DNA from: Selenomonadaceae bacterium
GTDB taxonomy: Bacteria; Bacillota; Negativicutes; Selenomonadales; Selenomonadaceae
DNA: 64,000 bases
Assembly: GCA_030523645.1 (NCBI GenBank)
Contig: JAUNIB010000001.1
Span: 186,001-250,000 of the forward strand
Direction of reading: 5' to 3'
In this document: piece after piece, positions 1 through 64,000 of the stretch
Position numbering within the stretch: position 1 is the stretch's first letter
Layout: each line of letters begins with the position of its first letter
Program-made: the position numbers and the translations under genes
The notes under the pieces: model-generated
Databases searched by the model: none
What the model saw: the letters and a program-made list of their open reading frames with translations, nothing else
What the model was told of the DNA's origin: nothing

Positions 1-907
1 CTTCGTGACGGACATCTATGGAGAAATCGAAGAAGTCGGGAATAACCGTATTGACACAGGGATGGATTACTACCTCGCCGGTGGTATAAACAAGGTCATC
101 ATGGCCCAGCTTGTCGATTTCCTCATGGAGCCAGCAGAGAGCTTCCGCCGCTGCGTGGAATGCATCGTGCCGCTTCTTCATGGGGAATGTTCCCGCATGG
201 GCGGCAAAGCCGGAGAATTTTACCCGGTAAAGCATCTGACCAAGTACGCAGGTGACGACACCGATATCCTTTCCGGCATCTTCGAGAATCGGTCCCTGCT
301 CGATGTGTGTTTCAAATAGTGCCTCATATCGGTCGGGGGAGAGGCGGTTGGCGGCATCCCCCTTGTACTTGAAAGCCGCCAGCTTCTCTCCGAAGGTGGT
401 CTTGCAGTCCACGATGGATACGGACTGCATCATCTTATCGTAGGCGAAATTGTCCCGGAACCGCTCCGGCATATAATCGTGGGCAAGTATTCCCGAGCAC
501 ATCATGCAGGGAGGGAACTCCGAGCCTTCCTCATTGGTAAATATCATAGCGGTCAGGGGGTGCTTGTGGGGAATGTTCTCGGTGACGACAGTCTCCAATA
601 CCTCCATGGCACTCATTACTCCCAGGATGCCGTCGTAGTTGCCGCCGTTCTTCACCGAGTCGCAGTGGGAGCCCATGACGATTCGCTTAGCATTGCTGTC
701 GGTGCCGGGGATAGTGGCATATATATTGGCCAGGTCATCGTACTCGATGACTGCTCCGATGGCGGTCATCCGCTTTACAAACTCATCCCGGGCCTGTACA
801 GCCGCCTCGGAAAGAGAGTATCTGGTGATACCGCCGTGACCGGCGTCGCCAAACTGTGCAAAGGTCTTAATCTTGTCACTCATTCGCTGAATACTGCATT
901 GATACAT
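1..907 (-). CDS. M20-family amidohydrolase (N-carbamoyl-L-amino acid hydrolase / allantoate amidohydrolase type), 3' end outside window
   Basis: Read on the minus strand this gives about 302 residues and runs off the window edge, so the C-terminus is missing. The motif GSHCDSVKNGGNYDG followed by LGV is the metal-binding signature of the HyuC/AmaB/AllC branch of peptidase family M20. The conserved EEGSEFPP and ETHIEQGP segments (second metal ligand and catalytic glutamate region) follow at the expected spacing. Members of this branch release carbamoyl or ureido groups from N-carbamoyl amino acids or allantoate using two metal ions. I chose the ATG at 907 because AAGGTGG lies 7 nt upstream; the in-frame ATG at 883 has no ribosome binding site. 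Exact substrate cannot be told from sequence; no pyrimidine or purine degradation neighbour is visible. Confidence 0.87.
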   Translation of the reverse strand, partial: MYQCSIQRMSDKIKTFAQFGDAGHGGITRYSLSEAAVQARDEFVKRMTAIGAVIEYDDLANIYATIPGTDSNAKRIVMGSHCDSVKNGGNYDGILGVMSAMEVLETVVTENIPHKHPLTAMIFTNEEGSEFPPCMMCSGILAHDYMPERFRDNFAYDKMMQSVSIVDCKTTFGEKLAAFKYKGDAANRLSPDRYEALFETHIEQGPILEDAGKDIGVVTCVLGQMLYRVKFSGFAAHAGTFPMKKRHDAFHAAAEALCWLHEEIDKLGHDDLVYTTGEVVIHPCVNTVIPDFFDFSIDVRHE

Positions 908-967
908 ACGAAGACCACCTTCAAAAACATAAAATCATAATATGACGGATAGTAAACTGTTAATTAA

Positions 968-976
968 TTATATCAT
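968..976 (-). promoter_or_regulatory. extended -10 promoter candidate for the M20 hydrolase
   Basis: On the minus strand the sequence TGATATAAT (TG, one base, consensus TATAAT) lies about 60 nt ahead of the start at 907. No clear -35 hexamer stands 17 nt upstream, which an extended -10 can tolerate. The rest of 908-1080 shows no gene. Confidence 0.4.
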
Positions 977-1080
977 ATTAAAGATTGCACAGGTATAGTT
1001 TCAGGATAAAAAATCTATCAGAACAAAAATGAAAATGTGTCATCGGGGACGGTTCTCTCTGACACAATTTGAAGCATACG

Positions 1081-1126
1081 AAAAGGGACTTTGAAGAATG
1101 AGTAGTCATTTCTCAAAGTCCCTTTT
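1081..1126. terminator. bidirectional hairpin terminator
   Basis: AAAAGGGACTTTGA (1081-1094) is perfectly complementary to TCAAAGTCCCTTTT (1113-1126), with A and T runs at the outer ends, so it can stop transcription in both directions. It lies downstream of the FIST-GGDEF gene on the minus strand. The loop has its own small palindrome, AATGA-gtag-TCATT, shared with the terminators near 56080 and 58355. Confidence 0.75.
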
Positions 1127-1160
1127 GGCGGCACACTGCCGATTAAGTCTTTTGGAATTT

Positions 1161-2921
1161 TTACAGCCGGCACACCCGGTTCTTCCCGGCCTCCTTGGCG
1201 ATGTACAGAGCCTTGTCAACTCGGGAAATGATGCTGGAGTCGGTGTCGCCCTTCTTGTATTCGGTGATACCGAGACTGATTGTCTGACGGCTGCCGTCGG
1301 CGAAGACAGCCTGTGCAAACTCCGTTCGGAGCTTTTCGGCGATTTTCCAGCTCGTCTCATGGGAGGCGCCAGGCAAAAGCAGCATGAATTCTTCGCCACC
1401 CCAGCGGCCGGGAGATGAGCCATCGTAGTCGTTGGCTGCGTCTTTAAGGATGGAACTGAGCTTGAGTATGACCTCATCACCTGCCTGATGGCCGTATGTG
1501 TCATTTATGCTTTTGAAGTTGTCGATATCCATCATGATGAGGGAGAATGAATGTGAATGGTTGTTATTGGAGCAGCCGTTTACGGCCTCCTCGATGCGAT
1601 GCTGGGTTTCTTTCCTGTTGCAGAGCTGAGTCATGCCGTCAGTGATAGCCATGTGCCGAAGCTGCTTTACAGAATCCCCCAGCTCCTGTGAGGCAACGCT
1701 GATGAAGTGGCTCAGCCGCAGATTGTAGTTGCGGCGGTCAATGAAGTGCTGCAGCTTGTCGGGGTCGATCGGCTCGCCCTCAGGCCCTTCGCGGAATGCG
1801 GCAATGACCATCAGCTCGTTGTAGTTCAGCAGGGTACGGCCGGTGCGAATGATTTCGCCGTGACCGAAAAATCCGGTAGTGGTAGCAATCGTGTTGAAAT
1901 GGCGGGATTCCTTGCTGACCATATCATCTCCCCAGAAGGCCAGGCGGGCACCGCAGGAAAACAGGTCTATATACTGGGGGGTGAAGGGAGCAATGTTTCG
2001 AGCCGCATCATAGGCCTCGCTCAGGAGATGAACCGGGTCGCCGTAGGAAAGGCGGATTCCTGTACCCTCGGGAATATCGGCCTTTATGTTCAGTGAGGAG
2101 TCATCGTTCACGTCGAAAGAGCAGAGCATGATGGTCTGACCGCGGCGCTTCAGATAAAGCGGGAACTCGATTACATTGACGAAAAGATTTTCATCCGGCT
2201 CGATGTCCAGATACTTGCGGTAGATGTTGAAGGCAGGCTCATGGTCAAGCTCATAGAGAATACCATCACGGCACTTGGTAACGATAAATTCACGCCCCAT
2301 GGGTGTCCAGCCGTAAACGCGGGCTGTGCTGACATGAAGATTCGGGCCGCCCTTGGCGATGGCCAGCAAAGTATGAGAGCAGGGAGCATAGCCTTTTGAC
2401 AGGGAAAGGGATTCAATCTTGGCAATATCGTGACAGCAGGCAACACCGCCGAAGATGGGGAGGCTTTCGTCAAGTATCTCCAGCGCCCGGCAGAACTCGC
2501 TCAGGTTTGTATGGAGCAGCGTGCTGGCAATAAGCTCCAGCGAGCCAATCCACGGATTGTCACGACAATAGGAGACAATTCGGGCAGCGACAGTAAGAGA
2601 GTCTGTCTCAAAGTTGTCGAACTGCATTATCTCTACCCGTGAGGTGGAATCTTCATAGAAGGTGAAGCGAAGCATCAGCTCCTGCTGGACATATTCACCG
2701 GCATCAATTATACCGTTGCAGGTGCATCCGTAGTAGAGCATATCCGGCAGCTGTTCATCCAGAATGCCGCTGATGTGCTGAAGCAGCGGGGCGTCGGTAT
2801 GGGTAGCGAAGATTTTGCAGACACCTACATTGTGCCCGCACTGCTCCCATAGCTGGCGTACCCGCTCAATATCCTGCAGCAGAATAGTATCGTCCTTGTA
2901 GAATACAGAAATCTGTTTCAT
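1161..2921 (-). CDS. FIST sensor - GGDEF diguanylate cyclase
   Basis: 586 residues. The N-terminal part (about 30-370) reads as a FIST_N/FIST_C ligand-sensing module: YGCTCNGII is typical of FIST_N, and the block with SCGAR, GFFGHGEI and NYNELMV is typical of FIST_C. The C-terminal 160 residues are a GGDEF domain with DGMTQLCNR, MDIDNFKSIND and an intact active-site GGEEF near residue 508, so it probably makes cyclic di-GMP. No RxxD inhibitory site is seen just before GGEEF, suggesting no product feedback through that site. No membrane segment or signal peptide is apparent; it should be a cytoplasmic sensor for a small ligand, possibly an amino acid as proposed for FIST domains. Single gene followed by the terminator at 1081-1126. 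Confidence 0.9.
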   Translation of the reverse strand: MKQISVFYKDDTILLQDIERVRQLWEQCGHNVGVCKIFATHTDAPLLQHISGILDEQLPDMLYYGCTCNGIIDAGEYVQQELMLRFTFYEDSTSRVEIMQFDNFETDSLTVAARIVSYCRDNPWIGSLELIASTLLHTNLSEFCRALEILDESLPIFGGVACCHDIAKIESLSLSKGYAPCSHTLLAIAKGGPNLHVSTARVYGWTPMGREFIVTKCRDGILYELDHEPAFNIYRKYLDIEPDENLFVNVIEFPLYLKRRGQTIMLCSFDVNDDSSLNIKADIPEGTGIRLSYGDPVHLLSEAYDAARNIAPFTPQYIDLFSCGARLAFWGDDMVSKESRHFNTIATTTGFFGHGEIIRTGRTLLNYNELMVIAAFREGPEGEPIDPDKLQHFIDRRNYNLRLSHFISVASQELGDSVKQLRHMAITDGMTQLCNRKETQHRIEEAVNGCSNNNHSHSFSLIMMDIDNFKSINDTYGHQAGDEVILKLSSILKDAANDYDGSSPGRWGGEEFMLLLPGASHETSWKIAEKLRTEFAQAVFADGSRQTISLGITEYKKGDTDSSIISRVDKALYIAKEAGKNRVCRL

Positions 2922-3076
2922 AGCAGTGACTCTCTTTCACTTTTTATACTTTAGTGTATTGAGTATATAGTAACATTTTTCCCAGACAAAAGAAACAATT
3001 TTTGAGTAAATGGGACTATTTTCCGTAGTCTGCACAACGACTATATGTTTGAAGAAGAAAAATAATATCCTATGAA

Positions 3077-3111
3077 AAACACCTGCTGTCTCGTAAAAGA
3101 GCGGCAGGTGT
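3077..3111 (-). terminator. intrinsic terminator of the glyoxalase-fold gene
   Basis: ACACCTGC (3079-3086) pairs with GCAGGTGT (3104-3111); read on the minus strand the hairpin is followed by a run of T. It starts 22 bp after the stop codon at 3134. Between here and 2922 nothing else is recognised. Confidence 0.75.
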
Positions 3112-3133
3112 CTTGGGCTTATGGATTGTTATA

Positions 3134-3502
3134 TTATTTCTTCGGTGCCGGCAATATTTCCAGCCAGTATCCGTCCGGGTCAACGATGAAGTAGATGCCC
3201 ATGGCCTCATTCTCATAGCAGATGCAGCCCATCTCCTTGTGCTTGGCGTGGAGTCCGTCATAATCATCGGTGTAGAAAGCGAGATGGAACTCATTCTCTC
3301 CGAGATTGTATTTCTCGGTGCGGCCCTTAATCCAGGTCAGCTCAAGCTGATGGGGCGTGCTGCCGCCGTCGCCGAGATAAACAAGGGTGAACTCTGGCTT
3401 CTCCAGACGGCGAACCTCCTTGAGATTAAGCGCCTCTTCGTAGAACTTCATGCTCTTTTCCAAGTCTACTACATTGAAATTGTTGTGAGCAAAGCAAATC
3501 AT
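3134..3502 (-). CDS. VOC-superfamily protein, lactoylglutathione lyase (glyoxalase I) type
   Basis: 122 residues, the usual length of a bacterial GloA-type subunit. The paired beta-alpha-beta-beta-beta modules of the VOC fold are evident: HNNFNVVDLEKSMKFYEEAL at the N-terminus, then HQLELT, HLAFYTDDYDGLHA and YFIVDPDGYWLEILP. The histidine near residue 6, the glutamate in QLELT, the histidine in HLAF and the glutamate in WLEI match the four metal ligands of glyoxalase I. It probably isomerises the hemithioacetal of methylglyoxal and a thiol, but other VOC functions cannot be excluded. The start has a clear AAGGAGAG 7 nt upstream. Its mRNA may start inside the loop of the tRNA terminator just upstream (see 3522-3557). 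Confidence 0.85.
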   Translation of the reverse strand: MICFAHNNFNVVDLEKSMKFYEEALNLKEVRRLEKPEFTLVYLGDGGSTPHQLELTWIKGRTEKYNLGENEFHLAFYTDDYDGLHAKHKEMGCICYENEAMGIYFIVDPDGYWLEILPAPKK

Positions 3503-3521
3503 TTTATACTCTCCTTCATGT

Positions 3522-3557
3522 AAAACAAAAGCCAGCTGGCATTATACCAACTGGCTT
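3522..3557 (-). terminator. terminator of tRNA-Ala, with an extended -10 motif in its loop
   Basis: On the minus strand AAGCCAGTTGG, loop, CCAGCTGGCTT form an 11-bp stem with one G-T pair, followed by TTGTTTT. It lies 55 bp past the tRNA 3' end. The 5' stem and loop also spell TGGTATAAT, a good extended -10 element placed about 35 bp ahead of the glyoxalase-fold gene. Confidence 0.7.
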
Positions 3558-3611
3558 GTAACGCCATTGCGGGCAAATATGACTGCCGGACGACATTATT
3601 CGACTATTATA

Positions 3612-3687
3612 TGGTGGAGATGAAGGGGTTTGAACCCTCGACCCCCAGATTGCGAACCTGGTGCTCTCCCAGCTGAGCTACATCCCC
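3612..3687 (-). tRNA. tRNA-Ala, anticodon CGC
   Basis: The minus strand folds as a full cloverleaf of 76 nt including an encoded CCA. The acceptor GGGGATG/CATCTCC carries the G3-U70 wobble that identifies alanine tRNAs. The D arm is GCTC/GAGC, the anticodon stem CCAGG/TCTGG, and the T loop TTCGAAC is standard. The anticodon loop TTCGCAA gives anticodon CGC (plus-strand positions 3652-3654), reading the GCG codon. It stands alone, with its own promoter and terminator. Confidence 0.95.
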
Positions 3688-3717
3688 ACAATTTGCCGGT
3701 TGTTTCCGAACAACGGA

Positions 3718-3746
3718 ATTATAAACCTTTTCGCTATTATATGCAA
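3718..3746 (-). promoter_or_regulatory. sigma-70-type promoter of tRNA-Ala
   Basis: Minus strand: -35 TTGCAT (3741-3746), 17-bp spacer, -10 TATAAT (3718-3723), ending 30 bp before the tRNA 5' end. Confidence 0.75.
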
Positions 3747-3766
3747 GGCGAAAAAGCAACAAATCA

Positions 3767-4375
3767 TCACTTCATTATATTTTTGTAGGCAGTTTCCAGC
3801 TCAGAGATTGGCCCCTTGTAGGTGCCGGTGTATACGGAGATGCCCAGGTCGATGGCCTGCTTGCCCTGCTCGATAGTCTCGAAGCCCTGATCCATAAGAC
3901 TCTTCCAGCCTCTGGCAAGGAATGCCTTCTGATCGGCCACCGGCTTCTTCAGGAAAGCCTGCGTCATCCGCATTTCGTAATAATTCTTCAGCATATCCAG
4001 AAGCTCGGGAGTCAGCTTCTCTCTGGGACGCATGGCTCTGGCCTCGGCGAGAATGGTGGAGTAGACACGCTCTGCCACCTTCAAGGCCGGCTTCAGCTTC
4101 GCCTCACGCAGCTCCTTCTCGCTGATGTTGTTTTCCATATAGTGAAGGATTTCAAAGAGGTAGTCATCGTCCTCGTTGTTCTTCACGGCAATCTCGATAT
4201 CCTCTGCCACCTTCTTAATAGCCTCGGCAATTTTCGGCGGCATATTGGGATACTTCTCCGGCAGCTTGCCCAGCTTGCGGCCGGCTCTGGTCAGATTGGC
4301 AGCATCAAAGGTGGGGCGGCTGTTGGCAGCCGGCTCGGTGGATTCTTCGGTTGTCAGCTTCTCGTTATCGGACAC
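3767..4375 (-). CDS. hypothetical cytoplasmic helical protein
   Basis: 202 residues, not recognised. It starts at GTG with GAGGAA 6 nt upstream. The first 25 residues are acidic and low-complexity; the rest is rich in Lys, Glu and Ala and probably all-alpha, with no signal peptide, membrane segment, cysteine cluster or catalytic motif. The YxxxxKxPVADQKAFLARG stretch near residue 145 is the most distinctive. Codon use matches the surrounding genes, so it appears a genuine resident gene. A consensus-like promoter lies just upstream, and the following gene on this strand is the tRNA, so it is monocistronic. I assign no function. Confidence 0.8.
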   Translation of the reverse strand: MSDNEKLTTEESTEPAANSRPTFDAANLTRAGRKLGKLPEKYPNMPPKIAEAIKKVAEDIEIAVKNNEDDDYLFEILHYMENNISEKELREAKLKPALKVAERVYSTILAEARAMRPREKLTPELLDMLKNYYEMRMTQAFLKKPVADQKAFLARGWKSLMDQGFETIEQGKQAIDLGISVYTGTYKGPISELETAYKNIMK

Positions 4376-4431
4376 GGATATTCCTCATTTCGCGTTTTGT
4401 TTGTGCCTGGACACAGGAATTATACTTCCAT

Positions 4432-4460
4432 ATTATATTAGGGAAGCGGACGGATGTAAA
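4432..4460 (-). promoter_or_regulatory. promoter of the 3767-4375 gene
   Basis: Minus strand: -35 TTTACA (4455-4460), 17-bp spacer, -10 TATAAT (4432-4437). A second TATAAT is present at 4419-4424 without a good -35. Confidence 0.65.
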
Positions 4461-4534
4461 GGGGAGCTGTCATCTTCAGGGGGAAGCATCTTTGAGAGAA
4501 GCAACAGAAATCAAAAAGCCGCAGGGGGAATAAC

Positions 4535-4563
4535 TTGCCAAAAAAGAGGATGATTGATATAAT
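4535..4563 (+). promoter_or_regulatory. promoter of the amino-acid ABC transporter operon
   Basis: -35 TTGCCA (4535-4540), 17-bp spacer, -10 TATAAT (4558-4563) preceded by TGA, i.e. also an extended -10. Transcription would start near 4570, leaving a leader of about 78 nt. Confidence 0.78.
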
Positions 4564-4580
4564 ATGGAAAGTGGCAGAGT

Positions 4581-4612
4581 CGCCCGGGAGTATTAACCCC
4601 CGGGCGGTCTTT
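4581..4612 (+). promoter_or_regulatory. leader hairpin, candidate attenuator
   Basis: CGCCCGGG (4581-4588) and CCCGGGCG (4599-4606) form a perfect 8-bp GC stem with a 10-nt loop, followed by GTCTTTGT. It begins about 11 nt after the predicted transcription start and 36 bp before the ATG. The T run is short, so it may be a weak terminator, a stabilising 5' hairpin or part of a regulatory switch. Confidence 0.5.
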
Positions 4613-4647
4613 GTAGTGAACGAAATTTTCAGAAAGAGGATGTTAGC

Positions 4648-5445
4648 ATGAAACTGAAGAAAATTTTATGTGTTCTGACGGCGGCCTTTATGGCGATGAC
4701 CCTTTTGGCCGGCTGCGGCGGCGGTGGAGACAAGAAGGAAGCTGACAGCAAGGCCAAGAGTGAAATGAAGGTCATGCGTGTCGCCGGCTCCATTGACTTT
4801 GCTCCCTTTGAGTTCCAGGATGAAACCAAGAAGGAATATCAGGGCTTCGATATGGACCTCATCCGGGCTATCGGTAAGGAAATGGGCGTAAAGGTGGAGA
4901 TTTCCAACATCACCTTTGACGGCCTCATCCCCGCTCTCGAAGCAGGCAACATTGATGCCATCATCTCCGGTATGACCATCAACGATGCCCGCAAGAAGAA
5001 GGTTCTCTTCTCCGACGCCTACTATGAGTCCGGTCTTACCATGGTCGTAGCATCCGACAACAGCACCATCAAGACCTTCAAGGATTTGGAAGGCAAGAAG
5101 GTTGCCGTACAGATTGGTACTACCAGCGCTGCCGAAGTCCGCAAGATTAAGGATGTAAAGATTACTGAGCTGGACACTCCCTCCATCTGCTTCATGGAGC
5201 TGATGGCCGGCAATGTTGACGCTGTAGTAAACGACCGTCCGGTAAACGACTACTTCATCAGCCGCGGCTTTGATGGCGTAAAGGCTCTCCCCGAGCGTCT
5301 CACTGCTGAGGAATACGGTATCGCTATCAACAAGAAGAACCCCGAGCTTCAGAAGAAGGTAAACGCTGCTCTTAAGAAACTGAGAGAGAAAGGCGAATAT
5401 CAGAAGATTTTCGACAAATGGTTCGCTGCTAAAAAGGTAAAATAA
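4648..5445 (+). CDS. polar amino-acid ABC transporter, substrate-binding lipoprotein
   Basis: 265 residues. A lipoprotein signal peptide ends in LLAGC, with the acylated Cys near residue 23, followed by a glycine-rich linker. The rest has the solute-binding family 3 pattern: IDFAPFEFQDE, FDMDLIRAIGKEMG, DGLIPALEAGNIDAIISGMTI, and later AVVNDRPVNDYF and EEYGIAINKKNPELQKKVNAAL. This is the HisJ/GlnH/ArtJ-like family binding amino acids. It would sit on the outer face of the cytoplasmic membrane and deliver substrate to the permease encoded next. The ribosome binding site is AGAAAGAGGATG. The specific amino acid (His, Gln, Arg, Cys) cannot be read from sequence. Confidence 0.93.
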   Translation: MKLKKILCVLTAAFMAMTLLAGCGGGGDKKEADSKAKSEMKVMRVAGSIDFAPFEFQDETKKEYQGFDMDLIRAIGKEMGVKVEISNITFDGLIPALEAGNIDAIISGMTINDARKKKVLFSDAYYESGLTMVVASDNSTIKTFKDLEGKKVAVQIGTTSAAEVRKIKDVKITELDTPSICFMELMAGNVDAVVNDRPVNDYFISRGFDGVKALPERLTAEEYGIAINKKNPELQKKVNAALKKLREKGEYQKIFDKWFAAKKVK

Positions 5446-6111
5446 ATGGATTTCGATTTCGATCTGGTGGCACGGGCATTGCCCTTGCTGATAGCCGGTG
5501 CCGGCATCACCGTCAAGATAACGGTCATGTCGGTGGCGCTGGGTATCGCCATCGGACTTGTTGCCGGTGTTGCCAGAGTCAGCAGGGTTAAGGCCCTGCA
5601 AATGCTTACGGCGTGCTATGTCAATTTCTTCCGCGGTACGCCGCTGCTCGTACAGATTTTTATTATCTACTTCCTGCTTCCGCTTATTACCGGACAGCGG
5701 ATGGAGCCGATGGTGGTGGCGATTACCGCCTGCGGTATCAACAGCGGTGCCTACATCGCCGAGATTTTCCGCGCCGGCATCCAGTCCATTGACGCCGGTC
5801 AGATGGAGGCAGGCCGCTCTCTCGGCTTCAGCTGGCTGGAGACCATGCGATACATCATCGTACCGCAGGCCTTCAAGCGGGTCGTTCCGCCTCTGGGCAA
5901 TGAGTTTATCGCTCTGCTGAAGGACTCCTCACTGGTATCCGTTATCGGCTTCGAGGAGCTGACCCGCCGTGGACAGCTTATTATCGCGCGGACATACGCA
6001 TCCTTTGAGATATGGACCTGCGTTGCGCTGATTTATCTGGCTATGACCATGCTGATTTCTCAGCTTGTAGCTTATCTGGAGAGGAGGTACGCTCTCGATG
6101 ATACACATTGA
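5446..6111 (+). CDS. amino-acid ABC transporter permease (HisM/GlnP family)
   Basis: 221 residues, with ATG directly after the stop codon of the binding protein, so the two are translationally coupled. Several hydrophobic segments span the protein (about 15-40, 55-80, 90-110, 185-210). The EAA loop that docks the ATPase is clear: [17 protein letters not shown] followed by [17 protein letters not shown]. This is the His/Glu/Gln/Arg/opine family of permeases. Only one permease is encoded, so it likely works as a homodimer. The 3' end overlaps the ATPase gene by 14 bp. Confidence 0.93.
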
Positions 6112-6820
6112 GAAGCTGTCCAAATCCTTCGGTTCGCTGGAAGTTTTGAAGGATATAGACCTTCATATCAACAAGGGCGAGGTCGTAGTATTCATCGGCC
6201 CCTCCGGCTGCGGCAAGTCTACCTTCCTCCGCTGCATGAACTATCTGGAGACACCTACCTCCGGAAAAGTGACGGTGGACGGCTGCGAGCTGTCCGATAA
6301 GGACGAGGTGCTGAACAAGGCCCGGATTAATATCGGTATGGTATTCCAGAGGTTCAACCTCTTCCCGCATCTCACGGTGCTGGAGAATATAACACTCGGC
6401 CCCATCAAGCTCCTCAAGATGGAGAAGGATGCTGCCGAGGCGAAGGCCATGAAACTGCTGGAAAGAGTCGGACTGGCCGACAAGCGTGACGCTTATCCGA
6501 AACAGCTCTCCGGCGGTCAGCAGCAGCGTGTCGCTATTGCCCGCTCACTGGCCATGAATCCCAAGGTAATGCTTTTCGACGAGCCTACTTCCGCCCTTGA
6601 CCCGGAAATGGTCGGCGAGGTACTGGATGTAATGAAGGGCCTGGCAGCCGAGGGCATGACCATGGTCATCGTCACTCACCAGATGGAGTTTGCCAGAGAG
6701 GTTGCCGACCGGGTACTCTTTATCGCAGACAAGAAAATCTGTGAAGAGGGAACGCCGGAGCAGATTTTTGACCACCCGAGGGAAGCCCGTACTCAGGATT
6801 TTCTTTCCAAGATTATGTAA
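6098..6820 (+). CDS. amino-acid ABC transporter ATPase (GlnQ/HisP family)
   Basis: 240 residues, the standard length. Walker [11 protein letters not shown]-loop in [12 protein letters not shown], signature LSGGQQQRV, Walker [15 protein letters not shown] and H-loop VTHQM are all intact and in order. It energises uptake through the permease encoded by 5446-6111. It is the last gene of the operon and is followed after 3 bp by a strong terminator. Confidence 0.95.
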
Positions 6821-6823
6821 TTC

Positions 6824-6857
6824 AATCTCCATCGCCTTCGGGCGGTGGAGATTTTTT
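6824..6857 (+). terminator. intrinsic terminator of the amino-acid ABC operon
   Basis: AATCTCCATCGCC and GGCGGTGGAGATT pair over 13 bp (one wobble) around a TTCG tetraloop, followed by six T. Confidence 0.92.
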
Positions 6858-6939
6858 ACATTCACTCATTTTCCACGAATTTAGAATAAAATGGCGGCAG
6901 TGACATAGTAACCAAAAACAAACCGACAGGAGGCAGACT

Positions 6940-7614
6940 ATGCGAGTTCTATTGGCAGAAGATGATGCCCGTCTGGGCAAACTCATCAACTATATGCTGG
7001 AGCAGAATAAAATAAATGTCGACTGGGTACAGGACGGCAGCATGATATACGAGTACGCCATGTATACGGAGTACGACATCCTTATCCTCGACTGGATGAT
7101 GCCCGGCGAGAGCGGTGTGGATGCCTGCCGCCGCCTGAGAGAGAATGGCTACGAGCGTGCCATTATGATTCTCACAGCCCGTGATGCGGTAGAGGACAGA
7201 GTAAAGGGACTTGATGCCGGAGCTGATGACTATCTGGTGAAGCCCTTTGAGTTCGCCGAGCTGCTGGCCAGACTGAGAGCGCTGTCCCGCCGCAGCAGTC
7301 AGAAGCTGCAGCAGGATGTGATGGAGGTCGGAGAGTTCACCTTGAATCGTACCGTGAAGGTGCTGAAGAAAGGCGACATGGATGTACAGCTCTCTCCCAG
7401 AGAGTTCCAGATATTCGACCTTCTGGCTCAGAACCTTGGCTTTGCAGTACCCCGCGAAGTCATTCTCGACCGTATCTGGGGACTGGAGTCCGATGTCAGC
7501 TCCAACAACATCGACTCCTATGTGAAGCTGCTGCGCAAGAAGCTGGACAGCGTAGGCGGCGGATCCCTCATTCAGACTATTCGCGGTGTCGGCTACAAAC
7601 TGGAAACGGAGTGA
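6940..7614 (+). CDS. OmpR/PhoB-family response regulator
   Basis: 224 residues. The receiver domain (1-115) has the acidic pair EDD near residues 8-10, the phospho-acceptor Asp in LILDWMMPG (about residue 51), Thr in ILTARDA and Lys in YLVKPFEF. The C-terminal winged helix (about 130-224) has the OmpR-type LSPREFQIFDLL and TIRGVGYKL ends. It should bind DNA when phosphorylated by the kinase encoded next, whose GTG starts 4 bp after this stop. A ribosome binding site ACAGGAGGC precedes the ATG. Its targets are unknown; the nearest downstream promoter with an operator-like palindrome is that of bioY. Confidence 0.93.
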   Translation: MRVLLAEDDARLGKLINYMLEQNKINVDWVQDGSMIYEYAMYTEYDILILDWMMPGESGVDACRRLRENGYERAIMILTARDAVEDRVKGLDAGADDYLVKPFEFAELLARLRALSRRSSQKLQQDVMEVGEFTLNRTVKVLKKGDMDVQLSPREFQIFDLLAQNLGFAVPREVILDRIWGLESDVSSNNIDSYVKLLRKKLDSVGGGSLIQTIRGVGYKLETE

Positions 7615-7618
7615 GAAA

Positions 7619-8986
7619 GTGTCTCCAACGGAAAGCCTGAAAAAAGCGGACGACAATGTATTCGGCCGCAGCCGTCGGCAGCTGACCTTCTACTACTCGG
7701 CACTGATGGCCGCCTTCCTCATTGTACTGGTCTTTATTGTACACCGGAGTATGAACTGGGCGATAACCTCAGAGGAAGCAAATGAGCTGATTGACACCGC
7801 CAACAATCTATCCTACTCCCAGAGCCGGATTATCCAGCATCGGGCAGGGGAGGACAGTGACGATGCCTTCGATATCAAGAGCATGAGCGACAGGATATTT
7901 TTCTATGCATTCGACAGGAAAGGCACCATGCTCAGCTTTGCCCGTCCGACTCTCGACCTTGAGGACTTTGTCCTCAATACCATCATGGAGCGGAAGGAAG
8001 GCCCGGACGAAGTAACTCTCTACATCCGGCAGATTAACGGCCGTGAGCGGCATATAATGATGACCTCCCACCCAATCATGGTAGGAGCAAACCCAATGGG
8101 CATGGTCTATGTGGGCAAGGATGTTACCACTATATACGCCGGCATGCGCAAGGCCACCTATACGCTGACCTTTGTCGCCTTCCTTGCGCTCCTTATTGCC
8201 ACCGTCACCGGCTACCTCATGGCCGGCAAAGCCATGGAGCCGCTGCAGGAGGCCTACGCCACCCAGCGGAGATTTGCCGCTGACGCCTCCCATGAGCTGC
8301 GGACGCCGCTGGCAGTCGTCATGGCCTCCTGCGACATACTGGAGAACGACCCGAACTTCAAGGAGCCGTTCCTCAGACAGATAGTCGCGGATGTAAGAGA
8401 TGAGGTCAAGAAGATGACCCGCCTGGTAGGCGACCTGCTGTTCGTAGCCAGAAGTGACAATCAGGCAATCAAGCTGATGCCCCGTGACTTTGACCTGGCG
8501 GCGGTAGCAGCTCAGACCATGCGCATGATGCAGCCGCTGGCGGAGGAGAAAAATATCACCCTGAAGCTGGAGGGCGCCGAAACTGTTCCGGTCAGAGCCG
8601 ATGAGGAGAAGATCGGACAGCTGATGCTCATCTTCGTGGACAACGCCATCAAGTACACCAACCCCGGCGGCTCGGTCACTGTGACCTTGCCGGAGCCGGT
8701 GAAGGGCAAGATAAACTTCTCCGTCACCGACACCGGTATCGGCATTGCCCCTGCCGACCTCAACAGGATATTCGACCGCTTCTACCGGGTAGATAAAGCC
8801 CGCTCCCGTGAGATGGGCGGCAACGGTCTCGGCCTCGCTATCGCTCACGAGCTGGCAGAGCTGTACCACGGAACGATAAAGGTCAAGAGCAATCTGGGAC
8901 AGGGAACGACCTTCACTGTTTCCCTCAAGGACAACAGCCGCAACCGCAACATAATTGATGTCAACCAGATAAACAAAAACGGTTGA
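7619..8986 (+). CDS. membrane sensor histidine kinase
   Basis: 455 residues from the GTG at 7619. An earlier in-frame GTG at 7586 lacks a ribosome binding site, while 7619 has GGAG 11 nt upstream, just before the regulator's stop. A membrane segment near residues 22-42 and another near 180-200 bracket an extracytoplasmic sensor region. The dimerisation box is DASHELRTPLA with the phospho-accepting His; the ATPase boxes are FVDNAIKYTN (N), VTDTGIGIAPADL (G1), DRFYRVDKAR (F) and GGNGLGLAIA (G2). No full HAMP domain is obvious. It forms a two-component system with the preceding gene; its signal is unknown. Confidence 0.92.
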   Translation: MSPTESLKKADDNVFGRSRRQLTFYYSALMAAFLIVLVFIVHRSMNWAITSEEANELIDTANNLSYSQSRIIQHRAGEDSDDAFDIKSMSDRIFFYAFDRKGTMLSFARPTLDLEDFVLNTIMERKEGPDEVTLYIRQINGRERHIMMTSHPIMVGANPMGMVYVGKDVTTIYAGMRKATYTLTFVAFLALLIATVTGYLMAGKAMEPLQEAYATQRRFAADASHELRTPLAVVMASCDILENDPNFKEPFLRQIVADVRDEVKKMTRLVGDLLFVARSDNQAIKLMPRDFDLAAVAAQTMRMMQPLAEEKNITLKLEGAETVPVRADEEKIGQLMLIFVDNAIKYTNPGGSVTVTLPEPVKGKINFSVTDTGIGIAPADLNRIFDRFYRVDKARSREMGGNGLGLAIAHELAELYHGTIKVKSNLGQGTTFTVSLKDNSRNRNIIDVNQINKNG

Positions 8987-9011
8987 CTATGAGCCTTCAG
9001 GAGTCTATACT
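8983..9011 (+). promoter_or_regulatory. promoter of bioY and the following ABC transporter
   Basis: -35 TTGACT (8983-8988, overlapping the kinase stop codon), 17-bp spacer, -10 TATACT (9006-9011). This separates bioY from the two-component operon. Confidence 0.75.
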
Positions 9012-9031
9012 TTCTTTATTGCTTAGAAAGT
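9009..9031 (+). promoter_or_regulatory. operator-like inverted repeat at the bioY transcription start
   Basis: ACTTTCT (9009-9015) and AGAAAGT (9025-9031) form a perfect 7-bp inverted repeat with a 9-bp centre, overlapping the -10 element and the expected start of transcription. It does not resemble the BirA operator (TTGTTAAC half sites). It could be the site of another repressor or an RNA hairpin. Confidence 0.5.
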
Positions 9032-9052
9032 ACAGAAACCGGAGGCCATATA

Positions 9053-9583
9053 ATGGGAACAAGAAATACTGTTAAAGACATGACAAGGATGTCAATCTGC
9101 CTGGCGCTTATCTGCGTATCGGCATATATTGCCGTCCCTGTTCCTTTTGCGGCGGTTGTTGTTACTGCCGTGACCATGACTATGAATTTGGCGGCCTTTC
9201 TCCTGACGCCCATGCAGACATTTATAGTCCTCGTCTCCTACATATTGCTGGGAGTTGCGGGACTGCCTGTATTCGCCAACGGCAGTGCCGGTATCGGTCA
9301 GCTTTTCGGCCCCTCCGGCGGATTTCTCATCAGCTTCTGCGTTGCTTATCCCGTGGTCAGTATGCTGAAGGGGGACAAGCCGAACTTCAGACGGTATATG
9401 CTGGCAGCACTGTTGGGCATTCCCATCAGCTACATCGGCGGCATCTACACCGTCATGACCGTATTGAAGCTGACACTCAATCAGACCTTGCTTGTGGCCG
9501 CTCTGCCGTATATCCCCTTTGATATAATGAAGGGAGCAATGGCGGCGGTAATCGGAATACGGCTTCAGAAAGCACTCCATTGA
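9053..9583 (+). CDS. bioY: biotin transporter BioY (ECF S-component)
   Basis: 176 residues with five to six hydrophobic segments. It matches the BioY pattern: ALICVSAYIAVPVPF near the N-terminus, LTPMQTFIVLVSYILLGVAGLPVFA, then GPSGGFLISF and a final YIPFDIMKGAMAAVIG. BioY binds biotin in the membrane and imports it with or without an EcfT/EcfA module; no ECF ATPase is encoded here. The ribosome binding site is CCGGAGG. It is followed 18 bp later by a complete ABC transporter in the same orientation, probably one transcript. Confidence 0.92.
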   Translation: MGTRNTVKDMTRMSICLALICVSAYIAVPVPFAAVVVTAVTMTMNLAAFLLTPMQTFIVLVSYILLGVAGLPVFANGSAGIGQLFGPSGGFLISFCVAYPVVSMLKGDKPNFRRYMLAALLGIPISYIGGIYTVMTVLKLTLNQTLLVAALPYIPFDIMKGAMAAVIGIRLQKALH

Positions 9584-9601
9584 TAATTGAAAGGTGACAA
9601 A

Positions 9602-10561
9602 ATGACAAAACGACTTCTCACACTCCTTACGCTGGCAATAATGACGATATGCCTGGCCGCAGGCTGCGGCAGTGAAAAGAAAACCGACAGCAAGCCGGCA
9701 GCAAAGCCGTTGCCTCCGCTGGTCATCGGTGTCCTGCCGGATGTGGACTCCCTGCCGCTGATATTCGCCAGAGAACTTGGTTACTTCAAAGCCGAGGGCG
9801 TTGAAGTAAAGATTGAGCAGTTCAAGAGCGCTATGGACAGAGACGCCGCCATTCAGGCCGGTGCCGTGGACGGAGCCGTCTCCGATATGCTGGCTGTTGC
9901 CTTCTTCCGGGAGGGCGGCATAGATGCCAGGATTACCTCCCTCACCGACGGAAGCTACAAGGTCATCGGCGCGGCCAATGAGCCGGCAAAGACCATGAAG
10001 GAGCTGGCCGGCAAGGACATCGCTGTCTCCCGCAACACCATCATCGAGTTTATTACTGACAGCACACTGGCAGCCGAAGGTCTCAGCGGCGATGCCGTGA
10101 ACAAGAAGGCTGTCCCCAAGATTCCCGCCCGGCTGGAAATGCTGGCGGCAGGACAGCTGCCGGCGGCTACTCTGCCTGAGCCGATTGCCTCCCTTGCCCT
10201 GAAGGACGGCGGTCATATCATCGTGGATTCTGCCAAGCTTGGCACGAACCCCGGCATACTGATGTTCACCGGCAAGGCTCTGAAGGAAAAGAAGGATGCT
10301 GTCGCCGCCATGTACCGGGCATACGACCGGGCAGCGAAATATCTGAACGAAACACCGCAGAAGGAATACATTCAGACTCTCATAGAGAAGGGCGGCTTCC
10401 CCCCTGCCGTGAAGGACGGAATCGTCCTGCCGAAGTATCATCCGGCAGCTCTCCCGGCGGAGAAGGACTGGCAGCTCTGCCAGAAATGGCTGCTGGACAA
10501 GAAGCTCACTACCAAAAAGCTGGAATTCAAGGAAGTAACAGAGAGTATTGCAGCGAAGTAA
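9602..10561 (+). CDS. SsuA/ThiY-like ABC transporter substrate-binding lipoprotein
   Basis: 319 residues from the ATG with AAAGGTG 5 nt upstream (an upstream TTG is less likely). A lipoprotein signal ends in CLAAGC. The body shows the NMT1/THI5/TauA-type pattern: VLPDVDSLPLIFARELGYFKAEGVEVKIEQF, then IQAGAVDGAVSDMLAV. This family binds sulfonates, nitrate-like anions, thiamin-pyrimidine precursors or riboflavin. With the ATPase and permease downstream it forms a full importer. The link with bioY suggests a cofactor or sulfur-containing precursor, but this is inference. Confidence 0.88.
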   Translation: MTKRLLTLLTLAIMTICLAAGCGSEKKTDSKPAAKPLPPLVIGVLPDVDSLPLIFARELGYFKAEGVEVKIEQFKSAMDRDAAIQAGAVDGAVSDMLAVAFFREGGIDARITSLTDGSYKVIGAANEPAKTMKELAGKDIAVSRNTIIEFITDSTLAAEGLSGDAVNKKAVPKIPARLEMLAAGQLPAATLPEPIASLALKDGGHIIVDSAKLGTNPGILMFTGKALKEKKDAVAAMYRAYDRAAKYLNETPQKEYIQTLIEKGGFPPAVKDGIVLPKYHPAALPAEKDWQLCQKWLLDKKLTTKKLEFKEVTESIAAK

Positions 10562-10564
10562 GCT

Positions 10565-11356
10565 ATGATAACCATTAAAAATCTTTCGGTGGCCTACACC
10601 ACGGATGACAAAGCAAGACAAAATAAAACCGTCCTCGCCGACATCGGACTATCCCTGTCGGCGGGGACGGTTAATATTGTCATTGGACCCTCCGGCGGCG
10701 GCAAGTCCACTCTGCTGAAGGTCATCGCCGGACTGCTGCGGCCCACCGCCGGCAGCCTTGAGTTGACGGCAGCTGACGGCCGTCAGCCGGTAATCGGCTT
10801 CATGCCTCAGAGCTGCGGACTGCTGCCCTGGGAGACTATCGAAGAAAATGTCGAGCTGGCAGCGAAGCTAAGGCTGAAGAAATCAGGAGCCTCTGCCGCT
10901 GACTGCGGCACGATGAAGGCGCAGGCCCGGGAGCTGATGAAGCAGCTGGGTATTGATGCTCTTGCCGGCTGCTATCCGTCAGAGGTATCCGGCGGGCAGC
11001 AGCAGCGGGCCGCCTTGGGGAGAATGTTCCTTCTCAACCCCGACATTCTGCTGATGGATGAGCCTTTCTCCGCACTCGATGAGCTGACCCGGAGCGAGGT
11101 GCGGCAGCTTTTTGCCCAGCTCATTGTCAGCCGTCGGCAGGATGAGGCCCGTCCCATGACGGTGTTGCTGGTGACTCATCAGGTAGAGGAAGCGGTGCTG
11201 CTGGGAGAGAAGATAATCGTTCTGGACGGCAGGGTAAAGGCAGTCCTGGATAACCCCTACAGGGGCCAGGGGCAAGCCTCCTGTTCCGGTGAGCGGTCGG
11301 AGTTCGTCCACCGGCTTCGGCGGCTGCTGGATAGGGAAGGGGGCAGCGAGCCGTGA
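10565..11356 (+). CDS. SsuB/TauB-like ABC transporter ATPase
   Basis: 263 residues, starting 3 bp after the binding-protein stop. Walker A GPSGGGKST, Q-loop in GFMPQSCGLLPW, signature VSGGQQQRA, Walker B ILLMDEPFSALDE and H-loop VTHQVEEAVLL are complete. The FMPQ and LPW around the Q-loop and DELTR after Walker B are typical of the nitrate/sulfonate/taurine group. The TGA stop overlaps the GTG start of the permease (GTGA). Confidence 0.93.
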   Translation: MITIKNLSVAYTTDDKARQNKTVLADIGLSLSAGTVNIVIGPSGGGKSTLLKVIAGLLRPTAGSLELTAADGRQPVIGFMPQSCGLLPWETIEENVELAAKLRLKKSGASAADCGTMKAQARELMKQLGIDALAGCYPSEVSGGQQQRAALGRMFLLNPDILLMDEPFSALDELTRSEVRQLFAQLIVSRRQDEARPMTVLLVTHQVEEAVLLGEKIIVLDGRVKAVLDNPYRGQGQASCSGERSEFVHRLRRLLDREGGSEP

Positions 11357-12096
11357 GGAAAGGGAACAGATTCGCTCCTCTCGCCGGGGCAGTAGTGAGC
11401 CTCCTGTTCCTGTGGCATCTGGCGGCTGTTATTATGGCGAGACCTATTGTCCCCAGTCCGGGAGAAGTACTTCCGGTACTGGCTGCCATATTTGCAGATA
11501 AGCTCGTCATCCATCTTGGCTACAGCCTCTGGCGGATAGTCGGAGGCGTCCTGCTGGCGGTAGTCATCGGCTACCCGCTCGGCATCTATCTGGGCTACAG
11601 CCCGAGGGTAGCCCGGCTCCTGTCACCGGTGATTTATCTTACCTACCCCACGCCGAAGATTGCCCTGCTGCCCATTGTCATGCTGCTTTTCGGACTTGGT
11701 GAGATGTCCAAGCTGCTGCTTATCTTTCTCATCGTTGTCTATCAGGTGGTCATTGCCATCAGGGATGCTGCCGGGGACATACCGGCCGAGTACTATTACC
11801 CGCTGACCACTCTTGGGGCAGACTTCACAGACATTTTCCGTCATGTGCTGGCTCCGGCTACTTTGCCGGCCTTCTTCACCGCTCTCAGGGTGGCGATGGC
11901 GACAGCCGTCTCGGTATTGTTCTTCACCGAGACCTTCGGTACGGAGTACGGCCTCGGGTACTTCATCATGGACGCCTGGCTCCGGATAAGCTACCGGGAG
12001 ATGTACGCCGGCATCATCGTTTTGGCCGTATTGGGCATTGCTCTCTTCATGCTGCTGGACTGGCTGGACAGCCGCTTCAATCGCTGGCAGAAGTAA
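11353..12096 (+). CDS. SsuC/TauC-like ABC transporter permease
   Basis: 247 residues from GTG at 11353, overlapping the ATPase by 4 bp. About six hydrophobic segments are present; the first (11-33) may serve as signal anchor. IVPSPGEVLPVLAAIF and LGYSLWRIVGGVLLAVVIGYPLGIYLGY are hallmarks of the SsuC/TauC/NrtB branch, and the EAA-like loop is TLGADFTDIFRHVLAPATLPAFFTALRVA. Closes the bioY-ABC unit; a terminator begins 9 bp after the stop. Confidence 0.92.
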   Translation: MRKGNRFAPLAGAVVSLLFLWHLAAVIMARPIVPSPGEVLPVLAAIFADKLVIHLGYSLWRIVGGVLLAVVIGYPLGIYLGYSPRVARLLSPVIYLTYPTPKIALLPIVMLLFGLGEMSKLLLIFLIVVYQVVIAIRDAAGDIPAEYYYPLTTLGADFTDIFRHVLAPATLPAFFTALRVAMATAVSVLFFTETFGTEYGLGYFIMDAWLRISYREMYAGIIVLAVLGIALFMLLDWLDSRFNRWQK

Positions 12097-12104
12097 AATA
12101 ATAG

Positions 12105-12158
12105 AAAAAGTGACTTCCCTGACTGGACATATCAGCCGGTCGGAGAAGTCACTTTTTT
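12105..12158 (+). terminator. terminator of the bioY-ABC operon
   Basis: AAAAAGTGACTTC (12105-12117) pairs with GAAGTCACTTTTT (12145-12157), T run follows. The A-rich 5' flank would also let it act on the other strand. Confidence 0.88.
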
Positions 12159-12238
12159 ATTTTTAGCGGGAATTTTTATTGTTTTCCCTCGTTAATCATG
12201 CTATTCACACCCTAAAACTGCTTTTCGCGAACAAAGTC

Positions 12239-12267
12239 TTGACTTGTTTGCCCTGCTGTGGTAAAAT
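12239..12267 (+). promoter_or_regulatory. promoter candidate upstream of the autotransporter
   Basis: -35 TTGACT (12239-12244), 17-bp spacer, -10 TAAAAT (12262-12267) with TG one base upstream. It has the same hexamers and spacing as the secA promoter. The transcript would have a roughly 490-nt leader through the repeat elements before the autotransporter ATG at 12763. A possible 18-codon leader ORF (12292-12348, AAGGA upstream) lies directly after it. Confidence 0.6.
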
Positions 12268-12374
12268 CCCCGCGACTTTGAAGGAAACTGAATGTCTGCT
12301 GTATACGGACACACCCGGCTGCCCGCACCCAATGACCTTCTCCTATGAAGATGGTCACGCACCGCCCACACCAA

Positions 12375-12482
12375 AAGGCTCCCCTATAGGGGAGCTGTCG
12401 GCGCAGCCGACTGAGGGGTAACCAATAATCAATCTCGTAGGCTCCCCTGTAGGGGAGCTGTCGGCGCAGCCGACTGAGGGGT
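12375..12482. repeat. two tandem REP-like palindromic units
   Basis: Two near-identical 44-bp units (12375-12419 and 12439-12482) each contain a palindrome around GGGGAG plus a second one, TCGGC-gca-GCCGA, and end in CTGAGGGG. A reverse-orientation unit occurs at 21333-21383 and diverged ones at 15414-15460 and 15758-15800, so this is a dispersed family with two hairpins per unit. Confidence 0.85.
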
Positions 12483-12534
12483 AACAGACAGACGAAACCG
12501 TTTACTTTTTCACCCCTCCGACCTGCTTCGCAGG

Positions 12535-12643
12535 CCACCTCCTACAAACATGCTAAGTTCATCCGTCGCTTCGCTCGGATATCATTAAGCAGTTTGCCTG
12601 GCTCGCACTAAATTCGCAAGCTCATTAAGTGCTCATGCACACC
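12535..12643. repeat. left arm of 109-bp inverted repeat flanking the autotransporter
   Basis: This stretch matches the reverse complement of 15550-15658 at 102 of 109 positions by direct reading, without gaps. It contains a small hairpin around CATCCG/CTCGGAT. The last 48 bases of the arm, nearest the gene, are identical. It lies 120 bp before the autotransporter ATG. Confidence 0.9.
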
Positions 12644-12720
12644 TGGAGGGGAGGCTCCCCCAAAATACCTTCCCCTTTGGGGAAGGTGGCCGAGCGCAGC
12701 GAGGTCGGATGAGGTAACAC
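12644..12720. repeat. REP-like palindromes between the inverted repeat and the autotransporter
   Basis: Contains GGAGGGGAGGCTCCCCC and TTCCCCTTTGGGGAA palindromes, then GCCGAGCGCAGCGAGGTCGGA. The same type of modules recur at 15480-15545 and 15650-15720 on the other side of the gene. Confidence 0.65.
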
Positions 12721-12762
12721 AACCAACAACTGCAATTTACATAGACAACTGGAGGAACGACC

Positions 12763-15405
12763 ATGAAATTAATGACCGGCCTGAAGAAAAAACAAATCTG
12801 TGCAGCCATTGCTTTTGGACTGATTTTCACTATGGGAGGACAAAAGGCGGAGGCTACGGCGACCACTGGACTGCATGGTGCAACAGTCGGTAAGAAAGAA
12901 ATTAAAGACGGTTCTAATACATTGGCAAAGGCGGATAATGAAACTACGCATATTGCTGAGTCTAATGACGCATCGAATAGTCTTGAATCAGGTGCCGAGT
13001 TTACCGTTTTGGGCGGAGAGTGGAAAAATGTATACGGCGGCATCGGAAATAGTACTGACGCTACTGCAAACAATAAAATAACTATTTCCGGCGGTACTGT
13101 AGAACTTGTTGTTGTTGGCGGCGATGCAGGCACTAGTACCTCTGCTGTTACCAAAAATATAGTAAATATTGGAGGCAGTGCCAGTGTAAACTACGCTGTT
13201 TACGGTGGCCGTGACAACTGTGAAGGCGAATGCTCCAACGCAGAGGTCAAAAGCAATGAAGTAAATATCAATGGCGGTACAGTTAAAGGAAACATTTATG
13301 GTGGCTTTGCTAAAGGAGGTAATGCTACTGATAATGAGGTAGTTATTGCTAATATTAAGTGCGAGAGTGTGGATGTTTATGGGGCGCTTTATATTGTGGG
13401 TGGTCTTTCGGATAAATATGCTAAAGGCAATAGCGTAACAATTAAAGGCGGTACCTTTACATCCACCAAGAATGGTCATACGATTCAGGGCGGTAGTGCT
13501 GGTGCCGGTACCGCAACAGAAAACACCGTAACCATCGAGGGCGGTACCTTTGACTCCTATGTAAATATTTATGGTGGTAAAGGCAAAACCGGTGCTTCTG
13601 GCAATATAGTAAATATCAGTAGGGATGTTAAATTTGATGCCCAAAATGAAGCTAGCAGTAAGAATGGAGTGCTTCAGGCACTTCATGGCGGTCATTCCGT
13701 AAGCGGCGCGGCTTCCAACAATGTGATAAATATCAGCGGTGGCTCTATTACAGGTACAGGCACTGGGTTAAGCACGTCTTTTGATTACGGAATTGCTGGC
13801 GGCTTTGTCTCCGGCGGTGTCGGCATGGCTGAAAACAATGTGGTAAATATTAGCGGTGGTGAGTTTAAGGATATTAGGATTTTTGGCGCTTGGGGTCAGG
13901 TTGGCACCAATAATAATACCGTAAATATCAGCGGCGGCAGCTTTGACAACGTGAGTGTCTTCGCTGTTGGCGCCGCTACTACCGCTACCTGTGCTGGCAG
14001 CAATAACAACGTTAACCTGATTGGTGTAGGCGGCAAGCTAAATGGGATTTCCCATAGCGGCGCGGCATTCTCGCTGGGGACTGTCGGCAGCGGCAGCGGC
14101 TCAGGCAATATCTTGAATATAACCGGTACGGATACAACGGTTACTAATGTCACAGGCTTTGCAAATGTCAATTTCGTTATCACCAGCGCCATGGCGAATG
14201 GCGCTACTATGCTCACAATTGATGAAGATGCTGCTACTGACTTAAGTGGTGCTGCCGTTAGTGTCAAGGCCGAAGCCGGTGCCAATCTGCAGGCTGATAC
14301 GAAAATAAACCTTGTGCATAAAACGAAGGGGGGAGCTTTGGAACTGCCGGCCGCAGACAAAATAACCATCCAAAAGAGCGGTGTCAGCGCCAGCTATGCA
14401 GAGGTACTTAAGACGGCATTAGAAGGTACAGAAGAAAACGACCTCGTTCTGAATGTCAAGGAAAGCATCAGCATCGCCGAGAACGGAGAGCTGGGCGCCA
14501 ACGCCAAAAACATGGTGGAGACAAGAGCGGCCGGCATGGCGGTAGTCAATGAGGCCGTGGACTTCGTAACCGGACAGGGCATGGGTCAGGCGAAGCTGGC
14601 CGCCAAAGCAGCGACTAAGGAAGGCAGCCGCTCGCTGGCTCCCTTCGCCTCCGTCGGCGGCGGCAATATGCGCTACAACTCCGGCTCTCATGTAGACAGC
14701 AAGAGCTGGCACGGTACCGTGGGTCTCGCCAAGGAAATCGGCGACCTGACTGTCGGTCTCGCCATCAACCACGGCAGCTCCAGCTATGACTCCTACAATG
14801 CCGGCGGAGTCCACGGCAGCGGCAGCAGCAAGTCTACCGGTGTCACCGTCATGGCAGAGGTCAGCCGGGAAAACGGCGTCCACTACGATGCCGCCCTGCA
14901 GGCCGGGCGACTGAAGAACGACTACAGCGCCAACCTCTCCGGCTACGACACCAGCTATGATGAAAGTTCCAACTACTACGGTCTGAGTCTCGGCGGCGGC
15001 AAGGAATTCACCATCAGCGACAAGGAAAAGGTAGATGTCTACGGCCGCTACTACTGGAGCCATACCAACAGCTCCGATACGACGACCAATACCGGTGACC
15101 GGCTGAGCTTTGATGCGGTGAATTCACACCGCCTCCGTCTCGGCGGCCGCTACACCCGTACTGTCAATGATATGAGCCGCCTCTATGCCGGTCTCGCCTG
15201 GCAGTATGAGTTCAACGGAGATGCCCGGGCTGTCATCAATGGACAGGGTGCGCCCAGTCCGTCTCTGAAGGGTCACAGCGCTATGCTGGAGCTGGGCTGG
15301 AAGGCCGATGTGGCGAAGAATCTTGCCATCGATCTCAATGTCAGCGGCTGGACAGGTAAGCAGCGAGGCGTCACCGGCTCTCTGGGACTCAAGTGGATGT
15401 TCTGA
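12763..15405 (+). CDS. autotransporter adhesin (repeat-rich passenger plus C-terminal beta-barrel)
   Basis: 880 residues with GGAGGAACGACC before the ATG. A signal peptide (about 1-31, ending QKAEA) exports it. The passenger (about 32-600) has some eleven degenerate repeats built on N-x-V-N-I-S-G-G plus a following GG turn between about residues 105 and 455, predicting a beta-helix. Residues 620-880 are an autotransporter barrel: alternating aromatic/hydrophobic strands such as WHGTVGLAKEI, HRLRLGGRYTR and AMLELGWKAD, ending in the terminal aromatic of LKWMF. The barrel inserts in the outer membrane and displays the passenger. Base composition changes sharply near 14450: the passenger is AT-richer with codons such as AAT, ATA and GTA, the barrel is GC-rich like the neighbours, suggesting a swapped passenger. 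The gene lies between inverted repeats. Confidence 0.93.
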   Translation: MKLMTGLKKKQICAAIAFGLIFTMGGQKAEATATTGLHGATVGKKEIKDGSNTLAKADNETTHIAESNDASNSLESGAEFTVLGGEWKNVYGGIGNSTDATANNKITISGGTVELVVVGGDAGTSTSAVTKNIVNIGGSASVNYAVYGGRDNCEGECSNAEVKSNEVNINGGTVKGNIYGGFAKGGNATDNEVVIANIKCESVDVYGALYIVGGLSDKYAKGNSVTIKGGTFTSTKNGHTIQGGSAGAGTATENTVTIEGGTFDSYVNIYGGKGKTGASGNIVNISRDVKFDAQNEASSKNGVLQALHGGHSVSGAASNNVINISGGSITGTGTGLSTSFDYGIAGGFVSGGVGMAENNVVNISGGEFKDIRIFGAWGQVGTNNNTVNISGGSFDNVSVFAVGAATTATCAGSNNNVNLIGVGGKLNGISHSGAAFSLGTVGSGSGSGNILNITGTDTTVTNVTGFANVNFVITSAMANGATMLTIDEDAATDLSGAAVSVKAEAGANLQADTKINLVHKTKGGALELPAADKITIQKSGVSASYAEVLKTALEGTEENDLVLNVKESISIAENGELGANAKNMVETRAAGMAVVNEAVDFVTGQGMGQAKLAAKAATKEGSRSLAPFASVGGGNMRYNSGSHVDSKSWHGTVGLAKEIGDLTVGLAINHGSSSYDSYNAGGVHGSGSSKSTGVTVMAEVSRENGVHYDAALQAGRLKNDYSANLSGYDTSYDESSNYYGLSLGGGKEFTISDKEKVDVYGRYYWSHTNSSDTTTNTGDRLSFDAVNSHRLRLGGRYTRTVNDMSRLYAGLAWQYEFNGDARAVINGQGAPSPSLKGHSAMLELGWKADVAKNLAIDLNVSGWTGKQRGVTGSLGLKWMF

Positions 15406-15413
15406 GACCTTCA

Positions 15414-15545
15414 GAGGCCCCCATTGAGGGGGGCTGTCAGCGCAGCTGACTGGGGGGTGTAAGCAGACTCACGAATTTATCTTCACCCCTCCGGCACTTC
15501 GTGCCACCTCCCCTAGAGGGGAGGCTTACCCCAAATACCTTCCCT
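15414..15545. repeat. REP-like palindromes downstream of the autotransporter
   Basis: 15414-15460 has the CCCCCATTGAGGGGGGCTGTCAGC type unit; 15484-15530 holds CACCCCTCCGGCACTTCGTGCC and CCCCTAGAGGGG. These are the same modules as upstream, in mixed orientation. No open reading frame is supported here. Confidence 0.7.
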
Positions 15546-15549
15546 ATTG

Positions 15550-15658
15550 GGTGTGCATGAGCACTTAATGAGCTTGCGAATTTAGTGCGAGCCATGCAAA
15601 CTACTTAGTGATATCCGAGCGCAGCGAAGGATGAACTTAGTATGTTTGTAGAAGGTGG
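15550..15658. repeat. right arm of 109-bp inverted repeat flanking the autotransporter
   Basis: Reverse complement of 12535-12643 with seven mismatches. It lies 144 bp after the autotransporter stop codon. The two arms enclose about 2.9 kb containing only that gene. Confidence 0.9.
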
Positions 15659-15699
15659 CAGCCGAAGGCTGACGGATGAGGTAATATAACCTCAACCAC

Positions 15700-15800
15700 C
15701 GGCTTCGCCGGTCCCCCCCTCTCCAGAGGAGATGGTCACGCACCGCCGACACCCAAAGGCCCCCATTGAGGGGGGCTGTCGCCGTAGGCGACTGGGGGGT
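15700..15800. repeat. REP-like unit; direct-repeat partner of 12350-12420
   Basis: The stretch beginning GATGGTCACGCACCGCC at 15731 repeats, in the same orientation, the stretch at 12350, and both run on into a TGTCGGC/TGTCGCC-type palindromic unit. So the cassette carries an outer pair of imperfect direct repeats outside the inverted pair. Confidence 0.7.
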
Positions 15801-15816
15801 GTCGGATATACTCAAG

Positions 15817-15857
15817 AAAATACGGCAGAGGACTAGACTTGTCCTCTGCCGTATTTT
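15817..15857. terminator. bidirectional terminator between autotransporter and CobW genes
   Basis: AAAATACGGCAGAGGAC (15817-15833) and GTCCTCTGCCGTATTTT (15841-15857) form a perfect 17-bp stem with a 7-nt loop. It is placed to end both the plus-strand region and the minus-strand CobW operon. Confidence 0.92.
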
Positions 15858-15899
15858 ATTTCTCAGCTATTCAATTCTCAAATCAGCAAGCCCAAAATC

Positions 15900-16859
15900 T
15901 CACCGGAAGTATACGATGGTATCCTCCGGCTCCTTTTCCGGTGTGAAGCTCTCAATCTGCAGGCGGAAGTCATTCGGCTCTCCGCTGGGTGCGTAGCCGA
16001 CATACATGGTGGCCTCGACGGTACCCCAGCGCTTCTCGCCGGTCTTGATATCGTCGTAGACACTGCCTACACCGCCAAGACCGAGGAAGGTGAGGTCGTC
16101 GGCACAGCAGGACATACCGCTGCGGCCGAATACAGAGAAGACCCGGTTGTTCTGCGTAATCTTGCCCACGAAGCCGGCAATCTTTATCTTCTTGCCTTCG
16201 TAGCGCTTCGGGTGGTCCTGCATATCGATGAACCATGCGCCGAAGTCGTCGAAGCCTACCTCGATGGGATTGGCCTCAAAATTGTACGGCAGCTCCGGCT
16301 CTTCCTCGAAGAAATCCGGGTCCTCAGACTCGAAGTAGACCTGAGCCCGACGGTTGACGGCCCGGACATTGCGGCGGATATCCTGCTGTCGGGTGCCGCT
16401 GTCACAGCGGTTGAAGACGATGACATCAGCGTAGCGGTAGCAGTCAACGAATTTGTCCTTCATATTCTGCTGGTAGATTTCAAAGGTCTCGGCGTTGACG
16501 GTGGCCACCACCTGGAATACGAACCAGCCGGGGGGCAGGTCGATGTCGTCAAGGTCGGTGATTTTCCACATGCCGTTGTATTCCATGATGACGGCGGTGG
16601 GCTTATGCCGGTCGTTCAGCTCTATCAGCTTTTCGGCGGTGAAGTCCTCCGGCTCTTCGATGACTTCGGTGACGGCACGGCTTCGCTTGATGAGGGCGCC
16701 GGGCAGCTCTTCCTCGCCCTCTTCGCAGAGGATGATGAGGTTTTTATCCCGGCCGGAGAATTTGTTGCTGGAGAGAAAATCTTTTATAACGCTGGTCTTG
16801 CCGCTTTCAAGAAGTCCGAGAAAGAGGTAGACGGGAACTTGTTTTGCTTCTTTTGGCAT
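15900..16859 (-). CDS. CobW/COG0523-type GTPase fused to a DUF1980-like C-terminal domain
   Basis: 319 residues. The N-terminal two thirds is a G3E-type P-loop GTPase: P-loop GLLESGKTS, Walker-B-like TAVIMEYNGMW, and NRCD in place of the usual NKxD guanine motif. The last 110 residues (from about 210) read like the C-terminal part of the TIGR03943/DUF1980 family: KKIKIAGFVGKI, FGRSGMSCCADDLTF, and TVEATMYVGY. That domain usually belongs to a separate protein encoded with a YraQ-type permease and a CobW-type GTPase. The canonical CxCC metal motif of CobW is missing from the GTPase part. Second gene of the operon, 12 bp after 16872-17948. Role inferred: metal allocation or transport at the envelope. 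Confidence 0.85.
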   Translation of the reverse strand: MPKEAKQVPVYLFLGLLESGKTSVIKDFLSSNKFSGRDKNLIILCEEGEEELPGALIKRSRAVTEVIEEPEDFTAEKLIELNDRHKPTAVIMEYNGMWKITDLDDIDLPPGWFVFQVVATVNAETFEIYQQNMKDKFVDCYRYADVIVFNRCDSGTRQQDIRRNVRAVNRRAQVYFESEDPDFFEEEPELPYNFEANPIEVGFDDFGAWFIDMQDHPKRYEGKKIKIAGFVGKITQNNRVFSVFGRSGMSCCADDLTFLGLGGVGSVYDDIKTGEKRWGTVEATMYVGYAPSGEPNDFRLQIESFTPEKEPEDTIVYFR

Positions 16860-16871
16860 GGTGCTGTCCTC

Positions 16872-17948
16872 TTATTTAACCGCAAAAAGTTTTTCCAAAG
16901 CTTCTTCTTTCAGACCGCTGCCGATGACGCAGAAGCGGCCGGTGTAGTCGGCAGGGCCTTCCTCTACGCTGCCCTCGCCGGGGACATAGTTGAAGCAGAG
17001 CCATTTGCTGCCTTCGGCATTGGCAAGGATGCCTTTGGCCCGGAGAATGATGCCGTAGGTCTTTTCGTCTTCCAGCTCCTCGATGATTTCTTCAAGCTGG
17101 GCTTTGGTGTATTTGTCGGCAGTCTCACGCCCCCAGCTGATGAAGACTTCATCGGCATGATGGTGGTCGTGGCAGGAGCAGTTCGGGTCATGGCACTCAT
17201 GGTCATGATGGTGGTGATGCTCATGCTCGTGGTCATGGTCATGGTGGCAGCACTCGCCGTCGTGGTGATTATGCTCATGCTCGTGGTCATGGTCGTGATG
17301 GCAGCACTCACCATCGTGATGATGATGCTCGTGAGCGACTTCCTCCACCGTGAGCAGTTCGCTGTGGGCGAGGGCCTCCATTATCTTTTCGCCGCTGATG
17401 TCATCCCAGGGAGTAGTGACTACCGGGGCTTTTTCGTTGAGGTCACGGATGTAGTCCATGGCTTCGTCCAGCTTCTTCTCGCTGACATCCTGAGTGCGGC
17501 TGAGGACTATGCAGTCAGCACTGGCTACCTGATCGGAGAAGAATTCGCCGAAGTTGCGGGCGTACATCTTGGCTTTGCCGGCGTGAACGACGGTGATGCT
17601 GCCCTCGATGACGATTTCATCATTGCAGACGGCAGAGACTGCCTTCTTTACATCGGAGAGCTTGCCGACACCTGACGGCTCGATGATAATGCGGTCAGGA
17701 TGATAGGTGTCGATGACCTGATGAAGAGCAGCCTCAAAGTCGCCGACCAGAGAGCAGCAGATGCAGCCGGAGTTTATCTCCCGCATCTCGACACCGGCTT
17801 CCTTCAGGAAGCCGCCGTCGACGCTGATGTCGCCGAATTCGTTTTCAATGAGAACGATTTTATCATGGAATGCTTCGGCAATGAGCTTCTTGATGAGAGT
17901 TGTTTTGCCGGCACCGAGAAAACCGGAGAAAATATTGATTTTTGTCAT
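16872..17948 (-). CDS. CobW/COG0523 metallochaperone GTPase with His-rich insert
   Basis: 358 residues. P-loop GFLGAGKTTLIKK, switch region ENEFGDISVD, the diagnostic metal motif GCICC, and IIEPSGVG are all present; SRTQD replaces the common NKxD. Residues about 210-270 carry more than 25 histidines, in two tandem copies of HHDGECCHHDHDHEHEH, then HDPNCSCHDHHH. Such inserts bind zinc, nickel or cobalt; members of this family transfer Zn or Co to client enzymes under metal limitation. The C-terminal CobW_C domain follows (TYGIILRAKGI, FCVIGSG). It is the first gene of a two-gene unit with a consensus promoter; I could not recognise a clear Zur or Fur box. Confidence 0.93.
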   Translation of the reverse strand: MTKINIFSGFLGAGKTTLIKKLIAEAFHDKIVLIENEFGDISVDGGFLKEAGVEMREINSGCICCSLVGDFEAALHQVIDTYHPDRIIIEPSGVGKLSDVKKAVSAVCNDEIVIEGSITVVHAGKAKMYARNFGEFFSDQVASADCIVLSRTQDVSEKKLDEAMDYIRDLNEKAPVVTTPWDDISGEKIMEALAHSELLTVEEVAHEHHHHDGECCHHDHDHEHEHNHHDGECCHHDHDHEHEHHHHHDHECHDPNCSCHDHHHADEVFISWGRETADKYTKAQLEEIIEELEDEKTYGIILRAKGILANAEGSKWLCFNYVPGEGSVEEGPADYTGRFCVIGSGLKEEALEKLFAVK

Positions 17949-17999
17949 TTGATAGCCTCGCTTTCAAAAGGGAACTACATTGGAAATACAGCACCTTTC

Positions 18000-18028
18000 A
18001 TTATATTATCTGAGTCAATGTCTGTCAA
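18000..18028 (-). promoter_or_regulatory. consensus promoter of the CobW operon
   Basis: Minus strand: -35 TTGACA (18023-18028), 17-bp spacer, -10 TATAAT (18000-18005): a perfect match to the sigma-70/sigma-A consensus. The -35 is duplicated in part (TTGACAgacaTTGAC), which could be a half-site repeat for a repressor. Confidence 0.85.
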
Positions 18029-18094
18029 TTTGACTTATTGAGAGAGGCGGCTTCTCTCGTCATTTTTCAGAAATGGTTGGTATCATCTATTATT

Positions 18095-18598
18095 ATGGAA
18101 AAGACTGTAAATTTATTTATGGATACGCCGGTGGGAGGGCTGACTCTCACGGCGGACGATAAGGCGCTGACAGGAGTGACCTTCGGCGGTGAGGAAATCT
18201 CCGGGGCAGAGCAAGAGCTGACCGGGCCGGCAGGTGACATCTTGCGGGAGGCAAGAAGGCAGCTGACAGAATACTTTGCCGGAGAGCGACGGGAGTTTGA
18301 ACTCTGCCGTCTGCCTATCCGCCTGTCGGGGACAGAGTTTACTCAGCAGGTAGGGCGGGCAATGCTGTCGATACCCTACGGCGAGGTGAGAACCTACGGC
18401 GAGACGGCGGCAGCTATCGGCCGTCCGGAAGCGGTGCGGGCGGTAGGCGGCGCCTGCCATCGCAATCCTATCTGCATTATCGTGCCATGCCATCGGGTCG
18501 TGGGAGCAGGCGGGAAGCTCACCGGCTTCGGCGGCGGCCTGGCCGTGAAGGAGTGGCTGCTGCGTCACGAGGGTGTCCGATGTGTCATGCAACGATAA
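18095..18598 (+). CDS. ogt: methylated-DNA--protein-cysteine methyltransferase
   Basis: 167 residues from ATG 18095. The active-site motif IVPCHRVVG with the alkyl-accepting Cys, the helix-turn-helix block IPYGEVRTYGETAAAIGRPEAVRAVGGACHRNP, and the LTGFGGGLAVKEWLL end identify an Ogt/AdaB-type suicide enzyme that removes O6-alkyl groups from guanine. The start has no ribosome binding site. A TGGTATCAT extended -10 motif sits only about 10 bp ahead, so the mRNA may be nearly leaderless. Monocistronic. Confidence 0.93.
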   Translation: MEKTVNLFMDTPVGGLTLTADDKALTGVTFGGEEISGAEQELTGPAGDILREARRQLTEYFAGERREFELCRLPIRLSGTEFTQQVGRAMLSIPYGEVRTYGETAAAIGRPEAVRAVGGACHRNPICIIVPCHRVVGAGGKLTGFGGGLAVKEWLLRHEGVRCVMQR

Positions 18599-18637
18599 TT
18601 TTGAAATATATTTATTTGAAAAATGTTTCTGTTTCTT

Positions 18638-18666
18638 TTGACTAACGCTCTTACCTTTGGTAAAAT
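18638..18666 (+). promoter_or_regulatory. secA promoter
   Basis: -35 TTGACT (18638-18643), 17-bp spacer, -10 TAAAAT (18661-18666) preceded by TGG. Confidence 0.78.
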
Positions 18667-18706
18667 GATATGCTGAATTGGTTTTTGTAATTGAGGGGTG
18701 AATTAT

Positions 18707-21247
18707 TTGTTTGATTTTCTAAAAAGATTTCTCGGGGACAACAACGAGAAGGAAATTAAACGCTACCGGGCTATTGTGGACAAGATAAACGGCTACGAAG
18801 CAAAGCTGCAGAATCTGTCTGACTCCACGCTGGCCGGTCATACCGATAAATTCAAGGAGAGACTGGCAGCCGGCGAAACTCTCGATCAGATTTTGCCGGA
18901 GGCTTTTGCTGTCACTCGTGAAGCGAGCCGCCGCGTGCTGGGTATGCGCCATTTCGATGTGCAGATGATTGGCGGTATGTGTCTCCATGAGGGCAAGATC
19001 GCCGAGATGAAGACCGGTGAAGGTAAGACTCTCGTAGCTACTCTGCCTGTTTACCTGAATGCACTTACCGGCAAGGGCGTCCACATGGTCACTGTCAATG
19101 ACTATCTGGCTCGCCGCGACAGCGAGTGGATGGGTCATCTCTACAACTTCCTCGGCCTGTCTGTCGGTCTTATCGCTCACGATATGGATTTCCCGGAGCG
19201 CAAGTATGCTTATGGCTGCGATGTTACCTTTGGCACCAACAATGAGTACGGATTCGACTATCTCCGCGACAACATGGTCGTTTCCGCCGACCAGATGGTA
19301 CAGCGTGAGCTGAACTATGCCATCGTCGACGAGGTAGACAGTATCCTCATTGATGAAGCCCGTACACCGCTCATCATTTCCGGCCCCGGACAGAAGTCTA
19401 CCGATACCTATGCCATCATGGCAAAGGCCGTAGCTACCCTGAAGGAAGGCGTAGACTACAAGGTAGACGAGAAGGCAAAGACCGTCGCTCCCAGCGACGA
19501 GGCTGTGCTGAAGATTGAAAAACTCGTCGGAGTAAAGAACCTCTATGCTCCGGAAAACATTGAAATGTCCCATTGCTTCACCGCTGCTCTCCGGGCCCGT
19601 TCCCTCATGATCAGGGACCGTGACTATGTGGTGAAGGATGATGAGGTAATCATCGTCGATGAGTTCACCGGCCGTATCATGCCGGGCCGCCGCTATTCCG
19701 ACGGTCTCCATCAGGCAATAGAGGCAAAGGAAGGGGTAAAGATTCAGCGTGAGTCCCAGACTCTGGCTACCATCACCTTCCAGAATTACTTCCGTATGTA
19801 TGACAAGCTGTCCGGTATGACCGGTACGGCCAAGACTGAGGAAGATGAGTTCCTGAAGATTTACAAGCTGCCGGTAGTGGTAGTTCCTACCAATCGTCCG
19901 GTACAGCGTAAGGATATGCCCGATGTAATCTACAAGACCAAGCGGGCCAAGTACAAGGCTGTTGCCAATGCTGTCGAGGAGATACACGCTACCGGTCGTC
20001 CGGTGCTTATCGGTACTACCTCCATTACTCAGTCTGAGGAGCTGAGCCAGCTCCTGCAGCAGCGCAATGTACCCCATAGCGTCCTCAATGCGAAGTTCCA
20101 CGAGCAGGAGGCTGACATCATCAAGGATGCCGGTCAGCTGAATGCCGTTACCATCGCCACCAACATGGCCGGCCGTGGTACCGATATTATGCTGGGCGAG
20201 GGTATCAAGGAGATGGGCGGTCTGGCCATCATCGGTACCGAGCGCCATGAGTCCCGCCGTATCGACAATCAGCTCCGCGGCCGTGCCGGTCGTCAGGGTG
20301 ACCCCGGCTCCTCCCGGTTCTATCTGTCCCTTGAGGATGATTTGCTCCGCCTCTTCGGCGCCGATAATATTTCCAAGGTCATGGACAAGCTGGGTCTGGA
20401 GGAAGACGAGCCTATCGAGCATTCCATGATTACTTCTTCCATCGAGCATGCTCAGAAGAAGGTCGAGGCACGCAACTTTGATATTCGTAAGAATGTCCTT
20501 GAGTACGACGATGTTATGAACCAGCAGCGTGAGGTTATTTACTCTCAGCGCCGCAAGGTCTTGAACGGTGAGGACCTTAAGGACAACATCATCTACATGA
20601 TTGATGCCATTATTGATTCTCAGATGAATCAGTATGCAAACGAGAAGCTCTATCCGGAGCAGTGGTCTCTCGATGAGCTTATTGCCGATGCTGAGAGCAT
20701 CTACTGTCCGAAGGATGAGCTGGATGCAGAGGAGCTTATGGATCTCAGCCGCGACGAGTTGCGTGAGACTCTCCATGATATCGCGGTAGAGGCTTACGAG
20801 CAGCGCGAGGAGATGCTTGGCGAAGAAGTAATGCGCGAGCTGGAAAAGGTCGTCATGCTTCGGGTAGTCGACAACAAGTGGATGGAGCATCTCGACCACA
20901 TGGATATGCTCCGCGAGGGTATCGGCCTGCGTTCCTACGGTCAGAAGAACCCCATCGTAGAGTACAAGATCGAAGGCTTCAATATGTTTGAGGAGATGAT
21001 TAACTCCATTCAGACTACCATCGCCCGGATGATTTTCCAGGTGCAGATAGTCTCTGAGGAGCAGCAGGAGCTGGAGGACAGACTGGCTACGGCCCAGGCT
21101 TCCCACGGTGCCGATGTGTCCTCGGCGGAGGCTCATCCCACTCCGAAGAAGCCGGTAAGCAGCGTAAAGATAGGGCGCAATGAGCCTTGTCCCTGCGGCA
21201 GCGGTAAGAAGTATAAGGACTGCTGCATGAAGAAGAAGCGTAAGTAA
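18707..21247 (+). CDS. secA: preprotein translocase ATPase SecA
   Basis: 846 residues from TTG 18707; GAGGGG lies 8 nt upstream and the resulting N-terminus [11 protein letters not shown] is that of SecA (a GTG three codons earlier is less likely). Motor motifs are intact: MKTGEGKTL (Walker A), [20 protein letters not shown] (Walker B and following), [10 protein letters not shown] and [12 protein letters not shown]. The C-terminal zinc-binding SEC-C motif [18 protein letters not shown] binds SecB or ribosomes. It drives protein export through SecYEG, here including the autotransporter, lipoproteins and the exported CbiK. Located upstream of prfB as in many Firmicutes. Confidence 0.98.
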
Positions 21248-21265
21248 AAATATCCTTTTCCGGAG

Positions 21266-21385
21266 GGGACACCAAATAAGCCTCCCCTCTAGGGGAGGTG
21301 CCCGAAGGGCGGAGGGGTTAGATGTCTATTGATTACCCCTCAGTCAGCTATGCTGACAGCTCCCCTGAAGGGGAGCCTTTTGGAC
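21266..21385. repeat. pair of REP-like palindromic units between secA and prfB
   Basis: 21277-21320 carries CCTCCCCTCTAGGGGAGG and GCCCGAAGGGC; 21333-21383 is a reverse-orientation copy of the units at 12375-12482. No gene is supported in 21248-21428. Confidence 0.8.
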
Positions 21386-21428
21386 GGAGAATATAGTAAA
21401 GACATATTTGATAGGATGTGAATAGTTC

Positions 21429-22536
21429 ATGCTGGAAGATTTGAAAGGACCAATAACAGCTCTTAAAGAGAAGCTGAACGAAATGGGGAACTCTCTTTGA
21501 CGTCGCTCGCAAAGAGCAAATAATCGCCGAGCTGGAGTTCAAGATGGGCGCCCCGGATTTCTGGGATGACGCCGAGAAGGCTCAAAAAATCAATCAGGAG
21601 CTTGCCGATGTCAAAGGTGATGTAGACAAGTACAAGGCCCTGCTTGGCAAGGTAGACGATGTGGAGACCTTGCTGGAAATGGCATTTGAGGAAGAAGACC
21701 CCTCTATGGAGGAGGATATAAAGGCTGAGCTGGAGGCTCTGAAGGAGACCGTACACGAGTTGGAGCGCTCTGTACTGCTCTCCGGTGAGTACGACAGCCG
21801 TGACGCCATCCTCACTCTCCACGCCGGTGCCGGCGGTACCGAGGCGCAGGACTGGACTCAGATGCTGCTGCGTATGTACACCCGCTGGGCAGAGCACCAC
21901 GGCTTCACCGTGGATATGGCTGACCTTCTCCCCGGTGATGAAGCCGGTGTCAAGTCCGCTACAATTTTCATCAAGGGTCACAATGCCTATGGCCTGTTGA
22001 AGTCGGAGAACGGTGTTCACCGTCTCGTCCGCATTTCACCCTTTGATGCCAATAAGCGCCGCCATACTTCCTTCTCCGCCTGCGAAATCATGCCGGAGAT
22101 TGATGACGCGCAGGAAGTGGAAATCAACATGGAGGAAGTCCGTGTCGATGTATTCCGCTCCAGCGGTGCCGGCGGTCAGCATGTCAATAAGACCAGCTCC
22201 GCTATCCGCATGACCCATATACCCACCGGTATCGTGGTTCAGTGCCAGAACGAGCGCAGTCAGCTGCAGAACAAGGCACAGTGCCTTTCCATGCTGCGAG
22301 CCAAGCTGTTCCAGGTAGAGCTGAAGAAGAAGGAAGAGGAGAGGGCGAAGCTGCAGGGTGTCCAGAACAAGATTGAGTGGGGCAGCCAGATTCGTTCCTA
22401 TGTATTCCAGCCTTATACACTTGTCAAGGATGTCCGCACCGGCTGTGAGACCGGCAACATTCAGGCAGTAATGGACGGCGAACTGGACAATTTTATCGAG
22501 GCATATTTGGCTGCTTTGGCAAACGGAGAGCTTTAA
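21429..22536 (+). CDS. prfB: peptide chain release factor 2 (programmed +1 frameshift)
   Basis: Translation from ATG 21429 reads 23 codons to CTT TGA C (21495-21501). Skipping T21498 continues in the +1 frame with DVARKEQIIAELEFK and on to the stop at 22536, giving 368 residues. This is the classic RF2 autoregulatory frameshift: low RF2 makes ribosomes slip at the UGA that RF2 itself would read. An internal Shine-Dalgarno-like GGGG (21485-21488) sits 6 nt before CTT, against 3 nt in the E. coli site, so efficiency may differ. The catalytic GGQ (SSGAGGQHVNKTSSA) and the SPF anticodon-like motif (RISPFD) are intact. It releases peptides at UGA and UAA. Confidence 0.97.
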
Positions 22537-22558
22537 TAATTATCGGAGGTAGATTCCT

Positions 22559-23242
22559 ATGAAAAAACCTTCCGTCGGGATAGTAGCGATTATCGCCATC
22601 CTTGCCATATTCAGTGAATTTGTTGTTCCTATGGTCATGTCCTCGGCTGCTCAGAGTCAGATGAGGAAGGTAACGAAGTCAGACAACCTTACCGTATCTC
22701 TCAAGTCTTTCCCCGGCCTGCTGATGCTGACCGGTTTGGTTAATAACGTTGAGATTAAGGCGAAGGAAGCTTATCTTGGTGATGTCCGCTCAAACGATAT
22801 TGAGATGCAGGGCAAGCATGTCCGTGTAAATGTTGAGCGGCTGTTCCGCGGCAACGGCTTCAGAATTGACGCGGCCGAGCGCATCGACTTCAAGGGCGAT
22901 GTGACGGCTAAGGCTCTGGAGGAGCTTATCAACACCAAGGTAAAAAATGTGGAGGCGGAGAGCGTCGAAGTAACCCCGGAGAATGTCAAGGTGAAGGCCA
23001 AGGCAACATTGCTGGGCAAGGACCTGAAGATTGACTTCGAGGGAAATATTCTTCACGACGGCAACAAGCTTTTCCTCCGGGCAAAAAATGTGAGTGTCAA
23101 GGGTGTCAGTGTCAGGGACAGGATTGCTACCCGTATCTTCGGCGATGTGGTGCTGTACGATTTCGACAGGCTGAAGTTCCCTGTACGGCTTCAGTCTGTG
23201 GAGCATCAGGCCGGAAAGATGCACCTGACCTTTACAAATTGA
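22559..23242 (+). CDS. DUF2993 (LmeA-like) protein
   Basis: 227 residues; AGGAG-type site (CGGAGG) 9 nt upstream. A single N-terminal membrane segment or signal (about 7-28) is followed by a beta-rich domain with the DUF2993 pattern: SLKSFPGLLMLTGLVNNVEIKAKEAYLGDVRSNDIEMQGKHV-type layout, ending RLKFPVRLQSVEHQAGKMHLTF. Some family members bind phospholipids in the envelope (LmeA of mycobacteria). It is 22 bp after prfB and precedes a terminator. Role here unknown, likely envelope lipid or surface related. Confidence 0.8.
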   Translation: MKKPSVGIVAIIAILAIFSEFVVPMVMSSAAQSQMRKVTKSDNLTVSLKSFPGLLMLTGLVNNVEIKAKEAYLGDVRSNDIEMQGKHVRVNVERLFRGNGFRIDAAERIDFKGDVTAKALEELINTKVKNVEAESVEVTPENVKVKAKATLLGKDLKIDFEGNILHDGNKLFLRAKNVSVKGVSVRDRIATRIFGDVVLYDFDRLKFPVRLQSVEHQAGKMHLTFTN

Positions 23243-23249
23243 ATACACA

Positions 23250-23274
23250 CAATCCCCGCAGGGGGTTGTCTTTT
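23250..23274 (+). terminator. intrinsic terminator after DUF2993
   Basis: CAATCCCC (23250-23257) pairs with GGGGGTTG (23261-23268) around a 3-nt loop, followed by TCTTTT. Confidence 0.75.
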
Positions 23275-23294
23275 AGCTGGGAGCCTTTCATTTA

Positions 23295-25361
23295 ATGAAA
23301 AAATTCCTTTATAATAAGGTACTGCTGGCAGTTATGGTGCTGGGGCTTGCCGCCTCGGTAGTCATCAATATGGCCCGCATTGCCGATGAAAGGGCGAATA
23401 ATTCCATCAATCTGGTGGTTGATTACGAAGCCCTTGTAGAGCTGGCAGAGAAGGAAGGTCTGCCGGTAAATGAGGTAATGGCAAAGGCCCGGGAGGCAGG
23501 CATTACCTCTCTCGCTGTTTACGACCGTACCTTCAAGAAGCTTAATAAATCCGGCAAGTGTACGGCGACCCGCGGCGCAGATATAATGGAGCGGTATCGT
23601 ACCGGCTCGCTGGTCAGCCCCGGCTGGCAGCAGCTGGCGGCCACCGGCAAGATAGTGGACGCCGAGATGTATGTCACCAACGGTGATGATATCACTTACC
23701 GGGAGACGAAAGAGAACCTGATTCGCCGATTGGGCAAGAACAGAGTCCGGGCTTTCGTGGTAGACGGCAAAGAAGTGTTGGCAGTAAAAGCCAATGGTGA
23801 CGATTTCATAAAGATGGACCTCGGTCTGGCTACCGATGAGATGAAAGCGGTAAATGATGCCGGTTTCTATGTAGTGGCCCGTCCTACCAACTATGTTCAC
23901 CCGACTGTGGACGATGTCAAGGCCGTTTTCCGCCGCCTCGACGGGATAAAGGTCTCTGAGATGGTTTTCTCCGGCAGTCAGTGCCTCGGTGCCTTCGGTG
24001 AAGAAGGTACTCTGGAGACTGTTGCTCAGGAGCTGAAGACCCGTAATATCACCCTCGGTCTGATTGAGGCTGTCACTCAGCTGCAGTTCTTCCCGCAGGA
24101 AGGTCTGGAGAAGATAGCGGCAGACCTTGATTGGAAAGCAGCTCGTTCTTACTATATCGGTAAGGAAGAGATGAAAAAGATGAAGGTTCAGCAGGCCGTC
24201 GACCGCTGGAAGAATACTGATGAGGAACGCAATATCCGCATCAGTCTGCTGATGCCTTTTGAGAAACCGCAGGAGGGCATGACTCTTCTGGAAACAAACC
24301 TGAAGTATTTCTCTGAGGTAAAGGCCGCCCTCACCACCAGAAACTTTGTTTTTGGTCCGGCAGGTACCTTCTATCAGCTCCATGTTGCTCCCTGGCTGCG
24401 GGCGCTGGTTGTCCTGGGTGCCGTTGCCGCCGGTGTGCTGTATCTTTCCCTCGTTATTCCGGCGCTGAATGTTCGCAGCAGGCTGCAGCTTGTGATTTTT
24501 GCGGTCATTGGCGTGGTTTTCTGTGTTCCGGTTCTCATGGGAAGCGGAAATGCTGTTCGTTTGGCGGTGGCTTTGGCCGGAGCCAATATCTTCCCTTCAT
24601 TGGCAATGATCGGCCTTCTTGACTACATTCGCAGTCACAAGGATACCGGCTGCAGTTCAGTGCTGGGCGGTATTATCTTTGGTTTTGCCGCACTGGCTGT
24701 CACCGGTGCGCTGTCCTTCGTGGGAGCTTCCTATCTGTCGGCTTCTCTCAGTGATGTGGAGTTCTTCCTTGAGGCAAAGATTTTCCGCGGGATAAAGCTC
24801 ACCTTTATCCTGCCGCTGATTTTGGTGGCGGTTGCTTTCCTCCAGCGCTTTAATGTTTTCGGAGCCTTTGAGGATGAGGCTGAGAGCTTCGTTGCACAGG
24901 TGAAGGAGATAATGGATGCCCCCGTTACAGTCCGTCTGCTGGCGGCGCTGGGTCTGGTGGGCGTTGCTCTTATCGTATTCATCGCCCGCTCCGGTCATAC
25001 CATGGGTATGCCGGTACCGGGTATTGAGCTGAAGCTTCGCGCCTTCCTGGAGCAGAGCCTCTACGCTCGTCCCCGTACAAAGGAAATGTTCATCGGTCAT
25101 CCTGCCTTCATGCTGATGGTGATGGCCTGGCTTAAAAAGTGGCCGACTGTAGTATTATTTGCTCTTGTAATGGGAGCAACTATTGCCCAGGGTTCAATGG
25201 TTGAAACCTTTGCCCATATGCGTACACCGTTCATGATGAGTGCTGTTCGCGGCGTCGGTGGTCTGATTTTTGGCGGAATTATCGGCGGGGGTTTGATGTT
25301 GGTGGTCACTTTGTGGTATAATATTTTGGATAAGGCTCGGGCAAGAATGGCTCGGGATTGA
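23295..25361 (+). CDS. DUF5693 polytopic membrane protein
   Basis: 688 residues. An N-terminal membrane anchor (about 8-27) is followed by an extracytoplasmic domain of roughly 330 residues resembling DUF5693 (VDYEALVELAEKEG, REAGITSLAVYDRTFKKL, LGTFG-like blocks, MVFSGSQCLGAFG). The C-terminal 330 residues hold about eight membrane segments. In Firmicutes such genes lie next to csaB and surface-polymer genes, as here, where csaB follows after 52 bp. The biochemical function is unknown; a role in pyruvylated cell-wall polymer or S-layer anchoring is inference from the neighbour. Confidence 0.8.
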   Translation: MKKFLYNKVLLAVMVLGLAASVVINMARIADERANNSINLVVDYEALVELAEKEGLPVNEVMAKAREAGITSLAVYDRTFKKLNKSGKCTATRGADIMERYRTGSLVSPGWQQLAATGKIVDAEMYVTNGDDITYRETKENLIRRLGKNRVRAFVVDGKEVLAVKANGDDFIKMDLGLATDEMKAVNDAGFYVVARPTNYVHPTVDDVKAVFRRLDGIKVSEMVFSGSQCLGAFGEEGTLETVAQELKTRNITLGLIEAVTQLQFFPQEGLEKIAADLDWKAARSYYIGKEEMKKMKVQQAVDRWKNTDEERNIRISLLMPFEKPQEGMTLLETNLKYFSEVKAALTTRNFVFGPAGTFYQLHVAPWLRALVVLGAVAAGVLYLSLVIPALNVRSRLQLVIFAVIGVVFCVPVLMGSGNAVRLAVALAGANIFPSLAMIGLLDYIRSHKDTGCSSVLGGIIFGFAALAVTGALSFVGASYLSASLSDVEFFLEAKIFRGIKLTFILPLILVAVAFLQRFNVFGAFEDEAESFVAQVKEIMDAPVTVRLLAALGLVGVALIVFIARSGHTMGMPVPGIELKLRAFLEQSLYARPRTKEMFIGHPAFMLMVMAWLKKWPTVVLFALVMGATIAQGSMVETFAHMRTPFMMSAVRGVGGLIFGGIIGGGLMLVVTLWYNILDKARARMARD

Positions 25362-25413
25362 TTTGTTGTCTCTTCTTATCCAATAAGCTTACTTAAAGGA
25401 GCTTTTTTATCTG

Positions 25414-26514
25414 ATGTCAAATGTTGTGGTATCGGGATACTACGGCTCAAAGAATGCCGGCGATGAAGCAATGCTGGCAGCAATGATTGAAGTATTGACC
25501 GATGTGAATCCACAAGTAAATATAACGGTTATATCCGCAAACCCGGAAGATACGGCGCGGCGTCATGGCGTGAAAGCAATTTCATGGCTTGATGTCTCGT
25601 CTATTTGGGGTGCTTTGCGCCGGGCTGACCTTCTGATTTCCGGCGGCGGCAGTCTGCTGCAGAATGTTACCAGTGGTCGGAGTCTGTACTATTACCTCAG
25701 TGTCATTGCGCTGGCCCGCTTTATTGGTACGCCGGTCATGCTTTACGCACAGGGCATCGGCCCTGTCTGCGGCTCGTTTGCCAGAGCGTTCATGCGCCGT
25801 CAGGCGAATGGGGCAGCTCTCATCACTGTCCGTGATAAGGGCTCACTGGAAGAACTGAATGACCTGAAGGTGACGAAGCCGCCGATGGAAGTGACGGCTG
25901 ACCCTGTACTGGCCATCCATCCGGTAGAGCTGGCCATCGGACGAAAGATACTGAAGGATCACCAGATAGGCGGAGTTCGCCCGATAGTGGGAATTTCTGT
26001 CCGTGAGTGGCGCGGCTGGACGGAGTATAAGACGGTCATCGCAAAGGCCGCTGATGATATTGTCAGCAAATACAATGCTCAGGTGGTATTCCTGCCCATG
26101 CAGGTGCCCGAAGATGTGGTGACATCCAAAGCGATTGCCCGGATGATGAAGAAGGAGTCCGTTGTCTTAACGGAGGAATACACTACCAACGAGCTGCTGA
26201 GTCTGGTAGGCTGTATGGATTTGCTGATTTCCATCCGTCTGCATGCTCTCATCTTTGCCGGAGTTATGGGCGTGCCGATGATAGGTCTGTCCTATGACCC
26301 GAAGATTGAGCGCTTCCTGGCTTCTATCGATGAGAAGCCGGCGGGAGACCTCTCCACGCTCACCTACAAGCAGCTCAGCGGAGCTATCGCTCACAGCTGG
26401 AAAAATCTTGACAAGATAAAGAAGAAGAACATCGAGCTGGTGACTGGACTAAGGCATCTGGCAATCAAGAATGCCGAGGAAGCTGTCCGGCTCATGGAGC
26501 AGGGGAAAAAATAA
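25414..26514 (+). CDS. csaB: polysaccharide pyruvyl transferase CsaB
   Basis: 366 residues. GYYGSKNAGDEAMLAAM at the N-terminus, GGGSLLQNVTS, YAQGIGPV, and SIRLHALIFAGVMGVPMIGLSYDPK near the end are CsaB signatures. It adds pyruvate ketal to cell-wall polysaccharide, which in Negativicutes and Bacillus lets SLH-domain proteins such as OmpM bind peptidoglycan and hold the outer membrane. The spacing from AAGGAG to the ATG is long (about 12 nt). A terminator follows. Confidence 0.94.
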   Translation: MSNVVVSGYYGSKNAGDEAMLAAMIEVLTDVNPQVNITVISANPEDTARRHGVKAISWLDVSSIWGALRRADLLISGGGSLLQNVTSGRSLYYYLSVIALARFIGTPVMLYAQGIGPVCGSFARAFMRRQANGAALITVRDKGSLEELNDLKVTKPPMEVTADPVLAIHPVELAIGRKILKDHQIGGVRPIVGISVREWRGWTEYKTVIAKAADDIVSKYNAQVVFLPMQVPEDVVTSKAIARMMKKESVVLTEEYTTNELLSLVGCMDLLISIRLHALIFAGVMGVPMIGLSYDPKIERFLASIDEKPAGDLSTLTYKQLSGAIAHSWKNLDKIKKKNIELVTGLRHLAIKNAEEAVRLMEQGKK

Positions 26515-26527
26515 TTGTAAAATAAAG

Positions 26528-26557
26528 AAGCGGAGCTGCAGCGCAGCTCCGCTTTTT
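26528..26557 (+). terminator. csaB terminator
   Basis: AAGCGGAGCTGC (26528-26539) pairs perfectly with GCAGCTCCGCTT (26543-26554) around a 3-nt loop, followed by T. Confidence 0.92.
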
Positions 26558-26583
26558 CGTGTAAAAATTTTGAGTAGGGACGA

Positions 26584-27087
26584 TTATTCCGGGAGGCTGA
26601 ACATATCGTTGAGAATTTTCAGACCGGCCTTCGTCCTGAAGATATGCTCTCTGGCTCCGAGAATATATTCTTTTTCTTCCTGCTTCTCATAGAGATTTAC
26701 AAGGAAGTCGGCTTCGATGAGTATCTGATAGTCCATGCCGTCGATTTCCTTGTAGGTGTGATGATGGCCGATGAGGTACTTGACCCGCTCTATCTGTTCT
26801 TCGGTGTAGCCGCCGAGACGACGGAGCATTTTGTCAGCCTCCGGGGGGCCTTCCTTCTCCTGCAGTTTGCCGCCGGATGAGCCGTATTTCTTCTCGGCGG
26901 GATGGATACCGATGTCGTGGAGGATGGAGGCAGTCTCCAGAGTAAAGTATTCCTCAGGGGAAATGTTTTCCATCTGAGCGATTGTTACTGCGAAGTCATG
27001 TACCTTCATGAAGTGCTGGATTCGTCTTGCATCGCCGGCGTCATATTCGACCATGGCCATGACAAGCTCTGCGGTTTTTTTGTCCAT
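26584..27087 (-). CDS. HD-domain phosphohydrolase
   Basis: 167 residues from the ATG at 27087, which has AAGGAGAG 6 nt upstream (an earlier in-frame start lacks one). The HD metal motif is present: first His in RIQHFMKVHDFA, HDIGIHPAEK, then GHHH and DFLVNLYE with the last Asp. The spacing fits a stand-alone HD hydrolase of nucleotides or phosphate esters. A GSSGGKLQEKEGPPEA loop after the HD pair is shared with many Firmicute HD proteins. Substrate unknown. It is convergent with csaB. Confidence 0.85.
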   Translation of the reverse strand: MDKKTAELVMAMVEYDAGDARRIQHFMKVHDFAVTIAQMENISPEEYFTLETASILHDIGIHPAEKKYGSSGGKLQEKEGPPEADKMLRRLGGYTEEQIERVKYLIGHHHTYKEIDGMDYQILIEADFLVNLYEKQEEKEYILGAREHIFRTKAGLKILNDMFSLPE

Positions 27088-27254
27088 GATAACTCTCCTT
27101 GCAGTCAAGGTTATTGTCTTTCTCTGTTTTATTCTACGGCGAAATGAAAAGTCCTGTCAATATATTTAAAGATAATAGAATTGGCGGGGCAATGGAAAAT
27201 CTCACCGGATTATGATAGAATGGTATCAAGAAAAAATGGGGGTATTGTACACTT

Positions 27255-27731
27255 ATGGCAATTCTTGAAGTAGTAAAGGCAGGCAATCCGGTACTGAAGC
27301 AGATTGCACAGCCGATTAAAAAGATTGATTCCCGTCTGCGTCATCTGATGGATGACATGGCAGAGACGATGTATAAATGTGACGGCGTTGGATTGGCGGC
27401 TCCGCAGGTAGGACAGTCAATCCGGCTGGTGGTCATTGATGTGGGCGAGGGAATCATCGAGCTGATAAATCCGGTGATTACTCACCGTGAAGGTAAAGTG
27501 ACTGACTCGGAGGGTTGCCTCTCTGTGCCGGGTATCTTCGGTGATGTGGAGAGAGCCGAGCGGGTTACGGTGGAGTATACCACCCGCTTCAACAAGCGCC
27601 GCACTCTGAAGGCAGACGGACTGCTGGCCCGCTGCATTCAGCATGAGTGCGACCATCTTGACGGTACGCTTTTCATTGATATAGCGACCAGTCTGCGGCA
27701 GGAAACGCCGGAGGACAACGAAAATGGCTGA
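27255..27731 (+). CDS. def: peptide deformylase
   Basis: 158 residues. All three PDF motifs are intact: GVGLAAPQVG, EGCLSVPG (metal Cys) and QHECDHLDG (two metal His and catalytic Glu). It removes the formyl group from nascent N-terminal methionine. The fmt start codon lies within its last codons (8-bp overlap), and the two act at opposite ends of the formylation cycle. Confidence 0.97.
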   Translation: MAILEVVKAGNPVLKQIAQPIKKIDSRLRHLMDDMAETMYKCDGVGLAAPQVGQSIRLVVIDVGEGIIELINPVITHREGKVTDSEGCLSVPGIFGDVERAERVTVEYTTRFNKRRTLKADGLLARCIQHECDHLDGTLFIDIATSLRQETPEDNENG

Positions 27732-28686
27732 GACGATGAATAAGGTTCGCACCCTGTTCATGGGGACGCCTGATTTCTCTGTGCCTTGTCTGGAGAAGCT
27801 GCTGACTATGGAGCAGCTTACGGTGGTGGGTGCGGTGACTCAGCCGGACAAGCCGAGGGGCAGGGGCAAGAAGCTCACCCCTTCACCGGTGAAGGTCTGT
27901 GCAGAGAAGAATAATCTGCCGGTGTATCAGCCGGTACGGATAAAGAGTGACGAGGAGTTCCTTCGCCAGCTTAGCGAGGAAATAAGACCGGAGCTTATCA
28001 TCGTGGTAGCTTTCGGGCAGATTTTGCCGGCAGAGGTTATTGACCTGCCGCGGTACGGCTGCATCAATGTCCATGCATCTCTGCTGCCAAAGTATCGTGG
28101 GGCAGCTCCGATGCAGCGTGTCATTATGGACGGAGAGACCGTTACCGGCGTGACCACCATGCTCATGGACATCGGTCTTGATACCGGCGATATGCTGGAG
28201 AAATCCCAGCTGGCTATCGGACCGGATATGACTTTGGAGGAGCTGCATGATGCTCTGTCCCTTCAGGGCGCGGAGCTGATGAAGACTACCATTGAGAAGG
28301 TCTTAGCCGGTACTGTGGTGCGGACGAAGCAGGATGACAGCCTCAGCTGCTATGCCAAAATGATTGAGAAGGATACCGGGGCTATCGACTGGAGCCGTAC
28401 TACTGCCGAGATTCACAATCTTGTCCGGGCGCTGGATTCAGCTCCGGGGGCATTTACTTCTCTCGGTGAAGGAAAGTATAAAATCTGGCGGACGAAGCCT
28501 GCCGACATGTCGGCTGACGGCAAAGAGCCGGGAGATATTCTCCGGGCCGACGGCAAGGGTCTGCTGGTAAAGACCGGCAGCGGTGTCATTGAGGTTTTGG
28601 AGCTTCAGGCACCGGCCAAGAAGCGGATGAAGGCCGCTGATTACCTCCGGGGGCATGCTATGGAGCTTCCGGCGAAATTTGAGTAA
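27724..28686 (+). CDS. fmt: methionyl-tRNA formyltransferase
   Basis: 320 residues. LFMGTPDFSVPCLEKLL, QPDKPRGRGKKLTPSPVK, NVHASLLPKYRGAAPMQ and TGVTTMLMDIGLDTGDML identify Fmt, with the catalytic Asn-His-Asp in the hydrolase-type formyltransferase fold. The C-terminal beta-barrel domain that grips tRNA follows from about residue 205. It formylates initiator Met-tRNA. Stop codon overlaps the next ATG by one base. Confidence 0.97.
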   Translation: MAETMNKVRTLFMGTPDFSVPCLEKLLTMEQLTVVGAVTQPDKPRGRGKKLTPSPVKVCAEKNNLPVYQPVRIKSDEEFLRQLSEEIRPELIIVVAFGQILPAEVIDLPRYGCINVHASLLPKYRGAAPMQRVIMDGETVTGVTTMLMDIGLDTGDMLEKSQLAIGPDMTLEELHDALSLQGAELMKTTIEKVLAGTVVRTKQDDSLSCYAKMIEKDTGAIDWSRTTAEIHNLVRALDSAPGAFTSLGEGKYKIWRTKPADMSADGKEPGDILRADGKGLLVKTGSGVIEVLELQAPAKKRMKAADYLRGHAMELPAKFE

Positions 28687-29507
28687 TGCAAATGGATAAT
28701 AGTAAAATCGTAACTTCAAACTACAACAAGAAGCGGCTCTTTATTGGGCTGCTGACCGGTTCATATCTGACTCTTGCTCTGCTTGCTGCCGGGATGTGGC
28801 GCATCAGTGCGCCGGGTTTGCGGGAGATGGCGGATATACTGCCTCTACTGTCGGGAATAGTGCTGGCAATTTTCTTCTGCGTTGTCGGTCTGGGGATTGC
28901 TGGGCTTGTGGCGGCGGCGGCAGGGCTGCCGTTTTTTCCCTTTGTGCTGCGGCGGACTACCGGAATGGTCAATCTGTTGTTTCCGCTGGTGGTATTCTTC
29001 GGCGGACTGTTGGGCTTTAAGCGGCGGCAGATTGAAAGCTCCTTCGTTTCTGTGAGCAACAAGATTTTCCATCGAATGAATATCAGGGTGCCGGCGGACA
29101 GACTGCTGGTGGTGACGCCTCATTGTCTGCAGCTTGACACCTGTCCTCATAAGATTACCCGTGACCCAATGAACTGCAAGCGCTGCGGCCGGTGTGATAT
29201 CGCGGCGCTGGTGACTATGGCGGAGGAGATGGGCTTTCATTTCTTCGTAGTTACCGGCGGTACTCTGGCCCGTCAGACCGTCAAGAGAATAAGGCCGAAG
29301 GCGGTGGTGGCCATCGCCTGTGAGCGTGACCTTACCAGCGGCATTCAGGATGTTTACCCACTGCCGGCAGTGGGAGTAATGAATCTCCGTCCCAATGGGC
29401 CCTGCTTCAATACCCATGTGGACTTGGACGAGTTCCGTCGGGAGCTGGAAAATATCATAATCCTGCCGGAGAAGAAAAAGGATGAGGGAGCCGGTCAAAA
29501 TGGATAA
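28686..29507 (+). CDS. DUF116 membrane protein with cysteine motif
   Basis: 273 residues. Two or three hydrophobic segments occupy residues 15-105, followed by a soluble domain with the DUF116 cysteine set CxxxxxxPMNCKRCGRCDIAAL and a second block VTGGTLARQTVKRIRPKAVVAIACERDLTSGIQ, which may hold a metal or Fe-S site. DUF116 genes are typically found between fmt and rsmB in Clostridia and Negativicutes, as here, so it may be linked to translation or lipoprotein processes, but the activity is unknown. Confidence 0.85.
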   Translation: MQMDNSKIVTSNYNKKRLFIGLLTGSYLTLALLAAGMWRISAPGLREMADILPLLSGIVLAIFFCVVGLGIAGLVAAAAGLPFFPFVLRRTTGMVNLLFPLVVFFGGLLGFKRRQIESSFVSVSNKIFHRMNIRVPADRLLVVTPHCLQLDTCPHKITRDPMNCKRCGRCDIAALVTMAEEMGFHFFVVTGGTLARQTVKRIRPKAVVAIACERDLTSGIQDVYPLPAVGVMNLRPNGPCFNTHVDLDEFRRELENIIILPEKKKDEGAGQNG

Positions 29508-30843
29508 AGCAAGAGAAACAGCTCTCCGGGTCATCCATGCTGTCAGCGAGAACGGAGGCTATGCCAATATATTGCTGGCAGAGGAACTGAAAAAGGGCGA
29601 TTTAAGCGAGCTTGACCGCCGCTTTGCCACGGAGCTTGTCTACGGCGTGGTGAAGGCGGGGGATACGTTGGACTGGATTATCGGCCGCTATGTGAATAAG
29701 CCCGTGAAGAAGATGGAGCCGTGGGCAAGATGTATTCTGCGCCTTGGGATGTATCAGCTGTTTTATCTGACGAAGATTCCCGGGTCAGCGGCTGTCAATG
29801 AGTCGGTAAATCTGGCTCGCCGTTACGGTACAAAGCTTAACAGCAGCGCAGGCTTTATAAACGCAGTTCTCAGACGGGCTTCAAGGGAGCCTGAGGCGGC
29901 GGCTTTCCCACAGGGAACAGGAAAGGCTACCGAGTATCTTTCGCTGAAGGAAATGCACCCCCGCTGGCTGGTGAAGCACTGGATAGGATTGCTTGGCTAC
30001 GAGGCAGCGGAGAAAATCTGCCGCTTCGATAATGAGCCGGCGGTGCTGTCGGTACGGACAAATACAATAAAAACTAACCGGGATGAGCTGATGGCTCGTC
30101 TGACTGATGAAGGCTGTATTGTTGAGAAGTCTGCCCTCGTACCGGAAGGAATAAAGATAACCGCCCACGGAGCGATGAAGGATATTGCCTCTCTGGCAGA
30201 GGGCTTGTGGCAGGTGCAGGATGAAAGCTCCATGCTGGTTGCTCATGTCCTTGACCCGCAGCCGGGGGATTTCGTCCTTGATGTCTGCAGTGCCCCCGGC
30301 GGCAAGACGACTCATCTGGCGCAGCTGATGAAAAATAAGGGGCGGATAATCGCCGGTGACCTGTACCCGGCCCGTCTTGAGAAAGTGGCAGAGAATGCCC
30401 GGCGGCTGGGAATAACCATCATCGAAACGGCGGCGGGAGATGCCCGCTGTATCGGTGAGCGGTATTTGCGGCAGGCTGACCGGGTGCTGGTAGATGCTCC
30501 CTGCTCGGGACTGGGTGTCCTTCGCCGTCGCCCTGATGCCCGCTGGCGGGTAACGGCAGATGATATGAAGGGTCTGCCGCCCTTGCAGCTTGAGATTTTG
30601 GAGAGTGCGGCTCAGTGCGTGAAGCAGGGGGGCGTACTCGTCTACAGTACCTGCACCATGGAGCCGGCGGAGAATGCTGGAGTGGTGGAGAAATTCCTGG
30701 CGGCCAACAAGGACTTCACGCTGGTGGAGACCGGTCAATACCTGCCGGAACAAAAAAGGAGCAGCCGGATGGTACAGCTGCTGCCTCATGTCGATGGGAC
30801 GGATGGTTTCTTCATCGCCCGGATGGAAAGAAAAGCGAAATGA
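29500..30843 (+). CDS. rsmB: 16S rRNA (cytosine967-C5)-methyltransferase
   Basis: 447 residues from ATG 29500 (GAGGGAG 9 nt upstream; overlaps the DUF116 gene by 8 bp). The N-terminal 140 residues are a NusB-like RNA-binding domain (ALRVIHAV, ELDRRFATELVYGVVK). The methyltransferase half has the SAM motif DVCSAPGGKTTHLAQLM, VDAPCSGLGVLRRRPDARW with the PC catalytic pair, and YSTCTMEPAENAGVV with the second Cys. It methylates C967 of 16S rRNA (E. coli numbering). The stop overlaps the rlmN ATG. Confidence 0.95.
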   Translation: MDKARETALRVIHAVSENGGYANILLAEELKKGDLSELDRRFATELVYGVVKAGDTLDWIIGRYVNKPVKKMEPWARCILRLGMYQLFYLTKIPGSAAVNESVNLARRYGTKLNSSAGFINAVLRRASREPEAAAFPQGTGKATEYLSLKEMHPRWLVKHWIGLLGYEAAEKICRFDNEPAVLSVRTNTIKTNRDELMARLTDEGCIVEKSALVPEGIKITAHGAMKDIASLAEGLWQVQDESSMLVAHVLDPQPGDFVLDVCSAPGGKTTHLAQLMKNKGRIIAGDLYPARLEKVAENARRLGITIIETAAGDARCIGERYLRQADRVLVDAPCSGLGVLRRRPDARWRVTADDMKGLPPLQLEILESAAQCVKQGGVLVYSTCTMEPAENAGVVEKFLAANKDFTLVETGQYLPEQKRSSRMVQLLPHVDGTDGFFIARMERKAK

Positions 30844-31886
30844 AAAAGAATCTTTTCGGTCTCATGGAGGAGGCCATAAGGGAGGAAATGGCTCCCTTCG
30901 ATATAAAGCCCTTCCGGGCGCGTCAACTCGTGGACTGGATGTACGGTAAGAGTGCAGTGTCCTTCGATGAGATGACAAACCTCGGACAGGACTTGCGTTA
31001 CAAGCTGGCCCGGGAGTTTTCCATTGACCGGGCAAAGCAGGTGGAGCGCTGGGATTCCGCAGATGGGAAAACAACCAAGTTCCTGCTGGGATTTCCCGAT
31101 GAGGTGGCAGTGGAGTCCGTCCTCATGCGGCAGCCCTACGGCAACAGTATCTGCATATCAACTCAGGCCGGCTGTGCTATGGGCTGCGCCTTCTGTGCTT
31201 CCACGCTGAAGGGACTAACCAGAGACCTGGTAGCCGGTGAGATGCTGGCACAGGTATTCTTCATCAACGATTATCTGAATAAGGCCGGGGAAAAGGTAGA
31301 TACCATGGTCCTCATGGGCTCCGGTGAGCCGCTGTACAACTATGCTAATGTCCTCAGCTTCCTGCGGCTCATTCATGAGTCATACTGTCTGAACTTCGGC
31401 TACAGGAATGTTACTCTTTCCACCTGCGGTATCGTGGAGCGGATATACGACCTTGCCCATGAGAAGCTGCCGGTTGGTCTGGCTATTTCGCTGCACGCAC
31501 CAAACGATGAGATACGCCGCCGCATCATGCCGATAGCGAGAAAGTATCCTATCAAGGATGTGGTGAAGGCAGGAGAGGCGTACTTCAATGCAACAGGTCG
31601 TCGAGTGACCTACGAGTACATCCTGATTGACGGGGTAAATGACAGCCGGGAGAATGCCCGGGAGCTGGGACATCTGCTGGCAGGGCAGAATGCTTCCGTA
31701 AATCTGATACCGATAAATCCGGTGGTGGAGCGTTGCCTCCGTCGTCCCAGTGATGACAGAGTGACCGCCTTTGCAAATATCCTGCACAGTATGCACATAA
31801 CGGCGACGGTCCGAAAGGAAATGGGTACCGATATTAACGCTGCCTGCGGTCAGCTGAGAAATCGGCATCTGGAAGGAAATGCCTGA
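30840..31886 (+). CDS. rlmN: dual-specificity 23S rRNA/tRNA adenine-C2 methyltransferase RlmN
   Basis: 348 residues from the ATG that overlaps the rsmB stop (ATGA). Radical-SAM cysteines are in CAMGCAFCAST; MGSGEPLYNYANVL, STCGIVERIYDLA and SLHAPNDEIRRRIMP are RlmN hallmarks, and the catalytic Cys near the C-terminus lies in NAACGQL. It methylates A2503 of 23S rRNA and A37 of some tRNAs. Last gene of the def operon. Confidence 0.96.
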   Translation: MKKNLFGLMEEAIREEMAPFDIKPFRARQLVDWMYGKSAVSFDEMTNLGQDLRYKLAREFSIDRAKQVERWDSADGKTTKFLLGFPDEVAVESVLMRQPYGNSICISTQAGCAMGCAFCASTLKGLTRDLVAGEMLAQVFFINDYLNKAGEKVDTMVLMGSGEPLYNYANVLSFLRLIHESYCLNFGYRNVTLSTCGIVERIYDLAHEKLPVGLAISLHAPNDEIRRRIMPIARKYPIKDVVKAGEAYFNATGRRVTYEYILIDGVNDSRENARELGHLLAGQNASVNLIPINPVVERCLRRPSDDRVTAFANILHSMHITATVRKEMGTDINAACGQLRNRHLEGNA

Positions 31887-31901
31887 TAAATCACAAATAA
31901 A

Positions 31902-32004
31902 AACGGCATGACTGTCTGACAGAAACTTGCTTTATAACAGTTTCTTAACAGACAGCTATGCCGCATTTTACATTAAGGAGAAGACGGTTTACCCGTCTTT
32001 TTTT
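31902..32004 (+). terminator. two successive terminators after rlmN
   Basis: A long interrupted hairpin pairs CGGCATGACTGTCTG (31904-31918) with CAGACAGCTATGCCG (31949-31963), followed by CATTTTA. A second hairpin AAGACGG/CCGTCTT (31981-31999) is followed by seven T, ending at the edge of the convergent gene. Confidence 0.85.
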
Positions 32005-33214
32005 ATGCGTTGTGTTTCTTTACAGCTTCGGCTATTCGTTCCATACCGGTCTTGATAATGCTCCTCGGCATGGCGAGATTTAAGCGGACGAAGCCTTCGG
32101 CATTTCCGACGAAGAGATCATTGCCGCCTTCGAGCAGGACGCCGGCATTGTTGGCGAAGAAGTCGGAGAGATCCTTCACATCCGGCAGGGTGGCGCGGAA
32201 GTCGACCCAGGCAAGATATGTCGACTCAGGAATCCGGCAGACTGCAGAGGGAATATTCTCGCGGAGAAAATCGACAACGAAGGCGAAGTTGTCATCCAAA
32301 TACAGCTTCAATTCTTCCAGCCAATCGCCGCAGCTGCCGTAGGCAGCCTGAGCAGCGGCCAGAGACAGGGGATTGACCTCCTGCCCGATGCGGTCGTTCT
32401 TCCGATAGGTGCAGCGTAGCTCTTCGCTGCGGATGATTATGTTTGAGAACTGCAGGCCGGCAATGTTAAAGGTCTTGCTGGGAGCCGTGCAGGTGACCAG
32501 CCGGTCGTAGTCAGGCATTGCCTTTGCCAGAGGTATGTGCTTTCGGCCGCTTCTGATGAGGTCGCAGTGTATCTCATCAGATACTATCCAAAGGTTGTTT
32601 TTGCGGACGATGTCGGCAACCTTTTTGAGCTCTTCCTCTGTCCACATATGGCCGGTAGGGTTGTGAGGATTGCACCAGATGATGAGGCGGACAGCCGGGT
32701 CGGCAGCCTTGGCGGCGAAGTCATCGAAGTCGAGAGAGAAGACACCGTCAGTACATTTCAGCTCGGTGGTCACCAGAGTGCGCTTGTTGTCCAATGTGAC
32801 GTGCTTGAAGCTGCCGTAGGATGGGGTGGTGATGAGAACTTTGTCATCAGGGCCGGTGACATCAGCGACTATCTCGTATAGGGCAGGGACGATGCCCGGG
32901 GACGTACAGAGCTGCTCTCTGGGGAAGTCCCAGTCATAGCGGTCGCGGCACCATTTGGAAAAGACCTGATAGTAGTCGTCGGTAAAGATGGAAGTGTAGC
33001 CGAAGATGCGGCGGTCAACTCTGGCTTTGATGGCATCGAGAATGGCCGAAGGAGCAGAGAACTCCATGTCGGCAATCCACATACGCACGAATTCATCATC
33101 TGCGTAGGGGAATTTTTTCTCCGGACCGGCGTGGAAGATATAGCCGCGGAAACCGTCGGTGTTCAGAGCATTTGTCCCGCGGCGGTCAATAATTTCATCA
33201 AAATCGTATTTCAT
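32003..33214 (-). CDS. PLP-dependent C-S lyase, PatB/MalY family
   Basis: 403 residues. The MalY/PatB subclass of fold-type I enzymes is indicated by WIADMEFSAPSAILDAI, CNPHNPTGHMWTEEEL, VSDEIHCDLI and TAPSKTFNIAGLQ, where the Lys binds PLP. Such enzymes cleave cystathionine or cysteine (beta-elimination); some act as aminotransferases. The usual N-terminal start MKYDFDEIIDRRGTNA is complete. Upstream lies a terminator that separates it from the HD-GYP gene, so it has its own promoter or depends on read-through. Confidence 0.9.
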   Translation of the reverse strand: MKYDFDEIIDRRGTNALNTDGFRGYIFHAGPEKKFPYADDEFVRMWIADMEFSAPSAILDAIKARVDRRIFGYTSIFTDDYYQVFSKWCRDRYDWDFPREQLCTSPGIVPALYEIVADVTGPDDKVLITTPSYGSFKHVTLDNKRTLVTTELKCTDGVFSLDFDDFAAKAADPAVRLIIWCNPHNPTGHMWTEEELKKVADIVRKNNLWIVSDEIHCDLIRSGRKHIPLAKAMPDYDRLVTCTAPSKTFNIAGLQFSNIIIRSEELRCTYRKNDRIGQEVNPLSLAAAQAAYGSCGDWLEELKLYLDDNFAFVVDFLRENIPSAVCRIPESTYLAWVDFRATLPDVKDLSDFFANNAGVLLEGGNDLFVGNAEGFVRLNLAMPRSIIKTGMERIAEAVKKHNA

Positions 33215-33236
33215 AGATGAATTCCTTTCATTTACA

Positions 33237-33260
33237 GAAAAGCCGCCCGATGGGCGGCTT
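33237..33260 (-). terminator. terminator of the HD-GYP gene
   Basis: Minus strand: AAGCCGCCC and GGGCGGCTT form a 9-bp stem with a 3-nt loop, then TTC. It begins a few bases after the stop codon at 33265. Confidence 0.82.
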
Positions 33261-33264
33261 CGTT

Positions 33265-34332
33265 TTATTTGGGATTATACTCGATGACTGAGAGGTTTCT
33301 GTATTCATTCAGGTCAATGATTGTCGCCTCGTTGATACGGATTAGAGGCTGGGCATCTATTCCGTTGGCATAGCGGACGACGGTGCCGATCATTCCGTTG
33401 GAGAGGAGCACCCGGGAGCCAAGGAAGGTCATCTTTATCTTCGTGATGAAGGGGATGCAGACATTGGGGTCGAGCTTTGAGTACATGAGTCTGGCGATTT
33501 CCTCGATAGCAGCGAAGGGAGTAGCCCGGCGCTCGCCTTCAACCTCGGTGGTGAGGTTGTCGTAGAAATCCGCCAGAGCAATGATTCTGGCGTAGCGGTG
33601 AATTCTCTCGCCCTTCAGGCCGAGGGGATAGCCGGAGCCGTCCATACACTCATGGTGCTGCGCGGCCGCTTCGATGGTGCCGGCCGGGAGATTCGGACAG
33701 TCGCGGAGTATTCTGGAGGCCTCAAGAGTGTGAACCATGTAGTCGTCAAGCTTATCCTCGGGAACTGCACTGCTCCGCATGGAGCTGAGCTCCGGCGGGA
33801 GCTTGGACTTGCCGATGTCGTGAAGGAAGCCGGCGAGGATTACATCCTGCACCTCTGCCGGTTTGAATTCCATCCATTTGGCGATTACACCGGAGAGGAT
33901 GGCGACTCGGAGAGAATGGTTGTACACATCGCTGGCCAGATGATTCAGCTCAAAGATGTGGTCGATGACGCCGCTGTCATGAGCAAGGGGATAGAGAGAT
34001 TCGTGGACGAGGCACTTGGTCTCGTATACGGATTGCTCATCACCGCCGTTTGTCAGAGTGTCAATCAGTCCCTTGGCAGTGTCCACAACTTCCTTGTACT
34101 CGCTGATGAAGGCATCGGCGGGGTTGAAGAGGGCAGCGACGCTGAGGAAGTTGCTGCTGAGTTCATATTCGTCCTTGATGTAGATAAAGGGGACATCAAG
34201 TGAGTTCAATCGTTTGATATGTGAAGGGGTCAGCTCGGTGTTCTCGGAAAGCACTACAATGAGGTCATCATTAACGATGGTGCGGGCCAGAATCATACCG
34301 GGCTTCAGGTCTGTAACTGATACGGAACGCAA
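33265..34332 (-). CDS. HD-GYP domain protein (cyclic-di-GMP phosphodiesterase type)
   Basis: 355 residues starting at TTG 34332, supported by AAGGAGG 8 nt upstream. The N-terminal 100 residues start with the DUF3391-like SVTDLKPGMILARTI. The HD-GYP core shows NHSLRVAILSGVIA, HDIGKSKLPPEL, HHECMDGSGYPLGLKGE and ARIIALADFYDNLT, so the metal ligands and the GYP loop (here GSGYP) are intact. It should hydrolyse cyclic di-GMP, opposing the GGDEF protein encoded at 1161-2921. No membrane segment seen. Confidence 0.92.
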   Translation of the reverse strand: MRSVSVTDLKPGMILARTIVNDDLIVVLSENTELTPSHIKRLNSLDVPFIYIKDEYELSSNFLSVAALFNPADAFISEYKEVVDTAKGLIDTLTNGGDEQSVYETKCLVHESLYPLAHDSGVIDHIFELNHLASDVYNHSLRVAILSGVIAKWMEFKPAEVQDVILAGFLHDIGKSKLPPELSSMRSSAVPEDKLDDYMVHTLEASRILRDCPNLPAGTIEAAAQHHECMDGSGYPLGLKGERIHRYARIIALADFYDNLTTEVEGERRATPFAAIEEIARLMYSKLDPNVCIPFITKIKMTFLGSRVLLSNGMIGTVVRYANGIDAQPLIRINEATIIDLNEYRNLSVIEYNPK

Positions 34333-34492
34333 TGCGATTCCTCCTTGCTGATAAAAGGGTTATGCCCTTAAATTTGCCGTACATTTATCTAATTTATTCT
34401 ATATTATATAACATTTTTCTGTCAATCGGGAGAATTATTTTATTTTGCTGAAGAAATGAGCCATATTTCCCTAAGGGGAAAGACCTTTGGAC

Positions 34493-34520
34493 TTGACATC
34501 TTCGGCTACATGCTTACAAT
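34493..34520 (+). promoter_or_regulatory. promoter of the nitroreductase gene
   Basis: -35 TTGACA (34493-34498), 16-bp spacer, -10 TACAAT (34515-34520), about 80 bp ahead of the ATG at 34601. Confidence 0.65.
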
Positions 34521-34600
34521 AAGAAGATAGAGAAGTGTTTTTTCTAGGATGTTAATAATTATCTGTGGCTGTATCAGCAGGATTTTTAGGAGGAAGAAAA

Positions 34601-35140
34601 ATGAAAGAAGCATTGATGAACAATGAGACTGTCAAGGTACTCATCGAGCGCCGCAGCGTAAAAAAATACAAGAGTGAGCAGATAAAGGACGAGGAGCTGG
34701 AGACCATCATCGAGGCAGCCCGCTACACTGCCAGCGGTCATAATTATCAGCCGGTTAAGGTGGTCGTCGTTCAGGATAAGGCTACCCGTGACCTGCTCTC
34801 GCAGATGAATGCGAAGATTCTCGGTGCATCCATTGACCCCTTCTACAATGCGCCTACCGTTATTGTTGTCATTGCCGACAAGTCCAGCCCCACCTATGTG
34901 GAGGACGGTGCCCTCGTATTGGGCAACCTGATGAACGCCGCGAAGGCTATCGGGGTTGATTCCTGCTGGATTAACCGGGCGAAAGAGACTTTTGAGACTG
35001 AGGAAGGAAAGGCTCTTCTGAAGAAGTGGGGCATTGAGGGCGACTATGCCGGTATCGGCAACTGCATCCTCGGCTATCGTGACGGTGAATATCCCAAGGC
35101 TCCGGCTCGCCGCGGTGAGTATGCAGTCTATGTGAAGTAA
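34601..35140 (+). CDS. nitroreductase-family flavoprotein
   Basis: 179 residues from the ATG preceded by AGGAGG with a 7-nt gap. The FMN-binding pattern RRSVKKYKSEQIKDEELETIIEAARYTASGHNYQPV, then APTVIVVIADKS and EDGALVLGNLMNAAKAIGVDSCWI, is that of the NfsA/NfsB-like superfamily. Such enzymes reduce nitro compounds, quinones or flavins with NAD(P)H. Short of typical NfnB by about 30 residues, as in many anaerobe versions. The next gene starts 1 bp after the stop. Confidence 0.9.
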   Translation: MKEALMNNETVKVLIERRSVKKYKSEQIKDEELETIIEAARYTASGHNYQPVKVVVVQDKATRDLLSQMNAKILGASIDPFYNAPTVIVVIADKSSPTYVEDGALVLGNLMNAAKAIGVDSCWINRAKETFETEEGKALLKKWGIEGDYAGIGNCILGYRDGEYPKAPARRGEYAVYVK

Positions 35141-35141
35141 T

Positions 35142-36125
35142 ATGGCAGATGTGAAAGAAGCAGCCGATGCGCTTTCCGTCACGGCGGAGGGCTTGCCGAC
35201 AATTGTCTGGTATCCCGGCCACATGGCGAAGGCAAAGCGGCTAATATCCGATAACCTGAAGCTGGTTGATGTGGTAATCGAGCTGGTAGATGCCCGTATT
35301 CCCGTTGCCAGTGCCAATCCCATGCTGAAGGAGCTTATCGGCAGAAAGCCCCGTTTGATTGTTCTCAACAAGATGGATTTGGCTTCTCCGGCCGTAACGA
35401 AGGCCTGGGTCAGCTATTACCGGAGTCAAGGTATCGCGGCCGTAGCGGTTGATGCAGCACAGGGCCGCGGCATTAAAGAACTGGTGAAGCTGACGGCCAA
35501 GCTGGCTGCCGGCAAAACGAAGCGGCTGGAAAGCAAGGGCGCAAAGGCAAGAGCACCAAGAGCAATGGTTTTGGGAATACCGAATGTAGGAAAGTCCTCT
35601 CTTATCAATCGACTGGCCGGTAAGGTGAAGGCAAAGGCGGAAAATCGTCCGGGCGTCACCAGAGCCAAGCAGTGGATTCATATTGAAGGCGGTTTTGACC
35701 TGCTGGATATGCCCGGTATTCTTTGGCCGAAGTTTGATGACCCCATGGTAGGACTTCACTTGTCTTATACCGGTGCCATCAGCGACGAGGCCATCGACAC
35801 TGAGCCAGTGGTACTGCGTCTTCTCGGCTGGCTGCGGGAGAATTTTTCCCGGGATCTGATAAACCGTTACAAGCTGGAGATTGCCGAAGGCGAGTCGCTG
35901 CCGGAGGATAATGTGGCTTTGCTGGAGCTTATCGGCCGCAAGCGCGGCCATCTGGAAAAGGGTGGCATCGTCAACCATGATAAGACGAAAAAGCTGCTGC
36001 TGAAGGAATTCCGAGCCGGTCTCATCGGTAAATATACCCTTGATTTGCCGCCGGAGAAGTCAGAAGCACAGGAAGCCGAGGCGGATGAAAATGGCACAGT
36101 CATCAAGGAAGACAGCAGAGATTGA
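35142..36125 (+). CDS. rbgA: ribosome biogenesis GTPase RbgA (YlqF)
   Basis: 327 residues. It is a circularly permuted GTPase: G4 LNKMD comes before G1 GIPNVGKSS and G3 LDMPG. IVWYPGHMAKAKRLI and VDARIPVASANPML at the N-terminus, and DPMVGLHLSYTGAISDEAIDTE in the middle, are RbgA marks. It has about 19 extra N-terminal residues and an acidic C-terminal tail. It acts in late 50S subunit maturation. rnhB overlaps its 3' end, as in Bacillus (ylqF-rnhB-ylqG-ylqH). Confidence 0.95.
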   Translation: MADVKEAADALSVTAEGLPTIVWYPGHMAKAKRLISDNLKLVDVVIELVDARIPVASANPMLKELIGRKPRLIVLNKMDLASPAVTKAWVSYYRSQGIAAVAVDAAQGRGIKELVKLTAKLAAGKTKRLESKGAKARAPRAMVLGIPNVGKSSLINRLAGKVKAKAENRPGVTRAKQWIHIEGGFDLLDMPGILWPKFDDPMVGLHLSYTGAISDEAIDTEPVVLRLLGWLRENFSRDLINRYKLEIAEGESLPEDNVALLELIGRKRGHLEKGGIVNHDKTKKLLLKEFRAGLIGKYTLDLPPEKSEAQEAEADENGTVIKEDSRD

Positions 36126-36882
36126 GGCTCTGCTGCAGGATGCTCTTGACAGCGGTCGTACTCTGGAGGCTGGCCTGCTGGCAGAGCTGGCTGCCGTCAG
36201 CAGGGCTGCTGTCCAGCGGCTTGTCCGCCGCTATGACAGAGAGCTGGCGGAGCGTCAGCGCCTGAAGGAGTTGTACTGCTATGAGTATGAAGCTCAGCAG
36301 GAGGGAGCGGCTTACATCGCGGGAGTAGATGAGGCCGGGCGCGGTCCGTTGGCCGGGCCGGTGGTTGTAGCTGCGGCGATTCTTCCTGTGGGGCTGTACA
36401 TACCGAAGCTGAATGATTCAAAAAAGCTTTCGGCGAAGGTTCGGGACGAACTTTTCGATATAATAAAGGAACAGGCCATTGCCTACAGCGTGGCGATAAT
36501 CGATGAGAAAACCATTGACCGGGACAATATATACCGGGCTACGGTAAGCGGAATGTATCAGGTAATAGAGAAGCTGAAGCCACAGCCTCAGAAGGTACTG
36601 GTGGATGCGGTGCCGTTGGATAAGCTTACTATGCCTTCGCTGTCCCTGATAAAGGGTGATGCCAAGTCCGCATCTATCGCTGCCGCTTCCGTGCTGGCAA
36701 AGGTGACTCGTGACCGTCTCATGGAGGAGTACGATCGGGAGTATCCGGAGTATGGTTTTGCCAAGCACAAGGGCTATGGTACCGCAGAGCACATGGCGGC
36801 TCTTAGAAAATACGGCCCATGTCCCATACACCGTCGGTCGTTTGCTCCCGTTTCAGAATATGAGGGAGCGGGACAGAGCTGA
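36091..36882 (+). CDS. rnhB: ribonuclease HII
   Basis: 263 residues from ATG 36091 (GAGGCGG 6 nt upstream; ATG 36085 is also possible), overlapping rbgA by 35 bp. The catalytic core has GVDEAGRGPLAGPVV with the first Asp and Glu, VLVDAVPLD, and KVTRDRLM with the last Asp. The N-terminal 70-residue helical extension is typical of Gram-positive RNase HII. It nicks RNA in RNA-DNA hybrids and at misincorporated ribonucleotides. Confidence 0.96.
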   Translation: MAQSSRKTAEIEALLQDALDSGRTLEAGLLAELAAVSRAAVQRLVRRYDRELAERQRLKELYCYEYEAQQEGAAYIAGVDEAGRGPLAGPVVVAAAILPVGLYIPKLNDSKKLSAKVRDELFDIIKEQAIAYSVAIIDEKTIDRDNIYRATVSGMYQVIEKLKPQPQKVLVDAVPLDKLTMPSLSLIKGDAKSASIAAASVLAKVTRDRLMEEYDREYPEYGFAKHKGYGTAEHMAALRKYGPCPIHRRSFAPVSEYEGAGQS

Positions 36883-36959
36883 AACTGGAAGACAGAGGAA
36901 ATCTCAGGGATTAAGCAATTTCCCCGTAAAAAAAGACAAGGATTGTCAGGAGTATTATC

Positions 36960-38963
36960 ATGCCATTGGAAACAAGCGCCGCCACACAAGCAGGCGGCAT
37001 ACGCCCCATAGAGCGCCCCAGCGGTTCACAACCGACATCTCGTGCTGCCGCTGTCCGTTCGCCCTTTGCTCCGGAGACGAATGTCAGTATCCGCAACTCT
37101 ATTTCGGATATGGCCGGGGTTTTGCTGCGTATTTCCGGCGAGGCTGAGGATGTAGCCGAGGGCATGACACCGGATGTTCAGCGTCTGGTGAATAACATAA
37201 TGAAGAATTCCTTTTCTCTGGGGGAGACTCTGGGGAAAAATCTTGGCAGTACGGTAGAGAGCCAGCGGTTCGCGATGGATCAGCTGAATACACTGTCCCG
37301 TTTGCTGACGCAGATGGGCAATCTGGCCCGTCAGACCTCATTCGGTGAGATGTCACAGCCTCTGGCAACGATTTTGTCTCAGCTTAAGACTGCGGTTACG
37401 CAGGAGAATGGGAATCTTGAGCCTGTGCTGCTGCACAAGCTGGCCTATGAGCTGCTTGACCGGAAAGAGCCGGAAGTCATACCGGCTGAACTGCTGGAGC
37501 TTCTCAGCCAGCAGCCTATGGTCAGCGGCGGTGAGGTGCCGGTTGCCGGTGATTCTAATTTGGATTTTCTGAAGCAGCTGGTGGCTTACTTTATGCCGGC
37601 GACTCCTCGGGAGGAGGCACAGCTGCAGGGTGAGAATAATGCTGCGCCTCAGCCGCAGGACAATCAGCTTCCCGGGAATAACGGGGAGTCCGTCGGTCAG
37701 CAGCCGGTCCCGACAGGGGAGAGCAGCATACAGGAGCCTGCTCAGAACCGGGAGCAGCCGCTGCCGGCAACCGGACAGACCATGGCCAGGGAGGCAGAGA
37801 ATACTTTATCGGGGCAGAGCAGTCAGCCGCCAGCGCAGACTGCGGCACCGCAGGGGGATTCTTTCAGCAGAACTGCACAGCCGGAGGCACAGACTGAAAG
37901 CTACGGCACCGGCCCCGAAGCGCAGGAGGAAGCGAAGCCCCTCGACAGAAGTCAGCAGATGCTGAATGACCTTGGACGACCATTCCGACCGTCGTCCAAT
38001 ACAGGATTGCAAAATCTTAATGCCGGGCGATTTGCCAAGAGCTTTGACGGCATTCTGAGAGATATTACCGGGCGGCCTATTGAGGCGAATGAAAACCCGG
38101 CGGCTCGGCTGGCCAGACTGTCAGCCGAGAGCATGGCCGAGCGGCGCAGCAACAGCCCGGCGGCCAATCGGCCTTCTTCTGCCATGAACAGCCATGTTTT
38201 CTTCCGTCAGCCGGCAATAGAGAACTCTGTCAGAACTATGGAAGCCATGAAGGGCTTGGCCAGACTGCTGTCAGAGAGCGAGAAGGTCAGCGAAAGCGAC
38301 CGCCAGCTTCTGCTGGATTTCGTAAACGGCGAAGAAGAAATAATCAATGAAAAGGATGCCCGTCAGCTTAATCTCCTGCTGAGGCTTTGCCAGAAAAATC
38401 TGCCGGCTTCAGTCCAACAGGCAGCAATTCAGCAGAATTTGCCGGCACTGCCAAGGCTGTGGGCGTTTATGCAGCTTTGTGATTTGGCGACACTGAAAGA
38501 TACGAAGCCGCGGCGCCTCCGCAACGCAGGCCGGGATATTGCCGAATTTGCCGGTACGGTGAAGGAGTCTATGGCGGGAACGGCCCGAATGACCCAGAGC
38601 GGTCAGCGCACGATGTCCTTTATGCTGCCGCTGTATATGGGAGAGGAAGGTCAGAGCTATCCCTGCTATGTTTCCGTTTTTGATGAGGAAAAGTACCCGG
38701 AGGACGAATACGGGGAAGAAGACAAGAGCGGAGAAAAGCAGAGGGAGACATGGCTGCGCTTCTGCGTACTTACCGAGAATATCGGCGCGGTGGAGATAAC
38801 CTGCCGCCTTTATGAGTCAACGAAAATTGATGTGAGAGTATTCTTCTCATCGTCGGCTGCCGTCGGAGAATTCCGCGATTACATTCCAGAATTTGTCCAC
38901 TCCTTTGATGAGTCGCCGCTGGAACTGGTAGGATTGAAGCTGGGGGTGGCAAAGGCTAAATGA
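36960..38963 (+). CDS. YlqG-position protein with FliK-like C-terminal domain
   Basis: 667 residues, not a well-known family. Residues 1-200 are mainly helical; 200-330 are a Gln/Pro/Glu-rich, probably disordered linker; the last 110 residues (MLPLYMGEEGQSYPCYV, WLRFCVLTENIGAVEITCRLYESTKIDVRVFFSS, LVGLKLGV) resemble the FliK/Flg_hook substrate-specificity domain in length and strand pattern. Its stop overlaps the start of the FlhB-C-like gene. No signal peptide. By analogy with FliK-FlhB it could be a partner that binds the small protein, but no flagellar genes are nearby. Confidence 0.75.
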   Translation: MPLETSAATQAGGIRPIERPSGSQPTSRAAAVRSPFAPETNVSIRNSISDMAGVLLRISGEAEDVAEGMTPDVQRLVNNIMKNSFSLGETLGKNLGSTVESQRFAMDQLNTLSRLLTQMGNLARQTSFGEMSQPLATILSQLKTAVTQENGNLEPVLLHKLAYELLDRKEPEVIPAELLELLSQQPMVSGGEVPVAGDSNLDFLKQLVAYFMPATPREEAQLQGENNAAPQPQDNQLPGNNGESVGQQPVPTGESSIQEPAQNREQPLPATGQTMAREAENTLSGQSSQPPAQTAAPQGDSFSRTAQPEAQTESYGTGPEAQEEAKPLDRSQQMLNDLGRPFRPSSNTGLQNLNAGRFAKSFDGILRDITGRPIEANENPAARLARLSAESMAERRSNSPAANRPSSAMNSHVFFRQPAIENSVRTMEAMKGLARLLSESEKVSESDRQLLLDFVNGEEEIINEKDARQLNLLLRLCQKNLPASVQQAAIQQNLPALPRLWAFMQLCDLATLKDTKPRRLRNAGRDIAEFAGTVKESMAGTARMTQSGQRTMSFMLPLYMGEEGQSYPCYVSVFDEEKYPEDEYGEEDKSGEKQRETWLRFCVLTENIGAVEITCRLYESTKIDVRVFFSSSAAVGEFRDYIPEFVHSFDESPLELVGLKLGVAKAK

Positions 38964-39316
38964 TGGAGGACAATATCAGAAGACGGATGGATAATACGCC
39001 GGCAGAGGAGCCGGAAACGGATGAAACCGTCCCGAAAAAGGCTGTCGCCTTGAAGTATGACCCAGGGGCGAATGTGGCCCCGAAAATAGTGGCAAAGGGT
39101 CAGGGCTATGTGGCGGAGAACATACTGAACCTCGCGCAGCAGAATGCCCTGCCTGTATATCAGAACAAGACGCTGGTCAATATGCTTATGGCACTTGACA
39201 TTGATAAAGAGATTCCGCCGGAGCTTTATACTACGGTGGCGGAGGTACTGGCCTATGTCTATCGCATAGATTCCCGGGCCGGTAAAAATAAGAAGAGAGA
39301 TTTTGGTAATTTATAA
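38960..39316 (+). CDS. stand-alone FlhB/EscU C-terminal cytoplasmic domain protein (YlqH type)
   Basis: 118 residues. AVALKYDPGANVAPKIVAKGQGYVAE and IPPELYTTVAEVLAYVYRID match the cytoplasmic switch domain of FlhB/YscU. The autocleavage motif NPTH that normally precedes AVAL is absent (here VPKKAVAL), and there is no membrane domain. Such proteins (YlqH) occur next to rnhB in many Firmicutes. Function unknown; likely no autocleavage. Confidence 0.88.
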   Translation: MMEDNIRRRMDNTPAEEPETDETVPKKAVALKYDPGANVAPKIVAKGQGYVAENILNLAQQNALPVYQNKTLVNMLMALDIDKEIPPELYTTVAEVLAYVYRIDSRAGKNKKRDFGNL

Positions 39317-40072
39317 ATGAAGAAAAACACTGTAGATATTCTTGGTGTTCCGGTAGCTACCTACACGATGAGAGAAGCCCGGGATACTATTGCCCGGCAG
39401 CTTAAAGAGGGACGGGAGTCCGGAGAAAAGAAAAATCCCTGGCTCATAGCTACCGCAAATGCGGAAATGATAATGATGGCAACAGTGAACAGGGCACTGA
39501 TGGATGTGCTGAATAGTGCAGACCTTGTTGTGCCGGACGGTGCCGGTACAGTTTGGGCGGCTCACGAGCTTGGCTATGAAATGCCGGAGAGGGTTGCCGG
39601 ATATGATCTTGTTCAGGAATTGCTGAAAATTGCCCCGGAAGAGGAAAACGGATTTAAGGTGTTTTTCTTCGGGTCGGCTCCCGGAGTGGCTGACGCAGCA
39701 AAAGCAAAAGCTGAAAGTCTCTATCCCGGTGTTCAGGTGGTAGGCTGCCGCAACGGTTTTTTTACCGAAGCCGATGAGCCGGAGATAGTCAAGGAAATAA
39801 ACGAGTCCGGGGCAGACCTGCTGCTCTGTGCGCTGGGTGTACCGAAGCAGGAAATATGGCTGCAGAAACACCTGCCCCAACTGAAGATTTCCGCGGCAAT
39901 AGGCGTAGGCGGAACTCTGGATGTAATGGCAGGGACTGTTAAGCGTGCGCCGCTCTGGATGCAGAAGGCAAAGCTGGAATGGGCATACCGCGGTATCCTG
40001 CAGCCAAGCCGCATCGGCCGACTGATGGCACTGCCTAAGTTCGTGCTGGCGGTGAAGAAGGCAAAACACTGA
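39317..40072 (+). CDS. WecG/TagA/CpsF-family glycosyltransferase
   Basis: 251 residues starting right after the previous stop. TANAEMIMMATVNRALMDVLNSADLVVPDGAGTVWAA with its conserved Asp/Gly, FFFGSAPGVADAAKA and LGVPKQEIWLQKHLPQL are family signatures (GT26). It adds N-acetylmannosaminuronate or N-acetylmannosamine to lipid-linked GlcNAc. It is probably involved in surface polysaccharide or linkage-unit synthesis. Membrane-associated at the cytoplasmic face. Confidence 0.92.
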   Translation: MKKNTVDILGVPVATYTMREARDTIARQLKEGRESGEKKNPWLIATANAEMIMMATVNRALMDVLNSADLVVPDGAGTVWAAHELGYEMPERVAGYDLVQELLKIAPEEENGFKVFFFGSAPGVADAAKAKAESLYPGVQVVGCRNGFFTEADEPEIVKEINESGADLLLCALGVPKQEIWLQKHLPQLKISAAIGVGGTLDVMAGTVKRAPLWMQKAKLEWAYRGILQPSRIGRLMALPKFVLAVKKAKH

Positions 40073-40076
40073 TAAC

Positions 40077-40105
40077 TGGACAAAGTGGCCTGTGTGGCGT
40101 ATAAT
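40077..40105 (+). promoter_or_regulatory. promoter of psd-pssA
   Basis: -35 TGGACA (40077-40082), 17-bp spacer, -10 TATAAT (40100-40105). Confidence 0.72.
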
Positions 40106-40158
40106 GCTATGGTTAGTGTAGTTTAGTATGAAGTTATTTTAGAAAGGAATTTTTAGGA

Positions 40159-40785
40159 ATGATAGTCCGTGAAGGATATCCTTTCGTCTTAGGGAGCTTT
40201 GCTGCCGCTGCCGGCTTGGGAGCGTGGCTGGGACCTGCCTGGGCGATTTTTCCGGCGGTGCTGGGTTCATATTTTGTTTATTTTTTCCGCAATCCGGAGA
40301 GGGAGATACCGGCTGATGATTCAGTGCTGGTGGCTCCGGCAGATGGAAAGGTAATGGATATAGTTCCGGTAGAGGATGACGATTTCGTCAAGGAGCCGGC
40401 CAACAAGGTTATTATTTTCCTGTCCGTGTTCGATGTTCATGTTAATCGCAGCCCCATGGCGGGTGAGATTAAGTGCCAGCGGTATTCCTGCGGTCAGTTC
40501 CACCCGGCATTTGACGATAATGTCGGTGCTGTAAATGAGCGTCACTTATTGGGTATAGCCAATGACCGCCTTCGTATCACCGTTACCCAGATTGCCGGTC
40601 TTTTGGCCCGGAGAATCGTTTCGTGGGTAACTCTTGATGACCATCTGGAGAAGGGTGAGCGATACGGTCTTATTAAGTTTGGCTCATGTACAGAGGTCGT
40701 GATGCCAAAGTCCGTAGAGGTTACTGTAAAAAAGGGTGACAAGGTTGTAGGCGGCGTCACTGTCATCGGGAGGATTAAAGAATGA
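40159..40785 (+). CDS. psd: phosphatidylserine decarboxylase (short, archaetidylserine-type)
   Basis: 208 residues, the short PSD-A class. An N-terminal pair of membrane segments (about 8-45) is followed by FFRNPEREIPADD, VLVAPADGKV, FLSVFDVHVNRSPMAG and LIKFGSCTEVVMP. The Gly-Ser of FGSC is the expected self-cleavage site that makes the pyruvoyl cofactor. It turns phosphatidylserine into phosphatidylethanolamine. Its stop overlaps pssA by 4 bp, so product and substrate enzymes are coupled. PE made here is the donor for EptA-like enzymes such as the one at 44034-45719. Confidence 0.94.
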   Translation: MIVREGYPFVLGSFAAAAGLGAWLGPAWAIFPAVLGSYFVYFFRNPEREIPADDSVLVAPADGKVMDIVPVEDDDFVKEPANKVIIFLSVFDVHVNRSPMAGEIKCQRYSCGQFHPAFDDNVGAVNERHLLGIANDRLRITVTQIAGLLARRIVSWVTLDDHLEKGERYGLIKFGSCTEVVMPKSVEVTVKKGDKVVGGVTVIGRIKE

Positions 40786-41486
40786 ACTGGAGACCATTAA
40801 TCCCCAACGGATTAACAAGTATGAATCTCATCATGGGCGTCTGCTCTATCATGTTCAGCATGAAGGGCGATCTCTTTTGGGCGGCCACCTGCATTCTTTT
40901 GGCGCTCGTTGCTGACGGACTCGATGGTCGAGCTGCCCGCGCACTCGGTGTCTCCGGTGAGCTTGGCAAGGAGCTGGATTCTCTGTGTGATCTCGTTTCC
41001 TTCGGTGTTGCCCCCGGTGTACTGGCTCATCAGTTTGTCCTGATTGATTACGGTTGGGTCGGCTGGTTTGTTCCGCTCCTTTTTGCAGTGTGCGGATGCT
41101 TCCGATTGGCTCGATTCAATGTCATGGCGTCTGAAGTCCATGGCTATTTCATGGGCGTAGCGATTCCTGCCGGAGCCTGCTTCATGGCAACTTCTACGCT
41201 GCTTATGCTTGGTATGGGCTATGATCCCCATAACCTTGGATATATATATCCCATCGTTATGAGTATTGTTGCGTTGCTGAAGGTCAGCACTATTCATTAT
41301 CCGGATTTCAAGGGAGCAGACAGCGAGGGATTGTGCGGTCCGGCAAAGGCCTACTTTGCGGTCGTGTTTGCAGCGGTGGTATATATTGGCCGTGATGCGC
41401 TTATTCCTGCAGTTCTGTTTGCTTTCTTTGCAGCTTATGAATTTGTCGGCATTGTAAATACCATTTTCGGTGGCTGCAGGAAATAA
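40782..41486 (+). CDS. pssA: CDP-diacylglycerol--serine O-phosphatidyltransferase
   Basis: 234 residues with about seven membrane segments. The CDP-alcohol phosphatidyltransferase motif D-G-x2-A-R-x8-G-x3-D-x3-D is complete in DGRAARALGVSGELGKELDSLCD. FLAxLITPNG-like start is RPLIPNGLTSMNLIMGV. It makes phosphatidylserine from CDP-diacylglycerol and serine, feeding Psd encoded immediately upstream. Confidence 0.95.
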   Translation: MNWRPLIPNGLTSMNLIMGVCSIMFSMKGDLFWAATCILLALVADGLDGRAARALGVSGELGKELDSLCDLVSFGVAPGVLAHQFVLIDYGWVGWFVPLLFAVCGCFRLARFNVMASEVHGYFMGVAIPAGACFMATSTLLMLGMGYDPHNLGYIYPIVMSIVALLKVSTIHYPDFKGADSEGLCGPAKAYFAVVFAAVVYIGRDALIPAVLFAFFAAYEFVGIVNTIFGGCRK

Positions 41487-41521
41487 GTCGGCTGTCGATT
41501 AAAAATTGGAGAATTCTTCAA

Positions 41522-42763
41522 ATGAATTATACCCTTGACATTGTGATGGTGCCCCTGCAGGGATTTATTCTCCTGTTTACCATCTATTATTTTGTCATTG
41601 GCTTCTGCGGTCTGTGGCGGCGGCATGAGGATAAGATACTCACACCATCAAAGACTTTTGCCCTTATCGTGGCAGCCCACAATGAGCACGCGGTCATTGC
41701 TCAGCTCATCGACAATCTGACTGAGCTGAAGTATCCCCGGGAGCTGTATGACATTTTTGTTATTGCGGATAACTGCAGTGATGATACGGCGGAGATTGCC
41801 AGAGCTCACGGGGCCATTGTCCACGAGCGCTTCAGCGATGTAGGCAAGGGCAAGGGCTTTGCCATGGAGTGGATGTTTGACCGTCTCTTTAAGATGGAGC
41901 GTCAGTATGATGCTATTGCTGTCTTCGATGCGGACAATCTCGTTCATCCCAACTTCCTGCTGGAAATGAATAACCGGCTGCTGAAGGGCGATAAGGTCAT
42001 TCAGGGTTATCTCGATGCGAAGAATCCTTACGATACATGGGTGGCCGGTACCTTTGCCATCGCCTTCTGGGTTATTGACCATGTTTGGCATCTGGCAAAG
42101 ACCAATATCGGTCTGTCCTCTGTCCTTGGCGGTACCGGTATGGTAATCACCACCGATGTGCTGAAGAAGAACGGTTGGGGAGCAACCTGTCTTACGGAGG
42201 ACATGGAGTTCACCATGAAGTCCCTCTGTGATGGCATCAAGACCACCTGGGCTCACGATGCAATTGTCTGGGACGAGAAACCGCTGACCTTCAAGGCCTC
42301 CTGGAATCAGCGCAAGCGCTGGGCACAGGGTCAGTTCGATGTAGCCCATCGCTATATCCCCCGGATGCTGAAAGAGGGTATCCGCCGTCGTGACATTCGT
42401 ATTCTTGACGGCTGCCTCCATTTAATTCAGCCCCACTTCATGATGATATCAACTGTCTTCGTCATCCTGTCTTATATACAGATGGGATTGGGGCAGCAGT
42501 TCTTTACGAATATTTATCACTTCCTGCCGTCGGAGCTGTTCTCCGTAATTACCCTTGGACAGTATCTGCTGCCGGTTATTATTCTGCTGAAGATTAATGT
42601 TAAGCCGAAGGCATGGCTCTACCTGCTTCTTTATCCGGTGTTCATTTATTCCTGGATACCGATTATTTTCCTTGGTTTCATCCATCGCAACGAGCATGAG
42701 TGGAGTCACACTCAGCATACCAGAGCCATTGGCTTTAATGATTTCGTAGGCGCAAACAAATAG
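41522..42763 (+). CDS. family 2 membrane glycosyltransferase
   Basis: 413 residues. One N-terminal membrane segment, a GT-A catalytic domain with IVAAHNEHAVI, VIADNCSDDTAEIA, AVFDADNLVHPNFL (DxD-type), LTEDMEFTM (ED) and the processive-type NQRKRWAQGQF, then about four C-terminal membrane segments. This layout is that of cellulose-synthase-like or NodC/IcaA-like enzymes, so it may polymerise or transfer a surface sugar. Substrate unknown. Followed by a terminator. Confidence 0.9.
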   Translation: MNYTLDIVMVPLQGFILLFTIYYFVIGFCGLWRRHEDKILTPSKTFALIVAAHNEHAVIAQLIDNLTELKYPRELYDIFVIADNCSDDTAEIARAHGAIVHERFSDVGKGKGFAMEWMFDRLFKMERQYDAIAVFDADNLVHPNFLLEMNNRLLKGDKVIQGYLDAKNPYDTWVAGTFAIAFWVIDHVWHLAKTNIGLSSVLGGTGMVITTDVLKKNGWGATCLTEDMEFTMKSLCDGIKTTWAHDAIVWDEKPLTFKASWNQRKRWAQGQFDVAHRYIPRMLKEGIRRRDIRILDGCLHLIQPHFMMISTVFVILSYIQMGLGQQFFTNIYHFLPSELFSVITLGQYLLPVIILLKINVKPKAWLYLLLYPVFIYSWIPIIFLGFIHRNEHEWSHTQHTRAIGFNDFVGANK

Positions 42764-42767
42764 TTCG

Positions 42768-42800
42768 GAGACGACTGCTCATGGCGGTCGTCTTCTTTCC
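42768..42800 (+). terminator. terminator between GT2 gene and queD
   Basis: GAGACGAC (42768-42775) pairs with GTCGTCTT (42787-42794), followed by CTTTCC. It supports starting queD at 42817 and not at the ATG inside this hairpin (42781). Confidence 0.65.
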
Positions 42801-42816
42801 GCAAGGAGATTTTCTC

Positions 42817-43185
42817 ATGTATTTACTCACCGTAAAAGAAGATTTTGATGCTGCTCATCGCGTTGTCGGTTATCCCGGGAAGTGCGACAAGCTTCACGGC
42901 CACTGCTGGACTGTGGAAGTGTCTGTCGTGGGGGACCAGCTTGATGAGCTTGGCATGGTGGTGGATTTCAAGTACCTGAAATCATTAGTCAGGGATGTAT
43001 TGAATATATATGATCATCAATATTTGAATGAGCTGCCGGACTTTTCCGGCAAGAATCCCACAGCAGAGAATATTGCCTCCGTAATATATCGACGGGTTTC
43101 CGACGGACTGGAGGGTAAGGCTGCGGTGAAACAGGTGACTGTTTGGGAGTCCCCAGGCTCCAGCGTGACATATAGCGAGGAATAG
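42817..43185 (+). CDS. queD: 6-carboxy-5,6,7,8-tetrahydropterin synthase
   Basis: 122 residues from ATG 42817 with AAGGAG 8 nt upstream. Zinc-binding histidines are in DAAHRV and LHGHCW; the catalytic Cys lies in GKCDKLHGH. MVVDFKYLKSLV and NPTAENIASVIYRRV are conserved QueD parts. It converts 7,8-dihydroneopterin triphosphate to carboxytetrahydropterin in queuosine synthesis. The next gene, queE, starts 2 bp after the stop. Confidence 0.95.
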   Translation: MYLLTVKEDFDAAHRVVGYPGKCDKLHGHCWTVEVSVVGDQLDELGMVVDFKYLKSLVRDVLNIYDHQYLNELPDFSGKNPTAENIASVIYRRVSDGLEGKAAVKQVTVWESPGSSVTYSEE

Positions 43186-43187
43186 TC

Positions 43188-43970
43188 ATGAATATGATAA
43201 GCGATAGAATAAATACGCTGCTTAACGGACAGAAGCTTGCTACGGAATCTATCATCGAGATTTTTTCTTCCATTCAGGGCGAGGGAAAATATGTCGGCTA
43301 TCGTCAGGCATTTCTTCGCTTTGAAGGCTGTAATCTGTCCTGCGATTACTGTGATACCGAGCATCGGGTGGGCAGTCATCGCTACTGCCGGATAGAGCTG
43401 AATCCCGGCAGCCACCGTCAGCTGGAGATTCCAAATCCGCTGACTCCGGCCGCTGCGGCAGAGTATGTGAACAATTTTGCCGATATTACGCCCCATCAAG
43501 CACTGTCTCTGACCGGCGGTGAGCCGCTTCTTCATACGAAATTTATCACAGAGCTGGCTCCGCTTGTAAGGCTGCCGCTGCTGTTGGAAACTAACGGCAC
43601 ATTGGGGCCGCGCCTGAAAAGAGTGCTGCCTTTTATCTCTATCATCTCAATGGATATCAAGCTCCCCAGTATGGTGGGGCAGGAGCTGTGGGGTGAGCAT
43701 GGAGTCTTCATGGAGATTGCCAGAGAGAAGGATCTCTATGTGAAGCTGGTTATCGAGCGGGAGTCCTCTACTGCGGAAATAAGCAAAGCAATAAGTCTTA
43801 TAGCTTCTGTTGACCGCTCCATTCCGCTTATTCTTCAGCCGGTGACTCCTCACGGTCACTGCAAGGCACCGTCTCCGGATTTGATGCTGAAAGCGCAGGA
43901 GATGGCCCTGGGGCCTCTTTGCGATGTTCGTGTTATTCCGCAGACTCATGTAATGCTGGGTCAGAGGTAA
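43188..43970 (+). CDS. queE: 7-carboxy-7-deazaguanine synthase
   Basis: 260 residues. Radical-SAM motif GCNLSCDYCDT (CxxxCxxC), preceded by IFSSIQGEGKYVGYRQAFLRF, is the QueE signature; SLTGGEPLLHTKFI follows. It contracts the pterin ring made by QueD to form the deazapurine core. queC and queF are not in the window. Confidence 0.95.
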   Translation: MNMISDRINTLLNGQKLATESIIEIFSSIQGEGKYVGYRQAFLRFEGCNLSCDYCDTEHRVGSHRYCRIELNPGSHRQLEIPNPLTPAAAAEYVNNFADITPHQALSLTGGEPLLHTKFITELAPLVRLPLLLETNGTLGPRLKRVLPFISIISMDIKLPSMVGQELWGEHGVFMEIAREKDLYVKLVIERESSTAEISKAISLIASVDRSIPLILQPVTPHGHCKAPSPDLMLKAQEMALGPLCDVRVIPQTHVMLGQR

Positions 43971-43976
43971 CGATAA

Positions 43977-44008
43977 AGGCAATAGACTGCCAATAAACGG
44001 ATTGCCTT
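43977..44008 (+). terminator. hairpin after queE, possible weak terminator
   Basis: AAGGCAAT (43977-43984) and ATTGCCTT (44001-44008) form a perfect 8-bp stem with a 16-nt loop. There is no strong T run. It favours the ATG at 44034 over the TTG at 44007 inside the hairpin as start of the next gene. Confidence 0.5.
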
Positions 44009-44033
44009 GCAATTCAATGATTGTCTCAATACG

Positions 44034-45719
44034 ATGAAGAAATTTTTATATTACACAGCTGCCACCCATAGATTCTTGAGGCGAAACCTCGCCTTTATCA
44101 CCGAACTGTTCCTGGCATCGTTCCTTTCCTTTGCCTGGTATCTGGTGAATGGTGACAGAACCGATGTGATGATTTGCTACGGCTTCACCTTGTTCCTGTC
44201 CGTCATGCTTATCACCCGGCTTATCAACTGCATAGACAGCGATTGGAAACGCACAGCGCTGAAGGGAATGCTCCTTATTGTCACCGTTCCGGTGGGGATT
44301 TTGGAGCTTTTTGTCGTATACAATTATGGGGCTATTCTTGGTGCCGGAGTAGTAGGCGCACTGCTGGAAACAAATCTTAATGAGTCGGTCGAATTCTTAC
44401 GGATGTATGTTGGTCCGCTTGAGATTGCTTGTGCGACTGCACTGCTGGTCATTGTATATCTGTTCCATCGGAAAAAGCTGTGGCTGAGAGTCCCCTGGAG
44501 CGGCCGGACAGCGGCAAAACTGACAGCGGTATTTCTGCTGATTGCTTCTGTCTACACCATCCGCATGATTGCGGAGTACAATGAAATATTCTACCGGCCG
44601 TTTCTGCCTGTCCATCGCTTTGCCTTGGCGCTGGATGTGGCAGTGGAAAATATGCTGGCCTACAATGAGCTGCGGAAAGAAGCGGTAACTGAGATAAAGC
44701 TCACCCGCAATGACAGCAGAATTCAGAATGTGGTGTTTATTCTCGGAGAGTCAACCAATCGAAATCACATGGCTCTCTATGGCTATTATTTGGCTAATAC
44801 CCCAAAGCTCATAGAACTGAAGGAGAAGGGAGAAATTGCAGTCTACACGGATGTGGTCAGTCCCCATTCCAATACCATTCCCGTACTGCAGAAGCTTTTT
44901 ACCTTCAGCCATAACGAGTCCGAGCAGCCATGGTACAAGTACAATAACCTCATTGATATAATGAATGCGGCCGGCTACAAGACCCACTGGCTCTCCAATC
45001 AGGAAAGCTCCGGTATTTGGGGAAATGTCGCCCAGTATTACGGAGAGCGCAGTGATGTACACCGCTACACAAGACTGCGTGAGTCACGGGAAGATGAAGG
45101 CATTCTGGATGAAGAGCTGTTCCCGCTTATTGACGAAGCCGTTGCCAATCGCGGGCCGGAGAAGAATTTCTTCGTCACTCATTTGATGGGCGGTCACGGT
45201 CTTTACTACAACCGCTATCCCTATTCCTATCACAAGTTTCAGGAGAAGGATATTAAGCTGAATGTCAATGAGGCAAATAAGCTCATTGTTGCAGAATATG
45301 ACAATGCCCTTTACTATAATGACTTCGTTGTTACCGAAATCATAAACAGATTCCGGGATATGGAGGCAATTGTCATTTATCTGCCTGACCATGGCGAGGC
45401 GGTATATGATGAAGGGGCGGGTTTTGCCGGACATATTGAGGAGAATGCAAACCGTCACATGATAGAGGTGCCGCTTATCTTCTGGGCGTCAGAAAAGTTC
45501 AGGGAAAAGTATCCGGAGAAGTGGGCGAAGATTTTAAGCTGCACCGAAAGACCGTACATGACGGATGATATGATTCACACGGTGCTGGATCTGGTGGATG
45601 TGGCTACCGGTGACTACGAGCCGGAGCGCTCTATTATAAATCGAGATTTTGATAATCAGCGAGTCAGAATGTTTGACGGTGCGGATTATGACCGGGAAAT
45701 TAAAGAAGACCACGAATGA
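44034..45719 (+). CDS. EptA/CptA-family phosphoethanolamine transferase
   Basis: 561 residues from ATG 44034. Five N-terminal membrane segments (about 20-190) precede a periplasmic alkaline-phosphatase-like domain. VFILGESTNRNHMALYGY carries the metal-binding Glu and nucleophilic Thr; VSPHSNTIPVLQKLFTF, LMGGHGLYY and YLPDHGEAVYDEGAGFAGH complete the zinc site. It transfers phosphoethanolamine from phosphatidylethanolamine to an outer-membrane lipid or glycan, as in lipid A modification, which supports an outer membrane in this organism. No clear ribosome binding site was found for either candidate start. Confidence 0.92.
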   Translation: MKKFLYYTAATHRFLRRNLAFITELFLASFLSFAWYLVNGDRTDVMICYGFTLFLSVMLITRLINCIDSDWKRTALKGMLLIVTVPVGILELFVVYNYGAILGAGVVGALLETNLNESVEFLRMYVGPLEIACATALLVIVYLFHRKKLWLRVPWSGRTAAKLTAVFLLIASVYTIRMIAEYNEIFYRPFLPVHRFALALDVAVENMLAYNELRKEAVTEIKLTRNDSRIQNVVFILGESTNRNHMALYGYYLANTPKLIELKEKGEIAVYTDVVSPHSNTIPVLQKLFTFSHNESEQPWYKYNNLIDIMNAAGYKTHWLSNQESSGIWGNVAQYYGERSDVHRYTRLRESREDEGILDEELFPLIDEAVANRGPEKNFFVTHLMGGHGLYYNRYPYSYHKFQEKDIKLNVNEANKLIVAEYDNALYYNDFVVTEIINRFRDMEAIVIYLPDHGEAVYDEGAGFAGHIEENANRHMIEVPLIFWASEKFREKYPEKWAKILSCTERPYMTDDMIHTVLDLVDVATGDYEPERSIINRDFDNQRVRMFDGADYDREIKEDHE

Positions 45720-45775
45720 GCGTAGTCGAATTTCCCAAAAGAAAATCATTATTTATTCCCCCGGCAGGGGAAAAC

Positions 45776-45784
45776 TGATATAAT
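45776..45784 (+). promoter_or_regulatory. extended -10 promoter of the flippase operon
   Basis: TGATATAAT; no good -35 hexamer. It is preceded by a small palindrome CCCCCGGCAGGGG (45758-45770) in the expected -35 zone, which might be a regulator site. Confidence 0.5.
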
Positions 45785-45830
45785 AAACTTTTAGTAATAA
45801 TGAAAAATTGGCCGAAAGGAGGGGATACAG

Positions 45831-47534
45831 GTGTCGGAAAAAGAAGTGACCAAAACGGAAGAGAAAAGCGGTATAGGAGCCGAGTCATTGATGAAGGGTA
45901 CCTTTATCCTCACCTTGGCCGGCATAGTGGTGAAGGTCATCGGTGCCCTTAACTGGATGTTTGTTTCCAGAGTTCTGGGCGGCGAGGGTATCGGACTGTA
46001 CCAGATGGCATTCCCTATATACTTTTTTGCTCTGTCTGTGTCTACTGCCGGTGTGCCGGTAGCTATTTCCATCATTACCGCAGAGCGAGTGGCAGTACGG
46101 GATATATTCGGAGCGAAGCGGGTATTCAGGCTGTCCATGTGGATGATGGTGATAACCGGCCTCATATTCTCCGCTTTGACCTATTTCGGTGCTGAAAGGC
46201 TGATAGAATGGCGGTTTATCCGTGACCCGCGTGCTTACAGTGCGGTTGTTGCATTGGCACCGGCGGTCTTCTTTGTAACGATTATTGCCAGCTCCCGAGG
46301 CTATCTCCAGGGCTGGCAATGGATGACACCTACCGCGGTGTCCCAGATATATGAGCAGATTTTCCGTGTCGTGACAATGGTTCTGCTGGCAGAGCTGTTC
46401 CTTCCTTACGGATTGGAATATGCGGCTGCCGGTGCCAGCCTCGGTGCTTTGGCCGGAGCGGTCGTTGCCGTTATCGTCCTCGTCTGGTATCACATCAAGC
46501 TGAACCGCAACATAGAACGGGAATTCACTCCGCAGGAGCTTCTGCCCCGGGAGGATGAATACGAGACTTCGGCTCTGAAAATCCTCAAGCGTATTTTTGA
46601 TTTGGCACTGCCGGTTTCCGTTACCAGCATTATGCTGCCGGTTGTATCAAATCTCGATCTGGTTATTGTTCCGCAGCGCCTTGAGGTGGCCGGCTACACC
46701 GTCGCCGAGTCAACTGAGCTTTTTGGCTACCTGACAGGCATGGCTGTCCCGCTGATTAATCTGGCGACAATTATGACAGCTTCGTTGGCGGTAAGTATTA
46801 TACCGGTACTGTCGGAAGCAAAGGCTCTCGGCAATGTGGCAAAGGTCTATGAGAGTACGGCCAGCTCCATGCGTATATCGAACTTTGTCTGCTTCCCGGC
46901 TTTTGTGGTGGTACTTGTGCTGGCCGAGCCAATCGCCACTCTTTTCTACAATGCGCCTTCTGCCGGCCCGGCGGTAGCCTCCTGCTCCATCAGTATTGTT
47001 CTGCTTGGTCTGCATCAGGTTTCCACCGGTATACTTCAGGGTCTTGGTCATACGAATATTCCCATGATCAACATGATTATCGCTGCGGCGGTAAAGGTGA
47101 TGCTGAACTGGGTGCTGACAGCTGACCCGCGGCTTGGTATCATGGGTGCCGCTTATGCTACGGCGGCGGATATGGGAGTAGCAGCGTTTATTAATATTTA
47201 CTTCATAAACAAGTACATCGGCTACAAGATGGAAATGGGCAAGCTGATGAAAACCATAGCGGCCTCCGTAGTAATGGCGGGAGCAACCTGGTGGAGCTTC
47301 CAGCAGCTTTTTGCGGCAATGCCATCCAATACGATAGCCACCTTCGGAGCTGTGTTCTTTGGCTGTGCCATTTACATCGCCGTAATGATTATTATCGGCG
47401 GTATTGATGAGGAGGATATGGAGCAGGTGCCTATTCTTGGCCGCCATACCATAAAGCTCCTCCGCCGAATCGGCGTGTTCAAGGAGAAGACGGCTGATAT
47501 AGCGGAAGACAATAGCGGGGAGGGGCGGAAATGA
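45831..47534 (+). CDS. MATE/MOP-type polysaccharide flippase (SpoVB/MurJ-like)
   Basis: 567 residues from GTG 45831 with a very strong AAAGGAGGGG upstream. About fourteen membrane segments; GTFILTLAGIVVKVIGALNWMFVSRVLGGEGIGLYQMAFPIY is the classic start of the SpoVB/YtgP family. These export lipid-linked sugars, possibly lipid II, across the cytoplasmic membrane. The C-terminal tail after the last segment is charged. The lipid kinase gene overlaps its stop by 4 bp. Confidence 0.92.
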   Translation: MSEKEVTKTEEKSGIGAESLMKGTFILTLAGIVVKVIGALNWMFVSRVLGGEGIGLYQMAFPIYFFALSVSTAGVPVAISIITAERVAVRDIFGAKRVFRLSMWMMVITGLIFSALTYFGAERLIEWRFIRDPRAYSAVVALAPAVFFVTIIASSRGYLQGWQWMTPTAVSQIYEQIFRVVTMVLLAELFLPYGLEYAAAGASLGALAGAVVAVIVLVWYHIKLNRNIEREFTPQELLPREDEYETSALKILKRIFDLALPVSVTSIMLPVVSNLDLVIVPQRLEVAGYTVAESTELFGYLTGMAVPLINLATIMTASLAVSIIPVLSEAKALGNVAKVYESTASSMRISNFVCFPAFVVVLVLAEPIATLFYNAPSAGPAVASCSISIVLLGLHQVSTGILQGLGHTNIPMINMIIAAAVKVMLNWVLTADPRLGIMGAAYATAADMGVAAFINIYFINKYIGYKMEMGKLMKTIAASVVMAGATWWSFQQLFAAMPSNTIATFGAVFFGCAIYIAVMIIIGGIDEEDMEQVPILGRHTIKLLRRIGVFKEKTADIAEDNSGEGRK

Positions 47535-48427
47535 ACAGACGAAAAATAGTTCTTATGTATAATCCCGTCTCCGGTCACGCAAGGTTCAAGTATAAGCTCG
47601 ACGAGATAACAGAAATCTGTCAGAAGAATGGGGCCGTTCTCATTCCTTACCGCACGGAAAAAGAGAATCCGGAGCTGCCGGATTTCCTCCGGGATGTAGA
47701 CCCGGACGGCGTGATTGCTGCCGGCGGCGACGGTACCCTGCACCATGCCGTTGACCTGCTGCTGAAGAATGACATCAACAAGCCAGTGGGCATAATCGGC
47801 AGCGGGACATCCAATGACTTCGCTACTTATCTGGGCGTTCATAATCGCCTGAAGGAGTATGTGGGCAAAATTGCTGCCGGAACGGCCAGTATAAGAACGG
47901 TCGATGCCGGCTGCGCAAACGGCCACCACTTCATCAATGTGGCTTCTGCCGGAATGCTTACCGGTGTACCCCACAAGGTCAATACGAAGCTGAAAAATAC
48001 CTTCGGCAAGCTGGCCTACTATGTCGGCGGACTGAAGGAAGTAACGAAGTTTAAGCCCCTGCCGTTGACTATTGAGGCAGGGGGGCAGGTATATCACGAG
48101 GACACTTTCCTTGTGGTGTTAATCAACAGCGATGCTGTTGGGAGCTTCCGTCATGTAGTGGGCGGTGTGGCTGTTGATGACGGACTACTCGATATGCTCC
48201 TTGTCCGCTGGAGCAGCCCGTCAGAGCTTATGGGACTGACGGCATCTTTGGCCGGCGGCAAGGGCATCGGCGGGGCAAAGAATGTTATGCATATTCAGTC
48301 GGATAAATTTGTCATCACGGCGGACAGCGGCGAAGTCATAGAAAGTGACCTGGACGGGGAAGCTGGGCCAAAGCTGCCCTTGACAATTACTGCGAAGCAG
48401 GGAGCCTTAAAGTTCTTTTGTCTGTAA
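47531..48427 (+). CDS. YegS/DgkB-type lipid kinase
   Basis: 298 residues. NPVSGHARFK, AAGGDGTLHHAVDLLL and GIIGSGTSNDFATYLG are the diacylglycerol-kinase catalytic-domain motifs; HVVGGVAVDDGLLDMLLV follows in the C-terminal beta domain. It phosphorylates diacylglycerol or a similar lipid. Coupled to the flippase gene by a 4-bp overlap, consistent with recycling of lipids released during envelope polymer synthesis. Confidence 0.92.
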   Translation: MNRRKIVLMYNPVSGHARFKYKLDEITEICQKNGAVLIPYRTEKENPELPDFLRDVDPDGVIAAGGDGTLHHAVDLLLKNDINKPVGIIGSGTSNDFATYLGVHNRLKEYVGKIAAGTASIRTVDAGCANGHHFINVASAGMLTGVPHKVNTKLKNTFGKLAYYVGGLKEVTKFKPLPLTIEAGGQVYHEDTFLVVLINSDAVGSFRHVVGGVAVDDGLLDMLLVRWSSPSELMGLTASLAGGKGIGGAKNVMHIQSDKFVITADSGEVIESDLDGEAGPKLPLTITAKQGALKFFCL

Positions 48428-48452
48428 TTATCTCTAGCAGGAGATTGAAAAG

Positions 48453-49511
48453 ATGGAAAAGACAATTTTCGATGTACCGACAGTTACGCTGGATGATGAC
48501 AGCAGTTCACTGCTGATTATTGATCAGACGCTGCTGCCGGGAGAGCTGAAGCAGATAGCGCTGAAGGAACAGCCGGCTATCCATGAGGCCATCTATAAGC
48601 TGCGCGTCAGAGGGGCTCCGGCTATCGGCGTAGCGGCGGCTCATGGTATTTATCTGGCGGCAAAGGCATTGGATATGGATGATACCGCTGATTTTGCCGC
48701 TGAATTTCTGAAGGCAAGGGATTATCTGAAAAGTTCCCGTCCTACTGCGGTAAATCTTGCCTGGGCGCTGGAGCGGATGACGAGAGTCATGCTGGAGAAA
48801 CTTGATGAGGGTGTGCCGGCGGTAAAGGCGGCACTTCTGAAGGAGACTCTGGAAATTCAGCGTGAGGATGAGGAAACCTGCCGGGCTATCGGTGAATATG
48901 GTCTCAGCCTACTGAAGCCCGGAGACGGACTGCTCACCCACTGCAATGCAGGTCAGCTGGCCACCAGCCGTTACGGTACTGCCACGGCACCTATGTACTT
49001 GGGGCATGAGCGGGGATACGGCTTCCATATTTTCTGCGATGAGACGAGACCGCTGCTTCAGGGAGCAAGGCTCACTGCTACTGAGCTTAGCAGTGCCGGA
49101 ATGGATGTCACTCTTATCTGCGACAACATGGCGGCCACTGTTTTGAAAAAAGGTCTGGTAGATGCCATATTTGTCGGCTGCGACCGGGTGGCAATGAACG
49201 GTGACACTGCCAATAAGATAGGTACGATGCCGCTGGCTATAGCGGCCAAACGATTCGGTGTGCCGTTCTATGTCTGCGCCCCCACATCAACGATTGACCC
49301 CGATACGGCGACCGGTGACGGTATCGTCATCGAGGAGCGGCCGGCTGAAGAAGTAAGTGATATGTGGTATCGCGAACGGATGACAGGGGACAGGGTAAAG
49401 GTCTTTAATCCGGCCTTTGATGTTACGGATGCAGAGCTTATTACGGCTTTCGTAACCGAAAAAGGTATACTGAAGCCGCCCTTTGATATATCTCTTGCGA
49501 CAGTCAAATAA
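48453..49511 (+). CDS. mtnA: S-methyl-5-thioribose-1-phosphate isomerase
   Basis: 352 residues. IDQTLLPGELK, LRVRGAPAIGVAAAHG, SSRPTAVNLAWAL, LTHCNAGQLATSRYGTA and VGCDRVAMNGDTANKIGT identify MtnA of the eIF2B-like family, with the catalytic Cys (THCNAG) and Asp (GCDRV). It isomerises methylthioribose-1-phosphate in methionine salvage; some homologues act on ribose-1-phosphate analogues. No other mtn gene is nearby. Confidence 0.95.
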   Translation: MEKTIFDVPTVTLDDDSSSLLIIDQTLLPGELKQIALKEQPAIHEAIYKLRVRGAPAIGVAAAHGIYLAAKALDMDDTADFAAEFLKARDYLKSSRPTAVNLAWALERMTRVMLEKLDEGVPAVKAALLKETLEIQREDEETCRAIGEYGLSLLKPGDGLLTHCNAGQLATSRYGTATAPMYLGHERGYGFHIFCDETRPLLQGARLTATELSSAGMDVTLICDNMAATVLKKGLVDAIFVGCDRVAMNGDTANKIGTMPLAIAAKRFGVPFYVCAPTSTIDPDTATGDGIVIEERPAEEVSDMWYRERMTGDRVKVFNPAFDVTDAELITAFVTEKGILKPPFDISLATVK

Positions 49512-49518
49512 CAAGTTC

Positions 49519-49547
49519 TTGACCGTTTTCTGCAGGCAGAGTATAAT
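49519..49547 (+). promoter_or_regulatory. yebC promoter
   Basis: -35 TTGACC (49519-49524), 17-bp spacer, -10 TATAAT (49542-49547). Confidence 0.82.
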
Positions 49548-49609
49548 GAATTAGCGATTTTCGAACATTATGCGGGCTTCCAGTTCCGCTGCAAAGGAGA
49601 GTTTCTTTC

Positions 49610-50341
49610 ATGTCAGGACATTCTAAATGGGCAAACATTAAGCGCAAAAAAGGTGCAAACGATGCCATTCGCGGTAAGATTACCACTAAGATTGGCCGTG
49701 AAATAACTATCGCTGTTCGCATGGGCGGCCCGGATCCCATCGGTAATATGCGCCTGAAGCTTGCTCTTTCCAAAGCAAAGGCAAACAACATTCCTAAGGA
49801 AAACATTCAGCGTGCAATCGCTAAAGGTCAGGGCGCAGCTGACGGCAGCAATTACGAAGAGTTCACCTATGAGGGCTACGGCCCCGGCGGCATTGCCGTA
49901 CTGCTTGATATCATGACCGACAACCGCAACCGTACTGCGGCCGATGTTCGTCACCTCTTCTCCAAGCATGGCGGCAACATGGGTCAGGATGGCTGCGTAG
50001 CATGGATGTTCCAGAAGAAAGCTGTTTTCGTCGTTGAGCGTGAGACCTTTGATGACGAAGATGAGCTGATGAATCTTGTTCTTGAGGCCGGTGCCGAAGA
50101 CTTCGAGGCAATGGATGATGTCTTTGAGATTACCGCTGCTCCAGAGGACTTTGAAGCTGTTGCCAATGCTCTGGAAGAGAAGGGTATTGAGACCGCTTCT
50201 GCAGAAGTCACCATGGTGCCGGACAACACCGTTCACCTCGAGGGCAAGGACGCCGAGAAGATGCTGGCTCTGGTAGATGCTCTGGAAGAGAATGATGATG
50301 TCCAGAATGTCTACGCCAACTACGAAATTGACGGCGAGTGA
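49610..50341 (+). CDS. yebC: YebC/PmpR-family translation/transcription factor
   Basis: 243 residues; AAAGGAG upstream of the ATG. The N-terminus MSGHSKWANIKRKKGANDA is nearly invariant in the family; RMGGPDPIGNMRLKLALSKAKANNIPKENIQRAI and GYGPGGIAVLLDIMTDNRNRTAADVRH follow. YebC was described as a transcription factor and more recently as a factor that relieves ribosome stalling at proline stretches. Monocistronic between a strong promoter and a strong terminator. Confidence 0.96.
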   Translation: MSGHSKWANIKRKKGANDAIRGKITTKIGREITIAVRMGGPDPIGNMRLKLALSKAKANNIPKENIQRAIAKGQGAADGSNYEEFTYEGYGPGGIAVLLDIMTDNRNRTAADVRHLFSKHGGNMGQDGCVAWMFQKKAVFVVERETFDDEDELMNLVLEAGAEDFEAMDDVFEITAAPEDFEAVANALEEKGIETASAEVTMVPDNTVHLEGKDAEKMLALVDALEENDDVQNVYANYEIDGE

Positions 50342-50356
50342 TTTACAGGAAAATTT

Positions 50357-50383
50357 AACGCCCCCGCCATCGGGGGCGTTTTT
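50357..50383 (+). terminator. yebC terminator
   Basis: AACGCCCCCG (50357-50366) and CGGGGGCGTT (50371-50380) form a perfect 10-bp stem with a 4-nt loop, followed by T. Confidence 0.95.
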
Positions 50384-50428
50384 CAATGACAAATGTGACC
50401 AACTACGATGGCTGCAAAGGAGCCAAAG

Positions 50429-51676
50429 ATGAAGCAGCGTAACTCATGGCGGAAAAATGTATATATTTTGGCGGTCTGCAACTCGTTTACTGCGGCCAGC
50501 TATACCATGATTGTACCGTTTCTGCCGCTGTATCTCATGGAGCTCGGGGCGGATGAATCGGATGTTGCTGTCTACTCCGGCTTTGTTTATGCCGTGACCT
50601 TTCTCATCGCTGCCATCATGGCTCCCATCTGGGGGAAGCTGGCCGATTCCAAGGGTAAGAAAATCATGGGAATGCGGGCGGTTGTCATGTTGGCAATAAC
50701 TTATCTGGTGGGCGGCTTCGTGTCATCGCCGGAAGGACTGTTCGGCATGAGAATCATTCAGGGCTTTGCCAACGGTTTCATGCCGATGGCAATGACCATG
50801 GGTTCCTGCTTTTCCCCGCAGTCGGAGATTGGATACGGTCTGGGCATAATTCATTCCGGCATGATTTTCGGCTCGGTTGTCGGGCCTCTTATCGGAGGAC
50901 TTGTATCTTATCTGGTAGGAATGCGCAACAGCTTCTATGTAGCCGGAGGTGCGCTGGTTTTTCTCAGCTTCCTGTACTGGTTCCTTATGGACGAGCCACC
51001 CACTGCCGAGGAGCGTGCTCTGAGAGACGGAGAGCCGCTGCCGAAACCGACTCCGGCGAGTGAAAAAACGGCGGCAAAGAAGACAAGCATCATTGATGAC
51101 CTTGTCTATGCCTTTGGCAATAAAAAACTTTTGGCAATCCTCTTTATCATATTCAGTACTAATCTGGCAAATTATACCCTTCAGCCGGTAATTGCCCTTC
51201 ATGTGGGTGCGCTGGTTGGTTCTGCCGGAAATGTTTCACTCATTTCCGGCATCGTCTTTGGACTCGGCGGAATATCCGGGGCCATTGCTGCAGCGAAGTG
51301 GGGGAAGTTCGGACAGAGCAGAGGATTCTTCCGGGCGCTTGCTTATGCTTTCGCGGGAGCCGGTGCATTTGTCGTGGCTCAGTACTTTGCCCCTGATGTT
51401 TATGTATTTGGCGCCCTGCAGTTTATGTTCGGGCTGTTCTTCATGGGGGCAAATCCGGCAGCGGCAGCTCTCTTAGCTAAGTCAGCTCCGGCAGAATTCC
51501 AGGGCAGAGCCTTCGGCCTGTCTTCTACCGCCAATCAGCTTGGCGGTATGGTCGGCCCGCTTTTTGCCGGCTTTGTGGCAGCGGCTGTTGGTGTGGCTCC
51601 GCTGTTTGTTATCACCGGCGTCACTCTCCTGATTTACGGAGCGGTTATGTGGAGTTATAGAGAGAAGGAGCAATGA
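50429..51676 (+). CDS. major facilitator superfamily exporter (MdtG-like)
   Basis: 415 residues from ATG 50429 with AAAGGAG 6 nt upstream. About twelve membrane segments; the loop 2-3 motif is GKLADSKGKKIMGMR and the motif C-like end of segment 5 is HSGMIFGSVVGPLIGG, as in drug-proton antiporters. A Lys/Thr/Pro-rich cytoplasmic loop separates the halves near residues 200-225. Substrate unknown, probably a drug or metabolite. The next ORF starts at its end. Confidence 0.92.
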   Translation: MKQRNSWRKNVYILAVCNSFTAASYTMIVPFLPLYLMELGADESDVAVYSGFVYAVTFLIAAIMAPIWGKLADSKGKKIMGMRAVVMLAITYLVGGFVSSPEGLFGMRIIQGFANGFMPMAMTMGSCFSPQSEIGYGLGIIHSGMIFGSVVGPLIGGLVSYLVGMRNSFYVAGGALVFLSFLYWFLMDEPPTAEERALRDGEPLPKPTPASEKTAAKKTSIIDDLVYAFGNKKLLAILFIIFSTNLANYTLQPVIALHVGALVGSAGNVSLISGIVFGLGGISGAIAAAKWGKFGQSRGFFRALAYAFAGAGAFVVAQYFAPDVYVFGALQFMFGLFFMGANPAAAALLAKSAPAEFQGRAFGLSSTANQLGGMVGPLFAGFVAAAVGVAPLFVITGVTLLIYGAVMWSYREKEQ

Positions 51677-51678
51677 AA

Positions 51679-51885
51679 ATGAACGAGACAATGATTCTTT
51701 ACTGTGTTGCGGCGGTCATGTCTACCCTCGGCGGTATCGTGCTGTTCAAGGAAGCCCGTAAGCGGAAGAAGGCAATCGCCGAGGCGGAGGCAGAATTCAA
51801 GGCTGAGGATGAAGCAGCCAAGCTGGCCAAGGAACAGCCGAGGGAGAAGAAGCAGCGGTCAAAGAGTCACGGCAAGCGCCACTGA
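51679..51885 (+). CDS. small single-pass membrane protein
   Basis: 68 residues from ATG 51679 (AAGGAG 8 nt upstream; an ATG at 51673 overlaps the MFS stop but is too close to the site). One hydrophobic helix (about 4-22) is followed by a long, highly charged cytoplasmic tail rich in Lys, Glu and Ala. No family recognised. Its coupling to the exporter suggests a small accessory subunit, which is inference. Confidence 0.7.
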   Translation: MNETMILYCVAAVMSTLGGIVLFKEARKRKKAIAEAEAEFKAEDEAAKLAKEQPREKKQRSKSHGKRH

Positions 51886-52029
51886 GGAACCACTACTCTA
51901 TAAGAAAAATAAATGACAGATGGCGTGCAATTTATTTTATAAAAAATCTTTATGATTGCTATTGACAATAATTAACGCGTGTGTTACTATGAGCGTGTTG
52001 CAGGGAGATGCAACAAAAACTGAATAATG

Positions 52030-52200
52030 AGGGCTAGGTGTCGTAGACTTAATAGATAAGCCGGTGAAGCCGGCACGGTCCCGCCACTGTAACGAGGAGC
52101 GAATCTGCACAGCGAAAGCAAGCCACTGTATATCGGGAAGGCGCAGACGAGCGATGAATCGAAGTCAGGAGAACTGCCTAGCTGACATCGTCGATTGACC
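52030..52200 (+). promoter_or_regulatory. cobalamin (B12) riboswitch aptamer
   Basis: The conserved cobalamin-riboswitch boxes occur in order: GCCGGTGAAGCCGG (52069-52082 region), GGTCCCGCCACTGTAA (52077-52092), AAGCCACTGTATATCGGGAAGG (split 52119-52142) and GAAGTCAGGAGAACTGCC (52161-52178). AACTGCC deviates by a base from the common ACCTGCC. A GC-rich hairpin with T run follows at 52284-52307, a likely expression platform. No coding gene follows for about 480 bp. Confidence 0.93.
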
Positions 52201-52283
52201 TGCGAGTGATAGGAAGAGGATGTATTGATACGGAGCTGTATAGCTGCAGTCATCCGTTTAGACAGCTCTTTCACCGGGTCAGC

Positions 52284-52307
52284 GGCCGGGAAGGGGCCTT
52301 TTTATTT
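52284..52307 (+). terminator. terminator-like hairpin downstream of the B12 riboswitch
   Basis: GGCC (52284-52287) and GGCC (52295-52298) pair with a 7-nt loop, followed by TTTTTATTT. The stem is short; its function as riboswitch terminator is plausible from position. Confidence 0.55.
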
Positions 52308-52560
52308 GTCGGAGAATTTCTCCATGGGTCAGCTTCTATGGAGAAGTTATTGCTCATACATTTCATTCAGTCCTGTGTATTGCTGCAATGCAGCTCTCCC
52401 CGGGATTACCCCCGGGGAGCCCTCCTCTTTTTGTCATAAAGTTTCTCCATGGTTCAGCTTCTGTGGAGAAGCATTGCTCATATTTATTTTCCTAGTGGCT
52501 ACTGTGTAGCAGCTTTCGAGTCCTTCTCGGGGGCAAAGGAATCGTCCCTTTGGCGCTTCC
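52308..52560 (+). other. structured non-coding stretch with repeated stem-loops
   Basis: No supported ORF. Stem-loop A (52318-52345, TTCTCCAT/ATGGAGAA) and stem-loop C (52443-52470, TTCTCCA/TGGAGAA) are direct repeats of each other over about 45 nt, including the shared downstream TTGCTCATA. Between them a 9-bp hairpin CTCCCCGGG/CCCGGGGAG (52396-52419) is followed by five T at 52428-52432. A fourth, GGCTACTGTGTAGC, lies at 52497-52510. Could be a riboswitch-controlled small RNA or remnants of a lost gene. Confidence 0.5.
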
Positions 52561-52593
52561 TTAATTTTTTCCAACAAACGCTGAAAAGCGTGA

Positions 52594-52599
52594 TATAAT
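52594..52599 (+). promoter_or_regulatory. extended -10 promoter ahead of 52680
   Basis: TGATATAAT at 52591-52599; no convincing -35. A GAAA-tetraloop palindrome ACGCT/AGCGT (52578-52591) lies directly before it. Confidence 0.5.
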
Positions 52600-52617
52600 A
52601 GACGAAGAACTGAAAAG

Positions 52618-52647
52618 CAGCCGTTCATGATTATCGGCTGTTTTTTT
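52618..52647 (+). terminator. promoter-proximal terminator / attenuator
   Basis: CAGCCG (52618-52623) pairs with CGGCTG (52635-52640), followed by seven T. It lies between the -10 element at 52594 and the start codon at 52680, so transcripts must read through it to express the genes. Confidence 0.65.
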
Positions 52648-52679
52648 GCAGATTAAAAAAGTTGAAGGGTGGAACCAAG

Positions 52680-53018
52680 GTGGATAATAACAAGCAGCAG
52701 ACCGCTAAGCCGGTAATAAATAATGCGACCGGGGATTGGGCACCGAATCCCCATACTACTATGGTGCAGCTTACTCCCATTGAGGAGCGTATCAGGGCAG
52801 AACGGCCTGAGCTGGCCGAGGGCTTGACAAAACTGCGGGAAATCCTTGGAGAAGATGTATATCAGAAGCGGATTTCATCTTTAGTGAATATTACCCGCAG
52901 CGGTGAAACCATGATGGTTGTTACCAGTTCCTTCATGGAGCGGTCCATGCTGGAGCGTGACTGCATCCCGGCTTTCAAAGAGGCATTTGGGGTAAGCAAG
53001 GTAAGAGTTGTAGTGTAA
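52680..53018 (+). CDS. small protein of unknown function
   Basis: 112 residues from GTG 52680 with GGGTGG 8 nt upstream. A polar, Asn/Lys/Gln-rich N-terminal 30 residues is followed by a compact alpha/beta domain: IEERIRAERPELAEGLTKLREILGEDVYQKRISSLVNITRSGETMMVVTSSF in parts, ending FGVSKVRVVV. The pattern (helices, then a strand with MMVVTSS and a final VSKVRVVV) is reminiscent of DnaA domain I, but I would not name it. It lies 42 bp upstream of the mutase-like gene, probably in one transcript. Confidence 0.65.
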   Translation: MDNNKQQTAKPVINNATGDWAPNPHTTMVQLTPIEERIRAERPELAEGLTKLREILGEDVYQKRISSLVNITRSGETMMVVTSSFMERSMLERDCIPAFKEAFGVSKVRVVV

Positions 53019-53060
53019 GTCACGCATTTTTCGTAAACGATTTTGAGAGGTTATTGAGTC

Positions 53061-54800
53061 ATGGAGAAGACTACTGATAGATTTACCGGAGAAGACAGCA
53101 TAGTTCGGGCAGAAGTTCCGGTCACAGCAGTTCTGCCGCAGGAGTTTAATGTTCAGGCGATTTGGGATCGTGAGCGGGGAGCTGCGATGATAAATTTCCG
53201 CCTGGACAGAGCCACCCGTCATGGGCAGGATGCCGAGGCACTGGACACAGATGATGTCCGGCACGGAGGACTTTCCCTTTCCACTCTTGCAGATTTGCAC
53301 AAGGCGTTTACTGCTCTGCGTCCGGAGGAACGGCCTGTATTCGTAGCGTCCGGAGCGGAGGGAGCGCCGATTCTCGGTATGTTTTCGGCACTGCTGTCAG
53401 CCAACGGTCAGGCTGACTCTGCCCTTAGAGGTACAATCGGTGCGGATCCGCTGGGTGTTCTGGCGTCTGAGGGAACGCTTCCCATGGACATAGATTCTCT
53501 CTATGATGAAATGGCGGCTACAGTGCTTTGGGCAGATAAGCATATGCCGGAGCTGAGAACCGTACTGGTAGACATGGTACCTTATCATGCGGCAGGAGCG
53601 GCTGCGGCTCGTGAGATTGGCTATGCTGCCGCAACTGTAGAAGAGTACATGAAGGAACTGGGCAAACGCGGCGTACCGGTGGATATGCTGGTACGGCATT
53701 TGACGGTGTCCTTTGCCGAGGGAATAGATGCTGGACTGGACAAGGCGAAGATTGATGCAGCCGCAGTGACTATCAGTAAAGTGGTGGATGGCTGTCCGGG
53801 CATTCAGTTTGTTATCCTGCCCCGACAGAAAGCGATGTATCCGGCCTCGATGGTTTTGGGTACGATTCGCGAGCGCGTGGTTGACGAGTATATTCTCAGC
53901 GGCATGAATGATATTTCCCGGACGGCAGATGTTACCGGAAGTTTGGCCGAAATCGGCATGGCAAATCTTGAGGCAGTAAGGGAGAGCGGCGGACTGCTCC
54001 GCCTGCTGTCCGATGGTGTCGTGCAGCAGTGTATAGCTGATGATTTGAATGAGCGACTTGGCCGTTGGGCTGAGCGGCTGGATAATGCCGAAACTCAGCT
54101 GGCACCGCGTCGCCGCTCTGTGCTTTACGGTGTGGATACTCAGCGAATCCTGTGGCAGAGAGACAGGGATATCAGCGAGTATCGGGCAGATATTGATGAG
54201 GCGGCAAGAGCAGCCAGTATCCTTGAGCTGGAGCATACAGAGCAGAACAGCGTAGAATTGATGACAGCTGTAAAGAACGCTTATCTTTCCGGTGCTACTA
54301 TCGGTGATGTCGTTATAGCTCTTCATCGTGGAGAGGATGATTTCTTTATTGACTCCACGCTGCCCCGTCACAAAGCTTCGGCTGAGTTCCTGAAGCTCCG
54401 TCGGTTTGTTTCCGGCTTCGTGAAGGATTATCAGGAGAAGCCTCTTATCTATCTGGCTCGTCTCTCAGCCGAGCTGAGCCGCTGCGATAAAGCTGTGGAG
54501 ACACAGCTGCAGCGAATAATGGCTCCTGCCGGCCTGGCCTTTGTCGGTGAAGAATTCTTCTCGGCCAAGGACGCCGCTGAGCATGCTTTGAGGAGCGGAG
54601 CGCAGGTAATCGCCTTTGCTGCCTCCCCTGAGATGGAGTATGCAATAGAGGAAGCTGCCGACGAAGTGCGAAATCAGGGAGCGGATATGTTCATTATCGG
54701 TGTGGGCAATATCGAGCGCACTGACAGCATTGACTGCGTGTTTAGTTCCACCTCATCCTGCCTTACGCTTTTGGGCTGGACGGAGCGGGACGAATACTGA
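53061..54800 (+). CDS. methylmalonyl-CoA mutase small-subunit-like protein, without a large subunit next to it
   Basis: 579 residues. The middle has the small-subunit (MutA) pattern: IGADPLGVLASEG, LRTVLVDMVPYHAAGAAAAREIGYAAATVEEYM, then VRHLTVSFAEGIDAGLDKAKIDAA, corresponding to the PYHxAG and IAKLRAxR regions of the mutase TIM barrel. RRSVLYGV resembles the RRxxLTGVNEFP step. The C-terminal 90 residues (AKDAAEHALRSGAQVIAFAASPEMEYAIEEAADEV) match the degenerate, cofactor-less B12-fold of MutA. The paired large subunit, which holds B12 and the active site, should follow but does not; cbiK comes next. It is diverged and somewhat shorter than typical MutA (about 620-640). Confidence 0.8.
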   Translation: MEKTTDRFTGEDSIVRAEVPVTAVLPQEFNVQAIWDRERGAAMINFRLDRATRHGQDAEALDTDDVRHGGLSLSTLADLHKAFTALRPEERPVFVASGAEGAPILGMFSALLSANGQADSALRGTIGADPLGVLASEGTLPMDIDSLYDEMAATVLWADKHMPELRTVLVDMVPYHAAGAAAAREIGYAAATVEEYMKELGKRGVPVDMLVRHLTVSFAEGIDAGLDKAKIDAAAVTISKVVDGCPGIQFVILPRQKAMYPASMVLGTIRERVVDEYILSGMNDISRTADVTGSLAEIGMANLEAVRESGGLLRLLSDGVVQQCIADDLNERLGRWAERLDNAETQLAPRRRSVLYGVDTQRILWQRDRDISEYRADIDEAARAASILELEHTEQNSVELMTAVKNAYLSGATIGDVVIALHRGEDDFFIDSTLPRHKASAEFLKLRRFVSGFVKDYQEKPLIYLARLSAELSRCDKAVETQLQRIMAPAGLAFVGEEFFSAKDAAEHALRSGAQVIAFAASPEMEYAIEEAADEVRNQGADMFIIGVGNIERTDSIDCVFSSTSSCLTLLGWTERDEY

Positions 54801-54845
54801 GCCGCTTCCGTTGATTGACAACGGTCATTGGAAAAATGAATATAG

Positions 54846-54886
54846 AAGGTGAATTGGAATAATAAATTGTCTGATTCACCTTTTTT
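54846..54886 (+). terminator. terminator of the mutase-like gene
   Basis: AAGGTGAAT (54846-54854) pairs with ATTCACCTT (54874-54882), followed by a T run. Confidence 0.85.
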
Positions 54887-54891
54887 ATTAG

Positions 54892-54920
54892 TTGACATTT
54901 ATAGCAATCTAGTATACTAT
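54892..54920 (+). promoter_or_regulatory. promoter of the exported CbiK gene
   Basis: -35 TTGACA (54892-54897); the -10 is either TATACT (54913-54918, 15-bp spacer) or TACTAT (54915-54920, 17-bp spacer). Confidence 0.65.
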
Positions 54921-54941
54921 TTATGTATAGATTTTGGTGCA

Positions 54942-54998
54942 TGCAATCATAAATGCTTTGCATTGGTTGCAGGCGACAGGCCGAACTGTTTCGGCCTG
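54942..54998 (+). promoter_or_regulatory. two strong hairpins in the cbiK leader
   Basis: Hairpin 1: TGCAATC (54942-54948) with GGTTGCA (54965-54971), an inner stem AATGC/GCATT and a 3-nt bulge. Hairpin 2: CAGGCCGAA (54977-54985) pairs perfectly with TTCGGCCTG (54990-54998), 4-nt loop. They fill the leader up to the ribosome binding site at 55011. No known riboswitch class recognised; hairpin 2 lacks a T run, so it is not a terminator. Confidence 0.55.
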
Positions 54999-55027
54999 AG
55001 TTGTAAGTAAAAGGAGCGAAAATCTAA

Positions 55028-56023
55028 ATGAAGAGTTTGAAAAAAGCACTGGCAGTTACTCTGGCATCTATGGCGATTGGTGGTTTTGGTACAGTGGCAC
55101 AGGCAGCAGGTTATGAACTTAATTCCGAAGTAAAGACAGCAACCCCGGCACTGCAGCAGGCAGCTCAGATCGGTGTTCTCAAATACACCAATCCCGACGA
55201 GGAAATGCAGGCAAAAGCCAATAAGGATGCCATCATCGTTATGAGCTTTGGTACCACCTACGCTGATACCCGTGAGAAGACCATCAACGCTACCGTTGAG
55301 GCTATCAAGGCTGCTAACCCGGGCAAGAAAGTCGTTACCGCTTTCACCTCCCACATCATCATTGACCGTGTAGCCAAGAATGAAGGCATCAAGTATCCGA
55401 CTCCGGAAGAGGCTTGCGAGCAGCTGGCTGCTGAGGGTTATACCCGCGTTGCTATGTGCTCCCTCGATACCTTCCCGGGCATGGAGTACGCTTACAAAGT
55501 AGCCGTATTCAATCAGTACAAGAGCCTCTTTAAAAAGGCTTCCATGGCTACCCCGCTCATGTACTGGATGGGTCAGGAAGAGCAGACCGATGAAGTAGCT
55601 GAGTTCGCTGAGGCTCTCAAGACTCAGTTCCCGACTCTCGGCAAGAAGGATGCTGTCCTTGTACTGGCTCATGGTACCGTTCATCCGTCCAATGCATACT
55701 ACTCTGTCCTCCAGTATCGTCTCAATGACCTGAAGGTCGGCAATGCATATGTCTACACTGTAGAGGGCTGGCCGAACCTCGAGACCGTTATCGAAGAGCT
55801 CAAGGCTAAGAAGGTACAGAATGTTACACTCATGCCGATGATGATGGTTGCCGGCGACCATGCCAACAACGATATGGCTGGCGATGAGGATGATTCCCAT
55901 AAGGTTATCCTCCAGAAGGAAGGCTTCAAGGTCAGCACCTACATCCATGGTCTTGGCGAGAACGAAGCTGTCCGCAACCTCTATGTAAAGCATGCTGTTG
56001 AGGCTGTTGAAGCTCTGAAGTAA
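55028..56023 (+). CDS. cbiK: exported CbiK-type chelatase (CbiKp-like)
   Basis: 331 residues. A typical Sec signal peptide (about 1-27, cleavage after AQA) precedes a CbiK domain: AIIVMSFGTTYADTREKTI, IIDRVAKNEGIKYPTPEEA, VLVLAHGTVHPSNAYYSVLQ with the first metal His (about residue 215) and MMMVAGDHANNDMAGDE with the second (about residue 277), ending VSTYIHGLGENEAV. CbiK inserts cobalt into sirohydrochlorin in anaerobic B12 synthesis, but that enzyme is cytoplasmic; exported homologues such as Desulfovibrio CbiKp bind heme and may act in heme or metal transport. Position beside a B12 riboswitch fits tetrapyrrole metabolism. Ribosome site AAAGGAG is 11 nt before the ATG. Confidence 0.93.
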   Translation: MKSLKKALAVTLASMAIGGFGTVAQAAGYELNSEVKTATPALQQAAQIGVLKYTNPDEEMQAKANKDAIIVMSFGTTYADTREKTINATVEAIKAANPGKKVVTAFTSHIIIDRVAKNEGIKYPTPEEACEQLAAEGYTRVAMCSLDTFPGMEYAYKVAVFNQYKSLFKKASMATPLMYWMGQEEQTDEVAEFAEALKTQFPTLGKKDAVLVLAHGTVHPSNAYYSVLQYRLNDLKVGNAYVYTVEGWPNLETVIEELKAKKVQNVTLMPMMMVAGDHANNDMAGDEDDSHKVILQKEGFKVSTYIHGLGENEAVRNLYVKHAVEAVEALK

Positions 56024-56057
56024 TTTAAGATTATGGTGTCGGGATTACCGACATATG

Positions 56058-56104
56058 AAAAGGGCCTGTGAAAAATGAGTATTCATTTTTTCACAGGCCT
56101 TTTC
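56058..56104. terminator. cbiK terminator
   Basis: GGCCTGTGAAAAATGA pairs with TCATTTTTTCACAGGCC, flanked by A and T runs, so it may work both ways. Same loop style as 1081-1126 and 58329-58387. Confidence 0.88.
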
Positions 56105-56112
56105 CTCTGTAA

Positions 56113-56259
56113 GAGTTGCGAAGAAAAATGTCTGTAAGAAAACCGTTTATCTGCGTCGGTACTTTGCGACCTGCAAGTAAGCATACGAAGCAGGAGCTTA
56201 GTACCGCTACGCAGATAACCGAGCGAGAGCGTGTTTTCGTCAGACTTTTTTCGCAGCTC
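56113..56259. repeat. long imperfect palindrome (about 147 bp)
   Basis: Segments pair from outside inwards: GAGTTGCGAA (56113-56122) with TTCGCAGCTC (56250-56259), GTCTG with CAGAC, TTATCTGCGT (56147-56156) perfectly with ACGCAGATAA (56209-56218), CGGTACT (56157-56163) with AGTACCG (56200-56206), CCTGC with GCAGG; loop of 15 nt. CTTTTT follows the right arm. It fills most of 56105-56390, where no gene is seen. Confidence 0.7.
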
Positions 56260-56408
56260 CTTTTTGCTTGCAGAAGAGTTTAAATTAATGAGAAATTAAT
56301 CGATACTCCTGCAATAAGTTTTGTATCATAATTGGCAGGACTTTCTGTAAATTATGTAGAATGATAATACTATATCGATGGATGTGATGAGTGGAAGGGT
56401 GTGAAGAT

Positions 56409-58316
56409 ATGGAAGAGAAAGAGCAAAAGAAGAGCTACATGGAGCCGGATAAGGAGTACAACGAAATAAACGGCTATGTTATTGGATGGGGATTTTTCTA
56501 TGCCTTGGTGTTTACTTTGTCTATGGAGTATCTGGCCCTGAAGGTGGGGCAGACGGTGGACGCCTGTATGCCGGTATCTATTCTGGCTATGAGTATGGGC
56601 ATACTGCTGAAGCGTCTCGACCCGTTCCCCGAGGCGGTGCATATCCAGGCGATAGCCAGCTCGGGAACTAATGTTATTGTAGGAGCAATATTTGTCCTGC
56701 CGGCATTTTTTATTCTCGGTCTGCCGGAGATGTCCTTTGCGGCTTTGGTAATTCCATTGATTTTGGGCAGTATCATGGGTGTCCTTGTGGCGTCTGTTTT
56801 CCGTCGTTATTTCTGTGTGGAGAAGGACGCGGAGTTTCCTTTCCCAAACGGACGGGCGGGAGCAAGTCTCCTGTCAACAAATGACAGTGCCGGAGGCAAG
56901 CTGATTGCCATCAGCGGCGGTGTCGGGCTCATCTATGACTATATATTGGACAGCCTTGGTCTGTGGAGCGAGACAGTCAGTACTCTGGCTTTTGGCTGGG
57001 GGCAGACACTCATGAACAAGGCCCGGCTGCATCTGTCTATCGGCCTTGATATAGCAATGCTGGGCATTGGCTACTTCACAGGCATCAGATATGCGGCGAT
57101 AATCGTGGCCGGTACATTTATGGCGGATCTGGCGCTGACGCCTCTCATCTATTATGTGGGAGGAGAGTATGAGCTGACGGTAAACGGTGAGCTGGTAAAG
57201 CTGGCATCCGTCTCTGCCGATGTGATTTATTCGCAGTTTACGAGACCGCTTGGTATAGGCATGATGGCTATGGCCGGCATTATCGGACTTCTTTCTATGG
57301 GCAAGGCGGTTGTGGTCATCGCCAAACAGACATTGAATAATCTCTCCGGCATTACAAAGGAGCAGGGGAAGGTTATCCGGTCGGAGCAGGATTTGCCGGC
57401 AGGTCCTGTATGTATCGGTATCGCAGCGTGCTGTCTGCTGTTCGGCGTCTACTATCAGATATTTCTCTCCGGCAGCCTGCTGGAAACGGCAATCGTGGTA
57501 CCGGCTGTCTGCATCGGCTCGATTCTCTTGTCGATTGTGGGCATCAGCTCTATTGCCTTCACGGGAAATGAACCGGTGTCCGGTATCACCCTTTTCCTGA
57601 TGCTGGTGATGGGAGCTATTCTGAATATGCTTGGGGTTGTCGGCAATCAGGGGACAGCGACGCTTCTGATTTTGGCCGCTTTTGGGGCATCGGTTATCTG
57701 TTTGGCCGGAAACTTTTCCTCCGAACTGAAAATCGCCTATCTTACCGGGGCGACGCCAAGACTTATGGAAAAGTGGCAGATTATAAGCGGTGTGGTGATA
57801 GCCGTCGTTTCCATCGGCGCTCTGTATCTCCTGAACAGTGTTTACGGCTTCGGGGGTCAGAGTCCCCTTCATGCGCCGCAGGCAAATGCCATGGCGGCGG
57901 TGGCGAATTCCATTCTCGGCAGCGGCGATGCTCCCTGGGCATTGTACATGGTTGGAGCGGTAGGAGCTGTCGTTGTCTGGATGCTGGGAGTACCGGCGCT
58001 GCCCTTTGCTCTCGGCGTTTATTTGCCTACGGAGATAAACCTGCCGATTTTAGTGGGTGGCCTCCTGTCCTACTTCGTAGGGAAGTCCGGGGATAGTCCG
58101 GAGGAGTGTGAGGAAAACCTGGGCCGCGGCACGACGATGGCTGCCGGTCTGGTGGCCGGCGGAGCTATCGGCGGGCTAATAAATGCCCTGCAGCAGATAG
58201 CCGGTATAAATTTCTTTATGACTGAGTGGAGTAAGACTCCAGAAGCAGGGGGCATCGGAATCCTATTGTACGGAATCGTAGTTTTCGGTGTATATAAGCT
58301 GGCTAAGCAGAAATAA
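56409..58316 (+). CDS. OPT-family oligopeptide/metal-chelate transporter
   Basis: 635 residues from ATG 56409 (AAGGGTG 7 nt upstream; GTG 56391 possible). About fourteen to sixteen membrane segments. GWGFFYALVFTLSMEYLALKVGQTVDACMPVSILAM, FPFPNGRAGASLL, LTGATPRLMEKWQIIS and ANAMAAVANSI are features of prokaryotic OPT proteins. Members import oligopeptides, glutathione or iron chelates by proton symport. Flanked by terminators, so monocistronic; downstream of cbiK it could fit metal uptake, but that is weak inference. Confidence 0.92.
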   Translation: MEEKEQKKSYMEPDKEYNEINGYVIGWGFFYALVFTLSMEYLALKVGQTVDACMPVSILAMSMGILLKRLDPFPEAVHIQAIASSGTNVIVGAIFVLPAFFILGLPEMSFAALVIPLILGSIMGVLVASVFRRYFCVEKDAEFPFPNGRAGASLLSTNDSAGGKLIAISGGVGLIYDYILDSLGLWSETVSTLAFGWGQTLMNKARLHLSIGLDIAMLGIGYFTGIRYAAIIVAGTFMADLALTPLIYYVGGEYELTVNGELVKLASVSADVIYSQFTRPLGIGMMAMAGIIGLLSMGKAVVVIAKQTLNNLSGITKEQGKVIRSEQDLPAGPVCIGIAACCLLFGVYYQIFLSGSLLETAIVVPAVCIGSILLSIVGISSIAFTGNEPVSGITLFLMLVMGAILNMLGVVGNQGTATLLILAAFGASVICLAGNFSSELKIAYLTGATPRLMEKWQIISGVVIAVVSIGALYLLNSVYGFGGQSPLHAPQANAMAAVANSILGSGDAPWALYMVGAVGAVVVWMLGVPALPFALGVYLPTEINLPILVGGLLSYFVGKSGDSPEECEENLGRGTTMAAGLVAGGAIGGLINALQQIAGINFFMTEWSKTPEAGGIGILLYGIVVFGVYKLAKQK

Positions 58317-58328
58317 AGAGCCGTGAAC

Positions 58329-58387
58329 AAGACATCAAAAAGGCTGTGAAAAATGATTGCTCATTTCTCACAGCCTTTTGATGTCTT
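58329..58387. terminator. bidirectional terminator between OPT and aminotransferase genes
   Basis: AAGACATCAAAAaGGCTGTGA and TCACAGCCTTTTGATGTCTT pair over about 20 bp with one bulged base; inner loop AATGA-ttgc-TCATT. Confidence 0.9.
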
Positions 58388-58405
58388 ATTTAGTTTTCAG
58401 TATAA

Positions 58406-59589
<1,184 letters not shown>

Positions 59590-59590
<1 letters not shown>

Positions 59591-60069
59591 CAGGGAGTCA
59601 CCACCAGTCTGCGGTCTTTTTCTTTATTGCCGAGGATGATATGGTCTTTCTTGTAGGTTTTCAGCATGAAGTGAGTGCGGGTACCGGTTACGCCGTCAAT
59701 AGTAGCAAGGCGGGTAGCGATGAAGTTCGATACATCCTTCAGGGAGCTGCCCTCGATGATAACAAGCAGGTCGAAGCTGCCGCTCATCAGGTAGACGGTG
59801 CGGACCTCCTCAAAGCGGTAGATGCGCTCGGCGATGGCGTCGAAGCCTACCTCGCGTTCCGGGGTGAGGTTTACTTCGATGATGGCGGTTACTCCGTCAT
59901 CACCGACCTTCTCCCGGTCGATGATAGTATTGTAGCCCAGAATGACCTGGTCCCTTTCCAGCTGGGCGATTTCTTTTTCTACCTCATATTCGCTGCGCTT
60001 CAGGATGGAAGCCAGCTCGCTTACCGGACGGCGTGCGTCCGTTTCAAGAAGTTCAAGTAGTTCTGTCAT
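59590..60069 (-). CDS. Lrp/AsnC-family regulator (AlaR-like)
   Basis: 159 residues from the ATG at 60069 with GGGAGG 8 nt upstream. The N-terminal helix-turn-helix is LLELLETDARRPVSELASILKRSEYEVEKEIAQLERDQVI; the C-terminal RAM ligand-binding domain has VTAIIEVNLTPE, IYRFEEVRTVYLMSGSFDLLVIIEG and IDGVTGTRTHFMLK. Lrp proteins sense amino acids and control their own operon. Cotranscribed with the aminotransferase and preceded by a T-box leader, so the operon has two layers of control. Confidence 0.93.
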
Positions 60070-60085
60070 GATTTTTCCTCCCAAA

Positions 60086-60300
60086 TAAAAAATCCCCGTC
60101 CGATAAAGGACGAGGTTAACCCGCGGTACCACCTTTGTTGGATGTCTCTCAAAAAGCGAGCATCCGCTCAACAGCCTCAGCGCGGCCAACGGTGAGATTT
60201 CTCCCACATGCTCCCGAGGGGCCCGCATTTTCGCGTTTAACGATTCGCACCAAACATCGTCTCTCTGAAAAAGTTGTAAAATGCTTCTTTCGGTCATTGC
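60086..60300 (-). promoter_or_regulatory. T-box leader of the Lrp-aminotransferase operon
   Basis: Minus strand: the invariant antiterminator T-box AAGGTGGTACCGCGG (60121-60135), whose bulge pairs with an uncharged tRNA CCA end, is followed by a terminator CCTCGTCC/GGACGGGG with six T (60086-60115). Upstream, AGAGAG followed by TTGGTGCGAA is the stem I distal motif. In my fold, GCATTTT/AAAATGC and CCGA/TCGG enclose a loop whose 3' side is GGGCCCC (60218-60224), allowing an alanine GCC specifier; this is tentative. Confidence 0.93.
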
Positions 60301-60325
60301 ATATCCGATGTATTTTGGATAAAAT
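60297..60325 (+). promoter_or_regulatory. promoter of yhcH-purL
   Basis: -35 TTGCAT (60297-60302), 17-bp spacer, -10 TAAAAT (60320-60325). It overlaps the divergent T-box promoter. Confidence 0.62.
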
Positions 60326-60352
60326 ATAACATAAGCAATGCCGTGAATGCAA
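60323..60352 (-). promoter_or_regulatory. promoter of the T-box operon
   Basis: Minus strand: -35 TTGCAT (60347-60352), 18-bp spacer, -10 TATATT (60323-60328). Both -10 elements share 60323-60325, so the two divergent promoters probably compete. Confidence 0.5.
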
Positions 60353-60388
60353 GAGGATTTTTTCTCAAAAAGTGAGGAGTGCTGTGTC

Positions 60389-60874
60389 ATGTATGTTACG
60401 ACCATAAAGACAATTAATGAGAATATGTTGCCGAAGACTCCGGCAATGGAGAAGATTGTCAAGTTCCTTGAGACCTTTGACTTCAAGAAGCTGGTAGAGG
60501 GTGAGGACTATCCCATCGATGGCGATAACATTTTTGCCCGCATTCAGTATTATGATTCCAAGCCGGCGGAGGAGTGCAAGGCTGAGAAGCACGAACGCTA
60601 TATGGATATAGTTTACATGGTGGAAGGCGTTGAGCAGATTGGCTGGTGCGCTTACTGCCCCAATATTAAAGTTACCGAGGAATACAACAAGGATAACGAT
60701 GTTACCTTCTACGAGGGACTGGTACCGGAGAGCTATGTAGTTGTGGAGGCTGGCACTATTGTCGTCATTTCTACCAACGATGTTCATCGGCCCTGCGTCC
60801 GGTACGGTAATACGCCGTCCAAGGTAATGAAGGTAGTAATCAAGGCCGATGCTAAATATTTGGTGGAAGGCTAA
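60389..60874 (+). CDS. YhcH/YjgK/YiaL-family protein
   Basis: 161 residues from the ATG with GAGGAG 9 nt upstream (an upstream in-frame start has no site). NIFARIQYYDSKPAEECKAEKHERYMDIVYMVEGVEQIGW and VISTNDVHRPCV hold the His/Glu cluster of this cupin-like DUF386 family (TabA/NanQ/EbgC). Some members are anomerases for N-acetylneuraminic acid; the link to sugars is family knowledge. It is 19 bp upstream of purL, an unusual partner. Confidence 0.9.
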   Translation: MYVTTIKTINENMLPKTPAMEKIVKFLETFDFKKLVEGEDYPIDGDNIFARIQYYDSKPAEECKAEKHERYMDIVYMVEGVEQIGWCAYCPNIKVTEEYNKDNDVTFYEGLVPESYVVVEAGTIVVISTNDVHRPCVRYGNTPSKVMKVVIKADAKYLVEG

Positions 60875-60893
60875 TAGGGAGGCAATCCAGGGA

Positions 60894-63800
60894 ATGTCAG
60901 TCAGAAGACTATTTGTAGAAAAGCGCCAGGGATTTTTTGATATCCCGGCCCAGCAGCTTTGTGCCGATCTTATCGAGACTTTCCGTATTCTCGATTTGAA
61001 GGCGGTACGCATTTTTCAGCGGTATGATGTTGAAGGGCTGTCCGATGATGAGTACGCAGCAGTAAAGAATGTAGTATTCGCTGAGGCTCCTGTAGATGTA
61101 GTCTATGAGGAAGAGCTGCCGGCCATCAGCAAAGGCCGGGTCTTTGCTGTGGAGTATCTGCCGGGTCAGTACGACCAGCGGGCAGACTCTGCCGCTCAGT
61201 GCATCCAGCTCATCACTCAGGGTGAGCGGCCGGAAATTCGTACGGCTCGTGTCTATGCACTGGTGGGTACGGTGGATGATGAAACCCTCGAAAAGGTAAA
61301 GGGCTACCTAATCAACAAGATTGAGAGCCGGGAGGCTGCCCTGAAGAAGCCGGAGACCCTGCTGATGGAGGCTGTGGAGCCGGCAGATGTAGAGGTGCTG
61401 GATGGCTTTACCTCCTTCACCGAGGAGCAGCTCCGCGATTTCGTGAGTGACCGTGGTCTGGCTATGAGTTACGAGGACCTGGCCTTCTGCCAGAAGTATT
61501 TCCGTGACGATGAGAAGCGTCAGCCGACTATCACCGAAATAAAGGTGCTTGATACATACTGGTCAGACCACTGCCGTCATACCACTTTCACTACCGCTAT
61601 CGACAAGGTGGAGGTAGAGGAGGGCTTTGCTTCCGGAGCCATCGCCCGGGCCTATGAGAAGTACCTCGAGGACCGCAAAAATGTATACGGAGACAAGCAG
61701 CGCGATGTGACCCTCATGGACATTGCCGTAATGGGCATGAAGGAGCTGAAGCGCGAGGGCCTGCTGGATGACCTTGATTCCTCTGATGAAATTAATGCCT
61801 GCAGTATTGTTGTGCCGGCTGAGATAAACGGCAATATTGAAGAGTGGCTCGTAATGTTCAAGAACGAGACCCACAACCATCCCACTGAGATTGAGCCTTT
61901 CGGCGGTGCCGCCACCTGCCTTGGCGGTGCTATCCGCGATCCGCTGTCCGGCCGTACCTATGTATATCAGGCTATGCGCGTTACCGGTGCGGCTGATCCC
62001 CGCACTGCCATAAAGGATACCCTGCCGGGCAAGCTGCCCCAGAAGAAGATTACTCAGGGCGCAGCCGCCGGCTACAGCTCTTACGGCAATCAGGTTGGTC
62101 TGGCTACCGGTCAGGTAGCGGAGGTCTATCATCCGGGCTTCGTGGCCAAGCGTCTTGAGATTGGCGCGGTAATCGCTGCAGCCCCCCGGTTTAATGTTGT
62201 TCGCGAGGCTCCAAAGGCAGGAGACATTGTCATCCTGGTAGGCGGCCGTACCGGCCGTGACGGTATCGGCGGTGCTACCGGCTCCTCCAAGGGGCATACC
62301 GAGGCATCCCTCACCGAGGCCGGTGCTGAGGTACAGAAGGGCAATCCGCCGACAGAGCGTAAGATTCAGCGCCTGTTCCGAAATCCGAAGGCCAGCCGTC
62401 TCATCAAGCGCTGCAATGATTTCGGCGCCGGCGGCGTGGCTGTTGCCATCGGCGAGCTGACAGATGGCCTGATGATAAATCTTGATACTGTTCCGAAAAA
62501 ATACGCCGGTCTCGACGGCACTGAGCTTGCTATTTCCGAGTCTCAGGAGCGTATGGCAGTCGTTGTTGCCGCTGACGACAAAGATGTGTTCATCGCTTTC
62601 GCCGATGAGGAGAATCTGGAAGCTACTGTTGTTGCGGTAGTCACAGAGACTCCCAGACTCGTGATGCGCTGGAGAGGAAAATATATCGTCAACCTGAGCC
62701 GCGCATTCCTCGATACCAACGGTGTTCGCCAGCATGTCAGCGTGCGGGTAAGTGCCGTTTCTGAGAGAGACCGCTATCTGAACAAGCTGCCGAAGGCTGT
62801 GGAGAATGAGTCTAAGGCTGATGAGGCATGGCTGAAGAATATGGCAGACCTTAATGTCTGCAGTCAGAAGGGTCTTGTAGAGCGGTTTGACTCCTCCATC
62901 GGTGCTGCTACTGTTACTATGCCCTTCGGCGGGAAGAAGCAGCTGTCTCCAGCAGAGGGCATGGTTGCCAAGCTGCCGGTGACCTACGGAGAAACCGGCA
63001 CTGCTACGGCTATGGCTTATGGCTTCAATCCCTATCTTATGAGCTGGAGTCCCTTCCACGGTGCAGTATATGCAATCGTAGAGGCTACGGCAAAGATGGT
63101 TGCTATGGGTGCTCCGGCCGATAAGCTCCGTCTTACCCTTCAGGAGTTCTTTGAGAGCATGGGCAAGGAGCCTTCCGTCTGGGGCAAGCCTTTCTCGGCA
63201 CTTCTCGGTGCTCTTTGGGCGCAGCATGAGCTGGGCATCCCTGCTATCGGCGGTAAGGACTCCATGTCCGGAACCTTTATGGATTTGAAAGTTCCGCCTT
63301 CTCTGGCTGCCTTTGCTGTCGGTGTCCTTCCGGCAGATCAGGCGGTGTCCTCCGAGTTCAAGTACGCCGGCAGCACCGTCTATATGTTTACGGCGCCGAA
63401 GGATTCCAACGATTTGCCGCTGTTTGGCCGCTTCCGCAAGGCCTACGCGAAGATAAACGAGCTGATGAGAGACCACAAGATTCTCTCGGCAGCCACCGTC
63501 AAGATGGGCGGTCTGGCAGCTACCGTTTCCAAGATGTGCCTTGGCAACGGCATCGGCTTCCGCTTCAATGAGTTCATGGGTGACAGTGACCTGTATCTGC
63601 CCAACTACGGCGCTGTAGTATTCGAGGCAGGTGCCGGAAGCAATCTGGCCAAGGAGTTGGTAGGCTTCGACTGCAAGGTTATCGGTGAGACTACTGTTGT
63701 TCCCAGTGTTGTAAACGGCAGCATGGCTGTCAGCCTGCAGGAAATTCAGGAGGCCTGGACAGCTCCGCTGGAGAATATATTCCCCACTCAGGCAAGGGCC

Positions 63801-64000
63801 AACGGTACAATCCGTCCCTCCGTACTCTATACATCCGGCAACCGTATTACCCGCTATGCTCCGATTGCAAAGCCGCGGGTCGTAATCCCGGTATTCCCCG
63901 GAACAAACTGCGAGTATGATACTGCCCGTGCCTTTGCTCGTGCCGGTGCTGATCCTCATACCGTGATTATTCGCAACCTTACTCCGGCTGCTATTGAAGA
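60894..64000 (+). CDS. purL: phosphoribosylformylglycinamidine synthase, single-chain (3' end outside window)
   Basis: About 1035 residues to the window edge, of an expected roughly 1250. It starts at ATG 60894 (AGGGAGG about 10 nt upstream). SVRRLFVEKRQGFFD is the typical N-terminus of the clostridial large form; TYWSDHCRHTTF, FKNETHNHPTEIEPFGGA (metal/ATP site), GGAVAI-like GGVAVAIGEL, and GGKDSMSGTF follow. The glutaminase domain begins near the end (RVVIPVFPGTNCEYDTA), its catalytic Cys-His-Glu lying beyond the window. It catalyses step four of purine synthesis, FGAR to FGAM with glutamine and ATP. Confidence 0.96.
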   Translation, partial: MSVRRLFVEKRQGFFDIPAQQLCADLIETFRILDLKAVRIFQRYDVEGLSDDEYAAVKNVVFAEAPVDVVYEEELPAISKGRVFAVEYLPGQYDQRADSAAQCIQLITQGERPEIRTARVYALVGTVDDETLEKVKGYLINKIESREAALKKPETLLMEAVEPADVEVLDGFTSFTEEQLRDFVSDRGLAMSYEDLAFCQKYFRDDEKRQPTITEIKVLDTYWSDHCRHTTFTTAIDKVEVEEGFASGAIARAYEKYLEDRKNVYGDKQRDVTLMDIAVMGMKELKREGLLDDLDSSDEINACSIVVPAEINGNIEEWLVMFKNETHNHPTEIEPFGGAATCLGGAIRDPLSGRTYVYQAMRVTGAADPRTAIKDTLPGKLPQKKITQGAAAGYSSYGNQVGLATGQVAEVYHPGFVAKRLEIGAVIAAAPRFNVVREAPKAGDIVILVGGRTGRDGIGGATGSSKGHTEASLTEAGAEVQKGNPPTERKIQRLFRNPKASRLIKRCNDFGAGGVAVAIGELTDGLMINLDTVPKKYAGLDGTELAISESQERMAVVVAADDKDVFIAFADEENLEATVVAVVTETPRLVMRWRGKYIVNLSRAFLDTNGVRQHVSVRVSAVSERDRYLNKLPKAVENESKADEAWLKNMADLNVCSQKGLVERFDSSIGAATVTMPFGGKKQLSPAEGMVAKLPVTYGETGTATAMAYGFNPYLMSWSPFHGAVYAIVEATAKMVAMGAPADKLRLTLQEFFESMGKEPSVWGKPFSALLGALWAQHELGIPAIGGKDSMSGTFMDLKVPPSLAAFAVGVLPADQAVSSEFKYAGSTVYMFTAPKDSNDLPLFGRFRKAYAKINELMRDHKILSAATVKMGGLAATVSKMCLGNGIGFRFNEFMGDSDLYLPNYGAVVFEAGAGSNLAKELVGFDCKVIGETTVVPSVVNGSMAVSLQEIQEAWTAPLENIFPTQARANGTIRPSVLYTSGNRITRYAPIAKPRVVIPVFPGTNCEYDTARAFARAGADPHTVIIRNLTPAAIE

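Follow-up and report, generated by a model that had tools for sequence, protein, structure and literature searches.

A two-hairpin repeat nested in REP-like palindromes probably accounts for the inverted repeats around an autotransporter gene in a Selenomonadaceae bacterium

Miniature elements derived from IS200/IS605 elements have end hairpins of the same polarity, carry mismatched hairpins, and generate no target duplication. Full insertion sequences are also known that insert specifically into REP palindromes, among them ISPpu9, ISPpu10, ISPa11, and ISRm22 (PMC1525189). REP dimers nested in other palindromes have been described in Anabaena variabilis (GTAG-15), T. roseum (GTAG-23), and H. 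neapolitanus (CGTC-1), and the target palindrome is present in hundreds of copies in T. roseum; Firmicutes, Selenomonas, and Veillonella are not named in the text of that study (PMC3733652). In REPIN/RAYT systems, the repeats are short, nonautonomous, intergenic hairpins (PMC3116915, PMC2817692).

The locus studied here is an autotransporter gene in a 64,000-nucleotide stretch of Selenomonadaceae DNA (the window is this whole stretch). A first-pass annotation had placed inverted copies at 12535-12643 and 15550-15658, with matches at 102 of 109 positions, and this count was exact. The match between the two arms extended beyond 109 bp, covering 127 nt (12517-12643 and 15550-15676) with 14 mismatches (89% identity), and the longest identical run between them was 45 nt. 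As the annotation had also stated, the autotransporter gene (Pfam Autotransporter PF03797, 73 bits) was the sole gene between the arms, and a pair of imperfect direct repeats, which we aligned over 84 nt, was present outside them. The coordinates of these and related features are shown in Table 1. Elsewhere in the window, a cobalamin riboswitch was found at 52019-52195 (88 bits).

Table 1. Features of the autotransporter locus (window coordinates)
Feature	Position	Strand	Details and basis
Block missing from the orthologous permease-CobW interval of G001	12320..15813		Synteny comparison
Outer direct repeat, left copy (REP mosaic)	12336..12419	+	Repeat comparison, family D3
REP-like palindrome interrupted by left element	12511..12655	+	Head CACCCCTCCGACCTGCTTCGCAGG, stem CCACCTCC/GGGGAGG; flank display and arm complementarity
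99-bp two-hairpin element, left (TACAAAC...TGCACA)	12543..12641	+	Alignment of 34 copies, covariation, occupied/empty sites, host-arm complementarity
REP-like palindrome, uninterrupted, between left element and gene	12661..12717	-	Exact stem pattern at C9:198668-198689
Autotransporter gene	12763..15405	+	880 aa; one of ~8 paralogous loci in the genome
Stem of uninterrupted REP-like palindrome downstream of gene	15504..15524	+	Pattern match C9:201504-201524
REP-like palindrome interrupted by right element	15537..15683	-	CCTCATCCGTCAGCCTTCGGCTG head, stem ACCTTC/GAAGGT; flank display and arm complementarity
99-bp two-hairpin element, right, same family, opposite orientation	15552..15650	-	Arm match, flank display, alignment, arm complementarity
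Outer direct repeat, right copy	15717..15800	+	81% identical to left copy, family D3

Each arm was a composite: a REP-like palindrome whose stem was interrupted by a 99-bp element. When the full copies of the element were displayed with their flanks, all of them lay in the stem of such a palindrome, and the insertion point (in the 5' stem arm, 2 or 3 nt ahead of the loop) was constant in position and orientation. The host palindromes were of at least four kinds, with the stems CCTCC/GGAGG, CCTTC/GAAGG, GCTCC/GGAGC, and CCCTC/GAGGG. In 31 of 36 copies, representing five arm types, the 5-nt host arm was exactly complementary to the arm past the insert; when the right arms were shuffled among copies, complementarity was seen in 13 copies, with a maximum of 24. 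For the first two of these stem kinds, the genome had 111 stems without an insert, which leads to the estimate that roughly one in five is occupied.

A search of the whole genome with the 109-bp arm, the check that the annotation had proposed, yielded 34 matches, which were spread over many contigs in both orientations; 32 of them covered all or almost all of the arm. All 32 examined copies were located outside predicted genes, and based on simple ORF calls they showed no orientation bias relative to neighboring genes (11, 7, 7, and 6 copies in the four possible arrangements). The annotation's own alternative, in which a composite repeat common between genes lies on both sides of this gene by chance, was thus the right one. 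Two inverted pairs within 3.1 kb were observed among the 32 copies, compared to 0.66 expected under uniform placement, and at least one such pair occurred in 48% of uniform random placements. The second pair (C3:94221/95791) enclosed an unrelated ORF without a Pfam match. Because the arm is one of about 32 dispersed copies, a pair in opposite orientation within 3 kb is unsurprising, even though the similarity of the two arms is far beyond chance, and the pair around the autotransporter gene is most simply a coincidence. Among the roughly eight autotransporter-like loci, copies close on both sides were seen only at the locus in the window; for the paralogue on contig C6, a copy was located at the contig end, 80 bp ahead of the gene start, and four other loci had no copies in the stretches that were read.

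Some copies belonged to larger duplications with identical flanks, namely, C7:71543 and C7:74116, as well as C6:1388 and C6:1697 with C9:201550. At L010:3951-6621 (G000:C7), two identical copies bracketed an SLH-domain porin-like gene as direct repeats, and the identity of the copies and of the near downstream flank suggests a segmental duplication. At L002:3951-4399, a copy with the same sense as the 6S RNA gene was located about 150 bp downstream of that gene, and tRNA genes followed the copy.

Outside this genome, the arm had about 11 matches in G001, a Schwartzia-like Selenomonadaceae that was the single other species of the genus compared (a metagenome-assembled genome [MAG], 83% complete; one genome was used per species). 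A sample of 59 other genomes of the family produced one weak partial match, and a phage collection produced none. An exact 24-nt core had a sole match among bacterial genome contigs, in the Schwartzia MAG RGIG250, and no match among viral contigs; the bacterium studied here is thus probably a Schwartzia or a close relative. Since the element locus of G001 contig C41 was also present on one RGIG250 contig, RGIG250 is probably the same genome as G001.

The alignment of 34 copies supported two tandem hairpins, based on RNAalifold and pair counts. Eight pairs had changes on both sides (17 cells), and none of 500 shuffles reached the covariation score. Most of this support came from the first hairpin, as the second hairpin varied little, and the clearest covarying pair changed from G-C to A-T in 9 copies. 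The two hairpins were built alike: the stem was followed by an A.A mismatch, then by a segment of three pairs and by tandem T.C and C.T mismatches, which led into an inner stem. The internal loop common to both was CTAARTTC/TCAYTAAG, and the middle pair of its three-pair segment covaried (G-C or A-T). Covariation of this type fits single-stranded DNA and RNA alike.

When orthologous sites were compared between our species and G001, several differed in occupancy. The L003 15.7-kb site and the L011 site were occupied in our species, and at both orthologues G001 had the same REP without the element. The reverse was observed at the REP next to the L011 site, which was occupied in G001 and empty in our species, and the L019/L033 site was occupied in both. 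Such differences in occupancy between the two species suggest insertion. Joining the flanks across the L011 element in our genome restored an intact palindrome and left no extra bases, which makes a target duplication unnecessary, and no clear target duplication was observed at the insertion sites. Because the empty G001 palindromes at the L003 and L011 orthologues were both slightly degenerate REPs, loss with a scar is possible at these two sites.

The first-pass annotation had also raised excision or homologous exchange of the adhesin gene, and here the comparison with G001 was informative. In G001, the permease and CobW genes are adjacent, and their products are 90% and 94% identical to those encoded in the window. 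DNA synteny stopped at 12319 and resumed at 15814; therefore, the gene and all of its repeats form one presence/absence block. The G001 permease-CobW interval was about 90 bp and contained a different palindrome instead of one remaining direct-repeat copy. At the species level, this locus has thus truly gained or lost the autotransporter gene. For exchange, the evidence came from contig C6: over 163 bp, the right arm and its flank shared 98.8% identity with the repeat mosaic adjoining the C6 autotransporter-like gene, and the 5' leader of the window gene (12706-12830, inside the arms) was about 82% identical to the C6 paralogue leader. On this basis, REP mosaics may plausibly have exchanged autotransporter genes.

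Inversion, which had been put forward as well, was unsupported. In a phase-variable or excisable adhesin cassette, the gene would be flipped by a distant recombinase or by RecA, or it would be lost between the outer direct repeats. The inverted 127-nt arms and the outer direct repeats do exist, and the block is missing at the sister species' locus, but the repeats of an invertible cassette should be private to the switch, whereas these are dispersed in about 32 copies, enough to place an inverted pair this close in nearly half of random placements. Paired copies were found at no other autotransporter paralogue seen, and the sister locus has its own palindrome where the loss of the gene between direct repeats would leave one repeat copy. 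Furthermore, flipping would not obviously switch expression, because the conserved 5' leader of the gene lies inside the arms. We consider such a cassette very improbable, and the locus illustrates that a genome-wide copy count should precede calling inverted repeats around a single gene a switch.

The arms are copies of a REP-nested two-hairpin repeat, which is best read as nonautonomous and mobile, in a block that was probably gained or lost, not flipped. Such a repeat, using REPs, fits the position-specific nesting, the occupied and empty sites, and the conserved shape. The strong helix covariation, the conserved internal loop, and the intergenic location of every examined copy would also be consistent with a functional RNA or cis-regulatory element (a terminator, a 3' end stabilizer, or a ligand or protein binding site) that was duplicated for its usefulness, but the copies have no preferred gene orientation and no Rfam match, and their presence differs between orthologous sites of sister species, which makes this explanation unlikely. 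We are similarly doubtful that no transposition took place and that the composite spread whole by recombination between REP mosaics, with the host arms acquired by conversion or template switching. The clustering of copies in REP-rich stretches and the duplications with identical flanks argue for that type of spread; against it, the sequences left and right of the insert change in concert across five arm types, and the occupied/empty differences are found at single REPs within otherwise syntenic intergenic regions.

For the REP-nested mobile repeat, we propose a mechanism to which, as a whole, we give about even weight. The element would be a nonautonomous mobile repeat, it would spread in the form of folded single-stranded DNA, REP hairpins would be its landing sites, and the mover would be encoded elsewhere, with an IS200/RAYT-type HUH transposase as the first candidate. 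Separately, the autotransporter block was probably gained or lost as a unit via recombination between REP mosaics. In place of a tempting but unsupported phase-variation story, the locus would then illustrate a two-layer system, in which one structured repeat lands in the palindromes formed by another.

We detected no transposase with a link to the element. One Y1-type gene was present in the genome, which was RAYT-like (L098:1126-1761; G000:C9, ~293.2-293.9 kb) and scored 74.4 bits with NF047646, just under the cut-off of 80. Tandem GTAG-type palindromes were present on both sides of this gene (GTAGGGGTCGCCCGCAGGCGACCC and CGGGCTTGCTGCGGCAAGCCCCTAC), and it was rejected as the mover because its flanks were GTAGGGGTCGCC-type palindromes and not the 99-bp element. 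We also rejected a Y1 transposase gene near one copy in G001, as an ORF, which by eye we take to encode a uracil-DNA glycosylase, lies between them. PF01797 genes were present in 72 of 189 family genomes, and none carried the element ends among the minority whose flanks were inspected; the well-assembled, motif-bearing genomes G062, G021, G065, G070, and G072 had no PF01797 match.

These results place the element near several known systems. Like the REP-targeting insertion sequences, it is inserted specifically in REPs, but those are complete and come with a transposase, whereas this element is 99 bp and noncoding, with no partner found. It shares with the GTAG- and CGTC-tagged REPs the nesting of palindromic repeats within other palindromes; here, however, the inner unit has two hairpins and a loop whose double mismatch is conserved, and REPs of several types form the outer units. 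In addition, no GTAG or CGTC tag directly precedes the element stem: the alignment starts with TACAAAC and ends with GCACA, and a minus-strand GTAG only spans the junction. Since these ends are not inverted copies of each other and no target duplication is needed, the element does not resemble a MITE of a DDE transposon. As in REPIN/RAYT systems, a hairpin repeat is dispersed between genes in many copies, and a RAYT-like gene with GTAG palindromes at both sides is also found in this genome, but the element is absent at that gene, and its two hairpins have the same polarity, whereas REPIN hairpins are inverted. The likeness to IS200/IS605-derived miniatures, as they are generally known, includes end hairpins of one polarity, mismatches, and the lack of a target duplication; in contrast to what such a relationship implies, no tnpA-bearing relative with the ends of the element was found among those PF01797 genes of the family, a minority, whose flanks were inspected.

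Because outer stems differ among genera, the loop design, and not the flanks, is the common feature of the wider group. We scanned the 189 family genomes with the pattern CTAARTTC-N(4-34)-TCAYTAAG, using the reversed pattern as a control; a scan set at the order level covered these same 189 genomes. There were 59 matches in our genome, 21 in G001, up to 25 in a second genus (g21), and fewer in others, where a few matches look like chance; the control gave zero in nearly all genomes scanned. In other genera, the hairpin was set in quite different outer stems. A list of 67 matches was picked by hand from the scan and from neighboring loci, with most repeated sequences left out. The first four inner bases were fully paired in 46 of the 65 matches that had a long enough inner part, compared to 6.4 when the halves were shuffled, and the middle position over all 67 matches was G:C in 34, A:T in 29, G:T in 3, and A:C in 1. 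A loop that is conserved across genera while its stems are rewritten points to shape recognition by some protein. Rfam had no match to the element at or near threshold, and neither Rfam nor the literature searched, which included few subscription papers, described a two-hairpin, REP-nested repeat; it may be described elsewhere, but it appears to belong to an undescribed family. Tentatively, and with somewhat less than even confidence, we suggest a Selenomonadaceae family of structured repeats with a conserved loop and rewritten stems that either enters REP hairpins in the form of folded single-stranded DNA, by a further enzyme, or constitutes a new RNA motif.

Some further hairpin structures were also observed. 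At L043:1-300 (G001:C76), a divergent two-hairpin relative of the element adjoins a sequence resembling 5S rRNA and may lie within it (30 bits in Rfam, which is below threshold). REP-like palindromes of the genus also contained another hairpin element, which differs from the first but has its loop motif (L057:2330-2390, and L087 and L088 at ~1500), and at L087/L088 an adjacent hairpin has the loop motif with its two strands swapped.
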